Source: Magnetococcales bacterium (GTDB taxonomy: Bacteria; Pseudomonadota; Magnetococcia; Magnetococcales; Magnetaquicoccaceae). From it: 64,000 nucleotides of DNA. How positions within the stretch are numbered: the stretch's first letter is position 1; the number at the start of each line of letters is the position of its first letter. The stretch is from positions 1-64,000 of the forward strand of contig PDZU01000005.1 in the NCBI GenBank assembly GCA_002753095.1, written 5' to 3'. Shown here in pieces: positions 1-64,000 of this stretch. Position numbers and translations under genes: made by a program. Below the pieces are notes generated by a model. That model ran no database searches. It was not told the origin of the DNA and worked only from the letters and a program-made list of their open reading frames with translations.

Positions 1-289
1 TGGCGCGGTTTTCTGCGCCAACATGCACACCCTCCTAATGGGTTTTGCCCGCAGCAGGTGAATCAACCCGCAACCAGACTGTGATATTCGTTCATCGAAC
101 ACCAAAAAGTGCGTTATAATCCAAACGGTTAAAGTCGGGCTCCGCCCTCCCAAAGAGTGCCCCTGCGGGGCACAGATTTGGGCGCGCGGTACAGATTTGC
201 TACGCAAATCTGCTTCGGTAAAAGCGCGCCATTTCAAGCAGGGCTCCGCCCTGCACCCGCAAGGGGAGATAATCTCCCCTTGACCCCAT
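1..289 (+). repeat. Copy A of dispersed palindromic intergenic element (left part cut off by window start)
   Basis: Shares the blocks ctccgccctcccaaagagtgcccctgcggggcac, cagatttgct.cgcaaatctgctt..gtaaaagcgcgcc and caaggggagataatctccccttgacccca with copies B-F. Confidence 0.85.
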
Positions 290-317
290 GTTATTTTTTC
301 TTTTGAAGATGATTACG

Positions 318-1697
318 TCAGGCACGCACCGGGGGCAACTGCTGCAAAGCTTCAGCCACACAATCCCAGGCCCGGTGCAACTCAGCATCAGTGATACAAT
401 AGGGGGGCAACAAATAGAGAGCATTACCAAGCGGACGCAACAGGAAACCGCGATCCAAGAAAAATTGACGCAAGAACAAACCAATGCGTGAGGCATACCC
501 GGCATCATCGGCCTGAATATCCAACGCAGCAATGGAACCCATGACACGAGGACAACACACACGAGGATGCCGCTGCACCTCCAACAAACGCTGGCAGTGA
601 ATCTCCTCCAACTGCGCAATACGGGCCAAAGTCTCCTCTTCATCAAACAACGCCAAAGCCACCACCGCAGCCGCACACCCCAAAGGATTGGCCGTAAAAG
701 AGTGACCATGGGCAAAAGCCCGGTCAAAACTCTCCCCCAAAAAAGCTTGATAAATCTCCTCCCGACAAACCGTCACCGACATCGGCAGAAAACCCCCAGT
801 CAACCCCTTGGACAGACAGATAATATCCGGGTCCGTGCCCGCCCGCTCACAGGCAAAAAGACGCCCCGTGCGGCCAAAACCAGTCATGACCTCGTCAAAG
901 ATCAACAATACACCCGCCGCCCGCAACCGCTCCGCCACCTGCTGCACAAACTGCGGACGACACATGCGCATGCCCGCAGCCCCCTGCACCAAAGGCTCCA
1001 TCAAACAGGCCGCACACTCCCGACCATGCCGGGCCAAATAGTCATCCAACACCAGAAGCGCCTCACGCTCCCTCTGCTCCACCGCCTCATCCCCCTGCCA
1101 GGTCGCCGGAAAAGGCAACCAGTCCACAGGAAAAAGTAAAGAACGAAACGGCTCGAAAAATCCACTGGACCCCCCCACCGACATGGCCCCCACCGTATCG
1201 CCATGATACCCACCCACACAAGCCAAAAAACGCTCCCGCCGCTCCCCCCGGTTAAACCAATACTGGCGGGCCATCTTCAAGGCCACCTCCACAGAGGTCG
1301 AACCGTTATCGGAAAAAAAAACCCGCTGCAACCCGACAGGCAACTTGGCCACCAAGGCCGCCGCCAGTTGCACAGCCGGAGGATGGGTAAAACCGGCAAA
1401 AACCACCTGCTCCAAGGTCATGGCCTGCTGGGCAATCGCCTGGGCAATGCGCGGATGGGCATGGCCATGGGTGATCACCCACCAAGAAGAGATTAAATCC
1501 AAATAACTCTGACCGTCCGCCCCATACAACGTGGCCGCCCGCGCCGCCACAATCGGAGTCGCCGGCGGCGCCGTTTTGGCCTGGGTAAAAGGATGCCAAA
1601 CATGGCGCGCATCCCACGCCAACCACTGCGCACTGTCACTCTGTTCATCCAACCGCTTTGCCATCGACCAACCACTTTCCGCCGCACAACGACCCAA
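318..1697 (-). CDS. bioA: Adenosylmethionine-8-amino-7-oxononanoate aminotransferase
   Basis: 459-aa ORF; class III aminotransferase with WHPFTQ, SSWWVITHGHAHP, FSDNGSTSVEVALKMA and IFDEVMTGFGRTG. Confidence 0.95.
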   Translation of the reverse strand: MGRCAAESGWSMAKRLDEQSDSAQWLAWDARHVWHPFTQAKTAPPATPIVAARAATLYGADGQSYLDLISSWWVITHGHAHPRIAQAIAQQAMTLEQVVFAGFTHPPAVQLAAALVAKLPVGLQRVFFSDNGSTSVEVALKMARQYWFNRGERRERFLACVGGYHGDTVGAMSVGGSSGFFEPFRSLLFPVDWLPFPATWQGDEAVEQREREALLVLDDYLARHGRECAACLMEPLVQGAAGMRMCRPQFVQQVAERLRAAGVLLIFDEVMTGFGRTGRLFACERAGTDPDIICLSKGLTGGFLPMSVTVCREEIYQAFLGESFDRAFAHGHSFTANPLGCAAAVVALALFDEEETLARIAQLEEIHCQRLLEVQRHPRVCCPRVMGSIAALDIQADDAGYASRIGLFLRQFFLDRGFLLRPLGNALYLLPPYCITDAELHRAWDCVAEALQQLPPVRA

Positions 1698-1709
1698 GAA
1701 AATTCACCC

Positions 1710-2825
1710 CTACCCGTCCACCCGTGGCAAAGAAACAACCACCATCGTACCCGCCTCACGACTACTCTGCATCCGTACATCCCCCCCCTGCGCCCGAGCC
1801 ATCAACAAAGCCGAATAGGTACCCAAACCCGTCCCCTGCTCCTTGCCAAAAGTCTTATATTTCTCGAAGAAATGCTCCTGCATCTCCAAAGGCACCTCCC
1901 CCACATTGTGAATGCGAATGCAAACCCACGCCTGGTCGCAAAAATCCAAAGTCACCGTCACCTGCGCCCCCGCAGGCGATGCCTCAACCGCATTCTTGAT
2001 CAGATTGGCCAAAAGAAAATAACACAACATTTGATCCGCCGCCAAACCACACCCCTCCCCAGACGAACAACACACCACATCCACCACCATCACCACATGA
2101 AAACTGCGTACCAAAGCCGACAAATCATGACACACCCGGTTGACCACACGAGAGACATCAAAGGATTGCGGCTCGTAACGATAACGCCCAGTCTCAATCT
2201 TATACAAATCCATGGAACGGTTGATCATCTCCAACATACGGTTGGCCGCCTGAATCGAGCGCTGCAAACAATCCGCATGATACTCCGATAAACCAGCCTC
2301 CTCCAAAACTACCTCGGAAAAACCAATCACCGCCGATAACGGCCCCTTCATGTCATGGCGGGTAATCCGCTCAATGTCATCACGCAGACGCACCACCTCT
2401 TCCAACATTTCATTGCGCTTGGCCAACTCCTTGCGACTGCGCGCCAACTCCAAATGGATGGCCAAACGAGCCATCACCATGGGAATGGAAAGCGGTTTGC
2501 GAATATAATCAACCGCCCCCAAATTTAAACCATTGAGCTCACTCTCCTGATCCGGCAAAGCGGTCAAGAAAATAATCGGAATCTCGCGCGTCGCCTCCTC
2601 CCGCTTCAAACGTCGTAACACATCAAAACCATCCATGTCTGGCATCAAAATATCCAACAGAATGATCTCCGGGTGCGGCGGCTTCAAAGCCTTGGCTAAA
2701 GCATTCTCCCCATTGCGCGCCGGAAGAACCGCATAGTGCTCGGAAAGAATGGTGGTCAACATCTCCAACGTCTCTGGCGAATCATCAACAACCAGTACCC
2801 TTGGCTTGGCCGGGTGCGCGCTCAT
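1710..2825 (-). CDS. Hybrid protein: N-terminal response-regulator receiver plus histidine kinase
   Basis: REC (VLVVDDSPETLEML...LLDILMPDMDG), H-box RHDMKGPL, N-box LLANLIKNAVEAS, G-box GTGLGTYSA. Confidence 0.9.
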   Translation of the reverse strand: MSAHPAKPRVLVVDDSPETLEMLTTILSEHYAVLPARNGENALAKALKPPHPEIILLDILMPDMDGFDVLRRLKREEATREIPIIFLTALPDQESELNGLNLGAVDYIRKPLSIPMVMARLAIHLELARSRKELAKRNEMLEEVVRLRDDIERITRHDMKGPLSAVIGFSEVVLEEAGLSEYHADCLQRSIQAANRMLEMINRSMDLYKIETGRYRYEPQSFDVSRVVNRVCHDLSALVRSFHVVMVVDVVCCSSGEGCGLAADQMLCYFLLANLIKNAVEASPAGAQVTVTLDFCDQAWVCIRIHNVGEVPLEMQEHFFEKYKTFGKEQGTGLGTYSALLMARAQGGDVRMQSSREAGTMVVVSLPRVDG

Positions 2826-5761
2826 ACACTTTTCTCCTGCTTGATCTGCTCCATCAGCCTGACAACAATCTGTTGGGCCTGCTCCGTCTCAAATTCAGCC
2901 AACTGCTGTTGCAACTGGCTCAACAAACCAGGATCGGCCCCACAACGCTGCAAAAGAGGCATCAACCGTTCCACAGAACGTCTCGCTTCATCAAAATCAC
3001 CATCCAGCGCATTGTATATCTTTTCCAACCAAGGATGCACCTCACCCTGCACCTCCCCCTGCCACTCGGCAGTTGCTACGGCACGCACGTCCGTCTCTGG
3101 AAACAACCCAGAAAGAACCTGCATCACCCCCTCCAAAGAGTGGATAAATTGGTTGACCAAAACCGGTGACTCCAACACCTCCACAATGGCCTGCTCCAAC
3201 TCCGCCGCCAAGGCAGCCAAAGGAAACGCCCCAATACCCGCCGCCAAACCCCGAACACTGTGGACCAAACGCCGGGCCGTCTCCCGATCCCCCTGCATCA
3301 GCGCAGTACGCAGCTGGCCAGTCGTCTCCCGCTGCCCTTGCCAGAAACGCCGCACAATCTGTCGGTAAACCTGCTCATTGCCACCCACATGACGAATACC
3401 CGCCTGCCAGTCCAACGCGACCGCAACCTCCCCCGCCTCATCCACACGATCCTGCTGTAACCACTCCCGACTGCCCCCCTCCGACGCTGGACACTGCTCA
3501 CCATCCGGCAGGGCAATCAATGCCAGCAATACCTGATACAACGACTCCGGATCCAGTGGCTTGATCAAATGATCGTTCATGCCAGCCGCCAACGAACGCT
3601 CCCGATCACCACGCATCCCATGCGCAGTCATCGCCACAATCGGTAACTGCTGACCATCCGGTATCTGCCGAATCAAACGACACGCCTCCAAACCATCCAG
3701 CACCGGCATCTGTATGTCCATCAGGATACAATCATAACGCTGCTGCGCGGCCATCTGTACCGCCTGCCGACCGTTGGCCGCCACCTCCACATGAATGCCA
3801 ACCTGTTCCAAAATCTCCCTGGCAATCAACTGGTTGATCTCATGGTCATCCACAACCAACACCCGAATGCCACGCAAGCGAAACAATGCCTGCCAGGAAA
3901 GCGCATGATGCCCCGCCGCCTGCATCCCCCAACGCTTCTGCCCGGCAACACGCTCCGGTTGCTGCTGCTCCGCCAAATGCATGGGCAACAAAACCGTAAA
4001 CTGACTGCCCTTACCCAAAGTGCTTTGGGCATAAATCGTGCCGCCCAACAGCTCTACCAAATGCCGACTGATGGCCAACCCCAACCCCGTCCCCCCATAA
4101 CGCCGGGTAATCGAACCGTCCGCCTGCTGAAACGCCTGAAACAGACGCTCCAACTGCTCCGGCTCAATGCCAACCCCACTATCCCACACCGAAAATTGCA
4201 AAACAGCCCGTTGCCCCTGCCGGATCACCTCCAAAACCGCAACCACCACATCACCCTGTTCGGTAAACTTGATGGCGTTGCTCAACAGGTTGGTTAACAC
4301 CTGCCCCAACCGCAATGGGTCACCCAGCCAATGGCGCGGCAAACTGTCGGCAATCTCCACATGCACCGCCACCGCCTTGCCCTCACCATACCACGTCGCC
4401 ACATCCATCAGGTCAGCCAATACCTCATCAAGGTTGAACTCCACCCGCTCAATGGCAATCTTGCCCGCCTCCACCTTGGAAAAATCCAGAATATCATTCA
4501 AAATGGATAACAACTTGCGCCCAGCCCGCACCACCTTCTCCATGTACGCACGCTGCTTGCGATCCAACTTGCTCTGCAACACCAGTTGACTTAAACCCAA
4601 AATGGCATGCATCGGGGTGCGAATCTCATGGCTCATGTTGGCCAAAAATTCCCCCTTGGCCCGATTGGCCAACTCCGCCCGCCGTTCGCTCTGCTGCAAC
4701 TGCACATAGGTCTTCTTGAGCGTCTCCTCCACATGCTTGCGCTCGGAAATATCCCGCAATACCCCCACCGTGCCCACAAACCGCCCCTGCCGATCGCGAA
4801 CCGGCGCACTGTACATGCCCGCACTGCTGATCTCCCCCGTGCAGGGCATGGCAGCCCCCTGCTCATCCGACAATGCCTGACCGGCCAAGTGGCCCGTCTT
4901 GGAGCGCAAACGAACCTCCAACCCCAAGGTCTGCCGCTTGCCAGTGCGCCGCTCATCAAAAAGCTTGGGCGGCGTGGCCGGTTGGGTGGAACCCTTGAGC
5001 TGCTGGATTAAATTGGCAAAACTGATCCGCTCCACCTCCTGCGGCTCAATAATGGCACTAAAATGTTGCCCCAACAAATCTTCCGTCGTGTAACCCAAAC
5101 GCTCCAAGGCATGATTGATGAAGGTGAAACGACCCTTGGCATCCAATTGAAAAATCATGTCGGGCACCGTCTGTACCAAGGTCTGATACTTCTCCTTGGA
5201 GGCCAGCAAATCAGCGTTGAGACGGTTCAGTTTGTCATGCAAAGCATTGAGCTCATTATTCTTGCGCAAAATGCTCTCATAGATGGACAAGAGAAAGTTC
5301 AACACCTGGTCCCGGTTGGCACCAATCTGAAAACGCTTGCCAGCCGCCATTTCTATGACGCGTATGGACTCCGCCCGCTGCGGCGTCGCCGTGCGCAGCG
5401 AATCCCATACCTTGCGCAACAAATCCGCCTCATCGTAAGGCTTGAGGATGTAGTTATCCGCCCGCGCTTCCAACCCCAACAGAATCTCTTCCATGGTCGA
5501 AAGCTCCGATAACAACAGCACCGGTATGGCCTGGCGGCGCGGATCCTCTTTCAGAATGCGGCACATCTCATAACCGGACATGACCGGCATGTTGATGTCG
5601 CTGATGATCAAATCAGGGGGGTGGTCGTTGACACACCGCAACGCCTCCAGACCATTGCTGGCGGTCATGACCGAAAATTGATTGTTTTTGAGAATTTTTT
5701 CCAGAAAAAAAGACTGCACCAAACTGTCTTCGACAATCAGGATGAGCGGCAAAGTATGCAT
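2822..5761 (-). CDS. Multidomain hybrid sensor kinase (REC-PAS-HisKA-HATPase-REC-HPt)
   Basis: 979 aa; N-terminal [22 protein letters not shown]-box, GGTGLGLAIS, second REC VLVVDDHEINQLIA, C-terminal HPt-like LVHSVRGLAAGIGA. Confidence 0.93.
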   Translation of the reverse strand: MHTLPLILIVEDSLVQSFFLEKILKNNQFSVMTASNGLEALRCVNDHPPDLIISDINMPVMSGYEMCRILKEDPRRQAIPVLLLSELSTMEEILLGLEARADNYILKPYDEADLLRKVWDSLRTATPQRAESIRVIEMAAGKRFQIGANRDQVLNFLLSIYESILRKNNELNALHDKLNRLNADLLASKEKYQTLVQTVPDMIFQLDAKGRFTFINHALERLGYTTEDLLGQHFSAIIEPQEVERISFANLIQQLKGSTQPATPPKLFDERRTGKRQTLGLEVRLRSKTGHLAGQALSDEQGAAMPCTGEISSAGMYSAPVRDRQGRFVGTVGVLRDISERKHVEETLKKTYVQLQQSERRAELANRAKGEFLANMSHEIRTPMHAILGLSQLVLQSKLDRKQRAYMEKVVRAGRKLLSILNDILDFSKVEAGKIAIERVEFNLDEVLADLMDVATWYGEGKAVAVHVEIADSLPRHWLGDPLRLGQVLTNLLSNAIKFTEQGDVVVAVLEVIRQGQRAVLQFSVWDSGVGIEPEQLERLFQAFQQADGSITRRYGGTGLGLAISRHLVELLGGTIYAQSTLGKGSQFTVLLPMHLAEQQQPERVAGQKRWGMQAAGHHALSWQALFRLRGIRVLVVDDHEINQLIAREILEQVGIHVEVAANGRQAVQMAAQQRYDCILMDIQMPVLDGLEACRLIRQIPDGQQLPIVAMTAHGMRGDRERSLAAGMNDHLIKPLDPESLYQVLLALIALPDGEQCPASEGGSREWLQQDRVDEAGEVAVALDWQAGIRHVGGNEQVYRQIVRRFWQGQRETTGQLRTALMQGDRETARRLVHSVRGLAAGIGAFPLAALAAELEQAIVEVLESPVLVNQFIHSLEGVMQVLSGLFPETDVRAVATAEWQGEVQGEVHPWLEKIYNALDGDFDEARRSVERLMPLLQRCGADPGLLSQLQQQLAEFETEQAQQIVVRLMEQIKQEKSV

Positions 5762-5793
5762 TCGGTTACTCCCGTCAACTCATCCCAAAGGCA

Positions 5794-6153
5794 TTAGCGG
5801 ATTTTCTTTCTACATTTGGGACACAACACAACGGCAGGACGGTCGTCCTCGCTCTCTTCGCGCCACTCCACGTGCCAATGGGCCTGTATGGCCTCCTCCA
5901 AACACCCCTCAAACCAGGCATAGCCATCACAAAAACGGCGCCCCGAATGGGCACTGCGACGATCCCGCACACCAGGAGGAGAAAGGTCTGCCCGGCGTCG
6001 CTCCAACCTCTGCCGACGATCCGACTGCAGACGACGCTTGTCAACGAACGGCAACACCGTCGCCAACACTTGGGACTGGACAGCACGACGATCCGGCTTG
6101 TAAAAATCCTGCGGGTTGCAATGTCTGCAATAAAGCCGAATAAGCTGCCCCAC
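5794..6153 (-). CDS. Hypothetical protein with terminal CxxC pairs (CRHC near N-term, CPKC near C-term)
   Basis: 119-aa ORF in line with the minus-strand signalling genes. Confidence 0.55.
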   Translation of the reverse strand: MGQLIRLYCRHCNPQDFYKPDRRAVQSQVLATVLPFVDKRRLQSDRRQRLERRRADLSPPGVRDRRSAHSGRRFCDGYAWFEGCLEEAIQAHWHVEWREESEDDRPAVVLCPKCRKKIR

Positions 6154-6178
6154 GACCCTCTCCTCCCAGTATCAACGA

Positions 6179-6640
6179 TCAGGCGTTGCCGACCGTCTCA
6201 ACATACCCTGTCTGACTCAGCAGCACCAAGGCATCCGCATGGTCATCAGACTCTTCGGCAACAACGCGCCCCAAAAGCCCACTCAAACCATGAATCACCT
6301 GATTTTGTGCCGTCATGAAACGGTCCACCTGACGACTGAGCAGCGCATTCTCTTGCTCAACCAAGTCAATATAGTCATCCCGATCGGCAATCATTTTGCG
6401 CAACTCGGCATTCTTGGCGTTCAAACCGGCAATGGTCTGCATCAGACCACTCATCCGTGCCTCCAACATCACCAGGGCATTGCCTGCCAAAGCGGGTCTG
6501 CTGGTCTGCACCGGTTGGGCCATCTCCACACTGGCCGACATACTCTCGGTGGCAAACATCCCCTCCTGCAGGGCAAGCAGCGGAAGGATCGTCGCGCCCT
6601 GTTGAACTCCTGACGGTTGCTGATGTGCTGACAAATTCAT
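6179..6640 (-). CDS. Hypothetical coiled-coil protein
   Basis: 153 aa; heptad-like MQTIAGLNAKNAELRKMIADRDDYIDLVEQENALLSRQVDRF. Confidence 0.6.
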   Translation of the reverse strand: MNLSAHQQPSGVQQGATILPLLALQEGMFATESMSASVEMAQPVQTSRPALAGNALVMLEARMSGLMQTIAGLNAKNAELRKMIADRDDYIDLVEQENALLSRQVDRFMTAQNQVIHGLSGLLGRVVAEESDDHADALVLLSQTGYVETVGNA

Positions 6641-6798
6641 GCTACCTCTCCTTAACGTTCTGTTTTATCATCACTTATTACCGATACACAGGATGTAGAA
6701 CCGGCTTTGCAGAACGTTAATGCAAATACAAGACCAATCAAGAAATCGTCAACACACGCAATAATGACAAAAACATGGCAGAAAACACCCAGCCTGCC

Positions 6799-8181
6799 CT
6801 ATTTATGTTGCATCTCAAAACAGCCATCCCACTCTTCCGACGGGGGTTGAACTGTAAAATGGTGGCTCCTCTCCCAATAGATCTGTGAGACCACATCACC
6901 CGGATCAATCTCCAGACACTCCTTGAAAGCCAAACGACTCTCCCGCCATTGTCGGGCATAAAAATGGTGCAACCCCTGCAAAAAAGAAGGCAACAATTGC
7001 TGTTTGCGCAACCGCAAAGGCTCTGGATCTGCGTCAAACAGTTCATGAATCAATACCGGCTGGGTTTTGCCTTTGACAATGACCCGATCCAGGGGGCGCG
7101 ATAAAAACTGGTCCGCCTCCAGGAGCATAAACACATCGTCTGAGATGACGATGCGACAGTCATAAAATTTGGTCAAACTCTCCAGACGGGCCGCCAGATT
7201 GGCCGCATCGCCAATGACCGTAGAGTCCATCCGGGTCTCATTGCCCAAGGTGCCCATCATCACCGGTCCGGTATGCAAACCGATACCAATGGCAATCGGG
7301 TCGCGCTGCGACTGGAGACGCTCCTGATTATAGACCAACAAACGGCTCTGCATGCCAATGGCCGCACGGGCTGCATTCTGGGCCTGCTGCCGCTCGTCAC
7401 CATCAAACAAGGCCATAATGGCATCGCCAATAAATTTATCGATAAACCCATTATGGGTATCGATGGCCGCCTGCATGCGCCCCAAATAACCGTTAAGCAA
7501 CATAAAAATATCACTGGGCGACATACTCTCGCACAGTTTGCTAAACGAACGAATGTCGCTGAACATCACCGTGATGGTGCTCAACTCCACCGTGCCCGGC
7601 CTGATATGTTCCAAGCCTTCCTTGGCAATCCGCTCCAAAAATTGCTTGGGAACAAATTTTTCAAACGCCTTCATGATCACCGCAATCGCCTGGGTCTCGG
7701 CCAGTTCGATCCGGGTGCGGTGCAACTCCTCGTAGGCCCGTCTCTGCTCCTCCAGAGAGCGGGTCAAATCCTGGTTGAGCGCCTGTATCCGATTGCGTGA
7801 CAACACATTTTCCAGATGCGTCAGAACACGGGCATGCACCACCGGCGGGCTAATGGGCTTGGTGATATAATCCACCGCCCCCACCTCAAACCCTTTAACC
7901 TCATCCTCCACACCGTGCATGGCGGTGATAAAAATCACCGGAATGGAACGTGTCGCCTCATCCGCTTTTAAACGACGACACACCTCATAGCCGTCCATGC
8001 CAGGCATCATGATGTCCAACAAAATCAGATCGGGCGGCAGGGAAGACTGCACCGCACGCAAAGCCTGCTCCCCACTCTTGGCCACCAACGTCTCGCAATA
8101 AGGCGCCAGCAGATTACTCAACACCGTGATATTAAAGCGCTCATCATCGACAATGAGCACTCTGCCACGACGCTCAATCAT
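6799..8181 (-). CDS. Response regulator fused to class III adenylate/guanylate cyclase
   Basis: REC (VLIVDDERFNI...LLDIMMPGMDG) then cyclase motifs VMFSDIRSFSKL and FIDKFIGDAIMALFDG. Confidence 0.92.
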   Translation of the reverse strand: MIERRGRVLIVDDERFNITVLSNLLAPYCETLVAKSGEQALRAVQSSLPPDLILLDIMMPGMDGYEVCRRLKADEATRSIPVIFITAMHGVEDEVKGFEVGAVDYITKPISPPVVHARVLTHLENVLSRNRIQALNQDLTRSLEEQRRAYEELHRTRIELAETQAIAVIMKAFEKFVPKQFLERIAKEGLEHIRPGTVELSTITVMFSDIRSFSKLCESMSPSDIFMLLNGYLGRMQAAIDTHNGFIDKFIGDAIMALFDGDERQQAQNAARAAIGMQSRLLVYNQERLQSQRDPIAIGIGLHTGPVMMGTLGNETRMDSTVIGDAANLAARLESLTKFYDCRIVISDDVFMLLEADQFLSRPLDRVIVKGKTQPVLIHELFDADPEPLRLRKQQLLPSFLQGLHHFYARQWRESRLAFKECLEIDPGDVVSQIYWERSHHFTVQPPSEEWDGCFEMQHK

Positions 8182-11100
8182 GTCCCCTCCTCGCCCTGCG
8201 TGATACCACAGCCTTGCGCCAAAACATCGACAGCCTGTACTGCCGCCTCAAACTCAAACTCCTCGATCAGTTGCTCCAATTGCTGACCAACGGCAAGATA
8301 GCTCTCATTTGGACAATGGGCTCTGATCTCTGCCAACTTTTCCGCCGAACGGGAGTGTCCCGCCGCCAACAGTTGCCGCAACTCGCGCAGCAAGGCGCGC
8401 ACATGCGCCTGGTCAACCACCGCAGCAGCGCCCTCTGCCGGACCGGGCACAGCAGCCTGTGGGCTGGACCCGGCCACCGCCTCCGCTGGCAACGCCGCGA
8501 TGCCATGAAACACCCGCCCAATCTCCTGGCTGAACTGCTCCAGCAGGGGCGCATACTCCACCCCATCGCCCCCCTTCAAGGTGCTTTCCAGATCGCGGGT
8601 GTAACGATGCAACGCATGCGCCCCCAAAGATCCGGCAATCCCTTTGACCGTATGAATCACCCGTAACACCTCTGGGCGCTTGTCCTGCTGCAACCCCTCA
8701 CGAATGGTACGGACCACATGCTGGTAATCTTGGCGAAACTCCCGCAACAAGCGATACAACAATACCCGGTTGCCCGCCACCTGCCGCAAACCCACCGCCA
8801 TATCGATGCCGGGTAACGACTCTTGGCCCGGTTGTGGTTGCGTATCCAGTGCCACCGTCTTTTTAACCGCCAGCGCCTGACGATCCTTGGGCGTTATCCA
8901 CTGCACCAGAGTCTGAAAGAGTTTTTCCGGATCGATGGGTTTGGTAATATGATCATTCATCCCCGCCGTCAATGATTTTTCCCGATCCCCCACCATGGCG
9001 TGCGCGGTCAGAGCGATGATGGGCAATTTCTCTCCCCCCGGCAAAGTACGGATCATGCGCGTTGCCTGGAAACCATCCATCTCCGGCATCTGAATATCCA
9101 TCAGGGCAATCTCAAAGGCATTTTGTTTGACTGCCTCCACCGCTTCCCGGCCATTGCCCACCACGGTCACCTGCAAACCATGCCCCTCCAGCAAGGCAGT
9201 GGAAACCTGTTGGTTGATCTTGTTGTCATCGGCCAGCAAAACCCGCGCCCCCATGATGCGCTGTGCTGCATCGGTATTTTGCACCGGATCCAATTTGCGA
9301 TTTTTCCGACCTTCCCGTTTCTTGAGGTTAAAAGCCACCTGAATCGCCGCCAACAGTTGCGACGGATTGACCGGCTTGGGCAGAAAAGCATTCAACAGAT
9401 GGCGCTCAGAGGCCGGAATCACCTCCTGGCGATTGTAGGGCGTGACCAGGATGATGCGCAGATCCTTACCAAACAGGGTACTTTGCCGAATACGCTGCGC
9501 CAGTTGCAAACCATTCAGGTGCAACATCTTCCAGGTTAAAATCACCAGCCGGAAAGGTTCCTGCGCAGGATCCATCACCGCCTCTTCCAACATCTGCAGG
9601 GCCTGCTCAGCGGTGGTGGCCTGACGGGGATGACAACCATAATCAACCAACATATCCTGGCAAATCTCCTGAAAACGCAGATGGTCATCGACCACCAACA
9701 CCTTCAGCCCCAACAACTCTTCATCCAAGGCCATTGCATGCTGTTCGGCATCGCTCTGCAGGGCAAACCATGCATTGAAATGAAACTGGCTGCCCCTGCC
9801 CAATTCACTGTTGACACCAATGCTCCCCCCCATCATCTCGACCAGATGCTTGCAAATGGACAAACCCAAACCGGTGCCACCATACTTGCGGGTGGTGGAA
9901 GCATCCGCCTGCGAAAAGGGGCTGAACAGGCGACCGACCTGAACCTCATTCAAACCGATCCCTGTATCCTCCACCTGAAACTGCAGATCCACCTTGCCCT
10001 CCCACTGGCGCAGGCAACGGATACTGATGACGATATTGCCCGCTTCGGTAAACTTGATGGCATTGGCGGTCAGGTTGGTCAAAATTTGCCCCAGTCGCAA
10101 CGGATCACCCAGCAACAGGGTGGGCACATCCTTGCTGCGGGAGAAAAGGAGAAACAAGCCCTTCTCTTCCGCCTTGACACAGATCAAATTGGCCAAATTC
10201 TCCATGGTATCATCCAGATTGAACGGTACCGACTCCATGGCCATTTCCCCGGCCTCAATCTTGGAGAAATCGAGAATATCGTTGATAATCCCTAGCAAAG
10301 CACGGGCGGAATAGTGAATCTTGCTCACGTAATCATGCTGCGTATCGCTCAGTTGGGTCCGCAAAGTCAGATAACTCATGCCAATCACCGCATTGATTGG
10401 CGTGCGAATCTCGTGGCTCATGTTGGCCAAGAATTGCGATTTATACTCGCTGGTGCGCTGCAACTGCTCGATGGTCGTGTTGAGTTCACTCTGACTCTGA
10501 ATCAGGGCCTCCTTTTGCTGCAGCGTTTGATTCAGCAGGATACGGTTGCGCAGAATGGACTGAACCCCCGCGATGGCAACGGCAATGGCCCCGGCAACAC
10601 GCAGGGCAAAATCCAGATAGGGGGCCGAAAAGGGTTGCACCCGACCCAGCGTGATCACACCATGCACCTGATCATTGAGCAACAAGGGCAGTGCCACCAA
10701 GGTGCTGGGCAACAGATCCATCACCCCGGTACGCATCACAAAACAGTCCGCCGGGATATCGGTCAACACTTTCATGGTGCGCTCTTCAAAAACCGCCGCC
10801 AGCCAACCTTCCCGATAATCCATCCGCTCCGGCAGGTATGGCTGCGTCACGGCATGGCTGGAGTAGAGTCGCAACAGGCCATCCTCTTCCAGCAGATAGA
10901 TGCTGCCCACCTGGGCATCCAAAGCCCGAATCAAAAAGTGCAAACCCACCCGACACAGGGCATCTACATCCTCCGCTTCCCGCATGGCCCGGTTGAGTTG
11001 CACAAAACTGCGCTCCTGGTTCAGGCGCATCTGCACCTGCTCATGCTCGTTGTTGCGCAGAGCGTGCAAATCCAGCCCCATCTGCCGCATGGCCTGCACC

Positions 11101-12353
11101 AGTCGATTGATTTCGACAATGGGTGAGGTGGCCACAATCTCCTCCTGCCATGCGCCCCCCTGGCCAATTTGGCTAATCAAATCGGTGGTCACGGTCAATG
11201 GACGCACCAGAAAGGCCCGAATCCAGGCCAAAACCAGGGCACTGAGCAGAATGACCGCACAACTAACCACCAGCAAAAGACGGTTCTGGATCGAGTCCAC
11301 CTCGGAGACAAACTCCCTGGAGGGAATCACCGTACCAATCAACCAGTCATTGTGGATGGAGGGAGCCAGTGTCACCAGATAGTCGTCATCGTCCACCTGG
11401 GCCACATGGTTGCTCACGCTCTGCACGCCGGCCAAGTCCCAGCGCTCCAACGCCTTGGCTGCCACCCGCAGCAGGGGAGCCTTGGCGTTGGCCAAACGGC
11501 CCAGACGCAATTTTTCCCCAACATTATCCGTTACCACCACCTCGCCCGCATCCCCGTAGGCGATCAACTCAGCCCGTCGGTTGATGATGAAGCTGATGCC
11601 GGTTTTGCCCACCTCAATCGTGCTCAGATATTTGGAAATTTGATCCAGCTCGATACCGATGGCGATCACCCCGACCAACTGCCCCTGCTTTTCCAAAGGC
11701 ATGGCCACATCGATACCCGGTTTTTGACTGGAGGCATAGATATAGACATCGGTCCACACCCGCCGTCCGGCACGCACCGCATCGCGATACCAAGCGCGCT
11801 CCGGGGCAAAATATTTTTGCTCGCTGACAATCGTATTGCTCAGTTGCAACATCTCGCCATCGCGCTGAAAAAGACGATCCACGCTCCTGGCCACCTTGGT
11901 ATCTGGGTTCCAGACCCGATCCACGGCCCGAAACCGGTCCGGGGCCTGCTGTTGGGCACCAAAAAAATTGCCGTTCGGAAAACCAAACGTGACCCAGGAA
12001 AAGGTGGGATTGCTCTGCAGGACAGAGAGAAAAAAGGTCTCTCTGGCCACACTGTCATTGAGATTGACCACGTCTTCAGCCAGCAGTTTGTGCAGTAATT
12101 TGACTTCGGAACTGGCCCCCCCCAACAGCAGACTGATCTCGTAGGCAATTTCGCTGGTGATGCGATTGCCCAAACGATGGGCCAGTTCAAAGATGCTTTG
12201 ATGAAAAACCGTGCGCCAGGAGAGGTGGAAAACCGTTGCAGTCGCCAGGACGGCAACCAGCATGATGATGGCGGGAATTTTACCGAGGGCAATCTGCCAG
12301 CGATGCGGACGGATCGACAGACGGGTGGAGGTTACTTCACTCTGCGGTGACAT
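8178..12353 (-). CDS. Multidomain hybrid sensor kinase (periplasmic sensor-HAMP-GAF-HisKA-HATPase-REC-REC-HPt)
   Basis: Internal start [11 protein letters not shown] chosen (the longest ORF extends to 12458); TM helix, [28 protein letters not shown], two REC-like regions, HPt-like [14 protein letters not shown]. Confidence 0.92.
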
Positions 12354-12490
12354 CGAAAGACCCCTGCTGGTCAAACTGTGGGGAGAGTGTGGGGAGCGTG
12401 GGGGGCGGAAGCCCCCCAATCCACCGCAGCCATTGTACGGCAAAAACGATCCCAACAAAAGCAGCCCGCCACCAGAGACCGCACAACGTG

Positions 12491-13039
12491 CTATTTGCCA
12501 GATGATCCCTGCTGCGGACCGTGGGCCAGCACAATGCCCTGCAGCCCCAGACCATCCCGCACCGTATCGGAGGCGATAAAAGCTTGATCCTTGACCTGGA
12601 AAGGACCAACGTGGAGTTGACTATAGGTCACGCCATTGCTGACTGCGGGCGAGAGAAAAAAGGGCAACCCCAGTTTCTGCAGAGCGGATTCCATCTGTTC
12701 CGCCTCTTCGGCCTTCAGAAAACTGCCAATATGGACCGAATACCCAGAGAGCATGACACGGGCGACCTCGGCCTGCCCCGGACGGACTGCAGCCACTGCC
12801 GGCACGGGGATCCCCGCCGGAGATTCCACGATACGTGCCGGTTGCATGGGCACCACATGGGCCTCCTGCACCATCTCCTGCTTGGGCAGAGCGTAGACGA
12901 AACTGCCATCCCCATAGGGATAGTAGGCCAAATAACCAGGATAGTAGATTGTCTCAGCCGCAGCAGAAGCCCCCCCCGCCACCAGGAGCGCACCCAGTGC
13001 CAACCACCGCACCAAACGCCTTTGCCGTGTCTTGATCAT
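12491..13039 (-). CDS. Exported SPOR-domain-like protein
   Basis: Signal peptide; SVHIGSFLKAEEAEQMESALQKLGLPFFLSP...YSQLHVGPFQVKDQA. Confidence 0.7.
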   Translation of the reverse strand: MIKTRQRRLVRWLALGALLVAGGASAAAETIYYPGYLAYYPYGDGSFVYALPKQEMVQEAHVVPMQPARIVESPAGIPVPAVAAVRPGQAEVARVMLSGYSVHIGSFLKAEEAEQMESALQKLGLPFFLSPAVSNGVTYSQLHVGPFQVKDQAFIASDTVRDGLGLQGIVLAHGPQQGSSGK

Positions 13040-13401
13040 TGTTCCCCTCCTCCATAGACATCATGTGGCCGCGACTGCACCACCACAGGCCGGACCGGCG
13101 TGGTCTGCACCGGCATACCGGTCAAGGCATGTTGCGGTTGCACCGGATAACGTCCCTCTACGGTCGGTACCGAAGCATAGACAATGGCGGGCAGATGGGC
13201 CCAGGAACGGGGCGTGTAATCATAGACTGCCAAGCCATTACCAGGACGCACCACCGACACCGGGCCACTGGCCGGGCGAAACCACTCTTCCCAAAACCAC
13301 TCGGCCTGGGCCAAGCCCGGCAGTATCAGCAACGTCCAGGCCAGCACCAACCCGGCCATCCGCACCGCCATTTTGCCTGTTCCATGCACTTCATTTTTCA
13401 C
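13036..13401 (-). CDS. Small predicted exported protein
   Basis: 121 aa; signal peptide LAWTLLILPGLAQA; 4-bp overlap with the downstream gene. Confidence 0.55.
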   Translation of the reverse strand: MKNEVHGTGKMAVRMAGLVLAWTLLILPGLAQAEWFWEEWFRPASGPVSVVRPGNGLAVYDYTPRSWAHLPAIVYASVPTVEGRYPVQPQHALTGMPVQTTPVRPVVVQSRPHDVYGGGEQ

Positions 13402-13486
13402 GGCAGCCTCCTGTAATCTAAGTCAGCCTGAAGCTGATGCAAAAGGGATCATGCCACGCATTCACGCGACAGGAAACCTTCTCACG

Positions 13487-14113
13487 TTATTGCGATGACA
13501 ACGGTTGGCTCGCATCCGTTGCGGGTCGCGGTGCAGCCTTGGTGGCTGTTTTTTTCACTTTTGCCGGTGCCGGCATGCAGGGCGAAGTGCTTGCGCGCTT
13601 GCTGGTCCGTTTTTTTACCACGGCCTTTTTCTTTTTGCTGACCGCCTTTTTCTTGCTGGCACTCTTCTTTTTGCTCACGGCAGCCTGTTTGCTCGTGGCA
13701 GAGGGGGCATAGAGAACTGCACCCCCTTCACGGGCCGGAATACCGATCTCCCTGCCTTGCTCCAGACCGGATGGCACAGCTCTCTGGCCACTCGGCAAAG
13801 AACCCAAAGGCGGCGGAACGGTCTGCACACTCTGGATCGGACGGGATTTCAGTGGTGACGAAGGTTCCAACGGCAGATCCAACGTCAGGTCGGAGCGCTG
13901 CACAGGCACCACACTCTCATTGACGCGGGGAGCACACGCACCGACCAGCAGTGCAGCAGCCAACACCACCGCCAACCGTGCTGGCCTGGAGATGCGCCCC
14001 ACTCTCCCCATGCCGATTTCTGGCGAGGCAAAATCATTTATCAATCGACTCGACCACATAGTCCACCCTTTCATTTGCCCTCTCCCTTGACACAAAGCGG
14101 TGCCCGCGCGCAT
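13487..14113 (-). CDS. Putative lipoprotein with lysine-rich histone-H1-like tail
   Basis: Lipobox-like LLVGAC; C-terminal KKKSASKKKAVSKKKKAVVKKRTSKRAS; an internal start is likely. Confidence 0.6.
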   Translation of the reverse strand: MRAGTALCQGRGQMKGWTMWSSRLINDFASPEIGMGRVGRISRPARLAVVLAAALLVGACAPRVNESVVPVQRSDLTLDLPLEPSSPLKSRPIQSVQTVPPPLGSLPSGQRAVPSGLEQGREIGIPAREGGAVLYAPSATSKQAAVSKKKSASKKKAVSKKKKAVVKKRTSKRASTSPCMPAPAKVKKTATKAAPRPATDASQPLSSQ

Positions 14114-14270
14114 CCTCTTTTAAGGAAACAGTACTCCCTCTCGACTACCGATGCCACTCTCTCCCAGGAGTGTATCGGAAAATCAGGGGTGTTGTTAAGG
14201 ATATTTCAACATAACGGTAACATCCCAAGCCGCTTTTTTTCAACCACCCGCCAGAAACAGCCTAAATGCC

Positions 14271-14687
14271 ATGATCAGCCTGATGCCCCATTGGAACACT
14301 TTTCTCAACCTGCTCTCTCTCAACTTAGCTCTGATGGGCTATTTTGCGGTTCGTTCCGGCCAGGAGGAGCGCCACCAACGCCTCATGAAGGCCGCCATGA
14401 TCACGGCGGTCCTTTTTCTGCTGAGCTATTTGATCTACCACGCCCAGCAAGGCATCACCCCTTTCCCTGGTCAGGGGGCGGTGCGCACCTTTTATTTTGG
14501 CCTATTGATCGTCCATGGCCTCACGGCGCTCGCTACCGGCGCGATGCTCCCCTTTACCCTTTTCTATGGCCTGCGCCAACAGCGGGAAGCCCACAAAAAA
14601 TGGGCCAAACGTACCTTGCTGATTTGGATCTTGGCCTCGCTCACTGGCCTGATCGTCTATTTGATGGTCTATTACTGGCACGACTGA
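14271..14687 (+). CDS. DUF420-like membrane protein
   Basis: 138 aa; four TM segments, conserved-looking YHAQQG / VHGLTAL / YWHD; precedes the oxidase-like genes. Confidence 0.8.
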   Translation: MISLMPHWNTFLNLLSLNLALMGYFAVRSGQEERHQRLMKAAMITAVLFLLSYLIYHAQQGITPFPGQGAVRTFYFGLLIVHGLTALATGAMLPFTLFYGLRQQREAHKKWAKRTLLIWILASLTGLIVYLMVYYWHD

Positions 14688-14934
14688 GCCATTTAAAAAA
14701 AACGCTGTCGAGTTAACACAGGTCAATTCTTTTTTCTTCCCAGGGTGCGACCATCACGAAATATGACACGTGGTGGGGCACCCTGCGCCTTTTTTTTCCC
14801 GTCTGGTTCCCCATCCCTGTCGATAGAGCCACGAACAGTCTCGCAGAGTCGCTGTTCTTGAGGTTTGTCTTGTGTTCTGGCCTGTTCCAGCGCTTGTTGT
14901 TTAACCATCTTCTGTAGAGAGGGAAAGAAAAAAT

Positions 14935-15084
14935 ATGGAAATGCCACCTAACGAGCCGGTTCCCGGCATGCAGAAACTGCTGGACAATCCATTCGCATTA
15001 CTGGCCTTGGGGGTGGGTATGCCGACGGTCCTGTATCTGTTCTGGGGACTCATCGAACTCATTAACATCCCGATGGCCAAATAA
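14935..15084 (+). CDS. 49-aa single-TM protein, possible accessory subunit
   Basis: MEMPPNEPVPGMQKLLDNPFALLALGVGMPTVLYLFWGLIELINIPMAK; fits between the DUF420 and subunit II genes; below the size cut-off of the supplied ORF track. Confidence 0.55.
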   Translation: MEMPPNEPVPGMQKLLDNPFALLALGVGMPTVLYLFWGLIELINIPMAK

Positions 15085-15107
15085 AGGCAAGACAGATAAG
15101 AAGGAGC

Positions 15108-15650
15108 ATGATTATGAGTCTTACCCCTCCCAACCAGATGATTTGGTGGAAAGAACCCATCCATAGAATTGAGGTCACCTGGATTATTTTGGCGCTCTCC
15201 TGGTGTTTGGTACTTTTCTTGTGGATGCCCTATTGGCATGTGTTCGGCGACCAGAACCTTTCCAGCGAATCGTATCGCATCAAGCCGGAGGCTTTTGAGG
15301 CCAAGGCCAAGGCCATGGCGGATCAATATACGGTCCGCAAGGAGACCAAGATGGAGATTCCTGTGGTCAAGCCGCCACCGGGCAGCGATGTGTATCTGGT
15401 GGCCCGTTTATGGCAGTGGTGGCCTATTCTGGAGCTGGAAAAGGACAAGAGCTATCGCTTGCATATCTCTTCGCTGGATTGGCAGCATGGCCTTTCCATT
15501 CAGCCGGTCAACATCAACGTTCAGGTTCTCCCAGGCTATGAAGTGGTCATGAATATCACGCCCAACCAAGCGGGTGAGTATGGCGTGGTTTGCAACGAGT
15601 TCTGCGGTATTGGTCACCACACCATGCTGGGCAAAATCTACGTGAAATAG
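15108..15650 (+). CDS. CuA-containing subunit II of a heme-copper reductase (NorY-like)
   Basis: 180 aa; CuA motif CNEFCGIGHHTML, one N-terminal TM. Confidence 0.9.
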   Translation: MIMSLTPPNQMIWWKEPIHRIEVTWIILALSWCLVLFLWMPYWHVFGDQNLSSESYRIKPEAFEAKAKAMADQYTVRKETKMEIPVVKPPPGSDVYLVARLWQWWPILELEKDKSYRLHISSLDWQHGLSIQPVNINVQVLPGYEVVMNITPNQAGEYGVVCNEFCGIGHHTMLGKIYVK

Positions 15651-15664
15651 GAGAGGATGTAATC

Positions 15665-17401
15665 ATGGCCGTTAAAATGTTTCGTAAATGTCCTGATTCG
15701 GGACTTTATTTTCACAAAACCGCCGAATCTCTGATGAAGGCCCACGCGGTTCTTGGTGTGGTTTACCTGTTGATCGGTGGCGTTTTGGGCCTGTTGGTCG
15801 CTGCGACCCGCGCCCCTGGTATTCATCTCTTGAGTGCTGAGGCGTTTTACACTGCGCTGACGGCGCATGGTACGGCCATCCTGATCTACTGGATCATCTT
15901 TTTTGAGATGGCGGTGCTTTATTTTGCCTCTTCGACGTTGCTGCGTTGCCGTCCGGCGACCCCTGGCATCGGTTGGATTGGCTTCCTGCTCATGCTTATC
16001 GGTTCCACGATGAGCATGGTGGCCTTTGCCCGTGGCAACTCCAGTGTCATGTTCACCTCGTATGTACCCATGCCGGCGGAACCCATTTTCTACCTGGGTT
16101 TGATCCTTTTCGCCGTGGGTGCGTTGATTGGCTGTTTCGTCTTTCTGGGTACCTTGGTCATTGCCAAGCGGGAGCAGACCTATGATGGTTCTGTGCCGTT
16201 GGTCACCTTTGGTGCCATTGTTGCCTGCGTCATCGCTGTTTTCACCATTGCCAGTGGTGCGGCCATCCTGCTGCCCACCTTCCTGTGGTCGGTCGGCTTG
16301 ATCAACAACATTGACCCGGCCATTTATCGTCTTTTCTGGTGGGGCATGGGTCACTCGTCGCAGCAGATCAATGTTTCTGCGCATGTGGCCATTTGGTATG
16401 CCATTGCGGCCATTCTCTTTGGGGCCAAGCCCATGTCGGAGAAGGTCAGTCGTGGTGCGTTCCTGCTCTACATTCTTTTCCTGCAACTGGCCAGCGCCCA
16501 CCATCTGTTGGTGGATGCCGGTTTAAGTGCGTCCTGGAAGGTTTTCAACACCAGCTATGCCATGTATCTGGCGGTGTTGGCCAGCATGATCCATGGTTTG
16601 ACCGTACCGGGTGCCATCGAAGTGGCGCAGCGGAAAAAGGGTTACACCAACGGTCTTTTTGAGTGGCTCAGAAAGGCGCCCTGGGGCAATCCTGTTTTCT
16701 CTGGCATGTTCCTTTCTCTGATCGTCTTCGGCTTCATTGGTGGTATCACTGGTGTGGTCATGGGTACGGAGCAGATCAACCTGATCATTCACAACACCAT
16801 CTTTGTCCCTGGTCATTTCCATGCCACGGTTGCTGTGGGTACCACGTTGGCCTTTATGGCGATCACCTATTTCCTGATCCCGGTTCTTTTCCGTCGTGAG
16901 GTGATCATGCCGGGTCTGGCCAAGTGGCAGCCTTACATTTTCACTGCTGGCATGTTGCTGTTGATTCTCTTCATGCTGGGTGCGGGCACTTTGGGTGTAC
17001 CCCGTCGCCATTGGGACATCAACTTTGCCGATGCTGCCATGCAGTATCAGTTCGCGGGTAGTGCCATTGCCATGATGGGTGTGGCCGGCATGGGTGGTAT
17101 CCTGGCGGCGGTCGGTGGTGCTCTTTTCTGCCTGATTGCTGTGGGTTCGTTGGTCTTTGGCAAGCGTTTGGATCAAGGAGCTTCTCTCTTCTCCAGTTTT
17201 GGTCTGCCCATGGCGGACTCGAGCTACACTGTGGAGCGTCCTGACCGTTTGGAGCGGACCCCGGTGGAGAGCAGTGGCTCTTCTGGTCATGCTGTGGAGG
17301 CCAAGGGTACTTTCGTCCTGGCTTTGGTCTTCCTGGCCAGCTTCGTGGTTTACTTCTTCATCAACGCCAAGTATCTCTCTTCGCTTTGGAAGCTTGGCTA
17401 A
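15665..17401 (+). CDS. Heme-copper reductase subunit I, probable sNOR-type nitric oxide reductase (NorS-like)
   Basis: TAHGTAIL, WWGMGHSSQQINV, ASAHHLLVDAG and FVPGHFHATVAVG keep the heme/CuB His ligands, but the usual HPxxY tyrosine is absent. Confidence 0.85.
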   Translation: MAVKMFRKCPDSGLYFHKTAESLMKAHAVLGVVYLLIGGVLGLLVAATRAPGIHLLSAEAFYTALTAHGTAILIYWIIFFEMAVLYFASSTLLRCRPATPGIGWIGFLLMLIGSTMSMVAFARGNSSVMFTSYVPMPAEPIFYLGLILFAVGALIGCFVFLGTLVIAKREQTYDGSVPLVTFGAIVACVIAVFTIASGAAILLPTFLWSVGLINNIDPAIYRLFWWGMGHSSQQINVSAHVAIWYAIAAILFGAKPMSEKVSRGAFLLYILFLQLASAHHLLVDAGLSASWKVFNTSYAMYLAVLASMIHGLTVPGAIEVAQRKKGYTNGLFEWLRKAPWGNPVFSGMFLSLIVFGFIGGITGVVMGTEQINLIIHNTIFVPGHFHATVAVGTTLAFMAITYFLIPVLFRREVIMPGLAKWQPYIFTAGMLLLILFMLGAGTLGVPRRHWDINFADAAMQYQFAGSAIAMMGVAGMGGILAAVGGALFCLIAVGSLVFGKRLDQGASLFSSFGLPMADSSYTVERPDRLERTPVESSGSSGHAVEAKGTFVLALVFLASFVVYFFINAKYLSSLWKLG

Positions 17402-17424
17402 GCGGTTGCGTTGTTTGCTTGTAC

Positions 17425-17455
17425 AAGGGGGGAGGCTTTGGCTTCCCCCTTTTTG
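17425..17455 (+). terminator. Intrinsic terminator after the subunit I gene
   Basis: aaggggggaggc-tttg-gcttcccccttttt hairpin with T-tract. Confidence 0.75.
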
Positions 17456-17526
17456 CTTTCCATCCTGATCCTGTCCTTTTATACTCATTTTTTTGAGGCG
17501 GTTCTTTTTTTTTTTGGGTTTTTCGG

Positions 17527-18348
17527 ATGAATGATGTGAAGCGTGCATCTGCCCCGTTTGGGCTTTGTCTGTTATGGGCGTGGTATTTTTTTCTGCCTCT
17601 TTTGCATGCTGCCGAGAATGATCCTGAGCAACTGCTGCGCACCAGTCAGGCGGCCATTGGCAAGAGGTTGCCGGATCTTTCCTTTTTCAACCAACGCGGC
17701 GAACCGGTCTCTTTGGGTCAGTTGCGTGGCAAGCCTTTGTTGATCAACCTGATTTATACCACCTGTAATCACACCTGTACGGTATCCACCCGTTCTTTGG
17801 CCGTGACGGTTGCCAAGGCCAAGGCTGTCTTTGGGGAGGATGCCTTTGAGGTATTGACGGTTGGCTTTGACACCCGTGCCGACACGCCCAAGGCGATGGA
17901 TTATTATGCCCGGCAGCAGCGGATCTCTGATCCGCGTTGGCTTTTTTTGAGTGGGTCGGAAGAGACGGTTAAGCAGTTGATGGAGCTTACCGGGTTTGTG
18001 GCTTTTCCCTCGCCGCGTGGTTTTGACCATCTGGCGCAGGTGACGGTGGTGGATCGGGAGGGCACTGTTTATCAGCAAGCCTATGGGGAGAGCGTGCCCA
18101 CGCCGCAACTGGTGGAACCTTTGAAGGAGTTGATTTTGGGCTTGCCTGCCAAGCAGAACGAATCGACTGTGGATTTGCTGGTGCGGCGGGTACGTTTTTT
18201 CTGTACCACCTATGACCCGCGTGATGATACCTATCGTTATGATTATTCGCTGTTTGTCGGGATTTTCATCGGGGCGTTTTGCATCTTATCGGTGGTTATC
18301 TTTTTGGTGCGGGAGATTCGGCAGAACAAGACCTTTTCCAGGGATTAA
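17527..18348 (+). CDS. SCO1/SenC copper chaperone-like protein with C-terminal TM
   Basis: Thioredoxin-like fold; YTTCNHTCTVS CxxxC motif; VTVVDREGTVYQQAYG. Confidence 0.88.
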   Translation: MNDVKRASAPFGLCLLWAWYFFLPLLHAAENDPEQLLRTSQAAIGKRLPDLSFFNQRGEPVSLGQLRGKPLLINLIYTTCNHTCTVSTRSLAVTVAKAKAVFGEDAFEVLTVGFDTRADTPKAMDYYARQQRISDPRWLFLSGSEETVKQLMELTGFVAFPSPRGFDHLAQVTVVDREGTVYQQAYGESVPTPQLVEPLKELILGLPAKQNESTVDLLVRRVRFFCTTYDPRDDTYRYDYSLFVGIFIGAFCILSVVIFLVREIRQNKTFSRD

Positions 18349-18761
18349 ACCTATAGATTGTTTATGAAACATTTTATATTTTATAACTAAATCTTAACAA
18401 TCATAATAAATTACACATCTCAAACAATAATATTTGCATGTTGGCGCGTGCAAATCCTTCTTTCTGGTCTCATCTAACGATCATATTTTCTGCACAGGCA
18501 CATCGTGGTACGAGACATGCTGTGATCTTTATAAGTCGCTGTATTCACACAAAATAGCTGCTCAACCAAGTTGATTTGACGGGCAAATTCCCCTGGATTT
18601 TCTGCCGTTCCTGCCATGGCAACAAGTCAAAACTGTGTAGCTGACCCATTAGCAGACACATGTCATCATTAAAGATCTTTACATGATCAACATTCCGTGT
18701 TATGATGACAAAAAATGGTTATTGCTCGTTATTAAAAAACAACTTATAACAGGTTATAGAC

Positions 18762-20801
18762 ATGACAAACCCTAAATTTCATTCGCTGCCGAATTTTAAA
18801 GCTGTCCATCAATTCTTGGGAGATGGAAACGCTGAAAATGATTTGAAAAATATTTTGATGAAGGAAATTTTTTCCATCGAAGAAAAAATCGGTAAAGATA
18901 AGTTACATAAAGATATTTCTGTTTACAGCACAAAAGGACGAGTAAAAACTGCTAGCAGTATTTTTCTCAAGACAAAGAGAAAGCTTCGAGACAGTTTCGG
19001 TGAATATTCAGATTACGCTGGTGTTCGTGTTCTAGTCATGTTTGAGGAAGAACTTCTGAAAGTTCTTGACTATTTGTTAAAAGAAGTAGTTGAGCATGGC
19101 AAACTATACGAAATGAAGGTTTTTAATATGGATGATCACATTAAGCAAGGACTAAAGGAGCTCGAGAACTTTAAAGCACATGAAAATAACGGATTTAACT
19201 CAATTTCAAAAGAAATTTTTGATTACATTGACAGAGAACCCAGGTACAGGTCCATCCATATTTTATTTGGAAAAAAGATTAACTATCGCAAAGATCTTTT
19301 TGGGTATGGAGACGGTATTTTCGTCCTTGAATTGCAGTTACGCACTCTTACTGATGATTTGTGGGCTGAAATGGAACACAAACTAGCTTACAAACAAGGA
19401 AAAACAAATCAACAACTTGCAACCAGTTTTGCCCATTTAAAGGATGACCTGACAACCATGGGGAAACGCCTCTCATCCCTGAGACGATTAAGAGCGAGGC
19501 AAATGGCCGTCAACCAATTATCCATCATAGGATCCGGTCCTTATTTGTTCTTGGACTATGAGAACGAATGGGATCCTCTAGAGTTTTTACCAAAAAATCA
19601 ACAGCTTCACAGTGTAGTCCAAAAGTTGCGTGATGCGTCGAAAGATTATGCCGTTGATGACACTTCCGAACCTGCAAGAAATAAATATATCGACACAGCT
19701 GAGCCGCTATTGGCAAAAATAGATGAACTTTTTGCTAACAGCCACGAAGGGAAAGCATCGGAAATTTCTGAAAACAATAAAGATAAGATTGATTATTTCG
19801 TGCGCATGGAAAGGGGTTACGTTGCCTTTCTAAAAGGAAACTACCTTGATGCGCACGACATTTACTCTGCCATCACAATAGACTCCGCCTATTCAGACCG
19901 TCCTGTGCCTCATCTCCGCTTGGGTGAAGTTTCTTTTGTAAGAAACGCCATTGGAGAAAAATCGTGCGTCCATGATCGTGGTTTGGTCCAGTCCGACCAA
20001 ACCAACCGGGATGATTCAAAAACTCATGAATCTTCCCAATTGAATGTGCATCAAGGCGGCCAGGGACAGTCATCCAGTGGGAGAAACGATGATCAAGGCC
20101 AGTCGTGCTTTGATGCAAGTCTGGCAGCCTTCGACAAGGCTGTTGACTTGGTGTACACGGCATTCAAAGATGGAAAGGCATCCCCGGTTCAACGCAAAGT
20201 TGGCGCCGGTATTATAAACAAAGTGGCATCGATATATATGCTTCTTGGTGCGGATGAATATTTGGATTATTGTATTGAACTGTATCGGTTTGTCGCTGAA
20301 ATGGTAGATGGACTAACAGATCCCAGTCCGATTATGACATCCAACAACCTTGGATGGTGCTATGTCGAGAAAATGCGCATCAGCTACGAAGAAAGAAAAA
20401 ATGGGCCAGACGGAGCATGGATTAACGAAATTAGTTATTGGCACGGCAAAGCATGGAACACTTTAGAGATTATTTTTCGTGATCTTGAAGACCAATCAAA
20501 ACTAAATAAATTCAGTAGCAATCATCTAGATACAGCCTCCTGGTTTCTGTTTCAAACTTGGAGGCTGTTGCAACACACATCAGAGCGCGAGAAAAATGTC
20601 CTTCGTGGCCAGATTGTCAAAAAATCCCCTGGATTTGTCTATTCAACTCCTGATGCTGCCTTAAAGAAAGCTGAAGAATTTTGCCGTCTGGGTTGGGGAC
20701 TGAAGAATCGAGCAATTTTTTCTGCCTCCAGCGTCTATGCACAACGCCACCATACTGAGGAGATCATGGAAGCAAAAAAAAATCATCCATCCGACGGATA
20801 A
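18762..20801 (+). CDS. RelA/SpoT-family (p)ppGpp synthetase-domain protein with long repeat-like C-terminal region
   Basis: KGRVKTASSIFLKTKRK, SDYAGVRVLVMFEEEL, YRSIHILFG, LELQLRTLTDDLWAEMEHKLAYK; no HD hydrolase seen upstream in the protein. Confidence 0.82.
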   Translation: MTNPKFHSLPNFKAVHQFLGDGNAENDLKNILMKEIFSIEEKIGKDKLHKDISVYSTKGRVKTASSIFLKTKRKLRDSFGEYSDYAGVRVLVMFEEELLKVLDYLLKEVVEHGKLYEMKVFNMDDHIKQGLKELENFKAHENNGFNSISKEIFDYIDREPRYRSIHILFGKKINYRKDLFGYGDGIFVLELQLRTLTDDLWAEMEHKLAYKQGKTNQQLATSFAHLKDDLTTMGKRLSSLRRLRARQMAVNQLSIIGSGPYLFLDYENEWDPLEFLPKNQQLHSVVQKLRDASKDYAVDDTSEPARNKYIDTAEPLLAKIDELFANSHEGKASEISENNKDKIDYFVRMERGYVAFLKGNYLDAHDIYSAITIDSAYSDRPVPHLRLGEVSFVRNAIGEKSCVHDRGLVQSDQTNRDDSKTHESSQLNVHQGGQGQSSSGRNDDQGQSCFDASLAAFDKAVDLVYTAFKDGKASPVQRKVGAGIINKVASIYMLLGADEYLDYCIELYRFVAEMVDGLTDPSPIMTSNNLGWCYVEKMRISYEERKNGPDGAWINEISYWHGKAWNTLEIIFRDLEDQSKLNKFSSNHLDTASWFLFQTWRLLQHTSEREKNVLRGQIVKKSPGFVYSTPDAALKKAEEFCRLGWGLKNRAIFSASSVYAQRHHTEEIMEAKKNHPSDG

Positions 20802-21112
20802 ATTCTGGTTCGTTACCGTCTAATCTGTTAGCATGGTCCTAGATGACGGCAAGCAGCAATACGAAGTTCGCGAGTGACATTAAGAGTTTTAGAGGTGCCG
20901 ACGGCATTGCGGCATCGGGTTTGCATCGGTATGTTTCGCGGGAATTTTAGTTGCTGTGTTGACGGTTCATTGACTGTCTAAGGAACTGGACTGGGGTCCG
21001 TTACGTAGATCCCAAGACGGTCCTGAAACCAAAGGAGAGAGTGATGATTGACATCGTCAAATTCTGAGGGAGAATGCACTTAACCGGATGACAGGGAAAG
21101 GCAGAAAACCTC

Positions 21113-21148
21113 AAAAAAGGCCACGACGGAAGTCGGGGCCTTTTTTTT
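21113..21148. terminator. Bidirectional intrinsic terminator
   Basis: aaaaaaggcc-a-cgac-ggaa-gtcg-g-ggcctttttttt; A-run and T-run on both sides between convergent genes. Confidence 0.75.
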
Positions 21149-21185
21149 AACTTTATCTTGGGTTTCATGGTATTTGTTGTTTGCA

Positions 21186-22763
21186 TCAATGACTCGTCCC
21201 AGAGGAACGGGTAATCTTATTGAAAACATTATACTTACCCGACGGCTTACGCATAGGCAAACGCTTGACCTCTTGCAACGTCTGACTATCATAAACCACC
21301 AGAGCACCATCCTCCTCCCAAATACTCAACAGGGCATAACGACCATCACGGGTAAACTCCACATGACCGGAGGTCTTGCCGGGGGCCGGATTCAGCGTCT
21401 TGATAATCTCCAAACTCTGCTTGTCAATCACATGCACCAAATCCTTGTGCGGACCAGTAAACACATCCACCCAGGCATAGGGCGTGTTCTCATGACTGCG
21501 CATAAAAAACCCCGGCCCCTGGGTCTCAATACGCTTGACCACCTGCCAAGTTTTCATGTCAATCACCGTCACCATCCCCTCCTTCAAATTGGGGGTAGCC
21601 ATCACCTGCCTTCCCTGATAATCCCAAAGAATGCCTGAGGAAAGATGAGGCATACCCGGAATGGCAATCTCCTGGATCTTGCGACCCACATCCAACTGCA
21701 CCACCTGACCACTGCCACCGTTACGCGAAGTGCCAACCAAATGGCGATACGGCAGATCAAAGAAAAAATCATCCAGATAATCCTCCACCGCAATGCGGCG
21801 AATCGGAAAAGCGCTCTCATCCACCGGCAACTTCTCCCCGGATGCGTTATTAAAGTCATGCACCGTAGCCCGGTAAATGGGCGCCGCCCGGTCGTTATAC
21901 GGAATCTCCCATACCTCCGGCAAATCCTTCAAGGCAGCAATAAAACTGTTGCGCGGCGGCGCCGCAAAAACCGCACTCACCCGCGAACTCTCCGGCCCTT
22001 TTTCCGCCACCACCGGAATCACCTTGACAGGGTGCAACCGCTCTGCCTCCAACGCCACCAACGTATGCGGCAGATAGTTGGCCACCATCACCGTCTTGCC
22101 GTCGCCAGAAACCGCCAAATTACGGGTGTTCAACCCCGCCCGCACCTCGGCCACCAACTGCAAAGAATAAAGGTCATATTTGCTGATCCAACCATCCCGC
22201 GACGATAAAAAGACAAACCGACCGTCCGGCGAAAATTTCAACCCACCATGCAACGCAAAACGGGTCGGGAAACGTACCAACGGCTGCAAGGCATCCCCAT
22301 CCAGAACAGTCACATGGTGGTCAGCCAACTCCACTACCATGGTCAGATTCAGCGGATCGGCAGCATGCTGCGGCTTGTCCGGTAAGGTGCTAGGCTCCCG
22401 ATGCAGAAGATGGCTGGCCTGAATCTGCGCCATACCCCAGGCCGGAATGGTCGTCAACGGCGCCTGAATAAACTGAGCCAAAGACGCAATCTCCGACACA
22501 GAAAGCTGCTCGGCAAATCCCGGCATCTGCGTGGCCGCGCGCCCCTTGCCAATCACCTCCACCGCCTCACCCTTCTGCAACCGGCGCAAATTGTCCGGAA
22601 AAAGAGCCGGACCAACGCCACCCAAACGCTCGGCATGATGACACTCGGCACAGTAACGGCTGTACAACTCGGCAACCGGACGCTCCTCCGCCCCACCCAA
22701 CGCCACCCAGCCAACAGCCAACAGCCCCACCATCCAGCGCACGATCATGACGCACCCTCCCAA
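21186..22763 (-). CDS. nirN: NirN: cytochrome c / d1-type beta-propeller (dihydro-heme d1 dehydrogenase)
   Basis: N-terminal YCAECHH heme c site; d1 propeller similar to NirS/NirF; last gene of the nir operon. Confidence 0.85.
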   Translation of the reverse strand: MGGCVMIVRWMVGLLAVGWVALGGAEERPVAELYSRYCAECHHAERLGGVGPALFPDNLRRLQKGEAVEVIGKGRAATQMPGFAEQLSVSEIASLAQFIQAPLTTIPAWGMAQIQASHLLHREPSTLPDKPQHAADPLNLTMVVELADHHVTVLDGDALQPLVRFPTRFALHGGLKFSPDGRFVFLSSRDGWISKYDLYSLQLVAEVRAGLNTRNLAVSGDGKTVMVANYLPHTLVALEAERLHPVKVIPVVAEKGPESSRVSAVFAAPPRNSFIAALKDLPEVWEIPYNDRAAPIYRATVHDFNNASGEKLPVDESAFPIRRIAVEDYLDDFFFDLPYRHLVGTSRNGGSGQVVQLDVGRKIQEIAIPGMPHLSSGILWDYQGRQVMATPNLKEGMVTVIDMKTWQVVKRIETQGPGFFMRSHENTPYAWVDVFTGPHKDLVHVIDKQSLEIIKTLNPAPGKTSGHVEFTRDGRYALLSIWEEDGALVVYDSQTLQEVKRLPMRKPSGKYNVFNKITRSSGTSH

Positions 22764-23917
22764 CCCGGTAATATTTCACTCTCTTCCAAATAACAGCCCG
22801 GATCCTCAGCCCAAGGGTCGCCCGCCACCTGCCAGGCACGCACACGGGTATTGCCACCGCAAATGGCCAAATAACAGCACGTCGCACACCGCCCTTTGAC
22901 AGGCCGTGGTCGCTGCCGCAACCCCTGCAGCAAAGGATCCGTACTCTCGTGCCAAATGCTGGCAAACGACTGCTCGCGCAGCGAACCCAAAGCGTGATCC
23001 CACCAAAAAATATCGGGATGAACAATACCCCGATTGTCGATATTGGCAATCCCAACCCCAGAAGCGTTCCCTCCCCAGCGCAGCAAAAGCGCCCGCGCCC
23101 GCTCTGCATGCTCCGGCAGATGGCGCTCTACCCACTGCAAAAAGAAAGGACCATCGCAATCATTGTTGCCCGTGACAATCTCCCGATCTCGCCCCGCCTG
23201 CCAATCCGTATAAGCCACCTCAAACAACCAAGCCACCAATTGCCGGGTCGTCTGCCGCGCCGCATCATCATGGCGGTTGCCCTTGCCCCGCCCGGCATAG
23301 TTCCAATGGGACAGATAAAAACGATCAATCCCCTCCTCAACCATCAAGGCAAACAACCCCGGCAGGTCAGCACTGTTCTCCCTGGTCGGCGTAAAACGAA
23401 TCCCCACCTTGACCCCATGCTGCTGACAGGCACGAATCCCCGCCAACGCCTGCCGAAAAGCCCCCTCCTGAACACGGTTTTGATCGTGGTGCGCCTCCAG
23501 CCCATCCAGACTGACCCCTACATAATCAAACCCCACCTCCCGAATCTGCGCCGCCTTGTGCGCATCCATCAAGGTGCCGTTGCTGGATAAGCCCAAATAA
23601 AAGCCCAACGCCTTGGCCCGTTTGGCAATCGCAAACAACTCCGGGTGCAACAAAGGCTCCCCCCCGGACAAAATAATGGCCGGCACAGCACACGCCCGCA
23701 GATCCTCCAACACCCGAAAAATCTCATCCCGGCTCAACTCACCCGAAAAATCCCGATCCGCCGAACCAGAATAACAGTGCCGACACTGCAAATTGCAACG
23801 CCGCAACAGGTTCCATACCACCACCGGCCCCTGCCAACGGGCAGCACCCTGCCGTTGCCGCCCCGGCACCCCCTCCGGTTGCAACAGTTGTCGTAACAGT
23901 TGTGTCAGCCGAAACAT
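22745..23917 (-). CDS. nirJ: Heme d1 biosynthesis radical SAM protein NirJ
   Basis: CNLQCRHCYS radical SAM motif; SPASM-like GRCATCCYLAICGGN. Confidence 0.93.
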   Translation of the reverse strand: MFRLTQLLRQLLQPEGVPGRQRQGAARWQGPVVVWNLLRRCNLQCRHCYSGSADRDFSGELSRDEIFRVLEDLRACAVPAIILSGGEPLLHPELFAIAKRAKALGFYLGLSSNGTLMDAHKAAQIREVGFDYVGVSLDGLEAHHDQNRVQEGAFRQALAGIRACQQHGVKVGIRFTPTRENSADLPGLFALMVEEGIDRFYLSHWNYAGRGKGNRHDDAARQTTRQLVAWLFEVAYTDWQAGRDREIVTGNNDCDGPFFLQWVERHLPEHAERARALLLRWGGNASGVGIANIDNRGIVHPDIFWWDHALGSLREQSFASIWHESTDPLLQGLRQRPRPVKGRCATCCYLAICGGNTRVRAWQVAGDPWAEDPGCYLEESEILPGWEGAS

Positions 23918-23932
23918 CCGCTCCCCACCCCC

Positions 23933-24928
23933 TCAATGCACCAGTCGCAAACCGGTTTTTTTTAAAATGCGCGTGCTGTGCAATAACGTATACCCGCGCA
24001 GTTCATCCGCCAACAACTGCCGTATCCGCTCACTCTTGGCCAGTACACTGGCACGGTCTGGACCATGCACCATGGCAAACAGATTATACGGCCAATTGGG
24101 CAAAGCACGGGGCCTGCGATAACAGTGGCTGACAAAATCCAACCCCCCGACCAACATTCCCAACGCTTCAACCCGGTCGTCGGGCAGATCCCAGACCGTC
24201 ATACCGTTACCCCGCAATCCCAACGCATAATGGTTGGGCACCACCCCCAAACGACGGATCCAACCCCAGGCCAACATGCGCTCCAAACGCTCCAACACCT
24301 CGGCAACAGAAATATCCACCTGCGCAGCCACCGCATGATAGGGCTGCAATACCAACGGCAACCCGGCCTGCGTCACCGCTACAATGGCCCGATCTACCGC
24401 ATCGGGCTGCAACGGCGCCTCTGGAAAACGGGACCACGCCAACGGAGGCTCCGGCATGACCATGGCCACCGTATCCACGTGGTTTTCTGTCAGATGCAGT
24501 TGAAATCCCAAACGATATTCCGCCAACTTCGGCAGATTGAAAACCGGCAAGCCAGTCCGTTCCTCCATGCGGGCAATCACCAGAGGAATCTCCTCGCGCC
24601 GTTCCGTGGCCAACACAAACCACATGTTGAGACGGTGATCCCGCGCATAGTTGTGCGCCACCTCGGCAAAAGCGTTGACCTGCTCGGTCACCGCAGCAAA
24701 ACGCTCTTCCGGCACCGCCAACGCCGCCAAGGTCAACCCCCCGCCCATGGCCTCCGCATTGTACAAAGGACCAAAGCGGCTCAACAATCCATGGTTGAGC
24801 ATCTCTTGAATGGCCGTGATAACCCCCTGCTCCGCCATGCCCAACGCCTCGGCCACCAGCGCAAAGGGGCGCTCCTGCACAGGGAAACCACTCTGCAACC
24901 GGTTGATCACTGCATAATATTGCCGCAT
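23933..24928 (-). CDS. nirDL: Siroheme decarboxylase NirDL (fused D and L modules)
   Basis: Two consecutive Lrp/AsnC-like modules: HNYARDHRLNMWFVLATE and YNLFAMVHG; start MRQYYAVINRL chosen. Confidence 0.85.
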   Translation of the reverse strand: MRQYYAVINRLQSGFPVQERPFALVAEALGMAEQGVITAIQEMLNHGLLSRFGPLYNAEAMGGGLTLAALAVPEERFAAVTEQVNAFAEVAHNYARDHRLNMWFVLATERREEIPLVIARMEERTGLPVFNLPKLAEYRLGFQLHLTENHVDTVAMVMPEPPLAWSRFPEAPLQPDAVDRAIVAVTQAGLPLVLQPYHAVAAQVDISVAEVLERLERMLAWGWIRRLGVVPNHYALGLRGNGMTVWDLPDDRVEALGMLVGGLDFVSHCYRRPRALPNWPYNLFAMVHGPDRASVLAKSERIRQLLADELRGYTLLHSTRILKKTGLRLVH

Positions 24929-24953
24929 GGATGCCGCTCCTTGGCGCGCCAAA

Positions 24954-25490
24954 TCAATCGCAACGCAGTTCGATATGGCTGTGAGGACGCCTCGCCAGAG
25001 CGTCACCAAAATAGAACGCACCACGTTGCCGGAAGCGCCGCAGACTGAAGAGGATCTGATGGGGAAAACGATCAATCTCGCAACAATGAATCACCGCCCG
25101 TACCGCCTGCATCACCTCCGATTGGGCCTTGCCGTGAATCATGCAATAGAGGTTGTACGGCCAGTGCGGCAACACCCTGGCCCGCTGATAACAGAGGGTG
25201 ATCATGCCATGGCGGATCAATTTGTGACCAAACTCCTCCACCCGATCATCGGGCAGATCCCAGACCACCATGGCGTTGGCACGGTAACCCAACTCGTGAT
25301 GACGGACAATCACCCCCATCCGCTTGATGACGCCGCGCTCCTGCATGGCCTGCAACACAGTCAGCACCTCCTCCTCTGTCAACCCCACACGCTTGCCAAT
25401 CTGCTGAAAGGGGCGAGAGATCAACGGCAAACCGCCCTGAATCTCCTTCAGGAGACGCTCTTCCGAGGGGGTGAGCAGGAACGTGGACAT
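24954..25490 (-). CDS. nirH: Siroheme decarboxylase subunit NirH (L-type)
   Basis: VVWDLPDDRVEEFG...CYQRARVLPHWPYNLYCMIHG, paralogous to the L half of NirDL. Confidence 0.8.
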   Translation of the reverse strand: MSTFLLTPSEERLLKEIQGGLPLISRPFQQIGKRVGLTEEEVLTVLQAMQERGVIKRMGVIVRHHELGYRANAMVVWDLPDDRVEEFGHKLIRHGMITLCYQRARVLPHWPYNLYCMIHGKAQSEVMQAVRAVIHCCEIDRFPHQILFSLRRFRQRGAFYFGDALARRPHSHIELRCD

Positions 25491-25511
25491 CGGGTGCGCC
25501 TCCTGGCAGCT

Positions 25512-25964
25512 TTACTGTAGAGGAAAGCCTAAATCGATATGAAACGGCTTGATCATCGGCATCATGAGCACGGAATAGCCGCTTTCTGCCTCAATCTGGG
25601 CAATCACCGCCTGCAAACGCTGCTGCGAGGCGGCAGTCAGCACAAACCAAAGATTGATGGCATGATCCCGCTCATAATTATGATTAACCTCAGGAAATTG
25701 ATTGACCAAGGCAGCCACCTGCTCCAACGCTTCGGCAGGAACCTGCATGGCCGCCAGCGTGCTGACCCCTACCTGACCGGTACGCAACACCGCCCCGACA
25801 CGACTGATTACCCCGGTGTTCTGCAGGGTTTGCAAGCGCTCCAACAACGCATCTTCCGACAGACCCAAACGTTGCGCCATCTCGTCATAGGGATTTGGCA
25901 CCAGCGGGAAATGGTGTTGAAACTCATTGAGCAGACGCAAATCCAGCGCGTTCAACATGGTCAC
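25512..25964 (-). CDS. nirG: Siroheme decarboxylase subunit NirG (D-type)
   Basis: HNYERDHAINLWFVLTA, paralogous to the D half of NirDL. Confidence 0.8.
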   Translation of the reverse strand: MTMLNALDLRLLNEFQHHFPLVPNPYDEMAQRLGLSEDALLERLQTLQNTGVISRVGAVLRTGQVGVSTLAAMQVPAEALEQVAALVNQFPEVNHNYERDHAINLWFVLTAASQQRLQAVIAQIEAESGYSVLMMPMIKPFHIDLGFPLQ

Positions 25965-27151
25965 AACCCCATTCTGTGGGCTCTGGAGGCAAAAAAGATG
26001 CCGCTGGGAGCAGAGGCGGGCAGGGCGGCCACCCGCTCAAAGGTATCCGTGCGATAGACCTCCACCCGATCCTCATCCCGCAACGAGATCCACACCTCTT
26101 CCCCCTTGGCGGTAAACTCCATGTGCATGATCCCCTTGCCAGGCCGAAACGCCTTGATCACCTTGAGCGTAGGAATATCGATCACCTGCAGGGTATCGTT
26201 GTCCGGGAAGGCGAAATTGACCCACACTTGGCGGTTGTCCGGGCGCACCATGGCAAAAACCGGCTGACTGTGTACCGGAATATGGGCCACCTCTTGCCAG
26301 TTTTGCAGGTCAGCGACCAACACCGCGTGGTGCCCCACCGCCGGCAGGAAAACCAGATTGCCCGCTACCGCCCAACCCTCCAGATGGGGCATTTTGTAGA
26401 CCGGCAACTTGGCCTCGCCACGACCATAGCCCTGCAGAATACGGCGCAAGCCTTTTTCCGGGTGCCAGAGGTCCAGCACGGTCATGCCATCCTCGCCGAA
26501 CAGACCGGCCAGATAATAGCGACCATCCGGCGTTACCAGACCATCGTAGGGCTGCAGACCGGCCTGGGTCCATTTTTGCACTTTGGGCTGGTTGATATCG
26601 CGCACATCGAGCAGCCAGATCTCCCCGGCATCAAACAGACTGAAAACAAACGACTGCCCTGGTGCATCCTCCAGGCCGACCACCTTGGAAAGTTTGCCAT
26701 CGGCGGCCAAGGCGGGCAGGTCCAATTTCATCTGCAGGGTTTCGGTATCGAAGATGCGCACTCCACCCGGTGTATAGTTGGCCACAGCCAACAGACGGCC
26801 ATCCTGCGAAATCGCTCCACCGATGCTGTTGCCGGCCTGGATCACCCGATTGACCACCTGCATGGTCAACAGATCCACCTTGCTCAACCCCCCGTCCCGC
26901 CCAAAAACAAAGGCATAGCGTCCATCGCGCGAAAAGACGGCGGTGGCATGGGAAAGGTCTCCCAAACCTGTCACGCTGCCCAACAACGTATTATGGCTGT
27001 TTTCCAGCACCTGCACAGAACCGCTGGCCCGTTCCACCACCAGCCCCAGGTCGCCGGTACCACGCAACGTCGTACAACCACTCAGCAGCACCATCGCCAA
27101 GAGCGTGGCCATCCAGGTTATCATGCGCCATTTTTTCCCCGTCACGCTCAT
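25961..27151 (-). CDS. nirF: NirF, heme d1 biosynthesis beta-propeller lipoprotein
   Basis: Start MSVTGKKWRM; lipobox MVLLSGC; d1-type propeller; 4-bp overlaps with nirC and nirG. Confidence 0.88.
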   Translation of the reverse strand: MSVTGKKWRMITWMATLLAMVLLSGCTTLRGTGDLGLVVERASGSVQVLENSHNTLLGSVTGLGDLSHATAVFSRDGRYAFVFGRDGGLSKVDLLTMQVVNRVIQAGNSIGGAISQDGRLLAVANYTPGGVRIFDTETLQMKLDLPALAADGKLSKVVGLEDAPGQSFVFSLFDAGEIWLLDVRDINQPKVQKWTQAGLQPYDGLVTPDGRYYLAGLFGEDGMTVLDLWHPEKGLRRILQGYGRGEAKLPVYKMPHLEGWAVAGNLVFLPAVGHHAVLVADLQNWQEVAHIPVHSQPVFAMVRPDNRQVWVNFAFPDNDTLQVIDIPTLKVIKAFRPGKGIMHMEFTAKGEEVWISLRDEDRVEVYRTDTFERVAALPASAPSGIFFASRAHRMGL

Positions 27152-27555
27152 TCCGCCACCCCTTCCAGTAGACGATCCACCAACCAACCAACCTCTTCCT
27201 GGTTTAAAAACCCTTTCCATGGCGGCATGGCCTGTTCCGGCACACCATGCAGGATGATCTGTTGCAGATACTCTTTTGGTTTGCCCTGCAGGGCACTGGC
27301 GGTCAAGGGCGGTCCCAAACCGCCCAACAAGCGCAAACCGTGACAGGAACCGCAATCCTGACGCAACAGATGCAGCAGTTCCTGCTGGCGCGACGACTCC
27401 ATGGCAGCAAGCCTTGTCGGGCTCATGACAAGCAGGAGTGCCATTATAACAGACCCTGTACAACGCACCCAAGAATATTGCCAAGCACACAATAAAAATT
27501 TCATGATGAATACCGAAACAAGCGCGAGTGTTTTGACAAATATCATCCCATCCAC
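27148..27555 (-). CDS. nirC: Small cytochrome c NirC
   Basis: QDCGSCHGLRLLGGLGPPL heme c site; MPPWKGFL distal Met region. Confidence 0.82.
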   Translation of the reverse strand: MDGMIFVKTLALVSVFIMKFLLCAWQYSWVRCTGSVIMALLLVMSPTRLAAMESSRQQELLHLLRQDCGSCHGLRLLGGLGPPLTASALQGKPKEYLQQIILHGVPEQAMPPWKGFLNQEEVGWLVDRLLEGVAE

Positions 27556-27846
27556 TGTGCGGCAGCCTAGCCCCAGCCTGAGTGAATGTCCAGTAAAAAA
27601 CCATGCATCGGCGTGCGTTCAGTCTGGCGTTCTGGAATAGATATGGTAAAATTAATTCGTTTATGCAAGAGAAGATTGCTGGTCGAAAAAAAATGCATTC
27701 CAATTAACATAGATCAAATCTTCGCAAAAGTGGATAGGATAGATTTCTGGGAATGTGGTGAGACTGTGTGAACCTTATTTCCAGTCACTGCGTGTTTGAA
27801 ATTGACAGGATCTGAACGTAATGTCAGTACGATAACGGCATGTTAA

Positions 27847-29538
<1,692 letters not shown>

Positions 29539-29574
29539 TCCCTTTTGGTATCATCTTGTTGTTCTGTAGTGTGG

Positions 29575-29608
29575 GGGAGACGGCTTTGGGGCCGTCTCCC
29601 TTTTTTTT
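29575..29608 (+). terminator. Intrinsic terminator after nirS
   Basis: gggagacggc-loop-gccgtctccctttttttt. Confidence 0.85.
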
Positions 29609-29692
29609 CTGGTTGGACCATTGCCGAGGTGGGGGAATGGCGTTACTCTGCCCGGTTCTGGCCATTCTGTTTCTCTTCGCAAGGATTTGCCC

Positions 29693-29953
29693 ATGGAAAC
29701 CCTTTATTACACGGCGGCAGGCATTTTCCTCTATTTTATTTCCGACTGGGTTTTGACGCGTTTGGAGCGGGCGCGTGGGGCTCGTTTTGCGCATCGTAAC
29801 GTGATTTTTTTTGTGATTATCCTGGGATTGAGTATGGTTTCTTTCCAGTTGATTCAGACTTATTTCTTTCCGCCGCCCATTGAGGAGACGGTGCAGGCGG
29901 TGTCGCCGGTTGTTGAGGTACCTGCCGATGTGAAGCCGCCCGGAGCGCAGTGA
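29693..29953 (+). CDS. Small membrane protein, unknown function
   Basis: METLYYTAAGIFLYFISDWVLTRLERARGARFAHRNVIFFVIILGLSMVSFQLIQTYFF; two predicted TM segments. Confidence 0.6.
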   Translation: METLYYTAAGIFLYFISDWVLTRLERARGARFAHRNVIFFVIILGLSMVSFQLIQTYFFPPPIEETVQAVSPVVEVPADVKPPGAQ

Positions 29954-29976
29954 GATCTATCTGAACCTTAAAACAG

Positions 29977-30426
29977 TTGCGGGTCCAGGGGGGTCACCCC
30001 CCTGGCGGGTCCAGGGCGGAGCCCTGGGGTTTTATCTTTTATCTTTTCGCCTTTATCTTTTATACTTTATCTTTTATCTTTTCGCCTTTGGCGCGCTTTT
30101 CACGATAAGCCGATGCGCCTTTTGCATCGGCGCAGCGCGCCTAATTGACGCAAGGTGTTTGGATTGGCGCGCTTTTCTGCGCCAATTCAAACACCCTCCC
30201 AATGGGTTTTCCCCGCCGGTGACTCAATACCTCGCGGTTAAAAGTCGGGCGTCCGCCCTCCCAAAGAGTGCCCCTGCGGGGCACAGATTTGGGCGCGCTG
30301 CGCAGATTTGGCTGCGCCAAATCTGCTTCGTTAAAAGCGCGCCATTACAAGCAGGGCTTCGCCCTGCACCCAGCAAGGCTTCGCCCTGCACCCAGCAGGG
30401 GCGGTGACCGCCCCTGCACCCCGCAA
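29977..30426. repeat. Copy B of dispersed palindromic element (apparently complete)
   Basis: Ends ttgcgggt...accccgcaa; imperfect inverted termini of about 45 bp; internal palindromes shared with D and F. Confidence 0.9.
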
Positions 30427-30453
30427 TCGTATTCAAAACCATCAGGACACGAA

Positions 30454-30954
30454 CTACTTCAACGTAAACGTATCAGAATTCTCATCAAAACTAACCAACA
30501 ACATCTGCCCCGGCTTGAAAGAGATCGGCTGCTCCAACGTAAAATCAAACCCCTCCTGCATGGAATCCCGCATCTCTACCTTGAACCGATGATCCCCAGC
30601 CGGGATAAAAAATTTGGCATAAACAAATACCGCCCCATCCTGATGAATCCCCGGAGACTGGAACGTTTTCTGCGCCACGATTTGACCGTCCAAAGAAAAA
30701 CGCATCGCCAACGGCGCACGCTCACGCGGACAATCCTGAGGCCGCCGCATGTTGGGCGGCAACTTCTGCAACTCCTCCGCCGTGCGCTCGTGACACACCG
30801 CCTTGCGCTTGGTGGGATGCTTAAAGGCAACCATAATCTCCGACTTGTCCGCCTCCAGATACTGATAACGCGGCGCGGTGGAAAAATAATAGATCACACC
30901 ACAAAATGCCGTATAAAATAAAGCCTGTAACAGGTATCGAAATGCACTCTTCAT
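30454..30954 (-). CDS. Hypothetical membrane-anchored protein
   Basis: 166 aa; N-terminal TM; directly downstream of the cytochrome b fusion gene. Confidence 0.65.
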   Translation of the reverse strand: MKSAFRYLLQALFYTAFCGVIYYFSTAPRYQYLEADKSEIMVAFKHPTKRKAVCHERTAEELQKLPPNMRRPQDCPRERAPLAMRFSLDGQIVAQKTFQSPGIHQDGAVFVYAKFFIPAGDHRFKVEMRDSMQEGFDFTLEQPISFKPGQMLLVSFDENSDTFTLK

Positions 30955-30966
30955 CGCGTCCGCCTC

Positions 30967-32481
30967 TTAACCCAGTCTCTCTTGACGAAAGGCCGCAACC
31001 TTCCCCTGCAACAACGCCTCATCACCCGATCCAGCCCAAACAACCAAAATGCGCTCACGCTCCACCCGTTTGTGCATATGCGGCTCCCGACTACCCGCCA
31101 TACGCTCCTCCACCAACCAGTTGCCCAAACGGAAATAACAGTCACCTTCTCGACACCCAGTCACAACCACCCCCCCGGCCCCGTTGCGCAATACATAGTC
31201 CAGGAAAGAAGGATGTATCATCCCCGCACAAGGCAACCGCACCACCGCCGTATCGGCAGCACACAACTGCTCTAAATCTGCCCCCCTCTGGCAACCAAAA
31301 ACCAATACACCACGCTCACCAATAAGCCCCTGCAACGCCCGATCCGTCTCCTGACGCATGCGATCCAACGTATACCCAGGCATGTCAATGCCTACAGTCA
31401 AAGTCTCACCACGCAAACGAAAAGGATTGGCCGTCGTGCAGGCCCCAAGACAAATGCCACACGCCGTACATAAGGAAGGATCAATCACCGATTCAAAAAG
31501 CGTATTGCGCCGCCCATCACTGCGCGGTTGCATGGAAGCCGCCCCAAAAGGACAATCCCGCGCACACCCACCACACCCGTTGCAGTTGGCCAGCACTACC
31601 TGAGCCGGAGGCGGATCCTTGCGGGTAGGCAACCAGGGAAACAACAAGAACAATAACGTCACCCCCGCCGAAAACGCCCAACCCAAAGCCGGCCCGAAAC
31701 GGTCGATAAAAGGATAAATGTTCAGATAAAACCAGTCGATATGCAACGTCATCGGCGCCTTGCTCAAATCCGCCGCCTCATGGCTGATGGCCGGCTTCAA
31801 CAACGACAACACCAACAAAGCCAACATGGAACCAATCGCCAATACCCGAGGCGGCATCACCTTGACATGGCTGATACGGCTGACATGGGTCCAGGTCATA
31901 AACACCAAACCAATCGGAATACCCAACAAATGCAAAAATGCCATCAAGGTAAAAAAACGATCAGATACCTGCCCATCAAGAAAATTCAGAATCATGGAAC
32001 TGGGAATGAGCGGTAACCAGTCCACCAACTCAGCCGTCCCCAACGCCACATATTGCGCCAACATGTCCCAAACCAACCAATAACCACTAATGCCCAACAA
32101 CACCACCAACCACAAGGTGGGAATGCCCGTAAACCAGGAAAACCAACGCACCCCACGGTAACGGTCACGGGAAAACTCCCGCAACAGATGCAGAAAAATG
32201 GTGATCACCACCGCATCCGATGCATACCGATGCAAACTGCGCATGATCCCCGCCAACCACCACTGCTGGTGGGTCATGTACTCCACCGACTGGTAGGCAT
32301 GCGCCACACTGGTCTCAAAAGGAACGAAAAGATAAATTCCAGACCCCAAAATCACCCAGAAAAAAAAGAATGACAAAGTCCCCAAATGGTACAGGGGATT
32401 ATTTTCGTTCCCGAATATGGCATTGAGCTGCTTTTCCATGACCAGAAACAACCAATTGCCCGCTCTGCGTATCATTTCCAC
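30967..32481 (-). CDS. Fusion protein: cytochrome b (b6-like), two [4Fe-4S] ferredoxin motifs, MvhD/FlpD-like domain
   Basis: SLHRYASDAVVITIFLHLLREF; CNGCGGCARDCP and CTACGICLGACTTANP; FGCQRGADLEQLC...PCAGMIHPSFLDYVLRNGAGGVVVTGCREGDCYFRLGN. Confidence 0.88.
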   Translation of the reverse strand: MEMIRRAGNWLFLVMEKQLNAIFGNENNPLYHLGTLSFFFFWVILGSGIYLFVPFETSVAHAYQSVEYMTHQQWWLAGIMRSLHRYASDAVVITIFLHLLREFSRDRYRGVRWFSWFTGIPTLWLVVLLGISGYWLVWDMLAQYVALGTAELVDWLPLIPSSMILNFLDGQVSDRFFTLMAFLHLLGIPIGLVFMTWTHVSRISHVKVMPPRVLAIGSMLALLVLSLLKPAISHEAADLSKAPMTLHIDWFYLNIYPFIDRFGPALGWAFSAGVTLLFLLFPWLPTRKDPPPAQVVLANCNGCGGCARDCPFGAASMQPRSDGRRNTLFESVIDPSLCTACGICLGACTTANPFRLRGETLTVGIDMPGYTLDRMRQETDRALQGLIGERGVLVFGCQRGADLEQLCAADTAVVRLPCAGMIHPSFLDYVLRNGAGGVVVTGCREGDCYFRLGNWLVEERMAGSREPHMHKRVERERILVVWAGSGDEALLQGKVAAFRQERLG

Positions 32482-32649
32482 GAGAAAAACGCTCCCTGCA
32501 AAAGTGATGAAAGCTCCATTTTAATATATAACCAAACCAGAATGGAAGGAGCATTATAGCAGAGCCGCCATAATTTTCTACATGGAATACAATACCATCG
32601 CCGATTATTGCATTCTTGTTACAAATGACTGTTGCCGAACAGGGATAGG

Positions 32650-32764
32650 AATTGTGCAATTTGTCAAATAAAGACGGGCAAAAATGGCGCAATAATGGCA
32701 GCTCAATTGTCTAAATTGACAATTGGCAAATCTGGATAAAATAAATTGTGTGATTTGTCAAAAT
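32650..32764. promoter_or_regulatory. Repeated operator-like motifs upstream of the cytochrome b fusion gene
   Basis: aattgtgcaatttgtcaaata (32650-32670) and aattgtgtgatttgtcaaaat (32744-32764), with ttgacaattggcaa (32716-32729) between. Confidence 0.4.
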
Positions 32765-33558
32765 CAGCACGGAAAGGAACGGCGATGACACTCATAGAGG
32801 GCAATGCTGGCGGCCACAGAAACATTCAGCGACCCCACCAACCCGGCAATAGGGATCGACAACAGATGGTCGCAGCGCTCCCGCGTCAAACGCCGCAACC
32901 CTTTGCCCTCGCTGCCCAGGACGAAGGCCACCTTGGCGGCAAAGGAAAATTGGCCGATACTCTCCTGACCCTCGGCGGCCAGGCCACAGACCTGCACCCC
33001 CAACTCTTGCAGAGCCTCAATGGCCCGCGCCAGATTGACCACCCGCACCACATCCACCCGCTCTGCCGCCCCTGCCGCCGCCTTGTTGGCCAGCGACGAG
33101 AGAGGCGCCGCCCGGTCACGGGGCAAAACAACCGCCTGCACAGCAAACGCCTCCGCCGAACGGAGCATGGCCCCCAAATTACGGGGATCCTCCACACCAT
33201 CCAGCAACAACAAACACACACGCGGCAACGCTTCCACCTGCTGCAACAGTTCGTCAAAGGAGGGTTGACGCCGCACACCAACCCGCGCCACCACCCCCTG
33301 ATGCACCCCACGCTGCGTGAGGCGATCCAAGGCCACACGATCCACAAAACGGGGTCGCAAACCCCGCTGTCGGGCCAAATCCACCACCTCCTGCAGGCGG
33401 GCACCATGCCCACCCTTCAACACCGTCACCGACTCCACCACGCGCTGCGCATCGGCCAAAAGCGCCAAAACCGGATTCAACCCGTAGAGCAGTTCCCCGC
33501 CCTCCTCTTCAGCACCTGAACCCTGCTCTTCTCGTGTCACCATCAGGAACGCCTCCAT
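32764..33558 (-). CDS. rlmB: 23S rRNA (guanosine-2'-O)-methyltransferase, SpoU/RlmB family
   Basis: YGLNPVLALL, LLLDGVEDPRNLGAMLRSAEAFAV, FVLGSEGKGLRRLTRERCD, IPIAGLVGSLNVSVAASIALYE. Confidence 0.93.
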   Translation of the reverse strand: MEAFLMVTREEQGSGAEEEGGELLYGLNPVLALLADAQRVVESVTVLKGGHGARLQEVVDLARQRGLRPRFVDRVALDRLTQRGVHQGVVARVGVRRQPSFDELLQQVEALPRVCLLLLDGVEDPRNLGAMLRSAEAFAVQAVVLPRDRAAPLSSLANKAAAGAAERVDVVRVVNLARAIEALQELGVQVCGLAAEGQESIGQFSFAAKVAFVLGSEGKGLRRLTRERCDHLLSIPIAGLVGSLNVSVAASIALYECHRRSFPC

Positions 33559-35009
33559 GTCGTACCCTCTTTGCTGTCCTGCAACGTGATGCCGGCGTCA
33601 GCCAACTGCTGGCGCAGACGATCCGCCGCCGCAAAATCACGGGCCTGCCGCGCCGCCAGACGCTGCTGAATCAGCGCATCAACCGCCGCATCGTCCAGAC
33701 CGTCACCCGCCGGACGGTGAAAATAACTCTCCGGCTCCAGAGTCAACAAACCCAACAAAGCCGCCAAAGCCCGCAACAGCGCCAGATGGGCCAGCAGTTC
33801 CTGTTGCGCAACACCTGAGGCAAGCGCCCGATTGATCCATTTGCTCAGCTCAAACAAAACAGCGATCCCTTGCGGGGTGTTAAAATCATCGTCCATGGCC
33901 GCATAGAAAGGTTCAGCAAACCCATTCCATAACGCACCCTGAAACACAGGCAGTTCGGCCTGGGGCAGTTGACCCAACTGCTGCTTGGCCGTGGCCAGAG
34001 TGGTATAGAGACGATCCATGCCATGGCGGGCCGCCTCCAGCAACGCGCCGGAAAAATCCAAAGGCGAACGGTAATGGCTGTTGAGGATGAACAGACGCAA
34101 CACCTCCCCCGGATAGTGGGCCAACAGGTCACGAATGGTGGAAAAATTGCCCAAACTTTTGGACATCTTCTCCCGTTCGCCACTGTCGCTTACCACATTG
34201 ACAAAACCGTTGTGCAACCAGTAGCGCACCCAATCATGACCACTGCTGCCTTCACTCTGGGCAATCTCATTTTCATGGTGCGGAAAGAGCAGATCCATGC
34301 CGCCACCATGAATATCAAAACTCTCCCCCAAATACTTGCAACTCATGGCCGAACATTCGATATGCCAACCCGGTCGCCCTGCCCCCCAGGGCGACGGCCA
34401 ACTTGGCTCATCCGCCTTGGCCCCTTTCCAGAGCACAAAATCCAGGGGGTTGCGCTTCAGACCGTCCACCTCCACCCGCGCCCCGGCTTGCAGATCATTG
34501 AGATTTTTGCCCGACAGCGAACCATAGGCGGCAAAACGGTCCACGGCATAATAGACATCACCCCCCCCGGTGTAGGCGTACTCCTTGGCCATCAAGCGGC
34601 TGATCATCTCCTGCATCTCCGCCAGATGTTCCGTAGCGCGCGGCTCTATGTCGGCCTTGGCCACCCCCAAACCAGCCATGTCGGCATGAAAGGCGGCAAT
34701 ATAACGCTCGGTCAAGGTGCTGATCGACTCCTGCAACCCCTTGGCACGCTGGATGATTTTATCATCAATATCCGTAAAATTGCGTACATAGGTTACTTGC
34801 AAACCACAAGCACGCAGATAACGTACAATGACATCAAACACCACCATGACCCGCGCATGGCCAATATGGCAATGGTCGTAGACCGTCACACCACAGACAT
34901 AGATCCCCACCTGACCCGGCTTGCGCAAAAGCAACGGCTCCTTGCGCCGTCCTTTGGAGTTGAAGAGCTCTATCTGCAAGTCTCTTTTCACGAACTTGTC
35001 CTCCTTCAT
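33543..35009 (-). CDS. cysS: Cysteinyl-tRNA synthetase
   Basis: YVCGVTVYDHCHIGHARVMVVFD, GWHIECSAM, GGGMDLLFPHHENEIAQSE, KMSKSLGN. Confidence 0.97.
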   Translation of the reverse strand: MKEDKFVKRDLQIELFNSKGRRKEPLLLRKPGQVGIYVCGVTVYDHCHIGHARVMVVFDVIVRYLRACGLQVTYVRNFTDIDDKIIQRAKGLQESISTLTERYIAAFHADMAGLGVAKADIEPRATEHLAEMQEMISRLMAKEYAYTGGGDVYYAVDRFAAYGSLSGKNLNDLQAGARVEVDGLKRNPLDFVLWKGAKADEPSWPSPWGAGRPGWHIECSAMSCKYLGESFDIHGGGMDLLFPHHENEIAQSEGSSGHDWVRYWLHNGFVNVVSDSGEREKMSKSLGNFSTIRDLLAHYPGEVLRLFILNSHYRSPLDFSGALLEAARHGMDRLYTTLATAKQQLGQLPQAELPVFQGALWNGFAEPFYAAMDDDFNTPQGIAVLFELSKWINRALASGVAQQELLAHLALLRALAALLGLLTLEPESYFHRPAGDGLDDAAVDALIQQRLAARQARDFAAADRLRQQLADAGITLQDSKEGTTWRRS

Positions 35010-35090
35010 GCAACGTGCTATGTTTACCCATGGTTGGGAGTTCACCCAATCATGGCACGAATTGTTACTTTGTACGGGAAACAAAATATC

Positions 35091-36296
<1,206 letters not shown>

Positions 36297-36300
36297 GCGG

Positions 36301-36588
36301 ATGACTCAGGATCTCTTGCTCCACAAACGGCTGGTGGTCGTTGGCCGCGTGCAGGGGGTCTATTATCGTGTCTCCACGCAGCAGGAGGCGGAAAAATTGG
36401 GCGTGCGGGGCTGGGTGAAAAATCGACCGGATGGTGCGGTCGAAATCGAAGTGCATGGTTCACCCAGCTCTGTCGCCGCCCTGGTTGCCTGGTGTCAACA
36501 TGGCCCACCCGGTGCCCGGGTGGAGAGCGTCACCAGCGATGATTGTCCTGCCGTCGAGTATCCAGACTTTCAGATCATCCGACCCTGA
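36301..36588 (+). CDS. acyP: Acylphosphatase
   Basis: VVGRVQGVYYRVSTQQEAEKLGVRGWVKNRPDGAVEIEVHG. Confidence 0.9.
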   Translation: MTQDLLLHKRLVVVGRVQGVYYRVSTQQEAEKLGVRGWVKNRPDGAVEIEVHGSPSSVAALVAWCQHGPPGARVESVTSDDCPAVEYPDFQIIRP

Positions 36589-36620
36589 AAAACAAAAAAG
36601 CGGTTGCCTTTAAAACAAAC

Positions 36621-36846
36621 ATGGGGTCAAGGGGAGATTATCTCCCCTTGCGGGTGCAGGGCGGAGCCATGCTTGCAATGTGCGGCGTTTTTAAGAAAGC
36701 AAATGCGTAGCATTTGCGCACGCCGCACAGATTTGGGCGCGATGCGCAGATTTACTGCGTAAATCTGCTTCGTTAAAAGCGCGCCATACAAGCAAGGGCT
36801 CTGCCCTTGCAACCCGCCAGGGGAGATAATCTCCCCTGGACCCCAT
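36621..36846. repeat. Copy C of dispersed palindromic element (compact, 226 bp)
   Basis: Bounded by atggggtcaaggggagattatctccccttg and its inverted relative caggggagataatctcccctggaccccat; shares the agatttgggcgcg...gcgcgcc core. Confidence 0.85.
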
Positions 36847-36892
36847 ACTACTATTATTTTACAGGCAATCGTCTTGGAGAGCGCTTGCCTGA

Positions 36893-38185
<1,293 letters not shown>

Positions 38186-38254
38186 GGCCGTTCGCCAAAC
38201 GTCCGAACCCGGTTCGTTGTCGTCTTTCTGTTCGGGTAATCACAGGAATATGCC

Positions 38255-39571
38255 ATGAATAGTCACTTGATCAACCGCCTGGATAGCCGACAGGCCGATT
38301 TTCAAGCCCGCTATGCACGCCTGCTGCAGTGGGACAGCGCACGCCTGCAGGATGTGGAACAACGCGTTGCCAGCATCATCCACCAGGTGCGCCAGGAGGG
38401 CGATACCGCCCTGATCCGCTTGACACAACAGTTTGACCGTATCCAACTGCACCCGGAACAACTGGCCTTCTCCGCAGCAGAGATCGATACCGCCTGCCAA
38501 CAACTCCCAGAAGAGGATATGGCCGCCCTGCAGGCGGCGGCAGAACGCATCCGCGCCTATCATCAATGGCAAATGCCCAACATGGGTATCCAGCGCTACG
38601 TGGATGCCACCGGCATGCAACTGGGACAACGCTTGACCCCCATCGAACGGGCCGGCCTCTACGTACCGGGCGGTCTGGCCAGCTATCCCTCCTCGGTGCT
38701 GATGAACGCCATCCCAGCCCAGGTGGCCGGCGTGCGCGAACTGGTCATGGTGGTGCCCACCCCGGATGGAAGCATCAACCCCCTGGTGCTGGCCGCAGCA
38801 CGGGTCTCTGGCGTGCAGCGCATCTTTCGCGTCGGCGGCGCCCAGGCCGTCGCCGCCCTGGCCTATGGGACCGCCTCCATCCCCCAGGTCGATAAAATTG
38901 TCGGCCCAGGCAATATCTATGTGGCCACCGCCAAACGGCAAGTCTTCGGTCAGGTCGGCATCGACATGATCGCCGGCCCCTCGGAAATTTTGGTCATCGC
39001 CGATCAGGAGAGCAATCCAGAGTGGCTGGCCGCCGATCTGCTCTCACAGGCCGAACATGACGAAGCAGCGCAGGCCATCCTGATTACCGACTCCGCCCCC
39101 CTGGCCGACGCCGTGGAGGAACAGCTGCAACGCCTGCTGCACACCTTGAGCCGACACGCCATCAGCCGCATAGCCCTGGCCAACCGAGGGATTTTGATCA
39201 CCGTTCCCGATCTGGCCACCGCCTGCCAACTGGCCTCGCAAGCCGCCCCCGAACATCTGGAACTCTCCCTGGCCGACCCGGAAGCAGCACTGCCGCTGAT
39301 CCATAACGCCGGGGCCATCTTCCTGGGCCGCTACACCCCGGAGGCCATTGGCGACTATGTGGCCGGTCCCAACCATGTGCTGCCAACCAGTGGTACCGCC
39401 CGTTTTTCCAGCCCGCTCGGCGTTTATGATTTCATCAAACGGTCCAGCCTGTTGGGCGGTCCCTTATCGGCCCTGCGTCAGATCGGCCCGATTGCCTCCC
39501 ATCTCGCCAACCGGGAAGGGTTGACCGCCCACCAATACAGCATCGATTGCCGCCTGGAGAGTGCCTCGTGA
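38255..39571 (+). CDS. hisD: Histidinol dehydrogenase
   Basis: [55 protein letters not shown]. Confidence 0.97.
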
Positions 39572-40167
39572 TCCGTACCGCCCGCGTCGAACGCAAAACC
39601 CAAGAGACCGAGGTCAGCGTCACCCTCAACCTGGATGGGACCGGTCTGTCAAACATCGCAACCGGTTGCCCCTTCCTGGACCATATGCTGGATCAACTGG
39701 CCCGCCATGGCCTCTTCGACATCGAACTCTACGCCCGTGGCGATACCCATATCGATGACCATCACACCGTCGAAGATGTGGGCATCACCCTGGGCGAAGC
39801 CTTCCGGCAGGCCCTGGGCGATAAACGGGGCATCGCCCGCTTTGGTTCTGCCACCATCCCCCTGGATGAATCCCTGTCGCGGGTGGTAATCGACCTCTCC
39901 AACCGGGCCACCCTGGTCTGGCATGTCACCTTCAGCAACAGCAAAATTGGTCAATTTGATACCGAACTGTTTCGCGAATGGTTCACCGCCTTTGCCAACC
40001 ATAGCCGCTCCACCATCCACGTGGAAAATCTCTATGGCAGCAACGACCACCACAAAATCGAATCCTGTTTCAAGGCCCTGGCCCTGGCTCTGCGGCGGGC
40101 CTGTGTGCTGGATCCCCGACGCGGTCAACTGGTTCCCAGTACCAAAGGACTTCTCTCCGACAGCTAA
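39568..40167 (+). CDS. hisB: Imidazoleglycerol-phosphate dehydratase
   Basis: [49 protein letters not shown]. Confidence 0.97.
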
Positions 40168-40181
40168 CCCCTCTGCAGAGT

Positions 40182-40823
40182 ATGGCTATGATCATCGTTA
40201 TCGATTACGGTTCCGGCAATCTGCGCTCGGTGGCCAAAGCCCTGGAGTCGGTCGGGGCCCAGGTGCGCATCAGCAAACAGGCCGAAGAGCTCAAACATGC
40301 CTCCCACCTGGTGCTGCCTGGGGTGGGTGCCTTTGCCGATTGCCACCGCAACCTGACGGAGAGCGGCCTGCTGCCCCCACTTCTGGACCATATCCAGGCC
40401 GGGCGCCCCTTTCTCGGTATCTGTGTCGGCATGCAGTTGCTCTTCAGTGAAGGACATGAGTACGGCATCCATCCGGGGCTGAATCTCTTTGCCGGTCCCG
40501 TGCTCCGCTTTGCCACCGACATGCCAGATCCAGAAGATCCTACCCGCCATCTGAAAGTGCCCCACATGGGCTGGAATCAGGTGCGCCAAACCCAAACCCA
40601 CCCCCTCTGGCAAGAGATTCCCGACGGCGCCCATTTTTATTTTGTCCACTCCTATCATGGTTGCCCACAGGAGAGCAGCGTCATCGCCGGACAGGCCGAC
40701 TATGGCATCCCCTTCACCGCCGCCATCGCCCGCGACAACCTGTTCGCCACCCAGTTTCACCCGGAAAAAAGCCAACGCCATGGCCTGCGCCTGTTGCACC
40801 ACTTTACCCAATGGAGACCGTGA
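40182..40823 (+). CDS. hisH: Imidazole glycerol phosphate synthase glutaminase subunit
   Basis: IIVIDYGSGNLRSVAKALE; LGICVGMQLLF; ATQFHPEKSQRHG. Confidence 0.97.
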   Translation: MAMIIVIDYGSGNLRSVAKALESVGAQVRISKQAEELKHASHLVLPGVGAFADCHRNLTESGLLPPLLDHIQAGRPFLGICVGMQLLFSEGHEYGIHPGLNLFAGPVLRFATDMPDPEDPTRHLKVPHMGWNQVRQTQTHPLWQEIPDGAHFYFVHSYHGCPQESSVIAGQADYGIPFTAAIARDNLFATQFHPEKSQRHGLRLLHHFTQWRP

Positions 40824-40826
40824 CCC

Positions 40827-41570
40827 ATGCTGATCATTCCCGCCATTGATCTCAAGGATGGCCAATGCGTGCGCCTCTTTCAGGGCGACATGACGCAACA
40901 TACCGTCTACTCCGACGATCCGGGTGCCATGGCCAGCCACTGGCAAAAACTGGGAGCGGAACGGTTGCATGTGGTCGACCTCAACGGCGCCTTTGCCGGA
41001 CAGCCAGTCAACGATGCCGCCATTGCCGCCATCGTCTCCGCCTTGACCATCCCCGTGCAACTGGGAGGCGGTATCCGCACCCTGGCCACCATGGAGCGCT
41101 ATCTCAGCCTGGGCATTCAACGCCTGATTCTGGGTACCGTCGCCTGCCGTGATCCACAACTGGTTCAGGAAGCCTGCCGTCTCTTTCCAGACCGTATCCT
41201 GGTCGGCATCGATGCCCGCGATGGCTGGGTTGCCGTGCAAGGCTGGGCCGAGGTGACCAATATCCGCGCCGTGGAGTTGGCACAACGCTTCGCAGAGGCC
41301 GGCGTGGCCGAGATCATCTTTACCGATATTGCCCGCGATGGGGCACTGCAAGGCCCCAACGTGGCCGCCACCCGCGCCTTGGCCGAAGCGATCACCATTC
41401 CCGTGATTTTGTCCGGCGGCATCTCTTCCCTGGCCGATGTTCTGCACGTGCTGGAACAGCCCGGCCCCTATGCCAATGGCGGTCGCATCTCCGGGATCAT
41501 CACCGGCAAAGCCCTCTATGATGGTCGATTGGATTTTGCCGCCGCCGTCACCGCCTGCAAACAGGGGTAA
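40827..41570 (+). CDS. hisA: Phosphoribosylformimino-5-aminoimidazole carboxamide ribotide isomerase
   Basis: [42 protein letters not shown]. Confidence 0.97.
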
Positions 41571-41723
41571 AAGCCAGTTAAGTATTTGGCAGTACAGAAA
41601 AATGGATGTAAACAGAGGGTAACCTTTGTGTCGCGACAGAAAACACAGTAGAATGGGGGGCAATATAGCTCCATATACCATCGCTTGGGGTAACACACCC
41701 AAGATGTCCAGAAGGATGCAGTA

Positions 41724-43523
41724 ATGCGTTATTCCCGTTTGTTGCAACAGGCCACAGTCCGGGTTTTGACCGTTTTACTGGCCGTTGTCGCGGTCGTCGC
41801 CCTCTTTGCCTTCACTGTGCCACCCCTGTTCAGCAATGCAGAGCTTCTCTGGATCGCCTCCTCTGCCCTGCTGATACTCGCACTGCTGTTCTGGGTCACG
41901 CTGGGGCGATGGCTGATCCGGTTGACCCGTCACCTGACCCTGTTGCAAAATCTGACACACGACTTTATCGGCCATCAGAGGCTCTCCCCCGACAGCATCC
42001 AGCCACTGGAGACCCTGATCGCCACGCGCCACGATGAGATTGGCACTCTGGCCGGTACCCTGCGCAAGTTGACGCAAACCGTGATTGCCAACACAAAAGA
42101 TCTGCAACAACACACCAAACAACTGGAAGAGAACGAAGCCCGCCTGCGCGCCATGACCCAGTCCCTGCGCGACGCCCTGTTGGTGTTCGATGCCGAGGGT
42201 TCCATTCTGTTCTGCAGCCATGTCTGCGCCAGCATGTTCGATTGCCAGGAACGGGATCTGCTGGAGCGCTCGATCACCCATCTGTTCTCCCCCAACTGGC
42301 TGGATCCAGAATGGCAAAAAAAATGGATCCTGCCGCAGCACGCCAACGCCCTGCCCCACACCCATGAGCCCATGCGGGGGCTGGCCGTGCGCATGGATGG
42401 CCATGAATTTCCCATTGAGTTGACCATCTCGCAATGGCAACGCCAGGGCGAAACCTTCTGCACCGCCATTATCCGCGACATTACCAACCTGAAAATTCTT
42501 GAAGAGCGCGATCTGCGCGCCTATGTCAACCGTATCGCCATCAGTGCCCTGCTGGAGATCGGTATCGAACCCCTGCCCCTGCAGCGCAAACTGGAAGTGG
42601 CCCTGGAGATTATTTTGACCGTGCCCTGGTTGGCCATGCAGTACAAGGGGTCCATTTTTCTGGTCACCGAGGATGAGCACCTGGAGATGGTGGCACAAAA
42701 AAATCTCCATAATGCCCTTTTGCATGCATGTCAGCATATCCCCTTTGGCTATTGCTTGTGCGGCAAAGCGGCGCAGGCCAAAAAAATGGTCTTCGCCAAT
42801 GCCCTGGACGACCGTCATGATGTCACCTTCGATGGCATCCACGAACATGGTCACTACTGTCTGCCCATCCTGCTGCAGGGCAGGCTGCTCGGCGTGCTCA
42901 ACCTCTACGTCGATCATCTGCACCCCTATGATCCAGAAGAAGAAGCCTTTTTGACCACCATCACCACCACCCTGGCCGGGGTAATTGATCGTGGTCTGGC
43001 CGATGACCGCATCCGGCATATGGCCACCCATGACGCCCTCACCGGCCTGCCCAACCGTCTGCTCTTTCACGAACTGTTGACCCAGGAGGTGAAAAGAGCC
43101 TCCCGCACACAGCAACCTCTGGCGGTCGGCTTTCTGGATCTGGACCATTTCAAAGCGGTCAATGACACCCTGGGACATGATATTGGCGATCTGCTTTTGC
43201 AGGAGGTCGGCGCACGCACACGGCAACAACTGCGCAACTCGGACACCCTGGCCCGCATGGGGGGGGATGAGTTTGCCCTGATTCTGCCCGCCATCGGCGA
43301 CAAACAACATGCCATCAACGTCTGCAGTAAAATTGTCCAGACACTCAGCGAACCCTTTATTCTCAACGAAAATCGTTGTCAAATCGGTGCCAGCATCGGC
43401 TTGAGCCTTTTTCCAGAACATGGCGACTCGGTTGAACTGCTGCTGCAAAATGCCGATCAGGCCATGTATGTGGTCAAAAAAGGCGGTCGCAACGGGGTGA
43501 CCATCTATCAGGTCCAATCATAA
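41724..43523 (+). CDS. Membrane PAS-GAF diguanylate cyclase
   Basis: TM helices, PAS, GAF; THDALTGLPNRLLF and MGGDEFALIL; RNSD I-site-like motif upstream; no EAL. Confidence 0.9.
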   Translation: MRYSRLLQQATVRVLTVLLAVVAVVALFAFTVPPLFSNAELLWIASSALLILALLFWVTLGRWLIRLTRHLTLLQNLTHDFIGHQRLSPDSIQPLETLIATRHDEIGTLAGTLRKLTQTVIANTKDLQQHTKQLEENEARLRAMTQSLRDALLVFDAEGSILFCSHVCASMFDCQERDLLERSITHLFSPNWLDPEWQKKWILPQHANALPHTHEPMRGLAVRMDGHEFPIELTISQWQRQGETFCTAIIRDITNLKILEERDLRAYVNRIAISALLEIGIEPLPLQRKLEVALEIILTVPWLAMQYKGSIFLVTEDEHLEMVAQKNLHNALLHACQHIPFGYCLCGKAAQAKKMVFANALDDRHDVTFDGIHEHGHYCLPILLQGRLLGVLNLYVDHLHPYDPEEEAFLTTITTTLAGVIDRGLADDRIRHMATHDALTGLPNRLLFHELLTQEVKRASRTQQPLAVGFLDLDHFKAVNDTLGHDIGDLLLQEVGARTRQQLRNSDTLARMGGDEFALILPAIGDKQHAINVCSKIVQTLSEPFILNENRCQIGASIGLSLFPEHGDSVELLLQNADQAMYVVKKGGRNGVTIYQVQS

Positions 43524-43540
43524 TCACCCCGTTTTTTTTC

Positions 43541-44641
43541 GTGGACAGCATAACAGGACGCACCTTGACCTCCCCTTTTGCCGCCAATCGCACAACGGCA
43601 TGGCGTTTGTGCCATTTTGATTATCTCCTGCCAACCGAACGCATCGCGCAACGCCCCGCCCCGGTCCGCGACCGCTCCCGACTGCTGGTCAGTCTGCCCG
43701 GCAAACGCCACGATGCTGTTTTTCGCCAACTGCCAGACTGGTTGCAACCCGGTGACCTGTTGGTGATGAATGATACCCGGGTCATCCCGGCCCGCCTGCT
43801 GGGCCACAAACCCTCTGGCGGTCGCATCGAAATCTTGCTGCTGCAGCCACTGGCCAGCGCCGGTGAATGGGAGGCCATGGCCACCGGCAGCAAACGGATC
43901 CACCCCGGCCTGCAGATCGACATTGCCCCCGGTCTGCGGGTCACCTTTCTGGAACGCAGCAGCAACGGTTTCCGGGTGTTGCTGCACAGCCAGGAGGAGG
44001 CCCTGGAAAAAGCCCTGCAACGGCACGGACAACTGCCCCTGCCGCCCTATATCACCGCCTCCGATCCACAACAGGATCCAGAACGGTACCAGACCATCTA
44101 CGCCCGCCATCCCGGCGCCATCGCCGCCCCCACTGCGGGCCTGCATTTTACCCCTTCGCTGTTGGCCCGTCTGAAAATCCTGGGTATCCAGAGTACCACC
44201 GTCACCCTGCATGTGGGCCCCGGCACCTTTCAACCCGTGCGCGAAGAGGCGTTGCACCGCCATGTCATGCACCGGGAACGGGCCATCCTCTCGCCGCACA
44301 GCGCCCGTTTGATCAACCAGACCCACGCCCGCCAGGGCCGGGTCATCGCCGTCGGTACCACGTCGCTGCGGGTCTTGGAGAGCGCCGCCCTGCCCAGCGG
44401 TCGGGTGCGCCCCTGGCGGGGCGAAACCGGACTCTTTATTCTGCCGGGCTACCGTTTCCGCGTTGTCGATGGTCTGATCACCAACTTTCATCTGCCCCGC
44501 TCCACCCTGTTGATGCTGGTTGCCGCCTTGATCGGCAAGCGCCGCATGGATCGGGATTATGCCCACGCCATCAATCGGGGCTATCGCTTCTACTCCTACG
44601 GCGATGCCATGCTGCTCTGGCCAGGAAAACACCGCTCATGA
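43541..44641 (+). CDS. queA: S-adenosylmethionine:tRNA ribosyltransferase-isomerase
   Basis: FDYLLPTERIAQRPAPVRDRSRLLV; NDTRVIPARLLGHK; FHLPRSTLLMLVAALIG. Confidence 0.97.
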   Translation: MDSITGRTLTSPFAANRTTAWRLCHFDYLLPTERIAQRPAPVRDRSRLLVSLPGKRHDAVFRQLPDWLQPGDLLVMNDTRVIPARLLGHKPSGGRIEILLLQPLASAGEWEAMATGSKRIHPGLQIDIAPGLRVTFLERSSNGFRVLLHSQEEALEKALQRHGQLPLPPYITASDPQQDPERYQTIYARHPGAIAAPTAGLHFTPSLLARLKILGIQSTTVTLHVGPGTFQPVREEALHRHVMHRERAILSPHSARLINQTHARQGRVIAVGTTSLRVLESAALPSGRVRPWRGETGLFILPGYRFRVVDGLITNFHLPRSTLLMLVAALIGKRRMDRDYAHAINRGYRFYSYGDAMLLWPGKHRS

Positions 44642-45762
44642 CCCAACCTTTTTTTGAACTGCTGCACACCGATCCCAGCGGAGCGCGGCGCGGCCGTTTC
44701 CACACAGCGCACGGCACGGTACAAACGCCCATTTTCATGCCGGTGGGAACCGCCGCCAGCGTCAAAACCCTCACCTCCGCCGATCTGCAGGAGATCCAGG
44801 CGCAAATCATCCTGGGCAACACCTATCACCTCTATCTGCGTCCCGGTCATCGCCTGATCGCGCAACTGGGCGGACTACACCGCTTCATGCACTGGCCTGG
44901 TCCCATTCTGACCGACTCCGGCGGCTATCAGGTTTTCAGTCTGGGGGCCATGCGCCGCATCCGTGAAGAGGGGGTCACCTTCCGCTCCCACCTCGATGGC
45001 AGCGCCCACCTGTTAAGCCCGGAACTGGCCATCCAGATTCAGGAAGATCTGGGCTCGGACATCATGATGCAGTTGGATGAATGCCCCCCCTACCCGGCCA
45101 AGCGGGACTATCTGGCCAAATCCCTACAACTTTCCGTGCGCTGGGGTGCGCGCTGTCTGGCCGCGCGGCGTCCCGACCGACAGCAAGCCCTCTTTGGTAT
45201 TGTGCAGGGGGGCATGGAGGCCGATCTGCGCCAGGAGTCCGCCGCCGCCCTGATTGAATTGGGGTTTGATGGCTATGCCCTGGGCGGCCTGTCGGTGGGC
45301 GAACCGAAGGAAAAAATGGCCGAAGTGCTCTCCTATGCCCCCGCCTTGCTACCCAAAGAGCAGCCACGCTATCTGATGGGGGTGGGCAAGCCGGAAGATC
45401 TCGTCGAAGCCGTCGCCGCTGGCATGGACATGTTTGACTGCGTGCTGCCGACCCGCAACGCCCGCAATGGGCAACTGCTGACCCGCTGGGGGGCCAGAAA
45501 CATCAAGCAGGCCCGCTTTCGGGAAGATGCCAGAGCGGTGGATGCACACTGCCTGTGTCACTGCTGCCAACACTACAGCCGGGCCTATCTGCACCATCTC
45601 TTCCGCAACAAGGAGATTGCCGTCCTGCGCTTGATGACCCTGCATAACCTGCACTACTACCTGGACTTGATGGAGGGCATGCGGCAGGCCATCGCCACGG
45701 ACCGTTTTGCCGCTTTCCGCGCCGACTTCTACCAACAACGTCTCTCTGGCGACGAAGATTAA
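44638..45762 (+). CDS. tgt: Queuine tRNA-ribosyltransferase
   Basis: FMPVGTAASVKTL; TDSGGYQVFSLG; GGLSVGEPKEKM; CHCCQHYSRAYLHHL. Confidence 0.97.
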   Translation: MTQPFFELLHTDPSGARRGRFHTAHGTVQTPIFMPVGTAASVKTLTSADLQEIQAQIILGNTYHLYLRPGHRLIAQLGGLHRFMHWPGPILTDSGGYQVFSLGAMRRIREEGVTFRSHLDGSAHLLSPELAIQIQEDLGSDIMMQLDECPPYPAKRDYLAKSLQLSVRWGARCLAARRPDRQQALFGIVQGGMEADLRQESAAALIELGFDGYALGGLSVGEPKEKMAEVLSYAPALLPKEQPRYLMGVGKPEDLVEAVAAGMDMFDCVLPTRNARNGQLLTRWGARNIKQARFREDARAVDAHCLCHCCQHYSRAYLHHLFRNKEIAVLRLMTLHNLHYYLDLMEGMRQAIATDRFAAFRADFYQQRLSGDED

Positions 45763-45893
45763 GCAAAACGAGTGACCGATACTGAAAATCCTTTACAAGT
45801 GGGTTGCACTATCCTAGCGTCACCGTTTGGCATGCTGTCGCTGCCTGTTGCCGTGCTGCACTTTTGACCTGTTCTGTATGGAGAATAACTATC

Positions 45894-46280
45894 ATGCTTG
45901 ATCTGATCAGTACCGCTTATGCCGCTGCACCCTCCAATACGGAGGCGGTGATCGGAAATATCGTCTTTATGGTGGCCCTGTTCGGCATCTTTTATTTTTT
46001 TCTGATCCGGCCCCAACAAAAACAGGCCAAGGCCCACAAGGAGATGGTGGCCAACCTGACCCGTGGCGATACGGTGGTTACCGGCGGTGGTTTGATTGGC
46101 CGCGTACACCGGGTGGAAAACGATCTGATCATCCTGGAAGTGGGCGATGTGGAGATCGGCAACAAGCTCTTCCGTCCGGTGCGCATCCGGGTTCGCCGCG
46201 TCAGCGTCGTGGAAGTGACCAGCAAAGGCACCTTCTCTCCAGAAAATAAAACCAGCGCAACGGAAGACTCTCAAGGCTGA
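45894..46280 (+). CDS. yajC: Preprotein translocase subunit YajC
   Basis: FYFFLIRPQQKQAKAHKEMVANLTRGDTVVTGGGLIG. Confidence 0.95.
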   Translation: MLDLISTAYAAAPSNTEAVIGNIVFMVALFGIFYFFLIRPQQKQAKAHKEMVANLTRGDTVVTGGGLIGRVHRVENDLIILEVGDVEIGNKLFRPVRIRVRRVSVVEVTSKGTFSPENKTSATEDSQG

Positions 46281-46285
46281 CCACC

Positions 46286-47866
46286 ATGCGACAAGTCCCT
46301 TTATGGAAACCCGCGTTAATTCTCTTTACGGTGCTGCTCTCCCTGCTCTACGTTTTCCCCAGCGTCAACCACGGCGTTCCCGCGTGGTGGCCCTCCTGGT
46401 TGCCACATCAGGTGATCGCCCAGGGGCTGGATCTGCAGGGGGGGCTGCATCTGCTGCTCAACGTGGAGTCCGATAAAGCCGTCGAACAGACCGCCGAAAA
46501 TCTGGTCGATGAGGTGCGTGGCATTCTACGCAAGGAGCAACTGCGCTATCAAAGTGTGGAACGGGAGGGCATCGACACGGTCAGCATTGTCTTGACCGAG
46601 AGCGGGGATTCTCCCAAGTACCGTCAAGTGCTGGAAAAAGAGTTGCCGACCACCCAGTTTGGCGAAGATGCCGGCAGCAAAAAGTTGCGTCTGACCATCA
46701 AACCGCTGGAGCAGAAAGAGATTCGCCGTTTTGCCCTGGAACAGTCCATTCAGACCATCCGTTCCCGCATTGACCAGTTTGGCGTCACCGAACCGACCAT
46801 CCAAAAGCAGGGTGAGGACCGTATTCTGGTGCAACTGCCCGGCTTGAACGATCCCACCCGTGCCAAGGCGTTGATCGGTCGCACCGCCCGCCTGGAGTTC
46901 AAGATGGTGGATGAAAAGGGCGATCTCAATGCTGCCCTGGCCGGTCGTGTCCCCCCGGGTGACGTGATTCTGTACGGCAACAAGGAGAGCGGACAAAAAG
47001 GTCGGCAAGCCTATCTGCTGAAAAAGCGGACGGTGCTTTCTGGTGATCTGCTGACCGACGCCCGCGTCAATTTCAGCCAGTACAGTGAGGCCTATGTCTC
47101 CATCACTTTTAATCGCCAGGGCGAGCGCAAGTTTGCCCAATTGACCGGGGAGCATGTCAACGAGCGGATGGCCATCGTGCTGGACAATGTGGTCTATTCG
47201 GCACCGGTAATCCGGGAAAAGATCGAGGGTGGCCGGGCGCAAATCAGCGGCAGTTTCAGCACGGAAGAGGCGCACGATCTGGCCATCATCCTGCGCGCCG
47301 GGGCGCTGCCGGCTCCAGTCAAGATTGTCGAAGAGCGTACTGTCGGCCCCACCCTGGGGCAGGATTCCATCGACCAGGGTTTGGCCTCCATCCTGATTGG
47401 CGGCGCGTTGGTACTCTTTTTCATGGGGGTCTACTACAAGGGGTTTGGCTGGCTGGCCAACATGGCCGTGTTGCTCAACGTATTGATGTTGATGGCTGCT
47501 CTGGCCATGATGCAGGCCACCTTGACCATGCCCGGTATCGCCGGGGCTGTGCTGCTGATGGGCATGTCGGTGGATGCCAACGTGCTGATTTTTGAGCGCA
47601 TCCGTGAAGAGTTGCGTCTGGGTAAAACCCCGTTGGCCGCCATTGAACACGGCTACGCCCGGGCCTTTGCCACCATTCTGGACTCCCATATCACCACCCT
47701 GATCACCGGATTGGTGCTCTATCAGTTTGGAACCGGTCCGGTCAGAGGTTTTGCCGTTACCCTCTCCATCGGCCTGATCATCTCCATGTATACCGCCGTT
47801 TTTGTTACCCGTGTGGTCCTGGACATGATTCTGCAGGGCCGACATGTCAGAACATTGAGCGTTTAA
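46286..47866 (+). CDS. secD: Protein translocase subunit SecD
   Basis: GLDLQGGLHLLL; RIDQFGVTEPTIQKQG; MGMSVDANVLIFERIREEL. Confidence 0.97.
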   Translation: MRQVPLWKPALILFTVLLSLLYVFPSVNHGVPAWWPSWLPHQVIAQGLDLQGGLHLLLNVESDKAVEQTAENLVDEVRGILRKEQLRYQSVEREGIDTVSIVLTESGDSPKYRQVLEKELPTTQFGEDAGSKKLRLTIKPLEQKEIRRFALEQSIQTIRSRIDQFGVTEPTIQKQGEDRILVQLPGLNDPTRAKALIGRTARLEFKMVDEKGDLNAALAGRVPPGDVILYGNKESGQKGRQAYLLKKRTVLSGDLLTDARVNFSQYSEAYVSITFNRQGERKFAQLTGEHVNERMAIVLDNVVYSAPVIREKIEGGRAQISGSFSTEEAHDLAIILRAGALPAPVKIVEERTVGPTLGQDSIDQGLASILIGGALVLFFMGVYYKGFGWLANMAVLLNVLMLMAALAMMQATLTMPGIAGAVLLMGMSVDANVLIFERIREELRLGKTPLAAIEHGYARAFATILDSHITTLITGLVLYQFGTGPVRGFAVTLSIGLIISMYTAVFVTRVVLDMILQGRHVRTLSV

Positions 47867-47936
47867 CCAATCGCTACTGCCCTCCCCACTGGGGAGGGGG
47901 CGACTGGTGCCAAACCGGTGCAAGAGGATTGTTTTC

Positions 47937-48887
47937 ATGGAACTGATGCATACCAAACCCCGCTTTGACTTTGTCAGCCTGAGAACGCAAATTTTGGCGT
48001 TCACCTTCTCCGGCCTGCTCACCCTGTTGAGCATTGGCTCCCTTTTGGTGCAGGGGCTCAACCTGGGCATCGACTTTTCAGGGGGGATCCTGGTACAGGT
48101 ACGCTTTGAAAAACCGCCCCATGTGGATCAAGTGCGCGCAGCCTTGAGCCATCTGCATCTGGGGGATGTTTCCATCCAGCAGTTTGGCTCTGCCGAAGAG
48201 ATTTTGATCCGCATCGGCCAACAGTCCGGCAATGCCGAAGCGCAAGGTGCTCTGGCCAACAAGGTGGTGGAGGCCATCAAGCCGACTGCCGATGGCGGTA
48301 AAGTGGAGCTGAGACGGGTAGAATTTGTTGGCCCTCAGGTCGGATCGGAGTTGGTGCAGAGCGGGTTATGGGCGGTTTTTTACTCTTTTCTGGCCATTCT
48401 GCTCTATATCGCCTGGCGTTTTGAGTGGCGTTTTGCGGTTGGCGCCATTCTCTCTCTGCTCCATGATGTGGTCATCACCATGGGACTTTTTTCGGTGACC
48501 CAAAAGGAGTTTACGCTGGTGGTGTTGGCGGCTGTCTTGACCATCATCGGCTATTCGATCAACGATACCATCGTTGTCTTTGACCGGGTGCGGGAAGAGC
48601 GGATCCGCTCCAAAAAACTCTCCATCGGCATGGTGATCAACCGCGCCATCAATGACACACTGTCGCGGACCATCATCGTCTCCCTGACCGTTATTCTGGT
48701 CCTGGTGGCTCTGTTGATTTTTGGCGGTCTGGTGATCCACGATTTTGCCCTGGCCTTGTTTGTTGGCGTCTTGCTGGGAACTTTCTCCTCCATCTTTGTG
48801 GCCTGCCAAACGGTTCTTCTGTTGGATAAAAAGGGACCAGTCACCCATGAGCAACCTGCACCGCCCCCCGTAACGGAGACACCATGA
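47937..48887 (+). CDS. secF: Protein translocase subunit SecF
   Basis: GLNLGIDFSGGILVQVRF; GYSINDTIVVFDRVREE. Confidence 0.96.
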   Translation: MELMHTKPRFDFVSLRTQILAFTFSGLLTLLSIGSLLVQGLNLGIDFSGGILVQVRFEKPPHVDQVRAALSHLHLGDVSIQQFGSAEEILIRIGQQSGNAEAQGALANKVVEAIKPTADGGKVELRRVEFVGPQVGSELVQSGLWAVFYSFLAILLYIAWRFEWRFAVGAILSLLHDVVITMGLFSVTQKEFTLVVLAAVLTIIGYSINDTIVVFDRVREERIRSKKLSIGMVINRAINDTLSRTIIVSLTVILVLVALLIFGGLVIHDFALALFVGVLLGTFSSIFVACQTVLLLDKKGPVTHEQPAPPPVTETP

Positions 48888-49300
48888 GCAAGAAGCAACC
48901 AACCACCGCGCACAAAGAAGAGTTCCTGCGTCCGGAAAAAGAGGATTATGATGCCCGTTTTGAGATTGTCCAGCCCGGTTTCAGCGAAGATCAGGATCTG
49001 CTGCATGCCAGAGCCATGGACTTTCTGAAGAAAAAAATCAAGAAGGGCGAATCCTGGAAAACAGCGACCGCCGAGTTGACCATCGCGGATGAAACTTTCA
49101 AGGCGGTCATTCTGGACGATTTCCTGAAGATTACCCTGGCCGAACGCCATTTTCAGGGCAAGGAGGAGATAAAAAGCATTGCCCGTCTTTTGCAAGTACC
49201 AGTAGAATTGTTGGAGGCAGTCAAGGGTGCGATGATTCGCGAAGTGCGTGATGCTTCCATCGAGGCCTATCACCGCTCCCGCCCGGAACAAACGTCCTGA
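48884..49300 (+). CDS. Hypothetical protein
   Basis: 138 aa; ATGA overlap with secF. Confidence 0.65.
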   Translation: MSKKQPTTAHKEEFLRPEKEDYDARFEIVQPGFSEDQDLLHARAMDFLKKKIKKGESWKTATAELTIADETFKAVILDDFLKITLAERHFQGKEEIKSIARLLQVPVELLEAVKGAMIREVRDASIEAYHRSRPEQTS

Positions 49301-49358
49301 TTTGTGGTCTTAACCATTATCTGGGCAGAAATCGCGATTGAGAGGGTGTAGAATAGAC

Positions 49359-49724
49359 ATGGCAAACATTCTGGTCGTGGATGACGACTCTTCCATCCGC
49401 GCTTTGCTGCGGGAAATTCTGGAAGATGAGGGGCACCGCATTGAAGAGGCTGCCGATGGCAAGCAAGGGGTGCAAAGTTTCCGCTCCGCCACCTTCGATT
49501 TGGTCATCACCGATGTACTGATGCCGGAAAAGGATGGGGTGGAGTTGATCATGGAGTTGCAGGAAGCCTTTCCAGACATCAAGATTATTGCCATGTCCGG
49601 TGGTGGGCGGGGGCTGGATGCCCAATTCAGCCTGCGCATCGCCCGTGATTTCGGTGCCGTCCAGCAAATGGAAAAACCCTTTACCCGCAAACGGGTTTTG
49701 GAAACCGTGCGCCGGGTGTTGTAA
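49359..49724 (+). CDS. Single-domain response regulator
   Basis: MANILVVDDDSSIRALLREIL...LVITDVLMPEKDG; K near C-term (MEKPFTRKRVL). Confidence 0.92.
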   Translation: MANILVVDDDSSIRALLREILEDEGHRIEEAADGKQGVQSFRSATFDLVITDVLMPEKDGVELIMELQEAFPDIKIIAMSGGGRGLDAQFSLRIARDFGAVQQMEKPFTRKRVLETVRRVL

Positions 49725-49727
49725 TCA

Positions 49728-51467
49728 ATGGATCAACTCAGCCATGTTGGGAGTTGCAAGGTGCAATTGACAGGTGCAGAAATTGTCGTAAAGTGCCTGC
49801 TGGAACAGGGAGTTCAGACCGTTTTCGGCTATCCGGGCGGTGCGGCGCTTTACATCTATGATGAAATTTACAAGGCGGGGGACAAGATAACCCATATCCT
49901 CTCCCGCCATGAACAGGGCGCGCTGCATGCGGCGGATGGTTATGCGCGCGCTACTGGCCGACCGGGTGTGGCCATCGTCACCTCTGGTCCTGGGGCCACC
50001 AATGCGGTTACCGGTTTGGCCACCGCCTACATGGACTCGATTCCCATGGTCTGCATCTCCGCCCAGGTGTCGGTGCCGTTGATCGGCAATGATGCCTTTC
50101 AGGAGGTGGATACCGTTGGCATCACCCGTTCCTGCACCAAGCACAACTATCTGGTGCGGGATGTCCGTGATTTGGCCCGTGTGCTGCGCGAGGCGTTCTT
50201 TATTGCCAACAGTGGGCGACCTGGGCCGGTGTTGGTGGACATTCCCAAGGATGTTTCCAACACCAAGACCGACTATGCCCCGCCCAGCGGGGAGGTAACC
50301 ATTCGCTCTTACCGGCCCACGACCAAGGGGCATCAACGGCAGGTACGGCGGGCGGTGGAGATGTTGCAGGTAGCCGAGCGGCCTTTGCTTTACACGGGTG
50401 GTGGTGTGATTCTGGCCAACGCATGGGAGGAGTTGCGCTGGCTGACCAACGCGCTCAATCTGCCCATTACCCACACCTTGATGGGGTTGGGCTCTTTTCC
50501 GGCCAGTGATGTACGCTTTTTGGGCATGTTGGGCATGCATGGCACCTATGAGGCCAACATGGCGGTGTCGAACTGCGACCTGTTGGTGGCCATTGGTGCC
50601 CGTTTTGATGATCGGGTGACCGGGAAAATTTCCTCTTTTGCCCCGCACGCCAAGATTATCCACATTGATGTGGATCCCACCTCCATTTCCAAGAATGTGC
50701 GCGTGGATCTGCCCATTGTGGGGGATGTGCGTTTGGTGCTCAACCAGATCAACGCGCTGGTACGGGAAGAGAAGGCGGAGCAAAAGCAGCCTGACCGGCA
50801 GGCGTGGTGGCAGGAGATTGCCGAGTGGCGCAAGAAGGATTGTCTGCGTTTTACCCAGGGGCCGGAGGTGATTGAGGCGCAGTATGTGATTCAGTCGCTC
50901 TGCACCTTGACCGAGGGGCAGGCCATCATCGCGACCGATGTGGGTCAGCATCAGATGTGGGCGGCGCAATTTTACGGCTTCCAGGAGGCGCGGCACTGGT
51001 TGACTTCTGGCGGATTGGGCACCATGGGGTATGGTCTGCCTGCCGCCATGGGGGCACAGGTGGCCTTTCCCAAGCGTCAGGTGGTGGTGATCAGTGGGGA
51101 TGGCTCCATCCAGATGAACATCCAGGAGTTGGGCACCTGTCTGCAGTACAATCTGCCCATCAAGATCATTATTCTCAACAATGGTTATCTGGGCATGGTG
51201 CGGCAGTGGCAGGAGCTTTTCTATGAGCGGCGTTACGCCGAGACGGATATTGCCAACGCGCCCGACTTTGTCAAGGTGGCCGAAGCCTATGGGGCCTTGG
51301 GATTGCGGACGGATCGACCTGAGGAGGTGATGCCGCTGCTGCGGCAGGGGTTGGCCCATCCTGGTACGGTGGTGATGGATTTTCGGGTCCGCCGCGAGTC
51401 CAACGTTTATCCCATGGTCCCTGCTGGTGGTGCCCTGCAAGATATGATCCTGGGCGAGCTTCTATAG
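49728..51467 (+). CDS. ilvB: Acetolactate synthase large subunit
   Basis: FGYPGGAALYIYDEIY; ThDP-binding GDGSIQMNIQELGTCLQYNLPIKIIILNN. Confidence 0.96.
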   Translation: MDQLSHVGSCKVQLTGAEIVVKCLLEQGVQTVFGYPGGAALYIYDEIYKAGDKITHILSRHEQGALHAADGYARATGRPGVAIVTSGPGATNAVTGLATAYMDSIPMVCISAQVSVPLIGNDAFQEVDTVGITRSCTKHNYLVRDVRDLARVLREAFFIANSGRPGPVLVDIPKDVSNTKTDYAPPSGEVTIRSYRPTTKGHQRQVRRAVEMLQVAERPLLYTGGGVILANAWEELRWLTNALNLPITHTLMGLGSFPASDVRFLGMLGMHGTYEANMAVSNCDLLVAIGARFDDRVTGKISSFAPHAKIIHIDVDPTSISKNVRVDLPIVGDVRLVLNQINALVREEKAEQKQPDRQAWWQEIAEWRKKDCLRFTQGPEVIEAQYVIQSLCTLTEGQAIIATDVGQHQMWAAQFYGFQEARHWLTSGGLGTMGYGLPAAMGAQVAFPKRQVVVISGDGSIQMNIQELGTCLQYNLPIKIIILNNGYLGMVRQWQELFYERRYAETDIANAPDFVKVAEAYGALGLRTDRPEEVMPLLRQGLAHPGTVVMDFRVRRESNVYPMVPAGGALQDMILGELL

Positions 51468-51476
51468 GAAACAGCC

Positions 51477-53035
<1,559 letters not shown>

Positions 53036-53064
53036 TTCTGCTGTGTGGGCGGCGGGGGGTATTT

Positions 53065-53775
53065 TTGCTCTCTGCCGCTGTACTTGCTTCTCTTGCTTCA
53101 GGAGTGAATCATTCCGTGCGTAGCCCCGTTGCTGTGGAAGGGTTGCCGTTCATTGCGGCCTTTGCGGCTGTTGCCATTGCTGGGGAGGTTGTGTGTCCTT
53201 CTCTGCTGGGTTCGCTGTTGCTTTGGCTTTTGACCGGTTGGTGCATCTGGTTTTTTCGTGATCCTGAGCGTCATCCTCCTGTGGGTGAGGGGTTGGGTGG
53301 GGGTTTGGTCATTGCGCCTGCTGATGGTCGGATTATTGCTATCGAGGAGGTAGCTGCCGCACCGCTTTCTGGTTTGCCGGCACGGAAATGTTCCATTTTT
53401 ATGAATGTTTTTAACGTACACGTCAATCGTTGCCCCATGGATGGCACGGTCAGCAAGTTGGCTTATCATCCTGGTCGATTTGTCAACGCGGCTTTGGACA
53501 AGGCTTCGCTGGAGAACGAGCGGATGGAGATTCTTTTGACCTCTCCTTCCGGGGTAGTTTTGCCTTTTGTGCAGGTAGCTGGTTTGATTGCCCGCCGTAT
53601 TGTGTGTCGGTTGCAGCCGGGGCAGGAGGTGGTACAGGGGGGGCGTTTTGGTTTGATTCGTTTTGGGTCTCGTGTTGACCTTTATTTACCTCTTTCTGCG
53701 CGTTTGGTAGTTTCCTTGAACGATCACACCCGCGCTGGGGAGAGTATCATCGCTCATCTGGAGAAGAATGTATGA
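53065..53775 (+). CDS. psd: Phosphatidylserine decarboxylase
   Basis: FMNVFNVHVNRCPMDGTV; GRFGLIRFGSRVDLYLP cleavage region. Confidence 0.95.
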   Translation: MLSAAVLASLASGVNHSVRSPVAVEGLPFIAAFAAVAIAGEVVCPSLLGSLLLWLLTGWCIWFFRDPERHPPVGEGLGGGLVIAPADGRIIAIEEVAAAPLSGLPARKCSIFMNVFNVHVNRCPMDGTVSKLAYHPGRFVNAALDKASLENERMEILLTSPSGVVLPFVQVAGLIARRIVCRLQPGQEVVQGGRFGLIRFGSRVDLYLPLSARLVVSLNDHTRAGESIIAHLEKNV

Positions 53776-54569
53776 GCGAATTGATTAACAAGCACAAAAG
53801 CGTCTATATTTTCCCCAGTCTTTTGACCACCGGGGGCATGTTCTTTGGGTTTTATGCCATTATGGCTGCTTTGGGTGGCAACTACGAGCATAGCGCCCAG
53901 GCCATTTTGGCGGCTGGTGTTTTTGATGGTTTGGATGGTCGGGTAGCACGGGCCATGAATGCCACTTCTGCTTTTGGCAAAGAGTATGACAGTTTGGCGG
54001 ACTTCCTTTCCTTTGGCATTGCGCCGGCTGTTTTGGTTTATTTGTGGGCGTTGGAGCCTTTTCATCGTCTTGGTTGGGCGGCGGCCTTCCTGTATGCCGT
54101 TTGTGGTGCGTTGCGTTTGGCTCGTTTTAATGTGCAGCAGCATGTCATTCAGGATGAGCGGGTTTCCAAGCGTTATTTTCAGGGCTTGCCCATTCCGGCG
54201 GCGGCGGGGGTAGTTTCTGCCTTGGTTCTTTTTTATCAAGAGTTGGGGATTGGTTCCACGTCTGGGGAGGTCGTTGGTTTGTGGCGTTGGCTACCGCTTT
54301 TTCTGACCTTTACGTTGGGCATTTTGATGGTGAGTACCATTCGTTTTCGCAGTATGAAGGACTTTTACTACCATCGTAAGCGTCCTTTCCTTACCCTGGT
54401 GGGGGTGGTTATTTTTATTGCGGTGTTGACCATTCACATGGCCTCTACTCTTTTTGTCATGAGTGGCGCCTATTTGCTTTCGGCGTTGCATAGCCATCGG
54501 GAGTATTTGCAGTTGTTGGCGGAGGGGAAAGAGGTGGAGGAGGATGAGGTGGAGGATTTGAGTGTTTAG
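53772..54569 (+). CDS. pssA: CDP-diacylglycerol-serine O-phosphatidyltransferase
   Basis: CDP-alcohol phosphatidyltransferase motif GVFDGLDGRVARAMNATSAFGKEYDSLAD. Confidence 0.96.
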   Translation: MSELINKHKSVYIFPSLLTTGGMFFGFYAIMAALGGNYEHSAQAILAAGVFDGLDGRVARAMNATSAFGKEYDSLADFLSFGIAPAVLVYLWALEPFHRLGWAAAFLYAVCGALRLARFNVQQHVIQDERVSKRYFQGLPIPAAAGVVSALVLFYQELGIGSTSGEVVGLWRWLPLFLTFTLGILMVSTIRFRSMKDFYYHRKRPFLTLVGVVIFIAVLTIHMASTLFVMSGAYLLSALHSHREYLQLLAEGKEVEEDEVEDLSV

Positions 54570-54577
54570 AAATTAAT

Positions 54578-55034
54578 CCGGGTCCAGGGAGCTGGCTCCC
54601 TGGCGGGTCCAGGGCGGAGCCTTGGGAATTTGGCTTTTATCTGTTGCTTTTATCTGTTGCTTTTATCTGTTGCTTTTATCTGTTGCTTTTATCTGTTGCT
54701 TTTATCTGTTGCCTTTGCCTTTCTGGCGCGCTTTTCACGATAAGCCGATGCGCTTTTTGCATCGGCTTAAGCGCCTAATTGACGCAAGGTGTGCGTATTG
54801 GCGCGTTTTTATGCGCCAATACGCACACCCTCCCAATGGGTTTTCCCCGTAGGTAACTGCGTACCTCGCCGTTAAAAGTCGGGCTCCGCCCTCCCAAGGA
54901 GTGCCCCTGCGGGGCACAAATTTGGGCGCGCTGCGCAGATTTGCTGCGCAAATCTGCTTCGATAAAAGCGCGCCATTACAAGCAGGGCTTCGCCCTGCAC
55001 CCAGCAGGGGCGGTGACCGCCCCTGCACCCCGCA
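54578..55034. repeat. Copy D of dispersed palindromic element (apparently complete)
   Basis: Same module order as copy B; contains a 6x13-bp tandem array at 54634-54711. Confidence 0.9.
54634..54711 (+). repeat. Perfect tandem repeat, 6 units of cttttatctgttg (13 bp)
   Basis: Counted directly in the sequence. Confidence 0.97.
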
Positions 55035-55055
55035 GTAATTTAACAGATTAACAGC

Positions 55056-55832
55056 TCAACGATAAATCGTAACCTGCTCCTGCTCCGCCGGCATCCCGAC
55101 ATCAGGAGCCCAACCACCTTGCTGCACCATGTTACCACTCAACTGACCTTGCAACTGCCGAATGGCATCCTGCGCCAAACCCTTGGAAACCTCAGCAATC
55201 ATCCGACCCCGACTGGGCACCACCCGCGCCGCCGCCGACTCCCGCAACCGCACATCCGACCCCTCACCCATGGCACTAAAAGCCGCCTTCACCTCGCCAC
55301 TCTTGGCATGGATCAAACTGAACTCCACCACCAACTCCAAACCAACCGTCTGCGCATAAGTCGATACAGTCCCAGCAACAGGCGTGGACTCATCCCGCAC
55401 ATCAATACTGCTGACCGTACCAAAAAGAACGTAATCCGCCCCCTTGTAATAGCCCCGCTTGATGCGATCCAATACGTCAAACAACCGCTCCTGATCCTTG
55501 CCACCAATCGGCTTGCCCTGCACCACCCGATAGCCGGATTGAATCAACTCCCCCCTCAAATCAGCGGTAAACTTGTGCAACTCCCCACGGTCAATGTATA
55601 CATTGACCCCCTCCCGCTCATCATAAAGGAAATCAGTCTGCTCCCGACCACTGCGCACACTCTCCTGACGCGTCTGCCGAAAATCAGCAGACACAGAACG
55701 AAAATATTGCTGCACCTTCTCCTCATAGGTCAGATCCGTCACAGCAATCTTGGGCGGTCCCTTGTCCGCCGCATGCCCCACCACACTCAAACACATCCAA
55801 ACCAACACCATCCAGCCACGGAGCACTCTCAT
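55056..55832 (-). CDS. Exported protein, CsgG-like
   Basis: Signal peptide VWMCLSVVGHAA; KIAVTDLTYEEKVQQYF, GADYVLFGTVSSIDV, AKSGEVKAAFSAMGEG; start MRVLRGWMV. Confidence 0.65.
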   Translation of the reverse strand: MRVLRGWMVLVWMCLSVVGHAADKGPPKIAVTDLTYEEKVQQYFRSVSADFRQTRQESVRSGREQTDFLYDEREGVNVYIDRGELHKFTADLRGELIQSGYRVVQGKPIGGKDQERLFDVLDRIKRGYYKGADYVLFGTVSSIDVRDESTPVAGTVSTYAQTVGLELVVEFSLIHAKSGEVKAAFSAMGEGSDVRLRESAAARVVPSRGRMIAEVSKGLAQDAIRQLQGQLSGNMVQQGGWAPDVGMPAEQEQVTIYR

Positions 55833-55886
55833 AAGCCCTCTCCTTTGAATTTTCCCATACCCACCAATCAAGCCAACAAGGTGCAT

Positions 55887-56041
55887 GTCGGGCGTCCGCC
55901 CTCCCAAAGAGTGCCCCTGCGGGGCACAGATTTGGCGCGCTGCGCAGATTTGCTGCGCAAATCTGCTCACGTAAAAGCGCGCCATTTCAGCAGGGCTCCG
56001 CCCTGCACCCGCAAGGGGAGATAATCTCCCCTTGACCCCAT
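55887..56041. repeat. Copy E of dispersed palindromic element (right half only)
   Basis: tccgccctcccaaagagtgcccctgcggggcac...caaggggagataatctccccttgacccca. Confidence 0.88.
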
Positions 56042-56058
56042 GCAACTTTTCAAGACCA

Positions 56059-56670
56059 CTAACGCGTCGTCGTCTTGCGAATCTCCTTCTCATCCGCCCA
56101 CTCCACCACCCCGGACTCGATCTCAGTCAAACGCAGGCTGAATTTATAGTAAACGTCATGAATATCCTGCGTGCGCTTGGTGATGGAAGAGATACTACCC
56201 ACCAAACGATAATCGGCGCCCTCCATCCTGCCCATCTTCTTGCTGGTGCTTTTTTTGTATAGTCCACTCTGATTCTGACGCGCCAACTCCTCAGTCTGAT
56301 CCTGCATGTCCGCCGTATCTACCACAAAACGAACCACCCCACTCTTGGTCATCTGGGTCAAAATCGAATCCGTAATGGCACGGGTGTCAATATACTCGCT
56401 GGTCTTGTTCTTGACCTCGTTGACAGTCACCAAAGGTCGACGCTTGCCACCATGCAAAGCCGGAGATTGCAACATCGAACGGGTCATACTCTCCGCAATC
56501 ATCTGCAAATCAGTCGAACCAAAGGTGTTGGTCACCGTCTCCACCGCCTTGGCATCCCCATACTGCACATTGCCCCCAACCAAAGGCGGCGACGTAGGAC
56601 CAGAACCAGTCGCACAACCCGCCAATAAAGAGGTCACTACCAACAGCTTTGCTACCCTTCTCATCGTCAT
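56059..56670 (-). CDS. Penicillin-binding protein activator LpoB-like lipoprotein
   Basis: Lipobox LLAGC; NEVKNKTSEYIDTRAITDSILTQMTKSGVVRFV; GADYRLVGSISSI. Confidence 0.8.
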   Translation of the reverse strand: MTMRRVAKLLVVTSLLAGCATGSGPTSPPLVGGNVQYGDAKAVETVTNTFGSTDLQMIAESMTRSMLQSPALHGGKRRPLVTVNEVKNKTSEYIDTRAITDSILTQMTKSGVVRFVVDTADMQDQTEELARQNQSGLYKKSTSKKMGRMEGADYRLVGSISSITKRTQDIHDVYYKFSLRLTEIESGVVEWADEKEIRKTTTR

Positions 56671-56692
56671 CTCTCCCCAGTTATGAACAACC

Positions 56693-57148
56693 CTAACGCA
56701 CCACCTCGTTCCATGGCTGACGCGGCTGATTGGCCGCAATGTCCACCGGAACAGAATTGTTGGGCGCATGCATCTCTAAACGAAAATCAACCGCCTGCGG
56801 AGCCGGCGCTACCGTGCGCAAAAATTGCCGCTGCTGCCCATGCAACAGCAACGGCTTCCACGCCTCCTCATCCAAAACAAAACCCGCCGCATCTACCCAA
56901 CGGAAACGATACGATACACTCTGATCCTGCGTGGTGGGGTTGAACACCTCCGCCTGAACATGCAATAAATTGTTGCGCCGCACAACCCGCAACTCCACCG
57001 GCTGCACATCCAACATCACCCCCAACTCCTCCACCTTGCTGGCAATGGCCGCCGAACGCTGCGGGGGGGGCTGACAGGCCGCCAACCCCACCATCACGAC
57101 CACCATACCACTACCCAATACCCACTTGGACCACAATCCATCACCCAT
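56693..57148 (-). CDS. YcfL-like (DUF1425) lipoprotein
   Basis: Lipobox VGLAAC; VQAEVFNPTTQDQSVSYRFRWVDAAGFVLD. Confidence 0.75.
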   Translation of the reverse strand: MGDGLWSKWVLGSGMVVVMVGLAACQPPPQRSAAIASKVEELGVMLDVQPVELRVVRRNNLLHVQAEVFNPTTQDQSVSYRFRWVDAAGFVLDEEAWKPLLLHGQQRQFLRTVAPAPQAVDFRLEMHAPNNSVPVDIAANQPRQPWNEVVR

Positions 57149-57183
57149 GATACACTCCTCTCATCCGTTGACCTGCAACCACC

Positions 57184-58644
57184 TCACTCTTTTTTCTTCT
57201 TCCCAACCTTGCCCCCAACAGGCGCAACAGGCCGCTCTTTTTCCAAAACCGCCTCCTGTACCACACCGTGCGCAGAACCCGGTGTGCTGGCCACGTACAA
57301 CGTGTTATCCACCACCCGAATCGGAATGATCTGATGACGCCCACTCACCTCTATCGGAAGAGAAACCAGGGTGCCATTGGCCGCAGGAAAGCGCAACGTG
57401 TACTTGCCCGGCTTGAAAGCCGCCCGCCCCAGTTGAATGGTGGCCGGCAAAGTACGCCAGGAACGCTCATCCGCCGACTCCATCACCAACCCCGTCAACA
57501 TGATCGCCAAACTGGCCAACTCATTGCCCTTTTTGTTGGTCTGACGCTGAGCCAACCCCTTGGTCGCCGCCCGTACCATGCTGCGCACAATGATACCCGG
57601 CATGTCGTCCGCTAAAGTACGCCGCGCCATGGCATCCACATGGGTCACCAACGCCATCGGTACCGTGTTGTCATCCACCATCAACGTACTCAGACGGTAA
57701 TCCGCCGTCGGATTGTTGGGAATCACCGGGAAAGAGATACTCACCAACCCCACCGTCGGTACCGGCAACGGAATCATCATCGAACTGCGCCCCGGCGCCA
57801 TGCCCCCCTCCACCACAAACAACACATCCGTCTTGCCCGCCGCCGCCCGACTACGACGCTGATCCAACTGCTTTAACCCCTCCTCCAACACAGCAACATC
57901 CGGTCGCAACTCAATGGCCTGCCGATAACCCGGTGCCGCCAAACTGGGCTCATTTAACGCCTCATACACAAAACCCGCCAAATAATGGCTGAACGCATTC
58001 TGATAGCCATTCTTCAAAGCAATCACCTGGGCATCGCTCAACGTCTCCACCGGATACCCCTGCAACTCCTTGACAGTACGGGTCGAATGACGCTTCTTGG
58101 CCTCCTCCTCCTCCTGAATCACCTTCTTGGCGTGAAACTCCGCAATGATCGCCTCCCGCTCATGCGTCTTCTTGATCTCCGTGCGCGCCGCATCCCACTC
58201 CCCCAACGCCATATGATCCATGGCCAACAAAGCCGTCAACAATACCTTCTCATAGTCATACCCCTCATAAGGCCGAACCTTGTCGTTGACCAGCAAACTG
58301 CCAATATCCCCCAATAACTTGCCCGGATTGCTGCGCGCCAAATCCTCCCACTCCCGCACCCTCCGATCCGCCTCCAACCACTGCTGCCGACTGTCCGCAA
58401 ACTCCCCCTGCAACCGTAACAAACTCCCTTTCTCCAGGTGATACAACAAATCCTTGTCAGCACTGGTATTGTTCTGCTCCAATACCTGCAGGGCCAGATC
58501 CGGACGACTGGCCGCCACCATCTGGGTCGTCTCCCGCAACTCCGTGTTGTAACTACGCATCGCACCCGCACAGCCCGCCGTAAAAAGCGTCACCACCAAC
58601 ACCACTGCCAGCCTTCCCATCCCTCTGCTTGCGTTCACACCCAT
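57184..58644 (-). CDS. COG3014-like TPR lipoprotein
   Basis: Lipobox FTAGC; DLLYHLEKGSLLRLQGEFADS; NPFSHYL-type motif (NAFSHYLAGFVYEAL). Confidence 0.75.
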   Translation of the reverse strand: MGVNASRGMGRLAVVLVVTLFTAGCAGAMRSYNTELRETTQMVAASRPDLALQVLEQNNTSADKDLLYHLEKGSLLRLQGEFADSRQQWLEADRRVREWEDLARSNPGKLLGDIGSLLVNDKVRPYEGYDYEKVLLTALLAMDHMALGEWDAARTEIKKTHEREAIIAEFHAKKVIQEEEEAKKRHSTRTVKELQGYPVETLSDAQVIALKNGYQNAFSHYLAGFVYEALNEPSLAAPGYRQAIELRPDVAVLEEGLKQLDQRRSRAAAGKTDVLFVVEGGMAPGRSSMMIPLPVPTVGLVSISFPVIPNNPTADYRLSTLMVDDNTVPMALVTHVDAMARRTLADDMPGIIVRSMVRAATKGLAQRQTNKKGNELASLAIMLTGLVMESADERSWRTLPATIQLGRAAFKPGKYTLRFPAANGTLVSLPIEVSGRHQIIPIRVVDNTLYVASTPGSAHGVVQEAVLEKERPVAPVGGKVGKKKKE

Positions 58645-58898
58645 CCTCCCTGTTCGTTGATCTTGCCGCACGACGCAACCCTCAAGCCCATACCCGAAAC
58701 AAAAAGAGTTTATGCTAGCCCCTGAACGACAGCACATGCAAATAAAAATTACCGTCATTTATCAAAAGAACACCCGCCACCAAACACCCACAACCCACCC
58801 CACAATTAGTTGCAAGACAGCCGCCGCAACTTGCCGTATAATGAAAGTCAGTCGTGGCGTGATCGCGCCATTCCATCGTTGCCGACAAAGGAGGCCGT

Positions 58899-60305
58899 GT
58901 GTCCATTTCCCTGTCATTATTCGATGCCAAAGCCGCTCCGCTGCCCCTGCGCGGCGTCTCCATCGACAGTCGCACCATCCGCCCTGGCGAACTGTTTGCT
59001 GCCGTGCGGGGTGACCGTTTTGATGGCCATGCCTTTATCGACACAGCGATTGCCGCCGGTTGCGCCGCCATCCTGGCTGAACAGCCCCCCAGCGAACCCT
59101 GCCCCGTTCCCGTCGTACTGGTACCGGATGTGTTGCACGCCTTGGGCGAGGCCGCCAGTCGTTGGCGACAACAGGTCAACCCTCTGGTGCTGGCCGTCAC
59201 CGGTTCCTGCGGCAAAACCACCGTCAAAGAGATGCTCACCCGCGTCCTGCAACGCCATTTCACGGTGGTCCATGCCACACGCGGCAACTTCAACAACCAT
59301 ATCGGCCTGCCGCTCACCCTCCTGGCCATGCCGGAAAATTGCCAAGCACTGATCCTGGAAATGGGCATGAGCGCCGCCGGTGAAATCACCTACCTAGCCC
59401 AATTGGCCCAACCAGAAATCGGCATCATCACCAACGTCATGCCCGCCCATCTGGAGTCCTTCGCCGACCTCGACGCCATCGCCGACGCCAAAGGTGAACT
59501 GCTGCAAGCCCTGCCCCAACACGGTCTGGCCATCCTGCCCGCCAACCGACCCTACAGCGCACGCCTGCGTCAAAAAGGGGCAAACGTCTCTATTCTGACA
59601 TACGCTGCCGACGCTCAGGCCGACGTATACAGTACAGAAGAGGGTTGCCAAAACGCTGCAACACCACAAATGGCAAATAGTACGGGTCAATCTTTCATTA
59701 TCCATTGGCAAGGGAAACAGGATGGAGTAAAAACCCATCTGACCTATCCTGGGGAACATCTGCGTTTGAATGCCCTGGCCGTCGCCGCCGCCGCACGCCA
59801 TGCCGGGGTACCGCTGCCAGAGATTGCCTTGGGTTTGCAAGAGTTTGCACCACCCGCCGGTCGGGGAGGCACGCGCCATGCCAAGGGCGGTTGGCAGGTG
59901 ATCGATGACAGCTATAACGCCAATCCCGGTTCGGTACGGGCCGCCCTGCGCGCCATGCCAACCCCTCTCCCCCCCGGTCGCCGCATCGCCATCCTGGGCG
60001 ATATGCTGGAACTGGGAAAAGAGGCCGGATTGTTGCATAAGGAACTCTACCATGACCTCCTGGAGAATCAAATCAGCCTGCTGTTTACCGCTGGACCCTT
60101 GATGTACGCACTGCATCAGGAGATTGAGAAACAGCAGGCAAATGGTGTAGCGCAACGGATCCAGGCCCAACACCGCCAAAATCCGGCAGAGTGGCTTGAT
60201 CAAATCAGCCCGCTTCTTCTGCCGCAAGATGTGGTGTTGGTCAAAGGCTCCCGTGGCATGAAAATGGAACGTATCGTCGAGAATCTGGTGACCAATGCTC
60301 TATAA
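58899..60305 (+). CDS. murF: UDP-N-acetylmuramoyl-tripeptide--D-alanyl-D-alanine ligase
   Basis: [45 protein letters not shown] start. Confidence 0.96.
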
Positions 60306-61383
60306 TCTTCTTTTTCCCCTCAGCGACCACTGGTCGATACTGAACCTCTTTAAATATATCACTTTTCGCAGTATTGGGGCCACTTTGACCGCCCTGCTGC
60401 TCTCCTTTCTGATCGGCCCGTGGCTGATTCGCTCGCTGCAACGCCTGCAGAGCATCGGGCAACCCATCCGCAGCGACGGTCCGCAACGCCATATTCTGGA
60501 AAAAACCGGCACCCCGACCATGGGCGGCACCTTGATCCTGCTGGCCATGGTGGTGCCAACCTTGCTTTGGGCCAACTTGACCAATCCGTTCATCTGGATG
60601 GTCTTGACCACCACCCTCACCTTTGGCGCCATCGGTTTTTGGGACGACTACCGCAAAGTGGCCCGCAAAAACTCCAAAGGAATCTCTGCCCGAACGCGTT
60701 TCCTGTTGCAGAGCGCCATTGCACTTTCTGTCGCCTACTGGCTGCGCAGCATCGATCATGGCAACACCTTCGGCTCTCTGGCCATTCCTTTTTTCAAGAA
60801 TCTTTCCGTGGATTTGGGCTGGCTTTATTACCCATTCACCATACTGGTGATCGTCGGAACCAGTAACGCCGTCAACTTGACTGACGGCTTGGATGGTCTG
60901 GCCATCGGTCCCACCATGTTGACTGCTGCCACCTTCCTGGTGATCGCCTATGTGACTGGTCACTTGGTCTTTGCTGGTTATCTGGGCATTCCCTACGTTT
61001 CTGGAGCGGGCGAGTTGGCCATTTTTTGTGGGGCCATGGTTGGGGCGGCCTTGGGCTTTCTCTGGTTCAACACCTATCCGGCGCAGGTTTTCATGGGCGA
61101 TGTAGGCTCGCTGGCCTTGGGGGCCGCCCTGGGCACCATTGGTCTGGTCACCCGGCATGAAATTGTCCTGGCCATTGTCGGCGGTATTTTTGTGGTCGAA
61201 ACCCTCTCGGTCATCGTCCAGGTGGCCTCGTTCAAGTTGATTGGCAAGCGGGTTTTCCGCATGGCTCCCATTCATCACCACTTTGAACTGAAAGGGTGGG
61301 CTGAACCGAAGATTATCGTCCGCTTTTGGATCATCTCGATCATCCTGGCGTTGATCGGTATCTCGACGTTAAAGATTCGCTGA
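60295..61383 (+). CDS. mraY: Phospho-N-acetylmuramoyl-pentapeptide-transferase
   Basis: [47 protein letters not shown]. Confidence 0.97.
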
Positions 61384-61424
61384 CCCAAACCCAAACGCCG
61401 TTTGCACCCGGATGGAGATTGACC

Positions 61425-62630
61425 ATGCCCTTCCACCTGCTCCGCAGCAGTTCCGCCAAAGCGGCCAGCAACGATTATGCCCCGACCCCCAACAGCGGAT
61501 CCATGGATCTGTGGTTGGCGGGAACTGCATTCGTGCTGCTGATTATCGGCCTAGTCATGGTTTATTCCGCCTCTGCCCCTACTGCGTTACGTCACTTTGG
61601 CGATGCCACCCATTTTGCCCTGCGTAACTCGGTTTTTGCTCTGATCGGCATTGTCTGCATGATCGTCATCAGCCGCCTGCCCATTGAGACCATCCGTATC
61701 CTGGGGCAACTGGGTTTTTGGGTAGCCATCGTGCTGCTGGTGGCCGTATTGATTCCTGGCATGGGATTGGAGGGGGGCGGTGCGCGGCGTTGGCTTAATT
61801 TGCGCGTCATTACCGTGCAACCTTCTGAGCCGTTCAAGGTCATGTTGGCTCTTTACCTTTCCCACCTGATTGCCCAGGATCCGGGTCTGGTGTACCGGGT
61901 ACGTGATGGCATTTTTTACCTGATTGCTCTGTTCATGCTTGGGGCTGCTCTTTTGATGTTGGAGCCGGATTTTGGTGCGACGGTCATCAGCGCCGCCATT
62001 GTCTTTGGCATCGTCTTTATCGCCGGAATTCCGCTCTCCTGGATCGCTGGTTTGCTGATGATTGCCATTCCTTTGGCTGCGGTAGCGGTCATCATGGCTC
62101 CCTACCGTTTTCGCCGTGTTACCTCTTTCCTCGATCCTTGGGATGATCCGCAAAACAGTTCCTTCCAACTGGTGCAGTCTCTGCTTTCTTTCGGCAACGG
62201 TGGATTGTTTGGCACCGGTTTGGGTCAAGGTGAACAAAAGCAGTTCTACCTTCCAGAGTCGCACACTGACTTCATCTTTGCCGTCATCGGCGAGGAGATG
62301 GGGTTGGGCATGGTCTGGCTGATTATCTTTCTTTTTGCTGTGCTGGTCTGGCGTGCTGTACGCATTGCCCGTTTAAGCAGCGATCCTTTTGTGCGCCTTA
62401 GCACCACGGGTCTGACTGTGTTGATTGGTTCGCAGGCGTTGGCCAACATGGGGGTGGTGATGGGGTTGTTGCCCCCCAAGGGGTTGACTCTACCTTTGGT
62501 CAGCTATGGTGGCACCTCGCTCATAATCACTTTGAGCGCCATTGGTCTATTATTGGCTTTTTCGCGCACGATCAGCCCGCCGGAAAAGGTGGTGAATCGT
62601 TCGACTGCCGCCAAGGAGAGCAACGCATGA
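61425..62630 (+). CDS. ftsW: Lipid II polymerase/FtsW SEDS protein
   Basis: GARRWLNL; QLVQSLLSFGNGGLFGTGLGQGEQKQFYLPESHTDFIFAVIGEEMG; LPLVSYGGTSL. Confidence 0.96.
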   Translation: MPFHLLRSSSAKAASNDYAPTPNSGSMDLWLAGTAFVLLIIGLVMVYSASAPTALRHFGDATHFALRNSVFALIGIVCMIVISRLPIETIRILGQLGFWVAIVLLVAVLIPGMGLEGGGARRWLNLRVITVQPSEPFKVMLALYLSHLIAQDPGLVYRVRDGIFYLIALFMLGAALLMLEPDFGATVISAAIVFGIVFIAGIPLSWIAGLLMIAIPLAAVAVIMAPYRFRRVTSFLDPWDDPQNSSFQLVQSLLSFGNGGLFGTGLGQGEQKQFYLPESHTDFIFAVIGEEMGLGMVWLIIFLFAVLVWRAVRIARLSSDPFVRLSTTGLTVLIGSQALANMGVVMGLLPPKGLTLPLVSYGGTSLIITLSAIGLLLAFSRTISPPEKVVNRSTAAKESNA

Positions 62631-63766
62631 TTGCGGAAGGTAAAAAATTGATCATCGCTGGTGGTGGCACTGGCGGTCATATTTTCCCGGCCATTGCCAT
62701 CGCCGATGCCTGGGAGGCCAATGGTGGCGATGTACTTTTTGTCGGCACGCCGCACGGCATGGAGAGCCGACTGCTGCCGCAACGGGGCAAACGGCTTGAG
62801 TTGCTGCGGGTTGGCCAGATCAAAGGCAAAGGGGTTGGCGCGCGTTTGCGCACGGTATTCGGGCTACCGTTTGCGTTGTTCTCTGCCATCCGCATTATTC
62901 GCCGCTATCAACCGGATGCGGTACTTGGCATGGGTGGTTATGTCTCGGCCCCCACGGTAGCCGCTGCCCGTCTGTTGGGGCTACCCACTGCTCTGCATGA
63001 GCAGAATGCGCGTGCTGGTTTGACCAATCGTTTACTGGGCAAGTTGGTTGATCAAGTGTATATTTCCTTTCCTGATGCGGCATCCTCTTTTGCTGTTTCC
63101 GGGGCTGATGCTGTTGCCCGTGTCTTGGTAACCGGCAATCCGGTGCGCACGGCCCTGCGCGAGGAGAGCCAATTGGCCACGCTTCCTTCTGGCAATCGTC
63201 CTTTTAGTTTATTGGTTTTTGGTGGCAGTCAGGGGGCGCGTATTTTTAGCGACCTGATCCCTTCGGCGCTTAAGTTGGTCAAAGACGGCGGCATGCCTGT
63301 GGAGGTCCGCCATCAAGTTCCCCAGGAGGATTTGGATCGGGTCAAGGCACAGTATGAGCAATTGGGCATTCGGGCCACTGTTGCTCCTTTCTTTCAGAAC
63401 ATGGCCGAGGCGTATCGGCAAGCTGATTTGGTTATCTGTCGTGCTGGTGCGACCACTGTTGCCGAGTTGGCTGCCGTTGGCAAGCCGGCTTTGTTTATCC
63501 CCTACCCCCATGCTGCCGATGATCATCAGAGTGCCAACGCGTTGGCCATGGTACGGGTGCATGGGGGTTGGATACAGGATCAAGCGGGTCTTTCGTTGCA
63601 GTGGTTGAGTGAATTTTTGCTGGCGCGCATGGCGGATCCTGCTGGTTTGATTGAAGCGGGGCATCGGGCGCATACGTTGGCCAATCCGCGTTCTGCTGAT
63701 TTGATCATTCAGCATGTGTGTGCCCTGATCTCTCCCCGTCCCAGAGACAATCAAATACAACAATAA
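62627..63766 (+). CDS. murG: UDP-N-acetylglucosamine--N-acetylmuramyl transferase
   Basis: IIAGGGTGGHIFPAIAIAD; GMGGYVSAPTVAAARLLGLPTALHEQNARAG; GGSQGARIF. Confidence 0.97.
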   Translation: MIAEGKKLIIAGGGTGGHIFPAIAIADAWEANGGDVLFVGTPHGMESRLLPQRGKRLELLRVGQIKGKGVGARLRTVFGLPFALFSAIRIIRRYQPDAVLGMGGYVSAPTVAAARLLGLPTALHEQNARAGLTNRLLGKLVDQVYISFPDAASSFAVSGADAVARVLVTGNPVRTALREESQLATLPSGNRPFSLLVFGGSQGARIFSDLIPSALKLVKDGGMPVEVRHQVPQEDLDRVKAQYEQLGIRATVAPFFQNMAEAYRQADLVICRAGATTVAELAAVGKPALFIPYPHAADDHQSANALAMVRVHGGWIQDQAGLSLQWLSEFLLARMADPAGLIEAGHRAHTLANPRSADLIIQHVCALISPRPRDNQIQQ

Positions 63767-64000
63767 TTGCGGGTCCAGGGGGGTCACCCCCCTGGCGGGT
63801 CCAGGGCGGAGCCCTGGGAATTTATCTTTTGATTTTAATCTTTTCGCTTTTAATCTTTTGCCTTTGGCGCGCTTTTCACGACAAGCCGATGCGTTTTTTG
63901 CATCGGCGCAGCGCGCCTCATTGACGCAAGGTGTTTGGATTGGCGCGCTTTTCTGCGCCAATCCAAACACCCTCCCAATGGGTTTTGTGCGAGGTCACGA
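63767..64000. repeat. Copy F of dispersed palindromic element (right part cut off by window end)
   Basis: ttgcgggt begins one base after the murG TAA; same left-half modules as copies B and D. Confidence 0.9.

Follow-up and report, generated by a model that had tools for sequence, protein, structure and literature searches.

Copies of the Element in the Window

The window considered here, a 64-kb stretch of DNA of contig C20 of a 3.58-Mb Magnetococcales MAG (the home genome), contains six copies, A to F, of a modular palindromic element, all of them within a few bases of the places assigned by an earlier note on this DNA, which had also described correctly the palindromes and the module order of copies B and D. 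Copy D (54580..55034, plus strand), a full element with convergent genes on either side, consists of the left end palindromes T1 and T2 (54584..54625, plus strand), with GGGT ahead of each, a pyrimidine minisatellite S (54633..54710, plus strand) made of about six copies of the 13-bp unit GCTTTTATCTGTT, a nested hairpin N1 (54725..54775, plus strand; GGCGCGCTTTTCACGA...) with a T-rich loop, a hairpin H with a 17-bp stem (54788..54829, plus strand), the hairpins K (GTCGGGCTCCGCCC) and P (GTGCCCCTGCGGGGCAC) (54878..54917, plus strand), a nested hairpin N2 (54925..54974, minus strand), which is the N1 module type inverted and has the loop C(GCA)G on its own strand, and the right end palindromes T2' and T1' (54982..55031, minus strand). 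At the site of copy D, relative G004 possesses a plain intrinsic-terminator-like hairpin, G001 has an element version of its own, and a type-3 end starts at the contig end in G005. Copy B (29981..30425, plus strand), also located between convergent genes, shows the full order T-S-N1-H-K-P-N2-T', with a type-2 left end and a type-1 right end, and the orthologous intergenic region of G004 is devoid of the element.

The nature of the remaining copies can now be specified further. Copy A (1..287, plus strand) is cut by the contig start and retains part of H, followed by K, P, N2, T2' and T1' (a type-3 end), its T end being directed at the 3' end of a gene for a class-III aminotransferase (318-1697, minus strand). 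Copy C (36623..36844, no strand assigned) is symmetric, being composed of two right halves arranged head-out, with type-3 ends, and its neighbors are what we take, by eye, to be an acylphosphatase-like ORF and a murA-like ORF. Copy E (55885..56039, minus strand) is a solo right half (T-N-P-K) with its T end toward the 3' end of an lpoB-like gene (56059-56769, minus strand). Copy F (63771..64000, plus strand, continuing to contig position 64238) is complete, and it does adjoin the end of murG (matching PF03033/PF04101), as noted earlier, starting 4 nt after the stop codon rather than one base after it; the orthologous site is empty in both G005 and G001. Contig C112 of G001 lacks the gene found here between copies D and E (window 54580-56039) and has one element in that position, an arrangement that recombination between two copies would produce. 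A different kind of repetition is presented by positions 4245-4341 and 10030-10126, which are 73% alike, each located within a long minus-strand ORF (979 and 1426 amino acids, respectively), and which probably represent paralogous protein domains.

Distribution of the Family

A search with a covariance model, as suggested in the earlier note, reveals at least 150 right-half matches in the home genome, a lower bound because the model matched all of the 150 scored candidates. Of the 61 genomes searched (home included), the family was matched in 44 of the 48 that belong to the order, and in none of the 13 more distant genomes from the wider phylum. The 30 best copies in a whole-element BLAST have E values from 7e-240 to 1e-97, 88 clusters were obtained by scanning 803 kb of the home genome (about 22%) for the modules, and a pattern search detected the same end palindromes in records named Magnetococcales. 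In the home MAG and in related MAGs, copies are interrupted by several contig ends, among them the start (position 1) of the window contig C20, and the copy number is therefore a lower bound for this reason as well; at the same time, the repeats account for contig breaks in such assemblies. No match to the element was found in a plasmid search, none in the window in Rfam at the gathering score, and no description of the family in the open-access literature searched, which is part of the whole literature. The double end palindrome GGGTCCAGG..CCTGGCGGGTCCAGGGCGGAGCCCTGG is also present in MAGs named Acetobacteraceae, Rhodospirillales, Desulfovibrionaceae and others, where the stretches read are devoid of the inner modules.

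Architecture and Base Pairing

The basic structure is a half-unit made of end palindromes T1-T2, optionally S, a nested hairpin N, and then either H or P-K. A half-unit may stand alone (approximately 160 bp) or be joined to another, inverted and head-out (approximately 430 bp, as in B, D, and F), and the forms seen are the full T-S-N1-H-K-P-N2-T' (about 430 bp), the solo right half (about 157 bp), the solo left half (about 200 bp) and the symmetric right-right form, element units spanning 157-560 bp. The ORFs inside the paired halves examined are host-type genes or small chance ORFs, with no transposase among them, in agreement with the earlier note. Outward-facing T ends separated by 1-4 kb were considered as candidates for autonomous copies, but these enclose ordinary or host-type genes, presumably smpB, hemC, hemD, and the like (named by eye), and such spacing results because T ends face the outer genes.

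Copy D folds as a single strand with z = -10.5 as RNA and -11.0 as DNA. In two alignments, of 52 right and of 25 left halves, which cover the helices T1, T2, N, P, K, N1, and H, all of them covarying, 98.9 and 99.6% of the helix cells, respectively, are paired, versus 90.0 and 91.5% after shuffling and 33-55% with slid partners. Compensatory double changes affect 13 pairs in each of the two alignments. The most variable helix is hairpin H, in which double changes occur at 9 of the 17 pairs among 25 copies, while its flanks hardly vary. Such covarying stems present a natural data set on how palindromes stay paired. Of 1672 cells, 1628 are Watson-Crick, 17 (about 1%) are G-T, 10 are A-C and 17 are other combinations. 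RNA helices usually tolerate more G-U, and, because non-Watson-Crick cells are rare here, it may be at the DNA level that pairing is maintained, through hairpin-templated repair or through selection on single-stranded DNA, an alternative explanation being the youth of the copies. The scarcity of G-T provides no specific support for RNA. Read along the T-to-K strand, the loop of a stem is often C(GNA)G. Loops of this type are stable as DNA triloops, and we considered loop chemistry, and also position, as a potential proof of RNA or DNA, but C(GNA)G does not decide between RNA and single-stranded DNA. The repeat unit of minisatellite S varies from copy to copy, being GCTTTTATCTGTT in D and AATCTTTT or others elsewhere, as if each array were homogenized locally.

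Transposon Ends Outside the Palindromes

One class of solo halves has, as its inner flank, an inverted copy of the outer flank of type-3 T ends, a feature that revealed the true ends; in the relatives, these termini are found 11-30 bp beyond the end palindromes. The inverted ends recognized in the earlier note are thus real, as subterminal palindromes, but they are not the transposon termini. One type of terminus is the 13-mer GTAACTATTCAGC, present in 23 of 41 genomes (0 for the reversed control), which bounds the same palindromic units, with duplications matching at 8/8 positions, in G004 (AAAAATCC, as well as CGGTTTTT around a full K-H-N1-S-T element at C24:150174-150566), G021 (CAGGCAAC and ACGGGAGA), and G005 (AAAGACGT), while two copies bounded in this way in G036 have duplications matching at 7/8. 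The same ends bound an IS66 transposase (DDE_Tnp_IS66, PF03050, in a 535-amino acid ORF) in contig C27 of G007, with GTCTTTGC on both sides, and an IS66 element of G030 has the near-identical end GTAACTATTCACCA with GAAGCAGA. Duplications of 8 bp are typical of IS66, and those of 10 bp of IS4-like groups; the assignment of the 8-bp family to IS66 is backed here by the match to PF03050. Some of the home copies also retain more of the IS66-type end (C134:427 and C165:40830).

Another type of terminus is CAGGGCAATCGCATTT, with 210 matches in G005 and 34 in the home genome, allowing up to one mismatch, versus 0 for the control. In G005 it bounds units of 246-248 bp with a T-N-P-K half inside. Among 27 distinct copies (25 from G005 and 2 from home), 17 have 10-bp duplications that match at 8/10 or more positions, where 2.9% would be expected by chance, and several of the remaining copies have 9-bp repeats shifted by one base. 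Duplications are also seen in the home copies C66:12318-12555, with GGGCCGCTGC (10/10), and C23:24950-25187 (9 bp). At C118:27331-27373, the home genome further carries a 43-bp TIR palindrome that consists of just two CAGGGCAATCGCATTT ends and is flanked on each side by ATCACCTGC; it looks like a derivative reduced to its ends. A transposon bounded by CAGGGCAATCGCATTT was not found, and an IS4-type partner was considered and rejected, as no PF01609 locus in the genus has such ends. The home insertion sequence at C47 (918-2349) encodes a DDE_Tnp_1 transposase and has ends CATCCCGTTACACA and a 10-bp duplication, GCCATTAACT, these ends being unlike those of the MITE.

With the termini located, the transposase with matching ends that the earlier note had suggested looking for is, for the GTAACTATTCAGC ends, of the IS66 type, in G007, and not of the RAYT type. 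That these are REP/BIME (REPIN-like) repeats moved by a RAYT tyrosine transposase is very improbable, even though GGGT precedes each end palindrome, the palindromes form inverted pairs in extragenic, 3' locations, and genes for Y1 transposases are present in 28 of 41 genomes. Origin from a RAYT/HUH enzyme was rejected, as the Y1 genes of the order are not flanked by palindromes of the element, in any of the 15 loci inspected or in C162:40001-50000. Moreover, no Y1 gene was found in G018, G036, or G013, all of which possess the element, target duplications are made in the relatives, and the tag is GGGT, while the tags of RAYT-linked REPs are GTAG or CGTC (PMC3733652). What is left of the REP-like character proposed earlier is the look of the end palindromes.

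Copies in the Home Genome and Empty Sites

As to the mobility of the copies in the home genome, about 22 of 24 syntenic intergenic regions are without the element in G004, G005, or G001, in a tally made by hand and with the exact junctions blurred by sequence divergence, a comparison of occupied and empty sites of the kind proposed in the earlier note. If the palindromes are taken as the ends, no target duplication is seen around the home copies (33 full, 64 total). Duplications do persist in two or three of the home copies, but most, including B and D, have neither TIR nor duplication, and many pair different end types, and it is because of these features that mobilization of the home copies has to be deduced from the relatives. 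The left-end consensus of B and D, AAAACA(A/G)TTGC-GGGTCC, corresponds to the inner part of the IS66-type end. When 33 home type-2 ends are compared to this end, the inner 15 bp match at a mean of 9.8/15 positions, which is above chance, while the outer 13 bp match at a mean of 3.9/13, which is close to chance, and B and D are for this reason best read, from sequence comparison, as descendants of an IS66-type MITE whose outer ends would have been lost.

Alternatively, the sharp boundary between the inner and the outer parts could mark the limit of a mobile unit that is shorter and has ends of its own. The T-to-T core would then be a second mobile unit at home, ending near AAAACAATTGC-GGGTCC, making no target duplication and relying on another enzyme (for example, HUH or hairpin-recognizing), with the IS66-type elements of the relatives having captured it. 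The conservation boundary, which in the type-2 copies at home lies some 11 bp beyond T, the lack of duplications around the 33 full and 64 total copies, and the two different end types often carried by full copies would all agree with such a unit. However, in G004 the full architecture is bounded by intact IS66-type ends and by an 8-bp duplication, the home copies at C134:427 and C165:40830 keep more of the IS66-type end, and an enzyme gene linked to the AAAACAATTGC-GGGTCC ends was not found. We consider this second unit unlikely, and the descent of B and D from an IS66-type MITE the better reading.

The MITE nature of the element, proposed in the earlier note, is supported, mainly by the sister species: no transposase is encoded inside, TIRs (GTAACTATTCAGC or CAGGGCAATCGCATTT at both ends, in relatives and in a few home copies) and target duplications of fixed length are present, a transposon of the IS66 type with the same ends represents an autonomous partner, orthologous sites are occupied in some genomes and empty in others, and the copy number is high.

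Placement at Gene Ends

The copies tend to be located just after stop codons, as already noted for the window. Among 63 home elements for which both neighbors are called, 29 have convergent neighbors, 34 have codirectional ones and none has divergent ones, versus 77 convergent, 494 codirectional, and 77 divergent background gene pairs. The T ends of home copies face gene 3' ends in 82 cases versus 19 facing 5' ends (23 versus 3 for solo halves), at a median distance from the gene 3' end of 29.5 nt. The fresh copies of G005 are distributed differently: 2 of 19 are convergent, 12 codirectional, and 5 divergent, and their T ends, 9 facing 3' and 14 facing 5' ends, reveal no 3' bias (Fisher p = 0.0001 versus home; 0.0007 versus home solo halves; 0.0004 for divergent placement), in a comparison based on two species, simple codon-model gene calls, and modest numbers. 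Both of the home copies with intact duplications lie between divergent genes. Since the fresh copies of the sister species show no gene-end bias, the position at gene ends looks like selective survival and not targeting. Fresh, duplication-bearing and old, end-less copies in sister species thus offer a direct computational test of whether sites are targeted or merely surviving.

It could be proposed instead that this is a structured RNA or terminator family that selection alone holds at gene ends, with mobility playing no important part. The strong covariation, the strict placement behind genes with the T end facing the gene, and the plain terminator-like hairpin at the site of copy D in G004 are in line with this proposal. 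However, TIRs, duplications, and presence/absence patterns show transposition, the wobble is little for an RNA family (17 G-T of 1672 cells versus 10 A-C), and Rfam provides no match, making this proposal rather improbable. Replacement of terminators was considered separately, but a strict scan (GC hairpin plus a direct U tract) detects few terminators anywhere (5/97 versus 4/57) and shows no difference between sites. As to the 3'-end or RNA-structure role mentioned in the earlier note, the placement is real and significant, and the function is putative.

A Mobile Element Probably Retained at Gene Ends

The explanation that we consider probable is of a MITE mobilized in trans, with a paired hairpin core, that is kept mainly at gene ends. 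A structured half-unit, single or as a head-out inverted pair, resides inside the terminal repeats of insertion sequences, of at least two kinds, one IS66-type, with the 8-bp duplication, and one with CAGGGCAATCGCATTT and the 10-bp duplication, and transposases encoded elsewhere mobilize, or have mobilized, the copies in trans, as shown, mainly in the sister species, by the TIRs, the target duplications, the IS66-type element with the same ends, and the empty orthologous sites. The home copies are mostly old, with transposon ends eroded, in type-2 copies, to chance identity. The palindromic core stays almost fully paired as its sequence changes, and the survivors are found just past the transcribed ends of genes, with the T hairpins toward the gene. 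Most probably, insertion takes place into intergenic DNA generally, followed by loss from promoter regions and retention at gene ends. The copies may be retained there because they are harmless, or because a 3' end is provided by the hairpins, through termination or as an exonuclease block; the retention step is supported by the data on placement, and a benefit of the retained core is presumed. A selfish element may thus be kept as gene-end hardware, and, should the hairpins function as 3' ends, transposition would here have supplied a bacterial genome with many gene-end elements.

More tentatively, and with less likelihood, one core may have been passed across the order between MITE families with unrelated ends and transposases, and selected after insertion as a 3'-end element. 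If so, transposed copies would act as interchangeable hairpin 3' ends in place of ordinary terminators, and selection would be on pairing and not on sequence.

Relation to Known Elements

The nearest precedents are BOX, RUP, and SPRITE of pneumococci, which are modular, strongly folded, intergenic elements of the MITE type, with TIRs and target duplications, SPRITE being enriched at the 3' ends of coding sequences and proposed to have been co-opted as a terminator (PMC3049150; for MITEs in general, see the review PMC10969869). The likeness, as compared here, is one of architecture, and the element differs in that its helices covary between copies and in that one core rides different transposon ends order-wide. 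With REP/BIME/REPIN sequences it shares palindromes with a leading tetranucleotide, inverted pairs, an intergenic location mostly downstream of genes, and compensatory changes (PMC2817692, PMC3116915, PMC3733652), but it differs by the lack of a flanked RAYT gene, by a different tag, by units of 160-450 bp, and by the duplications found in the relatives. With the IS66-family MITEs it shares GTAA... TIRs, the 8-bp duplication, and the lack of coding capacity, along with an IS66 transposase with the same ends in the same bacterial family. Unlike these, it has a large hairpin core that is common to unrelated ends with a 10-bp duplication, and most of its home copies have kept this core while losing the ends.

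Follow-up and report, generated by a model that had tools for sequence, protein, structure and literature searches.

Intrinsic terminators in tandem contain a GC-rich hairpin and a T-rich tract behind stop codons. The same layout was found in the dispersed repeat described here, and the equal site in a relative (G004) was occupied by a plain terminator; however, the present unit was near-identical at about 65 sites and contained extra hairpins past the T tract. REP and BIME sequences are built on a short palindrome (20–40 bp), one end of which carries an unpaired tag, GTAG or CGTC (PMC2817692, PMC3733652). The present repeat resembles them as a mosaic of palindromic modules in opposite orientations at gene ends, with a species-specific high copy number and modules that recombine (PMC2817692, PMC3733652). 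In our study, palindromic modules were found to alternate in about 65 extragenic composites, in which a type 1 and a type 2 unit were arranged tail-to-tail. However, the unit was devoid of GTAG, its 17-bp stem was part of a 42-nt hairpin, the composite was ordered and far larger, and no flanking of a transposase gene by such units was established. The CGTC that the linker (TTGACGCAA) shows when its opposite strand is read was missing in a genome of the same genus (G005; GGAAGCAAG) and did not qualify as a REP tag. The BOX element of pneumococcus (PMC3049150) is likewise a modular intergenic repeat with a predicted RNA fold, one part of which differs in copy number, whereas the variable-length part here was an unstructured T-rich tract and the module layout was unrelated. 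SPRITE is also a terminator-like repeat that occurs dispersed, has a stem of 18 bp, and is strongly enriched between convergent genes and near gene ends. It is formed by one hairpin and a T-rich tail, whereas the present unit contained five hairpins, one of them with a hypervariable covarying stem, and two units were usually present tail-to-tail. To our knowledge, on an informal comparison, no motif or array fitting integron attC sites or CRISPR repeats was present, and these were dropped. In Rfam 15, the window (the whole stretch of 64,000 nucleotides that was analysed) was without a match above the gathering score, and at E values up to 1 copy D of the element showed only chance matches far below it. 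Phage and plasmid collections contained no match to the element. Three matches of viral contigs to the loop-proximal motif were rejected, as they were one unrelated sequence carrying other GCGCCAAA repeats. Taken by analogy, the element would be a new repeat family comparable to BIME and SPRITE. We consider it, with a probability of roughly 0.55, a dispersed and modular family of terminator-type palindromic repeats at 3′ ends, with a structure that is maintained in the RNA, and judged from its sequence its most likely site of action is the transcript at the ends of genes.

The type 1 unit of about 270 nt contained two GC-rich hairpins (a and b), followed by a T-rich tract, the double hairpin 1, a linker, hairpin 2, and a tail. 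Beyond the tail a spacer was present, followed by a type 2 unit with a similar general plan on the other strand, which in most cases came from a convergent gene. In copy D, hairpin a (54584–54603, plus strand; CCAGGGAGC..GCTCCCTGG) was located directly past the stop codon of pssA (54567–54569); the letters of its stem varied among copies with pairing preserved. The terminator-like hairpin b (54608–54626, plus strand) was followed by a T-rich tandem-repeat spacer (54627–54724, plus strand). Its repeats (TTTTATC, TTTTATCTGTTGC, and similar) form a short array in tandem; the spacer ranged from 7 to 290 nt in other copies, and it is likely a strain-variable locus. The double hairpin 1 (54725–54775, plus strand) contained the outer stem GGCGC/GCGCC and the inner stem GCCGATGC/GCATCGGC. 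The hypervariable, covarying 17-bp stem of hairpin 2 was found at 54788–54829 (plus strand), followed by the tail CTCCCAATGGGTTTT (54830–54844, plus strand), which contained a 3-bp mini-hairpin and a T run. The type 2 unit (54871–55034, minus strand) was present tail-to-tail with the first unit, and the folding z scores of the two units of copy D were −6.8 and −4.2. Type 2 units were also found alone or paired, in the window and at a further locus (L109). Two of them lay tail-to-tail between convergent genes at 36620–36851, near-symmetrical and without hairpin 2, and a lone unit was present at 55885–56048 (minus strand).

The first-pass annotation had described a 17-bp stem whose letters vary between copies while its pairing is retained, and copies B, D, and F read as described. 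The arms of hairpin 2 were GGTGTGCGTATTGGCGC/GCGCCAATACGCACACC in copy D (54788–54829) and GGTGTTTGGATTGGCGC/GCGCCAATCCAAACACC in copy F (63930–63971), and in copy B (30154–30195) one C-to-T change gave a single G·U pair. The composite of copy B was found at 29980–30425 (plus strand), and that of copy F started at 63770 (plus strand), reached the window end at 64000, and ran about 240 bases beyond it (L107). Copy A (1–290, plus strand) was cut by the contig start, the first base of the window being also that of contig C20. It contained the loop and, as had been noted, only the right arm of hairpin 2 (GCGCCAACATGCACACC at 15–31, preceded by TGGCGCGGTTTTCT), then the tail and a type 2 unit (minus strand) behind bioA. 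The left arm predicted for it (GGTGTGCATGTTGGCGC) had no exact occurrence elsewhere in the assembly. The tail had been called constant in every visible copy; this did not hold for copy A, where the tail CTCCTAATGGGTTTT contained one change (ctccTaatgggtttt). The hairpin had also been taken as the whole element, but it was found to form a single module within a larger unit at gene ends.

A 207-base query, used together with the tail pattern, identified about 65 sites across the 3.58 Mb of the genome. Contig ends were often present within or beside the repeat (window position 1; C16, C24, C26, C99, and C126), and the copy number is therefore probably underestimated. The 57 full-length copies with both arms contained 38 different 10-nt left arms and 39 perfect stems. 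Their variable positions were Watson–Crick paired at 541 of 570, against 373 ± 9 (maximum 408) in 2000 re-pairings of the arms. In an alignment of 55 copies, 99.4% of 1814 cells were paired, against 91.1 ± 0.4% when shuffled and 29–46% with slid partners; the covariation score was 0.237, whereas slid partners reached 0.054 at most, and two-sided changes were present at 11 pairs. The covariation over all copies, on which the first-pass annotation had made its claim depend, was very strong and above the shuffled and slid controls. The outer arms had a sequence diversity of 0.348; the values for the loop-proximal stem, the linker, and the tail were 0.003, 0.048, and 0.03, respectively. Hairpin 1 was found to covary too, with GATGC/GCATC in 26 copies, GACGC/GCGTC in 28, and one U·G. 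Six copies were without the left arm of hairpin 2, and in these hairpin 1 or the T-rich tract was fused to the loop or right arm; a few copies were mosaics with unmatched arms. The alleles of different modules were unlinked between copies (p = 0.40), which fits the expectation of recombining copies. Dozens of copies in one genome, with near-constant flanks and a freely changing paired stem, form an unusually clean data set on how RNA stems change on both sides, through wobble intermediates under selection or through template switching.

Template switching has been proposed for RNA stems (PMC8794818). The swaps between pairs were transversion-type, that is without a wobble intermediate, in 13 types and 73 cells, against 7 types and 49 cells for transition-type swaps, and template switching may contribute to them. 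These counts also bear on an explanation without structural selection, in which inverted-repeat correction, whether by template switching or by gene conversion from arm to arm, equalises the arms and the covariation is a by-product of replication; the first-pass annotation had itself named such correction as its alternative. It is favoured by the predominance of swaps without a wobble intermediate, by the nearest copies differing at one pair, which mostly differed on both sides (17 of 21), and by the mechanism having been proposed for maintaining RNA stems (PMC8794818). However, arm correction alone predicts leftover mismatches that are mutation-like, whereas the observed ones were rich in G·U. 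On the plus strand of eight genomes, 22 distinct mismatches were G·T or T·G and 5 were A·C or C·A (binomial p = 0.0015), the independence of distinct mismatches as events being incomplete. The corresponding substitutions in unpaired columns, with the window's genome as control, were 3 versus 9 (Fisher p = 0.0013), so that the mismatch bias ran opposite to the substitution bias of the unpaired columns. Three more A·C cells, outside the mismatch count of the hairpin finder, were at position 1; this is the outermost pair, and fraying can be expected there. Loop inversion, one signature of template switching, was found in none of the 55 aligned copies, and arm correction leaves the constancy of the loop-proximal stem, linker, and tail unexplained. 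As a full account of the covariation, we regard it as quite unlikely.

The same mismatches separate the forms in which the structure might be kept. The first-pass annotation had proposed a folded structure, either RNA or hairpin/cruciform DNA. A duplex cruciform would show no mismatch preference, since a G·T on one strand is an A·C on the other, and it was disfavoured as the preserved structure by the one-sided wobble bias. As the G·U-biased mismatches lie on the strand of the upstream gene, the structure of hairpin 2 seems to be kept as plus-strand RNA or as the single-stranded DNA of that strand. The earlier proposal was supported in part.

The type 1 unit was on the strand of the preceding gene and started within tens of bases of its stop codon. 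Genes were called by their codon usage, with a simple score for which eight genes served as training set. In the window's genome, 49 of 53 preceding genes were co-oriented with the unit and 46 of 51 following genes were opposite to it. Across six other genomes the preceding gene was co-oriented in 42 of 58 cases, and the following gene was unbiased (23 of 52). The bias on the upstream side only in these other genomes indicates that the unit belongs to the preceding gene. Counting by the longest ORF was unreliable owing to long antisense ORFs, and codon-usage calls were used instead. Some units followed genes that were not co-oriented, which counts against the terminator reading. Copy F (63770–64000 and L107:1–372), the main exception to convergent placement, lies in a dcw-type cluster with murG on one side and, as read by eye, an rsmH-like frame on the other.

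The same sites were compared in relatives. In the interval from pssA to the 345-aa gene, an ordinary two-way intrinsic terminator (AAAAACGGATGCC..GGCATCCGTTTTGCTTTTT) was present in G004 without the element, and composites were present in the window's genome (G000), G005, and G001. That of G005 was differently built, split across two contigs, with the type 1 unit following the other gene, and that of G001, again differently built, contained two type 2-like units. On the 3′ side of bioA, a plain terminator was present in G004 and a cluster of GGGGTCCAGGGG hairpins in G003.

This presence or absence of the composite at equal sites among relatives is one of several points in favour of a selfish miniature mobile element, whose hairpins would be recognition structures for a single-stranded-DNA transposase and whose location between convergent genes would merely be where insertions are tolerated. 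The others are the roughly 65 near-identical copies, the patchy presence inside one genus, three Y1 transposase (Y1_Tnp) genes, one of them about 1.1 kb from a type 2 unit at a contig end, and the short interspersed repeats of pneumococcus, which have a convergent bias likewise and were interpreted as parasitic (PMC3049150). However, the other two of the three Y1 genes were without a unit within 1.5 kb, neither a GTAG tag nor a constant CGTC tag was present, and no target-site duplication was established; GGCGCGCTTTT/AAAAGCGCGCC flank the central 250 bp. The orientation was consistent relative to the upstream gene, and dispersal leaves the G·U-biased mismatches unexplained unless one DNA strand always folds. 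We hold the mobile-element explanation possible but rather doubtful. Either it or arm correction can hold alongside the terminator-type reading.

Under the terminator-type reading, the unit would be transcribed as the 3′ untranslated region of the preceding gene, with the first hairpins and the T-rich tract acting as an intrinsic terminator and the stable downstream hairpins as back-up barriers to read-through transcripts and exonucleases. In hairpin 2, constraint would be limited to base pairing itself, to the linker beside it, and to the loop-proximal segment TTGGCGCG/GCGCCAA, so that the outer 10 bp could drift freely as pairs. Copies would spread among gene ends and swap modules by recombination, possibly aided by arm-to-arm template switching. 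A hairpin with an immediate T run was canonical in other families (L253, GGTATGGGGCGGAGCCCCATGCTGTTTTTTT; L238), whereas the T tract after hairpin b was interrupted in the window's genome (AATTTATCTTTT). A terminator scan of the window's genome found no excess, with 2 found against 1.6 ± 1.3 expected from shuffles. The T-rich tract (mean T 0.57 over 30 nt) followed hairpin b and not the 17-bp hairpin 2. If hairpin b is the terminator, hairpin 2 would be present only in read-through RNA, yet it covaries most strongly.

Hairpin 2 could alternatively belong to a structured regulatory RNA or an RNase III substrate freed from 3′ ends, its variable stem being a copy-specific address. The conserved unpaired linker and tail, the long and perfect stem, and the order-wide structural homologues with very different arms agree with such an RNA. 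However, no Rfam family fits, the arms recur between copies, and the examined G004 copies share one arm, with one exception; we regard this explanation as very improbable. A broader proposal, which we consider unlikely, is an order-wide structured 3′-untranslated RNA with one stem changing only pairwise, a regulatory or RNA-processing role beyond termination, and arms renewed by template switching. If true, this renewal would be a natural experiment in the evolution of RNA stems.

The covariance model (R1) of the element gave strong matches in the same-genus genomes G002, G004, and G005 and no match in G003 and G006 of that genus; in other genera and families of the order, the matches were full-length but weaker. 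Across the phylum, 15 of 299 genomes matched, all within one order. The number of copies was at least 75 in G005, 10 in G004, 1 in G001, and 0 in G003 and G006. Hairpin 2 of other members of the order contained very different arms that were still paired (GTCTGACTCTTGGCGC/GCGCCAAGAGTCAGAC in G036), and their hairpin b was followed by a proper T run. Among named genomes, the exact tail had one match each in a Fibrobacteraceae MAG and in Roseovarius. The overall picture suggests that, in several families of one order, many genes are closed by multi-hairpin cassettes at positions that carry simple terminators in close relatives.

The 345-aa ORF (55056–56093, minus strand), as listed, contained a type 2 unit in its first part (55885–56093). 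About 75 codons of its N-terminus were repeat-derived, with 150 protein-level matches genome-wide, and its true start is therefore probably near 55826. The stem of the plain terminator behind bioA in G004 (L217; CAGCCGATGC/GCATCGGCTG) resembled the inner stem of hairpin 1 (AAGCCGATGC/GCATCGGCTT), and hairpin 1 may be derived from a terminator.
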